From an uncultured Pseudomonadota bacterium (GTDB lineage Bacteria > Myxococcota > UBA796): a stretch of DNA of 11,444 nucleotides. Made by a program: the position numbers and the translations under genes. The notes below the pieces were generated by a model. It saw only the letters and a list, made by a program, of their open reading frames with translations. It did no database searches and was not told the origin of the DNA. Shown here piece after piece: positions 1 to 11,444 of the stretch; the stretch's first letter is position 1, and each line of letters starts with the position of its first letter. Location of the stretch: positions 1 through 11,444 of the forward strand of contig CAJWHX010000070.1 in NCBI GenBank assembly GCA_913040875.1. Direction: 5' to 3'.

Positions 1-1653
1 CCAACAAGATCGCATACTGTCTCAGCTCAAGGTGGAATTACCTGTGCCATTGCGAGCGATGATCCCGATGATGATTGGAGATGGCATATGTACGATACAG
101 TTAAAGGCTCTGACTATATAGGTGATCAAGATGCGATCGAATATATGTGTGAAACAGGTCCTGAAGCAGTATTTGAATTGGAGCATATGGGCTTACCCTT
201 CTCTCGTACTGACGAAGGTAGAATTTACCAGCGTCCATTTGGTGGTCAATCTAAAAATTTTGGTGAGGGTGGACAAGCAGCAAGAACCTGTGCTGCAGCA
301 GATAGAACTGGCCACGCTCTTCTCCATACTTTATACCAGAACAATGTTAAAAATGAGACAGTCTTCTTCAATGAATGGTATGCAGTGGATCTAGTTAAAA
401 ATGATGATAATGCAGTTGTAGGAGTTATTGCGATAGATATTGAAACTGGAGAAACTGTATTTGTTAAGTCAAGTGCAACTGTTCTTGCTACTGGTGGTGC
501 CGGTAGGATTTATGCCTCCACGACCAATGCTCATATATGTACTGGTGACGGAATTGGTATGACGCTAAGAGCAGGTTTTCCTGTACAAGATATGGAAATG
601 TGGCAATTTCATCCAACAGGTATTTACGGTGCAGGCACACTTGTAACAGAAGGTTGTAGGGGAGAAGGGGGTTATCTAATAAATAAAGATGGAGAGCGCT
701 TCATGGAAAGATATGCCCCAAACGTTAAGGATTTAGCAGGACGCGATGTTGTTGCTCGCTCTATGGTTCTGGAGATATTGGAGGGTAGAGGTTGCGGTGA
801 GGGTGGCGATCATGTTCGATTAAAATTAGATCATCTTGGAGAGGAAGTACTACAGAGTCGCCTACCGGGAATATGTGAGCTTTCAAGAACCTTTGCTCAT
901 GTAGATCCAGTTAAAGAACCTATTCCTGTTGTACCCACATGTCACTATATGATGGGAGGAATACCAACAAATGTTGATGGACAAGCATTAACGCTTGATA
1001 GTGAGGGAAATACTCAGGTTATAAGTGGCCTTTATGCTTGTGGTGAAGCGGCATGTGTTTCTGTGCATGGGGCCAATCGTCTAGGTGGTAATTCTTTGCT
1101 AGACTTAGTAGTTTTTGGAAGAGCCTCAGGTTTATTTATTGAAAAGTCACTTGGTGAGGGTATTAAACTAACTGATCCAACAGATGCAAACATAAGCAAG
1201 GCAATGGAAAGGCTTAACATTATCAACAATGGCTCCAAAGACGGTGAATCTGCTGATGTCTTGCGTGCAGAGTTACAGAAGGTCATGCAAAATTATTTTG
1301 GGGTATTCCGCAGGGGAGATTATATGCAAGAAGGCATTGAGCAACTCAAATCACTCAGAGCGCGAATAGAAAATGTTTGTTTAGATGATACAAGTAATGT
1401 TTACAACACTGCACGAATTGAAGCACTCGAACTGCACAACTTATTAGAGGTTGCAGAGGCTACTGCCATTACTGCAGAATGGAGAAAAGAAAGCCGAGGT
1501 GCTCATGCTCGCGAAGATTTTTCTGAACGAGATGATAAAAATTGGCTTTGTCATTCTATGTTTTTCCCAAAAGAAAAAAGAGTGAAGAAGAGGGAAGTAA
1601 ATTTTTCACCAAAGAAAATGGACCATTTTGAACCAAAGGTCCGGGTTTATTAA
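1..1653 (+). CDS. sdhA: Succinate dehydrogenase flavoprotein subunit (5'-truncated)
   Basis: Catalytic flavoprotein of complex II: oxidises succinate to fumarate and passes electrons through FAD to SdhB at the inner membrane. The reading frame is open from base 1; about 40 N-terminal residues, including the first Rossmann glycines, lie off the left edge, so the in-frame ATG at 88 is internal. The first visible residues are [12 protein letters not shown], whose His (bases 13-15) is the covalent FAD attachment site. Active-site residues match the E. coli set: His in FHPTG (codon 204 of the window), Arg in AGRDVVAR (248), His in TCHYMMGG (315) and Arg in GANRLGGNS (360). The C-terminus ends in EPKVRVY, like the E. 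coli PPKIRTY ending. The 550 visible residues fit a normal protein of about 590. Followed 22 bases later by sdhB; sdhCD would be expected upstream. Its close resemblance to E. coli SdhA points to Gammaproteobacteria. Confidence 0.97.
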
Positions 1654-1675
1654 TTAATTAAGGATATTTTTTAGT

Positions 1676-2380
1676 ATGTTAAAAGTAAGTATTTATCGCT
1701 TTAATCCAGAACAGGACGAAGCCCCTTATATGCAAGATTATGATTTTGATACCCAAGGAAAGGACCTCATGGTGCTTGACGTTCTGGGTATGTTAAAAAG
1801 TAGAGATCCATCAATTTCATATCGTAGATCTTGTCGTGAGGGTGTTTGTGGATCTGATGGCATGAATATCAACGGAAAAAACGGTCTCGGCTGTATTACC
1901 CCTCTTTCAGAATGTGTGAAAGGAAATAAGCTTGTTATAAGGCCTTTACCCGGTCTACCAGTCATCAGGGATCTAGTAATCGATATGAGTCAATTTTATG
2001 CCCAGTACAAGAAGATACAACCATATCTTGTCAATGATGATCCGGCACCAGGTATTGAAAGACTTCAAACTCCAGAGGATCGTGCAAAACTTGATGGCCT
2101 CTACGAGTGTATTCTTTGCGCATGTTGTTCGACAAGTTGCCCTTCATTTTGGTGGAATCCAGATAAATTCATTGGTCCTGCTGGACTTTTGCAGGCCTAT
2201 CGTTTCTTAGCGGATACAAGAGATAATGATACTGAGAAAAGGCTATCTAACCTACAGGACCCATTTAGTGTCTTTCGATGTCATGGAATTCAAAACTGTG
2301 TTGCTGTGTGTCCTAAAGGTCTAAATCCAACGAGGGCAATTGGGCATATAAGAAATATGTTAATGAAAAAGGCTGCCTAG
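1676..2380 (+). CDS. sdhB: Succinate dehydrogenase iron-sulfur subunit
   Basis: Electron-transfer subunit of complex II, linking the SdhA flavin to quinone at the SdhCD membrane anchor. It has 234 residues against 238 in E. coli. All cluster ligands are visible. The [2Fe-2S] site has Cys53, Cys58, Asp61 and Cys73 (motif SCREGVCGSDG). The [4Fe-4S] site has Cys145, Cys148, Cys151 and Cys212. The [3Fe-4S] site has Cys155, Cys202 and Cys208. The quinone-side motif PSFWWNPDKFIGPAGLL is intact. The start is supported by AAGGA at 1660-1664, 11 bases before the ATG, and by alignment of the N-terminus (KVSIYRFNP) with E. coli. It is cotranscribed with sdhA and probably with sucA, 51 bases downstream. 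By hand count, 9 of its 15 Arg codons are AGA/AGG, against none of 15 in sucB, which marks it as part of the left-hand compositional block. Confidence 0.98.
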   Translation: MLKVSIYRFNPEQDEAPYMQDYDFDTQGKDLMVLDVLGMLKSRDPSISYRRSCREGVCGSDGMNINGKNGLGCITPLSECVKGNKLVIRPLPGLPVIRDLVIDMSQFYAQYKKIQPYLVNDDPAPGIERLQTPEDRAKLDGLYECILCACCSTSCPSFWWNPDKFIGPAGLLQAYRFLADTRDNDTEKRLSNLQDPFSVFRCHGIQNCVAVCPKGLNPTRAIGHIRNMLMKKAA

Positions 2381-2431
2381 GCTGGTTGCTATGAAAAAAT
2401 AGAACTGTGTATTAAACACAAGGATAAATAG

Positions 2432-5374
2432 ATGCCTAAAAGCATCATGCAAGAGTTTACAGAAAGCTCCCATCTATCTGGTGGTAATGCGGCATATATA
2501 GAAGATTTATATGATGCTTACCTTCATGATCCTAGTAGTGTTGCCGATCAATGGCGTAATTTCTTTGACACATTACCCCGGCCTAATGGAAAAATTGGTC
2601 CAGATACTTCTCATGTGACTGTCATGGCTCACTTTGAGAAACTAGGTAGACGCAGATCAAGACCAGTAGTCATTCCTGGTTCTGGTGGCGAAAATATTGA
2701 ACATGAACGAAAACAGGTCAAAGTTGCCCAGCTCATAATCTCTCATAGAAATCGTGGCCACCAAAAAGCAAAATTAGATCCACTAGGTCTTTGGTCCAGG
2801 GATAGAGCACCAGATCTTGAGCTATCCTTCCATGGTTTGACACCAGCAGATTTGGATACAACTTTTCAATCTGGAATGCTGTATTTCGGTCCAGAAGAAT
2901 CGACTCTAAGAGATATCATTGCTGGACTAGAAGAAACCTACTGCGGTCACGTTGGAGTTGAATGCGGTCATGTAATAGATTTAGCAGAAAAACGGTGGCT
3001 TCAGCAGCGTTTCGAGAGTGCTAAATCTAAGCCTAATTATGATGACGAAATGCGAAAATATGTTTTACAGAGATTAACGGCTGCAGAGGGTCTCGAGAAA
3101 CACTTAGATTCAAAATATCCGGGTACAAAGCGCTTTGGCCTGGAGGGCAGTGAATCAATGATCCCGATGTTAGACGGAATAATACAACGAGCTGGTGGTT
3201 ATGGAGCTAAAGAAGTCGTTCTTACGATGGCTCATAGAGGTCGTCTTAATGTTTTAGTAAATGTTCTTGGAAAGAATCCATCAGAATTATTTGCAGAATT
3301 TGAAGGTAAAAGACATGTTGATACTTCAGGAGATGTAAAATATCACCAAGGATTTTCTTCAGATGTAGTTACACCAGGAGGCAAGGTACATCTAGCTTTA
3401 ATGTTTAATCCATCTCACCTAGAAATTGCAGCACCAGTTGCAGAAGGATCTGCAAGAGCACGACAGGATAGACGCGAGGATTCAAAAGGAGAGGTAGTCT
3501 TCCCAATTGTAGTTCATGGCGACGCGGCTTTTGCTGGTCAGGGTGTTGTTATGGAAACATTTCAAATGTCCCAACTCAGAGGATACAAGACTGGTGGTAC
3601 AGTTCACGTTGTCATTAATAATCAGGTAGGATTTACTACTAGTGTTCAAGAAGATGCAAGATCAACGGAATATTGTACTGATATTGCAAAAATGGTCCAA
3701 GCCCCAATTATTCATGTTAATGCTGATGACCCAGATGCCGTAATGTTTGTCACAAATCTCGCAATGGATTATCGATATCAGTTCAAAAAAGATATCGTAA
3801 TCGACCTTATTTGTTATCGGAGACGTGGCCATAACGAAACTGACGAGCCCTCTGCAACTCAACCTCTGATGTATAAGGTAATTAAAAACTTAAAAACTAC
3901 GCGTGCTATTTATTCAGATCAGTTAGTCAAAGAGGGTGTAGTCTCTCAAGAAGAAGCAGATGCGATGCTCAAGGATTATAGGGGAAAATTAGATCGAGGT
4001 GAGAATGTTGTTAATAGTCTGGTTTCCGAGCCAGATATAGAGCTTTTTGTGAACTGGAATCCCTATTTAAACCAAGATTGGGACACAATAGTAGACACTA
4101 CTTGCCCTATGAAAAAGATACGTGATCTAGCCAAAATAATCACAAGAAATCCTGATGGTGTGGTGATGCAAAGACAGGTTGGTAAGATATACGAAGATCG
4201 CGAAAAAATGGCTCGTGGAGCCTTACCTCTTAATTGGGGAATGGCAGAATTATTAGCTTATGCGACTTTACTAGATGAAGGATACCCTATAAGAATGACA
4301 GGTCAAGATATAGCTAGAGGGACATTTTCTCATCGTCATGCAGTCATTCATAACCAAAAAGATGGCTCAAGTTATATACCTTTAAAAGAGATACCAGAGA
4401 AATCTTCAAATTTTGAAATTTACGATTCTTTCTTATCAGAAGAAGCAGTGCTTGGTTTTGAATATGGTTACGCCTCCACATCTCCTAAGGGTTTGGTTAT
4501 ATGGGAAGCACAATTTGGTGATTTTGCAAACGGAGCTCAGGTGGTTATAGATCAATTCATTACAAGCGGCGAACATAAATGGGGGCGTATGTGTGGTCTC
4601 ATTATGCTGTTACCCCATGGATATGAAGGTCAGGGCCCAGAGCATTCCTCTGCTCGATTGGAAAGATTCTTACAGCTCTGTGCAGAGGACAATGTTGTGG
4701 TTGCCAATGTGACCACCCCTGCGAACTTCTTTCACTTAATGCGTCGGCAGATGCTAAGAACTGTCCGCAAGCCTCTTGTGGTGATGTCTCCGAAGTCTTT
4801 GTTGCGTCATCCGAAGTGTATTTCGACGTTGAATGACTTGTCGACAGGATCCTTTCAGAAGATGTTGATGGATCCAATGTTGTCATCGGATGCCTTTGAG
4901 CCAAAAGCAGTAGAGCACGTTGTGTTTTGCTCTGGGAAGATTTATTATGACTTGCTCGAGCATCGTGAAATGATTGATCGATATCAAGATGCTACGGAAG
5001 AATCAGATCGAGAGAAGGTTCGAACATATTTGAAAAAGTTTGCTTCATTTGCAATATTAAAGCTGTTGGAATCGGGGGCGACCATAGATACCAAACGTAT
5101 TGTAGTGACCAGAATTGAACAGTTGTATCCATTTCCCGAAGCGGAGATTTTGAAGCATCTCAAACGGTTTGATAAGCCTGACCTTCATTGGTGTCAAGAA
5201 GAGCCACAGAATATGGGGGCTTGGCCAATGGTGGATGAATGGTTCAGCGATGTTTTGGATGCACGAATCATCCATTACATTGGTCGTAAACGTTCAGCGA
5301 GTCCCGCTACAGGGTCTCCGAAAATTCACAAGGCAGAGCAGGCAGCTATTGTAGAAGGTGTCTATTCTCTGTAA
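2432..5374 (+). CDS. sucA: 2-oxoglutarate dehydrogenase E1 component (apparent two-lineage mosaic)
   Basis: Thiamine-diphosphate-dependent decarboxylase of the 2-oxoglutarate dehydrogenase complex; it transfers the succinyl group to lipoyl-SucB. The 980 residues are longer than E. coli (933). Order: E1o N-terminal segment (about 12-48, NAAYIEDLYDAYLHDP), His268 in AHRGRLNVLVN, ThDP/Mg site GDAAFAGQGVVME at 363 through INNQ near 399, RRGHNETDEPS near 465-474, transketolase pyrimidine-type domain from about 600 (GTFSHRHAVIHNQ, EAQFGDFANGAQ), then the C-terminal domain (VTRIEQLYPFP, WCQEEPQNMGAW, GRKRSASPATG). The start follows AAGGA at 2420-2424, 7 bases upstream. Two oddities: base and codon use change between about 4560 and 4790 (residues 710-786) with no frameshift, and residues 846-891 form a stretch roughly 37 residues longer than in E. 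coli. The function is certain; whether this intact frame exists in one organism is not. sucB starts 39 bases later. Confidence 0.95.
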   Translation: MPKSIMQEFTESSHLSGGNAAYIEDLYDAYLHDPSSVADQWRNFFDTLPRPNGKIGPDTSHVTVMAHFEKLGRRRSRPVVIPGSGGENIEHERKQVKVAQLIISHRNRGHQKAKLDPLGLWSRDRAPDLELSFHGLTPADLDTTFQSGMLYFGPEESTLRDIIAGLEETYCGHVGVECGHVIDLAEKRWLQQRFESAKSKPNYDDEMRKYVLQRLTAAEGLEKHLDSKYPGTKRFGLEGSESMIPMLDGIIQRAGGYGAKEVVLTMAHRGRLNVLVNVLGKNPSELFAEFEGKRHVDTSGDVKYHQGFSSDVVTPGGKVHLALMFNPSHLEIAAPVAEGSARARQDRREDSKGEVVFPIVVHGDAAFAGQGVVMETFQMSQLRGYKTGGTVHVVINNQVGFTTSVQEDARSTEYCTDIAKMVQAPIIHVNADDPDAVMFVTNLAMDYRYQFKKDIVIDLICYRRRGHNETDEPSATQPLMYKVIKNLKTTRAIYSDQLVKEGVVSQEEADAMLKDYRGKLDRGENVVNSLVSEPDIELFVNWNPYLNQDWDTIVDTTCPMKKIRDLAKIITRNPDGVVMQRQVGKIYEDREKMARGALPLNWGMAELLAYATLLDEGYPIRMTGQDIARGTFSHRHAVIHNQKDGSSYIPLKEIPEKSSNFEIYDSFLSEEAVLGFEYGYASTSPKGLVIWEAQFGDFANGAQVVIDQFITSGEHKWGRMCGLIMLLPHGYEGQGPEHSSARLERFLQLCAEDNVVVANVTTPANFFHLMRRQMLRTVRKPLVVMSPKSLLRHPKCISTLNDLSTGSFQKMLMDPMLSSDAFEPKAVEHVVFCSGKIYYDLLEHREMIDRYQDATEESDREKVRTYLKKFASFAILKLLESGATIDTKRIVVTRIEQLYPFPEAEILKHLKRFDKPDLHWCQEEPQNMGAWPMVDEWFSDVLDARIIHYIGRKRSASPATGSPKIHKAEQAAIVEGVYSL
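4560..4790. other. Compositional and codon-usage junction inside sucA
   Basis: Left of here the DNA is AT-rich (hand counts of G+C: 17/60 at 3241-3300, 23/60 at 2221-2280); right of it G+C is higher (27/60 at 4801-4860, 29/60 at 6181-6240). Arg codons AGA/AGG make up 9 of 15 in sdhB, but only 2 of the last 15 in sucA (after 4740) and 0 of 15 in sucB. TTG and AAG also become the favoured Leu and Lys codons after about 4780. The zone spans the nearly invariant E1o stretch around HGYEGQGPEHSSARLERF, exactly where homologous sequences of different species would recombine or be mis-joined. The frame is unbroken. The exact crossover point cannot be fixed because the zone is conserved. Confidence 0.75.
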
Positions 5375-5413
5375 GTTCATTTCATTTTCATTGTTATTGT
5401 TAAAGAGGTTTCT

Positions 5414-6496
5414 ATGTCTAAGATTGTTGATGTTGTCGTTCCCACAGTTGGGGAGTCTGTCACTGAAATTTTTGAGGTTCGCATTCTCAAAGGGGTCGGT
5501 GAGTACGTTAAAGAAGGTGACGTTATATTGGAAGGCGATTCTGATAAAGCCAGTATTGAGATTCCATCTCCCATCACAGGTCAAGTGAGCGAAATCTTGG
5601 TTGAAGAAGGCGCAGATTTTCCGATTGGGGATGTCATTGCTAAGATTGAAGAGAAGGCCATTCCAGCGGAGGCGGAGAGTGCTCCGGTACCTGTCGCCCC
5701 TCATGAGTCATCTGGTGTAGCAGAATCTGTTGAAATTGCAGCTCCAAAGGCGGCGCCTGTAGTGGAGCCAGAACCACCGAAGACAGTGACACCAGTCGGT
5801 GCGGAAACCCGCGTCAAGATGACTCCACTTCGTCGTACGATTGCACGTCGATTGGTAGAGGCTCAGCAGACTGCAGCGATGCTAACGACGTTTAATGAAG
5901 CTGATATGACCGCGATCTTTGATTTGCGTAAAAAGTATCAAGATCGATTTGTTGAAAAACACGGTACAAAACTTGGGTTCATGTCCTTTTTTGTGAAGGC
6001 CATCGTAGATTCTTTGCAGGTCTTTCCGGCCGTCAATGCTGAGATCGACGGTGACTATATTGTGTATAAGAATTTCTATAACATCGGTGTTGCGGTTTCA
6101 GGACCAAAAGGCTTGATGGTGCCGGTGGTTCGGAATGCAGACCAGTTATCGTTTGCAGAAGTAGAGTTGGAAATCAAGCGCCTTGCTGGTTTGGCCCGCA
6201 ACAATAAACTGAAGCCCCAGCATTTTCAAGATGGAACGTTCACCGTATCCAATGGTGGTGTCTTTGGTTCACTGCTCTCGACTCCAATTTTGAATCCACC
6301 ACAAGTTGGAATCTTAGGGATGCACAGCATTCAGAAGCGTCCCGTAAACGTCAATGGGAATGTAGAAATCCGTCCAATGATGTACTTGGCTCTCTCCTAT
6401 GATCACCGTATTATTGACGGTAAAGAGGCTGTATCCTTCTTGGTTCGCGTCAAGAACTTGGTCGAGAATCCAGAGCAACTATTATTTGATGTCTAA
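5414..6496 (+). CDS. sucB: 2-oxoglutarate dehydrogenase E2, dihydrolipoyl succinyltransferase, lacking an evident subunit-binding domain
   Basis: Core acyltransferase of the 2-oxoglutarate dehydrogenase complex; its swinging lipoyl arm carries the succinyl group from SucA to CoA. It has 360 residues against 405 in E. coli. The lipoyl domain spans about 1-78 with lipoyl-Lys45 in the hairpin GDSDKASIE. An Ala/Pro/Glu-rich linker covers about 80-132. The catalytic domain runs from about 133 ([16 protein letters not shown]) to the end, with His331 and Asp335 in [19 protein letters not shown] is typical of the succinyl type rather than the acetyl type. No peripheral-subunit-binding domain (a SPAVRR...G.GRVTK-type segment) can be seen between linker and core. 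The start is fixed by AAAGAGG at 5402-5408, 5 bases before the ATG. It sits 39 bases after sucA, which fixes the oxoglutarate assignment. Codon use is that of the right-hand block (0 of 15 Arg codons are AGA/AGG). No sucCD or lpd follows. Confidence 0.94.
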
Positions 6497-6543
6497 GAAG
6501 AATGTTTTTGATGTCTAAGGAACTAACTGTCAAGGAACTAACT
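6485..6543 (+). repeat. Short local direct repeats at and after the sucB stop codon
   Basis: The 13-mer tttgatgtctaag occurs at 6485-6497, where it includes the last codons and stop of sucB, and again at 6507-6519, a 22-base shift. Just after, the 12-mer aaggaactaact occurs at 6517-6528 and 6532-6543, a 15-base shift. These look like slippage-type duplications in untranslated sequence. The rest of the 159-base gap before the next gene shows no convincing terminator. Confidence 0.6.
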
Positions 6544-6655
6544 TCATGGCGGGGTAGTTGGATGCGACCATGTAAAGAGGATTATGGGGTGATATATTGA
6601 TCCATGATCATGCCAGCGAATACGTTAGTGGTATCAAATACTGTGGAGAGTTCGC

Positions 6656-8146
6656 ATGAAACATTTAAAAGCCTGTGTTTGGGTGGGGCCATCAAAGAAT
6701 CAGATCCGATCATCTGCCAAACCTGTACAGTCTGACCTCGAAACTTTGGTGAAGCAAGGTGTCAATATTGTCTTTCAAGTTGAAGACATTGGTGTGTGGT
6801 CATTTTTTACGACCGTCGCAGCTGCAGTTGAGTTTGCACATACCGTACTGGAGCAGAATGAAACGGTACAGCATTCAGTCCTCATCACGGCTGGAGACCT
6901 TCAGTATGAAGAGGGAAAATGGGTGGGGTATGCCTTAGAGCGCGTGAAGACTTTGCTGCGATTTTTGGAGCCTAGACAGATTTGGTTTACTGAAACACTC
7001 TTTCATTTGATTGATCTCGATGAAGTGCTTTGGGAAGAGGTGGGTCTCATTGCAACAGATCTCTCATCGGTTCGTTGTTTCCGAATGCTGATACAGGGTC
7101 AGGCTTTTGTTCCTACGGCATTAAAAAGAGCCATTCGTGAACAGAAGGTCATTGTATGTCAAAAGCATAGACCGATGGGTCCTGTGGAGAAGGGCAAGCA
7201 TGTTGTGTTTGTTGGATATCCGTACGATCGAGAATTGCGTTCTCAAGTGGCGCGGGTGGGTAGTGTTATTCCGAACGATAGATTGTGGCTTGTATTGCCA
7301 AAAATTGGGGTGAAAACACGAAAGGCTTGGACCGATTTCGGTCGCCATTTAATCATTTCTGAACCAGATGTTTTTCTGAGTGATATCGTACGCACAGACC
7401 TAACATTGATGGACATGGGGTCTAATGGCACACTGTTTTTAGATCCCGTGAAACTATCCAGTGGTGAGGTGTCGATATTTGGAGTGGCTTTACCTCAGGT
7501 GCCAATGGCTCGCATCATTGATGGGTATACTTTGGATTTATTCAGCAATGGAGAATGGGGCTATGGAGAAGTAGACACGGCGGTGGTACGGGTCGCGGTC
7601 AATTTGGAAGGCAAATTTATCATCGCTTTTAAACCGGAATGTCGATTGAACAGTCGAGATATGGAAATTGGAAAATCGTATCCGCTCGGCAATGGAGCTC
7701 GAGTCACAATCGGTCGATTGACGTATCGATATATTGCTGATGTTGGAAAGCCTTATTGCGGATTATTTTTGGGGGAATCGACCAAACGACTCGCTCTGTC
7801 GGTTGGATCTAGAGTTGAACTGGGCCGTCAACCGGTTGGGAATGGTTTTGCCTTGCCCGATAGAGGAGGGGCGGACCGAATCCAATGGGGGCAGTCTGTA
7901 CAAGCTGAGAATGCCCAAAGGAACAACCTAACCTTGGATCGTGCCTTAACAGGTCGACAACACCTCTCACTTTCAGTTCAATCAGTCGGTAGATTTATCA
8001 TAGCGCCATTACACGACAAACTGCCCACGTTTATCCTACCACCATCATCTCAACGATTGAAACGCATATCCGGTGAACTCTTGATCAAAGATGAAGGGTT
8101 GATCGTAGTCGGTACCAATGTAATTCGAGTGGCAAAAACTCAATAG
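6656..8146 (+). CDS. Uncharacterised protein with a degenerate nucleotide-cyclase-like N-terminus and FHA-like C-terminus
   Basis: I do not recognise the family as a whole. Residues about 50-150 resemble the second half of a class III nucleotide cyclase domain: a helix AAAVEFAHTVLEQ, a strand HSVLITAGDLQ where cyclases have an RIGLHTGE-type strand, then WVGYALERVKTLLRFLEPRQIWFTETLFHLI, matching the usual GxAVNRAARL...GQ..LSE segment. The metal-binding Asp residues are not visible, so catalysis is unlikely. Further on are FHA-like pieces: DMGSNGTLFLDP at 253-264 followed by SGEVSIFG, ARVTIGRLTYRYI around 348-360, and near the C-terminus ELGRQP...NNLTLDRALTGRQHLSL (GRQH at 433-436, where FHA domains have SRxH), ending GLIVVGTNVIRV. 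No signal peptide or membrane segment was seen. The start follows GGAGAG (6645-6650), 5 bases upstream. It is convergent with the next gene. A cytoplasmic phosphothreonine-binding or scaffold role is inference only. Confidence 0.6.
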   Translation: MKHLKACVWVGPSKNQIRSSAKPVQSDLETLVKQGVNIVFQVEDIGVWSFFTTVAAAVEFAHTVLEQNETVQHSVLITAGDLQYEEGKWVGYALERVKTLLRFLEPRQIWFTETLFHLIDLDEVLWEEVGLIATDLSSVRCFRMLIQGQAFVPTALKRAIREQKVIVCQKHRPMGPVEKGKHVVFVGYPYDRELRSQVARVGSVIPNDRLWLVLPKIGVKTRKAWTDFGRHLIISEPDVFLSDIVRTDLTLMDMGSNGTLFLDPVKLSSGEVSIFGVALPQVPMARIIDGYTLDLFSNGEWGYGEVDTAVVRVAVNLEGKFIIAFKPECRLNSRDMEIGKSYPLGNGARVTIGRLTYRYIADVGKPYCGLFLGESTKRLALSVGSRVELGRQPVGNGFALPDRGGADRIQWGQSVQAENAQRNNLTLDRALTGRQHLSLSVQSVGRFIIAPLHDKLPTFILPPSSQRLKRISGELLIKDEGLIVVGTNVIRVAKTQ

Positions 8147-8203
8147 AGCGTACCATTGTACAGTACTTCGTTGCTTCGTTGGTTTAGGACTTGACTTATT
8201 GTT

Positions 8204-9187
8204 TCAGTGGAAAGAGACCATGTTTGTTGGTCGCTTTGCCAATGAGAATGTGATGTCTTTGCGATAGCCAGTTGCTTCACCGCCCAACTGATAAGGAATG
8301 GTGTCTTCAAACTCGACATGAATTTTGTCAACATAATAATCGAGTAGACCAGGGTGCCGAAGTTCACCGTTCCAAGCACTGTAGATATGTTGTCCAATTT
8401 GGAGAGGACTCATTGTGACTACACGAAGTTGGAAGCGCCCATCACGTTTTGTGGCGAAAGGAAACATTTTCATTTTGTAACCATAGTAGGGAGTGCTGGC
8501 ACACGTCACGGTTGAAACCATACCTTCAAATAAAACGCCTCCTGTTGGAATCGGTTCGCCAATTTCTGCACCAGTTGGCCCAATGGCGAATGCCGGTCGG
8601 CCCAGATTGGTAATACGGACAGAGACCTTTGGTGTTTTGATGTGATTGGGCAGTGTATGAAGATATCCAGCCCATAGATATCCTGTCATTCCCTTCATGA
8701 GGGGTTTATACCACTTCGTTTTAGAGGAGCGTTTGACTTTGTTGTAATCATTTAAAATGGCAGCATCTATGCCCAATCCAGCAAATGGGAATAGGGTATC
8801 TTCTGCTTCAATCATGTTGGCTTTGATGATACTGTGGCTGTGAGGGTGTTCCCAACGCTTCAAATCATCACTTGGTTTAGATGAATTGAGCCAATAGGCC
8901 AACGCATTACCAGTACCCAGACGTAAAACACCAACAGTTGGAGGCGTGCCTTCTGAAAACTCGTGTAGTCCGTTTATGACGTCGACGATCGTACCGTCTC
9001 CGCCGCCAGCAAAGATGGTTTCGCTCCCTCTTTCGACACACTCTTGAAGCACTTCTCGTGAATGGAGCAGGCTTTCGGTGAGGTGTAGACGATCTGAAGG
9101 CAGTTGTTGTTGGAGCTGATTGATCAATGCTGGTGTTACACGACCAGCGTTTCGATTGAGTACCACATCATAGTTTAATTCAGACAT
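8204..9187 (-). CDS. Diacylglycerol/sphingosine kinase-family lipid kinase (YegS/LCB5-type)
   Basis: Predicted ATP-dependent lipid kinase of the DAGK catalytic-domain superfamily (COG1597 type). With the chosen start it has 327 residues, normal for the family. N-terminal nucleotide-binding half: VVLNRNAGRV (8-17), the catalytic glycine-rich loop FAGGGDGTIVDVINGL (59-74), and LRLGTGNALAYWL further on. GLGIDAAILNDYNK begins the second, beta-sandwich half that carries the lipid site. The open frame extends to an ATG at 9259, but the ATG at 9187 is preferred: GGAG (9197-9194) lies 6 bases before it, the conserved domain starts right there, and the likely promoter covers the upstream Met codons. 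The substrate (diacylglycerol, ceramide, or another lipid alcohol) cannot be told from sequence. It ends 57 bases from the convergent FHA-like gene and lies downstream of alaS on the same strand. Confidence 0.88.
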   Translation of the reverse strand: MSELNYDVVLNRNAGRVTPALINQLQQQLPSDRLHLTESLLHSREVLQECVERGSETIFAGGGDGTIVDVINGLHEFSEGTPPTVGVLRLGTGNALAYWLNSSKPSDDLKRWEHPHSHSIIKANMIEAEDTLFPFAGLGIDAAILNDYNKVKRSSKTKWYKPLMKGMTGYLWAGYLHTLPNHIKTPKVSVRITNLGRPAFAIGPTGAEIGEPIPTGGVLFEGMVSTVTCASTPYYGYKMKMFPFATKRDGRFQLRVVTMSPLQIGQHIYSAWNGELRHPGLLDYYVDKIHVEFEDTIPYQLGGEATGYRKDITFSLAKRPTNMVSFH

Positions 9188-9193
9188 TTCTTT

Positions 9194-9197
9194 CTCC
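9194..9197 (-). promoter_or_regulatory. Shine-Dalgarno GGAG deciding the lipid-kinase start
   Basis: On the minus strand ATGGAGAAAGAAATG reads into the gene. GGAG sits 6 bases before the second ATG (9187) and overlaps the first ATG (9199-9197), so initiation at 9187 is favoured. Confidence 0.6.
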
Positions 9198-9203
9198 ATT
9201 ATA

Positions 9204-9219
9204 TATTGACATGTCAATA
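9204..9219. promoter_or_regulatory. Perfect 16-bp palindrome, candidate operator
   Basis: TATTGACATGTCAATA is identical to its reverse complement. It lies between the predicted transcription start (about 9224) and the Shine-Dalgarno sequence of the lipid-kinase gene. A dimeric helix-turn-helix repressor bound here would block early transcription. No regulator gene is present in the window, so the cognate protein is unknown. Confidence 0.5.
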
Positions 9220-9230
9220 CATTTAAGTTC

Positions 9231-9259
9231 ATTATATCTGTAGGGATACAGTATAGCAA
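9231..9259 (-). promoter_or_regulatory. Candidate sigma70-type promoter of the lipid-kinase gene
   Basis: On the minus strand, TTGCTA (9259-9254, 4 of 6 to the -35 consensus) is separated by 17 bases from TATAAT (9236-9231, 6 of 6 to the -10 consensus). Transcription would start near 9224 and give a leader of about 37 bases. The surroundings are AT-rich, so a chance match is possible, but spacing and position relative to the gene are ideal. Confidence 0.55.
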
Positions 9260-9403
9260 ATATTTAGTGGATTGATTGTATTCCCTCTGTTCTTCACACA
9301 GTTGCCAAACTTCGATTGGGTGATGTACATGAATGGATTTTCAAGGTTGGAGGACGGAGTTCATATGTACATTGAGTACCAGAGAGTAGGTCTCCAATGT
9401 CAC

Positions 9404-11444
9404 TTAGTGTGATGTTAACACCTCAGGAACGGCAGCGAGAGCGTTTGGAATTCCGGAAGGGTTTTTACCACCGGCTTGTGCCATGTCTGGTCGGCCACCC
9501 CCACCCCCTCCAATGTGTTTTGCCAGAGCGCGAACCATATTGCCAGCGTGTACTGTTTTGCCAGCAAGATCTTTGGTTGCAGCGACAAGAATTTTGGCGC
9601 CTTGGGTTCCAGAGGCTAAGACAACGACTCCACTACCAAGTTTATTCCGTAATCGGTCGGCCTCTTCACGCATCGCATTCATGTCTCCATTGAATTCAGC
9701 AGCAATCACTTTGATTCCTCCGAAATCTTGTACAGAGTCCATTAAATCTCCAGCTTGAAGTTGTGCCATTTCTTTACGTAGGTCAGCCAACTCCTTTTCC
9801 AATTTACGTTTGTCATCGATGAGCTTTTCCACTTGTTGTGGTACATCGCTCACTCGCACACGGAGCTGATTGGTCACTTCAGTTAATGTATCAGAACGTT
9901 CTTGATACCATTCAAAAGCTTTCGTGGAGGTAAGTGCCTCAATACGACGAACTCCGGCAGAGATTCCCGCTTCAGAGAGAATATGAAATAGGGCAATTTC
10001 CCCTGTTTGTTCAACGTGGGTGCCCCCGCAGAGCTCCACAGAAAAGTTGGGCACACACACCACTCTAACTTCATCTCCATATTTTTCTCCGAAGAGGGCC
10101 ATTGCCCCTTGTTCTTTGGCTTCATTCATAGAACATACTCGAACATTTAAGCTGCTGTTGGCTTCAATCTCTGTTTGTACAAGTCGCTGGATTTCATTGA
10201 TCTCTGTTGGAGAAACGGATTTGTGGTGTGCAAAATCAAATCGTAGGCGTTCTGGGGTAACCAAAGAGCCCTTTTGGGTGACATGGTTTCCGAGTACCTT
10301 TCTCAATGCTGCGTGAAGTAAGTGAGTAGCAGTATGGTTTCGGCGTGAGAGAAGTCTTGGACCAACAGCGATACTTGCGAGGACCTTTTGACCAACGGTG
10401 AGCTCAGATGCCGGAGAATCAATTTGATGCTCAACCACGTCTGGTGTTGGCTTTTGAGTGTCTAGGACTACTATTTCCGTATCGCCAACCCATAGAGATC
10501 CAGTGTCTCCAGCCTGACCACCACTTTCACCATAAAAGGGGGTTCGATCCAGTACGACAGAGCCCGCTGAAGTTAACGTCTGGACTGCCGTTCCATTTTT
10601 GTCAAATAGGGCTACGATGCTGGCCTCGTGACTTGTTTCTGTATAGCCGGTAAACTCTGTTTTAGATTTGACTTCTGCTATTGGAGAGACCTCATGTCCA
10701 GCGTCTCCGGAGCCTTTCCAGTTGGCTCTTCCCATAGCTCTTTGTTCAGCCATCTTTGCATTGTACCCATCGACATCGATTTCAATGTTTCGTTCACTGG
10801 CAATCAATTGAGTAAGATCGAGTGGGAAACCAAAGGTGTCGTGCAACTGAAATCCAATGTCGCCGGGGAGCAATCCACCATTCGAACAGTGGGTTTCAAA
10901 AGCCTCTTCTAGGATTTGCAGTCCTCGTTCAAGTGTTTCTCGGAATCTAGATTCTTCTGTGTCGATAACTTCTAAGACGAAGGACTTCTTTTCTACAATG
11001 ACGGGGTACGCTGAGCCCATTTCTTCCATGACAAGTTCTGCGCATCCAGAGAGGAAGTTTTCAGTGAGGCCGAGTTTTACACCAAAGCGAATGGCTCGTC
11101 TTGCAATGCGCCGAAGAACATATCCACGTCCTTCATTGGACGGCATGATTCCATCTGCAATCAAAAAGGTTACAGCTCGAATATGATCGGCAATTACCTG
11201 TAATGCTACATCGGTATCCTTAGAGTTGCCATAGGTGGTTCCACTCAGTTTTGCACACTGTTGAATGATGGTTTGAAATATACTCGTATCGTAGTTGTTG
11301 TAGACACCTTGTTTAATGGCAACGAGTCTTTCTAGTCCCATGCCTGTATCGACAGAAGGTCTAGGAAGTGGATGCATCACTCCATCCGATGTACGATTGT
11401 ATTGCATGAATACCAGGTTCCAAATTTCGACGTAGCGATCTGTT
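9404..11444 (-). CDS. alaS: Alanyl-tRNA synthetase (5'-truncated at right edge)
   Basis: Charges tRNA-Ala with alanine and edits mischarged Ser and Gly. The frame stays open to the window edge: beyond the Met codon at 11407 it continues upstream as TDRYVEIWNLVF, the normal AlaRS context, so that Met is internal. About 679 residues are visible; roughly 200, holding class II motifs 1 and 2, are missing. Visible in order: VDTGMGLERL (motif 3), TFLIADGIMPSNEGRGYVLRR, the editing-domain entry YGESGGQAGDTGS, Zn/editing motifs HTATHLLH (near 10320-10340) and CGGTH (10016-10030), a coiled-coil linker (about 9740-9890), and the C-terminal DHHA1-type C-Ala domain with six glycines in a row before RPDMAQAGGKNPSG. 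No key residue is missing. It lies 216 bases upstream of the lipid-kinase gene on the same strand. Codon use fits the right-hand block. Confidence 0.97.
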   Translation of the reverse strand, partial: TDRYVEIWNLVFMQYNRTSDGVMHPLPRPSVDTGMGLERLVAIKQGVYNNYDTSIFQTIIQQCAKLSGTTYGNSKDTDVALQVIADHIRAVTFLIADGIMPSNEGRGYVLRRIARRAIRFGVKLGLTENFLSGCAELVMEEMGSAYPVIVEKKSFVLEVIDTEESRFRETLERGLQILEEAFETHCSNGGLLPGDIGFQLHDTFGFPLDLTQLIASERNIEIDVDGYNAKMAEQRAMGRANWKGSGDAGHEVSPIAEVKSKTEFTGYTETSHEASIVALFDKNGTAVQTLTSAGSVVLDRTPFYGESGGQAGDTGSLWVGDTEIVVLDTQKPTPDVVEHQIDSPASELTVGQKVLASIAVGPRLLSRRNHTATHLLHAALRKVLGNHVTQKGSLVTPERLRFDFAHHKSVSPTEINEIQRLVQTEIEANSSLNVRVCSMNEAKEQGAMALFGEKYGDEVRVVCVPNFSVELCGGTHVEQTGEIALFHILSEAGISAGVRRIEALTSTKAFEWYQERSDTLTEVTNQLRVRVSDVPQQVEKLIDDKRKLEKELADLRKEMAQLQAGDLMDSVQDFGGIKVIAAEFNGDMNAMREEADRLRNKLGSGVVVLASGTQGAKILVAATKDLAGKTVHAGNMVRALAKHIGGGGGGRPDMAQAGGKNPSGIPNALAAVPEVLTSH

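What the first reader, a model, noticed from the sequence alone, without database searches (positions are those of the whole stretch)
4560..4790. In-frame junction of two genomic backgrounds inside sucA
Base composition and codon choice switch within one open reading frame. AGA/AGG is 9 of 15 Arg codons in sdhB, 2 of the last 15 in sucA, and 0 of 15 in sucB; AAG and TTG rise after about 4780. The protein also changes flavour. Up to about residue 715 it reads like a gammaproteobacterial E1o, while NVVVANVTTPANFFHLMRRQ and what follows departs from the gammaproteobacterial pattern (typically CVPSTPAQVYHMLRRQ). The switch lies over the most conserved nucleotide stretch of the gene. Either two organisms were joined by assembly, amplification or read chimerism, or homologous recombination made a mosaic sucA and linked sdhAB to a foreign downstream region.
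Basis: partly seen in the sequence, partly recalled or inferred. Interest (0 to 1): 0.72.

Follow-up and report, generated by a model that had tools for sequence, protein, structure and literature searches.

The report
Two-genome contig; relocated E3-binding domain
This DNA piece joins a gammaproteobacterium to an unrelated bacterium inside one enzyme gene, most likely an assembly error, but the second bacterium appears to belong to a lineage that moved a docking domain of a central metabolic enzyme complex from one subunit to another.

Summary
In detail: sucA (2432-5374) is a head-to-tail fusion of two unrelated sucA genes. Residues 1-740 are 95% identical to a Porticoccus-like SucA (P0001), which then falls to 38%. 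Residues 749-980 are 85% identical to another lineage (P0121), which is 45% over 1-740. Trees of the two parts disagree. The join lies at residues 725-749 (nt 4604-4678), identical in both parents. Window 1-4696 is collinear at 86.6% with a Porticoccus-family genome; after that only 240 bases of sucB match, at 67%.

I judge it a contig chimera (assembly or amplification), not recombination; reads could not be inspected.

The downstream parent has an unusual 2-oxoglutarate dehydrogenase. The chimera has a PSBD on neither subunit, which argues for artefact. The relocation is the part worth keeping.

The parts
1..1653 (+). sdhA, 5' end missing; gammaproteobacterial parent
   Evidence: 96% aa identity to L093, collinear; Pfam FAD_binding_2 and Succ_DH_flav_C
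1676..2380 (+). sdhB; gammaproteobacterial parent
   Evidence: 99% aa identity to L093
2432..5374 (+). sucA reading frame, chimeric, 980 aa
2432..4603 (+). sucA residues 1-724, gammaproteobacterial parent
   Evidence: 95% identity to P0001 over 1-740; sister to P0001, support 100
4604..4678 (+). junction zone, residues 725-749, identical in P0001 and P0121; by DNA the crossover is most likely at about 4670-4690
4679..5374 (+). sucA residues 750-980, second parent (P0121 lineage)
   Evidence: 85% identity to P0121 over 749-980; inside the PSBD-E1o clade, support 98
5414..6496 (+). sucB (E2o), 360 aa, second parent: lipoyl and catalytic domains, no peripheral subunit-binding domain
6656..8146 (+). 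uncharacterised protein with a marginal FHA match, downstream of the join
   Evidence: FHA 19.2 bits against a cut-off of 20.7; no match in three gamma relatives
8204..9259 (-). diacylglycerol-kinase-family gene, downstream of the join
   Evidence: DAGK_cat; no match in three gamma relatives
9404..11443 (-). alaS, 5' end missing, downstream of the join
   Evidence: tRNA-synt_2c; main matches 44-49% to three gamma relatives

Best explanation
The window is a two-parent contig. Bases 1 to about 4670 come from a Porticoccus-like gammaproteobacterium. From about 4670-4690 on they come from an unrelated uncultured bacterium whose next-nearest named E1o relatives are mostly Myxococcota MAGs. The two were joined where both sucA genes encode the same 25 amino acids, most likely when an assembler passed from one genome to the other through a short shared word, or through a chimeric amplified molecule (inferred). 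The frame stays open because the two genes are in register there (shown). The hybrid enzyme is probably not a natural product: relatives of the second parent carry an internal E3-binding domain in E1o and none in E2o, and the hybrid has none in either (domain content shown, function inferred).
For: Identity switch 95 to 38% against P0001 and 45 to 85% against P0121. Discordant trees, supports 100 and 98. 4.7 kb collinear with L093 ending at 4696; the same ending in L094 (4696) and L095 (4693). Codon and trinucleotide change. Ordinary sdhA-sdhB-sucA-sucB order continues in L093 with its own sucB, 43% identical to the window's. E1o and E2o of the second lineage share contigs by length in 6 cases. 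No E3_binding domain in window SucA or SucB.
Against: The longest exact word shared in 4560-4790 with L093 is 21 bases, short for a modern assembler unless the true parent is closer. The fused frame is intact. SucB's exact protein is on 7 contigs and it is unknown whether any other spans the join. The window's own SucA was not listed, for a reason I could not establish.
Confidence: 0.9

Rival explanations
1. Real homologous recombination or transfer: a natural mosaic sucA that ties gammaproteobacterial sdhAB to a foreign sucA-C/sucB block in a living cell.
For: In-frame join at a highly conserved stretch; intact frame.
Against: Parents only about 45% identical in the first 740 residues. One breakpoint and no return to the gamma background in 6.7 kb: alaS 44-49%, other genes unmatched in three gamma relatives (empty answers being weak). 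The hybrid pairs a PSBD-less E2o with an E1o that lacks the insert. No close match on both sides among the 240 listed proteins (each list is the best 120 of about 8000).
Confidence: 0.06
2. One genome with a fast-evolving SucA C-terminus and local codon change, no second organism.
For: A composition change by itself could have local causes.
Against: The C-part is not merely divergent: it is 85% identical to a specific other lineage and nests in its clade, and SucB is 95% identical to P0242 and 84% to P0256, which shares a contig length with P0122.
Confidence: 0.01
3. About the downstream lineage: the E1o insert is only a PSBD-like decoration, and E3 is recruited in some other way.
For: No binding data. 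Moderate model confidence in the insert (block pLDDT 66-77). Some helix-1 residues of the solved PSBD differ (alignment).
Against: E3_binding found in 12 of 12 E1o; full-length match to PSBDs including 1ebd and 2eq7; presence mirrors absence from E2o in 14 of 14 length-matched pairs.
Confidence: 0.2

Closest known systems
Chimeric metagenome contigs joined at conserved genes (recalled; only a search listing seen)
   Same: Single switch of lineage at a conserved coding stretch on a short contig
   Different: Reads not available, so the shared word and depth step are not shown
Canonical prokaryotic 2-oxoglutarate dehydrogenase (E1o, and E2o with PSBD; PMC9974300, passages)
   Same: Same E1o domains; E2o lipoyl and catalytic domains; a PSBD present in the complex
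   Different: In the downstream lineage the PSBD is inside E1o and absent from E2o
Eukaryotic OGDHC with the MRPS36 adaptor (PMC9974300, passages)
   Same: E2o without a PSBD
   Different: There a separate small protein is proposed as E3 adaptor; here a PSBD is inserted in E1o
Actinobacterial E1/E2 two-in-one OdhA (PMC10415282, passages)
   Same: An E2-type domain is carried on the E1o polypeptide
   Different: There it is the succinyl transferase domain (PF00198 in listed hits such as P0172); here only the PSBD, inserted internally, with a separate E2o kept

Membership tests
Two-genome contig chimera | The two sides group with different lineages | tested here: met
Two-genome contig chimera | Composition changes at the join | tested here: met
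Two-genome contig chimera | Exact shared DNA word of both parents at the join | tested here: inconclusive
   25 shared residues; only gamma relatives' DNA was available
Two-genome contig chimera | Depth step or split reads at the join | not testable with these tools
   no reads held
Prokaryotic E2o (SucB) | Lipoyl domain and acyltransferase catalytic domain | tested here: met
   31 of 31 relatives
Prokaryotic E2o (SucB) | PSBD between lipoyl and catalytic domains | tested here: not met
   absent in the window SucB and in 31 of 31 relatives up to E 0.1
E1o (SucA), P0121 lineage | E1_dh, Transket_pyr and OxoGdeHyase_C domains | tested here: met
   12 of 12
PSBD (PF02817) | Sequence match over the cut-off | tested here: met
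   P0121 51.6 and P0122 47.8 bits against 23.7; match at E 0.001 or better in 12 of 12
PSBD (PF02817) | Binds E3 (Lpd) | not testable with these tools
   needs a binding assay

The most novel reading that the evidence does not exclude
In an uncultured bacterial lineage (the downstream parent), the peripheral subunit-binding domain has moved from E2o to an internal loop of E1o, so that E3 is tethered to E1o and the E2o arm carries only the lipoyl domain. This would be a bacterial way to recruit E3 without an E2 PSBD, distinct from the eukaryotic MRPS36 adaptor and from the actinobacterial E1-E2 fusion.
Probability: 0.72. Interest if true: 0.6.

Novelty: new variant of a known kind. Interest (0 to 1): 0.4.

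Why it matters
The junction is a caution: a full-length, well-annotated hybrid enzyme can arise from two organisms on one short contig and would mislead trees, transfer surveys and binning. The downstream parent matters more. [quoted passage not shown] A bacterial lineage with a PSBD-less E2o and the domain re-sited in E1o would be a natural experiment on where E3 must be anchored. The 'new variant' rating refers to this relocation; the mosaic sucA itself is most likely not a real feature.

Tried and rejected
DNA of the second parent: viral-contig scans with A1 and A4 found 0 relatives (34 and 124 pattern stretches). In 398 genomes sampled from G002's phylum the listed matches to P0122 reached at most 48% identity and ended near residue 650, before the insert (the list is cut), so the lineage was not placed; Myxococcota is only a name on some next-nearest hits (Alphaproteobacteria appears too). 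Plasmid records gave matches below 80% identity.

Rejected: fast evolution of one gene (trees). Rejected: a join before residue 715. Not resolved: assembly against amplification chimerism. A fold search of the model was not run; the E1o relation was plain from sequence. The 50 rows of the trees were chosen by hand from the 240 proteins listed plus the window. P0272 (265 aa, catalytic part only, no PF02817) was left out of the 31 E2o as incomplete; P0328 lacks PF02817 outside the lineage; P0349 carries PF02817 but was missed by my 70-190 residue score.

Full report
WHAT THE WINDOW HOLDS. Seven genes: sdhA (no 5' end), sdhB, sucA, sucB, a protein with a marginal FHA match, a diacylglycerol-kinase-family gene on the other strand, and alaS on the other strand (no 5' end). 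No own genome is held. SucB is listed as the window's own protein, on 7 contigs with a longest of 11444 bases, the window's length, so the window is probably one whole short contig.

AGA/AGG falls from 48 of 94 Arg codons before nt 4678 to 20 of 120 after. GC3 is 0.27-0.30 in the upstream genes and 0.39-0.46 in the downstream ones. A trinucleotide change-point scan peaks at 4560 with a gain of 227, against a maximum of 134 in 200 block shuffles scanned at a coarser step. Synonymous codon distance to the gamma relative L093 is 2.23 for the upstream genes and 6.04 for the downstream genes (all).

TWO PARENTS. Against P0001 (945 aa; its neighbours in the list bear Porticoccus labels) the window SucA is 95% identical over residues 1-740 and 38% over 741-980. 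A search with residues 749-980 found another family, P0121-P0132 (1003-1045 aa). P0121 is 85% identical over 749-980 and 45% over 1-740. None of the 240 proteins listed is close on both sides (each list is the best 120 of about 8000 scored). With the same 50 rows, residues 1-724 put the window as sister to P0001 (support 100), while residues 725-980 put it inside the P0121-P0132 clade (support 98), next to P0121 (support 91) (quick method, SH-aLRT only, rows chosen by hand). The window's own SucA was not listed, though its SucB was; I could not establish why.

WHERE THEY JOIN. Residues 725-749 are identical in P0001 and P0121; 724 still follows P0001 only and 750 P0121 only. Two further gamma relatives have the window's Cys-Ala-Glu at 750-752, so the zone may reach nt 4687. 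In DNA the 60-base blocks match L093 at 52, 52 and 51 of 60 up to 4651, then at 40 and 35 of 60; the first 18 bases of the 4652 block still match exactly. blastn against stretches of three genomes from G002's family ends at 4696, 4696 and 4693 (86.6, 76.8 and 71.9% identity); after that only about 240 bases of sucB match, at 67-68%. Upstream, sdhA is 96%, sdhB 99% and SucA 1-749 95% identical to L093, whose own sucB follows its sucA and is 43% identical to the window's. Downstream, the main alaS matches in three gamma relatives are 44-49%, and the DAGK and FHA-like proteins have no match there (empty answers are weak evidence).

ARTEFACT OR RECOMBINATION. A single breakpoint, placed where the two genes agree, between parents about 45% identical, with no return to gamma DNA, is what an assembly or amplification chimera looks like. 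A further argument comes from domains. The second parent's E1o relatives carry an E3-binding domain (PF02817) inside the Transket_pyr region in 12 of 12; its E2o relatives lack it in 31 of 31 up to E 0.1. The fused SucA takes the insert-bearing region from the gamma parent, so neither subunit in this window has an E3-binding domain. A cell living on this complex would need E3 docking from elsewhere. This is an inference, and without reads the question is not closed.

THE RELOCATED DOMAIN. The insert in P0121 spans about residues 645-695, where the E. coli SucA chain of 2jgd has four residues (chain positions 646-649). It matches 28 distinct solved sequences, including 1ebd chain C and 2eq7 chain C, the latter a 2-oxoglutarate dehydrogenase E2. 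An AlphaFold model of P0121 from a 54-row alignment (mean pLDDT 82.7) has two helices there, 658-667 and 685-690, at moderate confidence (block pLDDT 66-77), with a stretch below 50 at 648-651. The E1o inserts resemble the PSBDs of other E2o proteins (median local score 108, against 29 for the best stretch of the 31 PSBD-less E2o), which suggests but does not prove an E2o origin. E1o and E2o rows with an identical longest-contig length form 14 pairs: 6 are E1o with and E2o without the domain, 8 the reverse, none mixed; at 40 offset lengths there were 0 or 1 coincidences each. Six of the 12 PSBD-bearing E1o have no such partner in the list. Equal length is a proxy for the same contig and was not checked by sequence. 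Outside the lineage one further E2o, P0328 (57%), lacks PF02817.

LITERATURE. [quoted passage not shown] PMC10415282 (passages) describes the actinobacterial two-in-one enzyme. The listings of searches (10, 2, 2, 1 and 0 papers) showed no title or abstract start reporting a PSBD inside E1o; most subscription papers are not in that library.

VERDICT. The two-genome junction is plain in the sequence and very probably not real in nature. The downstream lineage's domain relocation is the finding of interest.

Noticed in passing
window 5414-6496; P0121-P0132; P0241-P0271: PSBD missing from E2o and present as an internal insert in E1o of the downstream parent's lineage.
   Followed up: yes
P0328: An E2o outside this lineage (57% identity) also lacks PF02817, with only a short remnant like the start of a PSBD; a possible independent loss or a damaged sequence.
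   Followed up: no
window about 4976-5110: The C-terminal half of the second-lineage E1o has a further insert of about 39 residues relative to the E. coli SucA chain of 2jgd (P0121 888-926), kept in the window.
   Followed up: no
L054: A contig titled Verrucomicrobiaceae bacterium RYN_599 carries a SucA 59% identical to the window's in its best segment, ranked among gammaproteobacterial loci; possibly a mislabelled or contaminated MAG.
   Followed up: no
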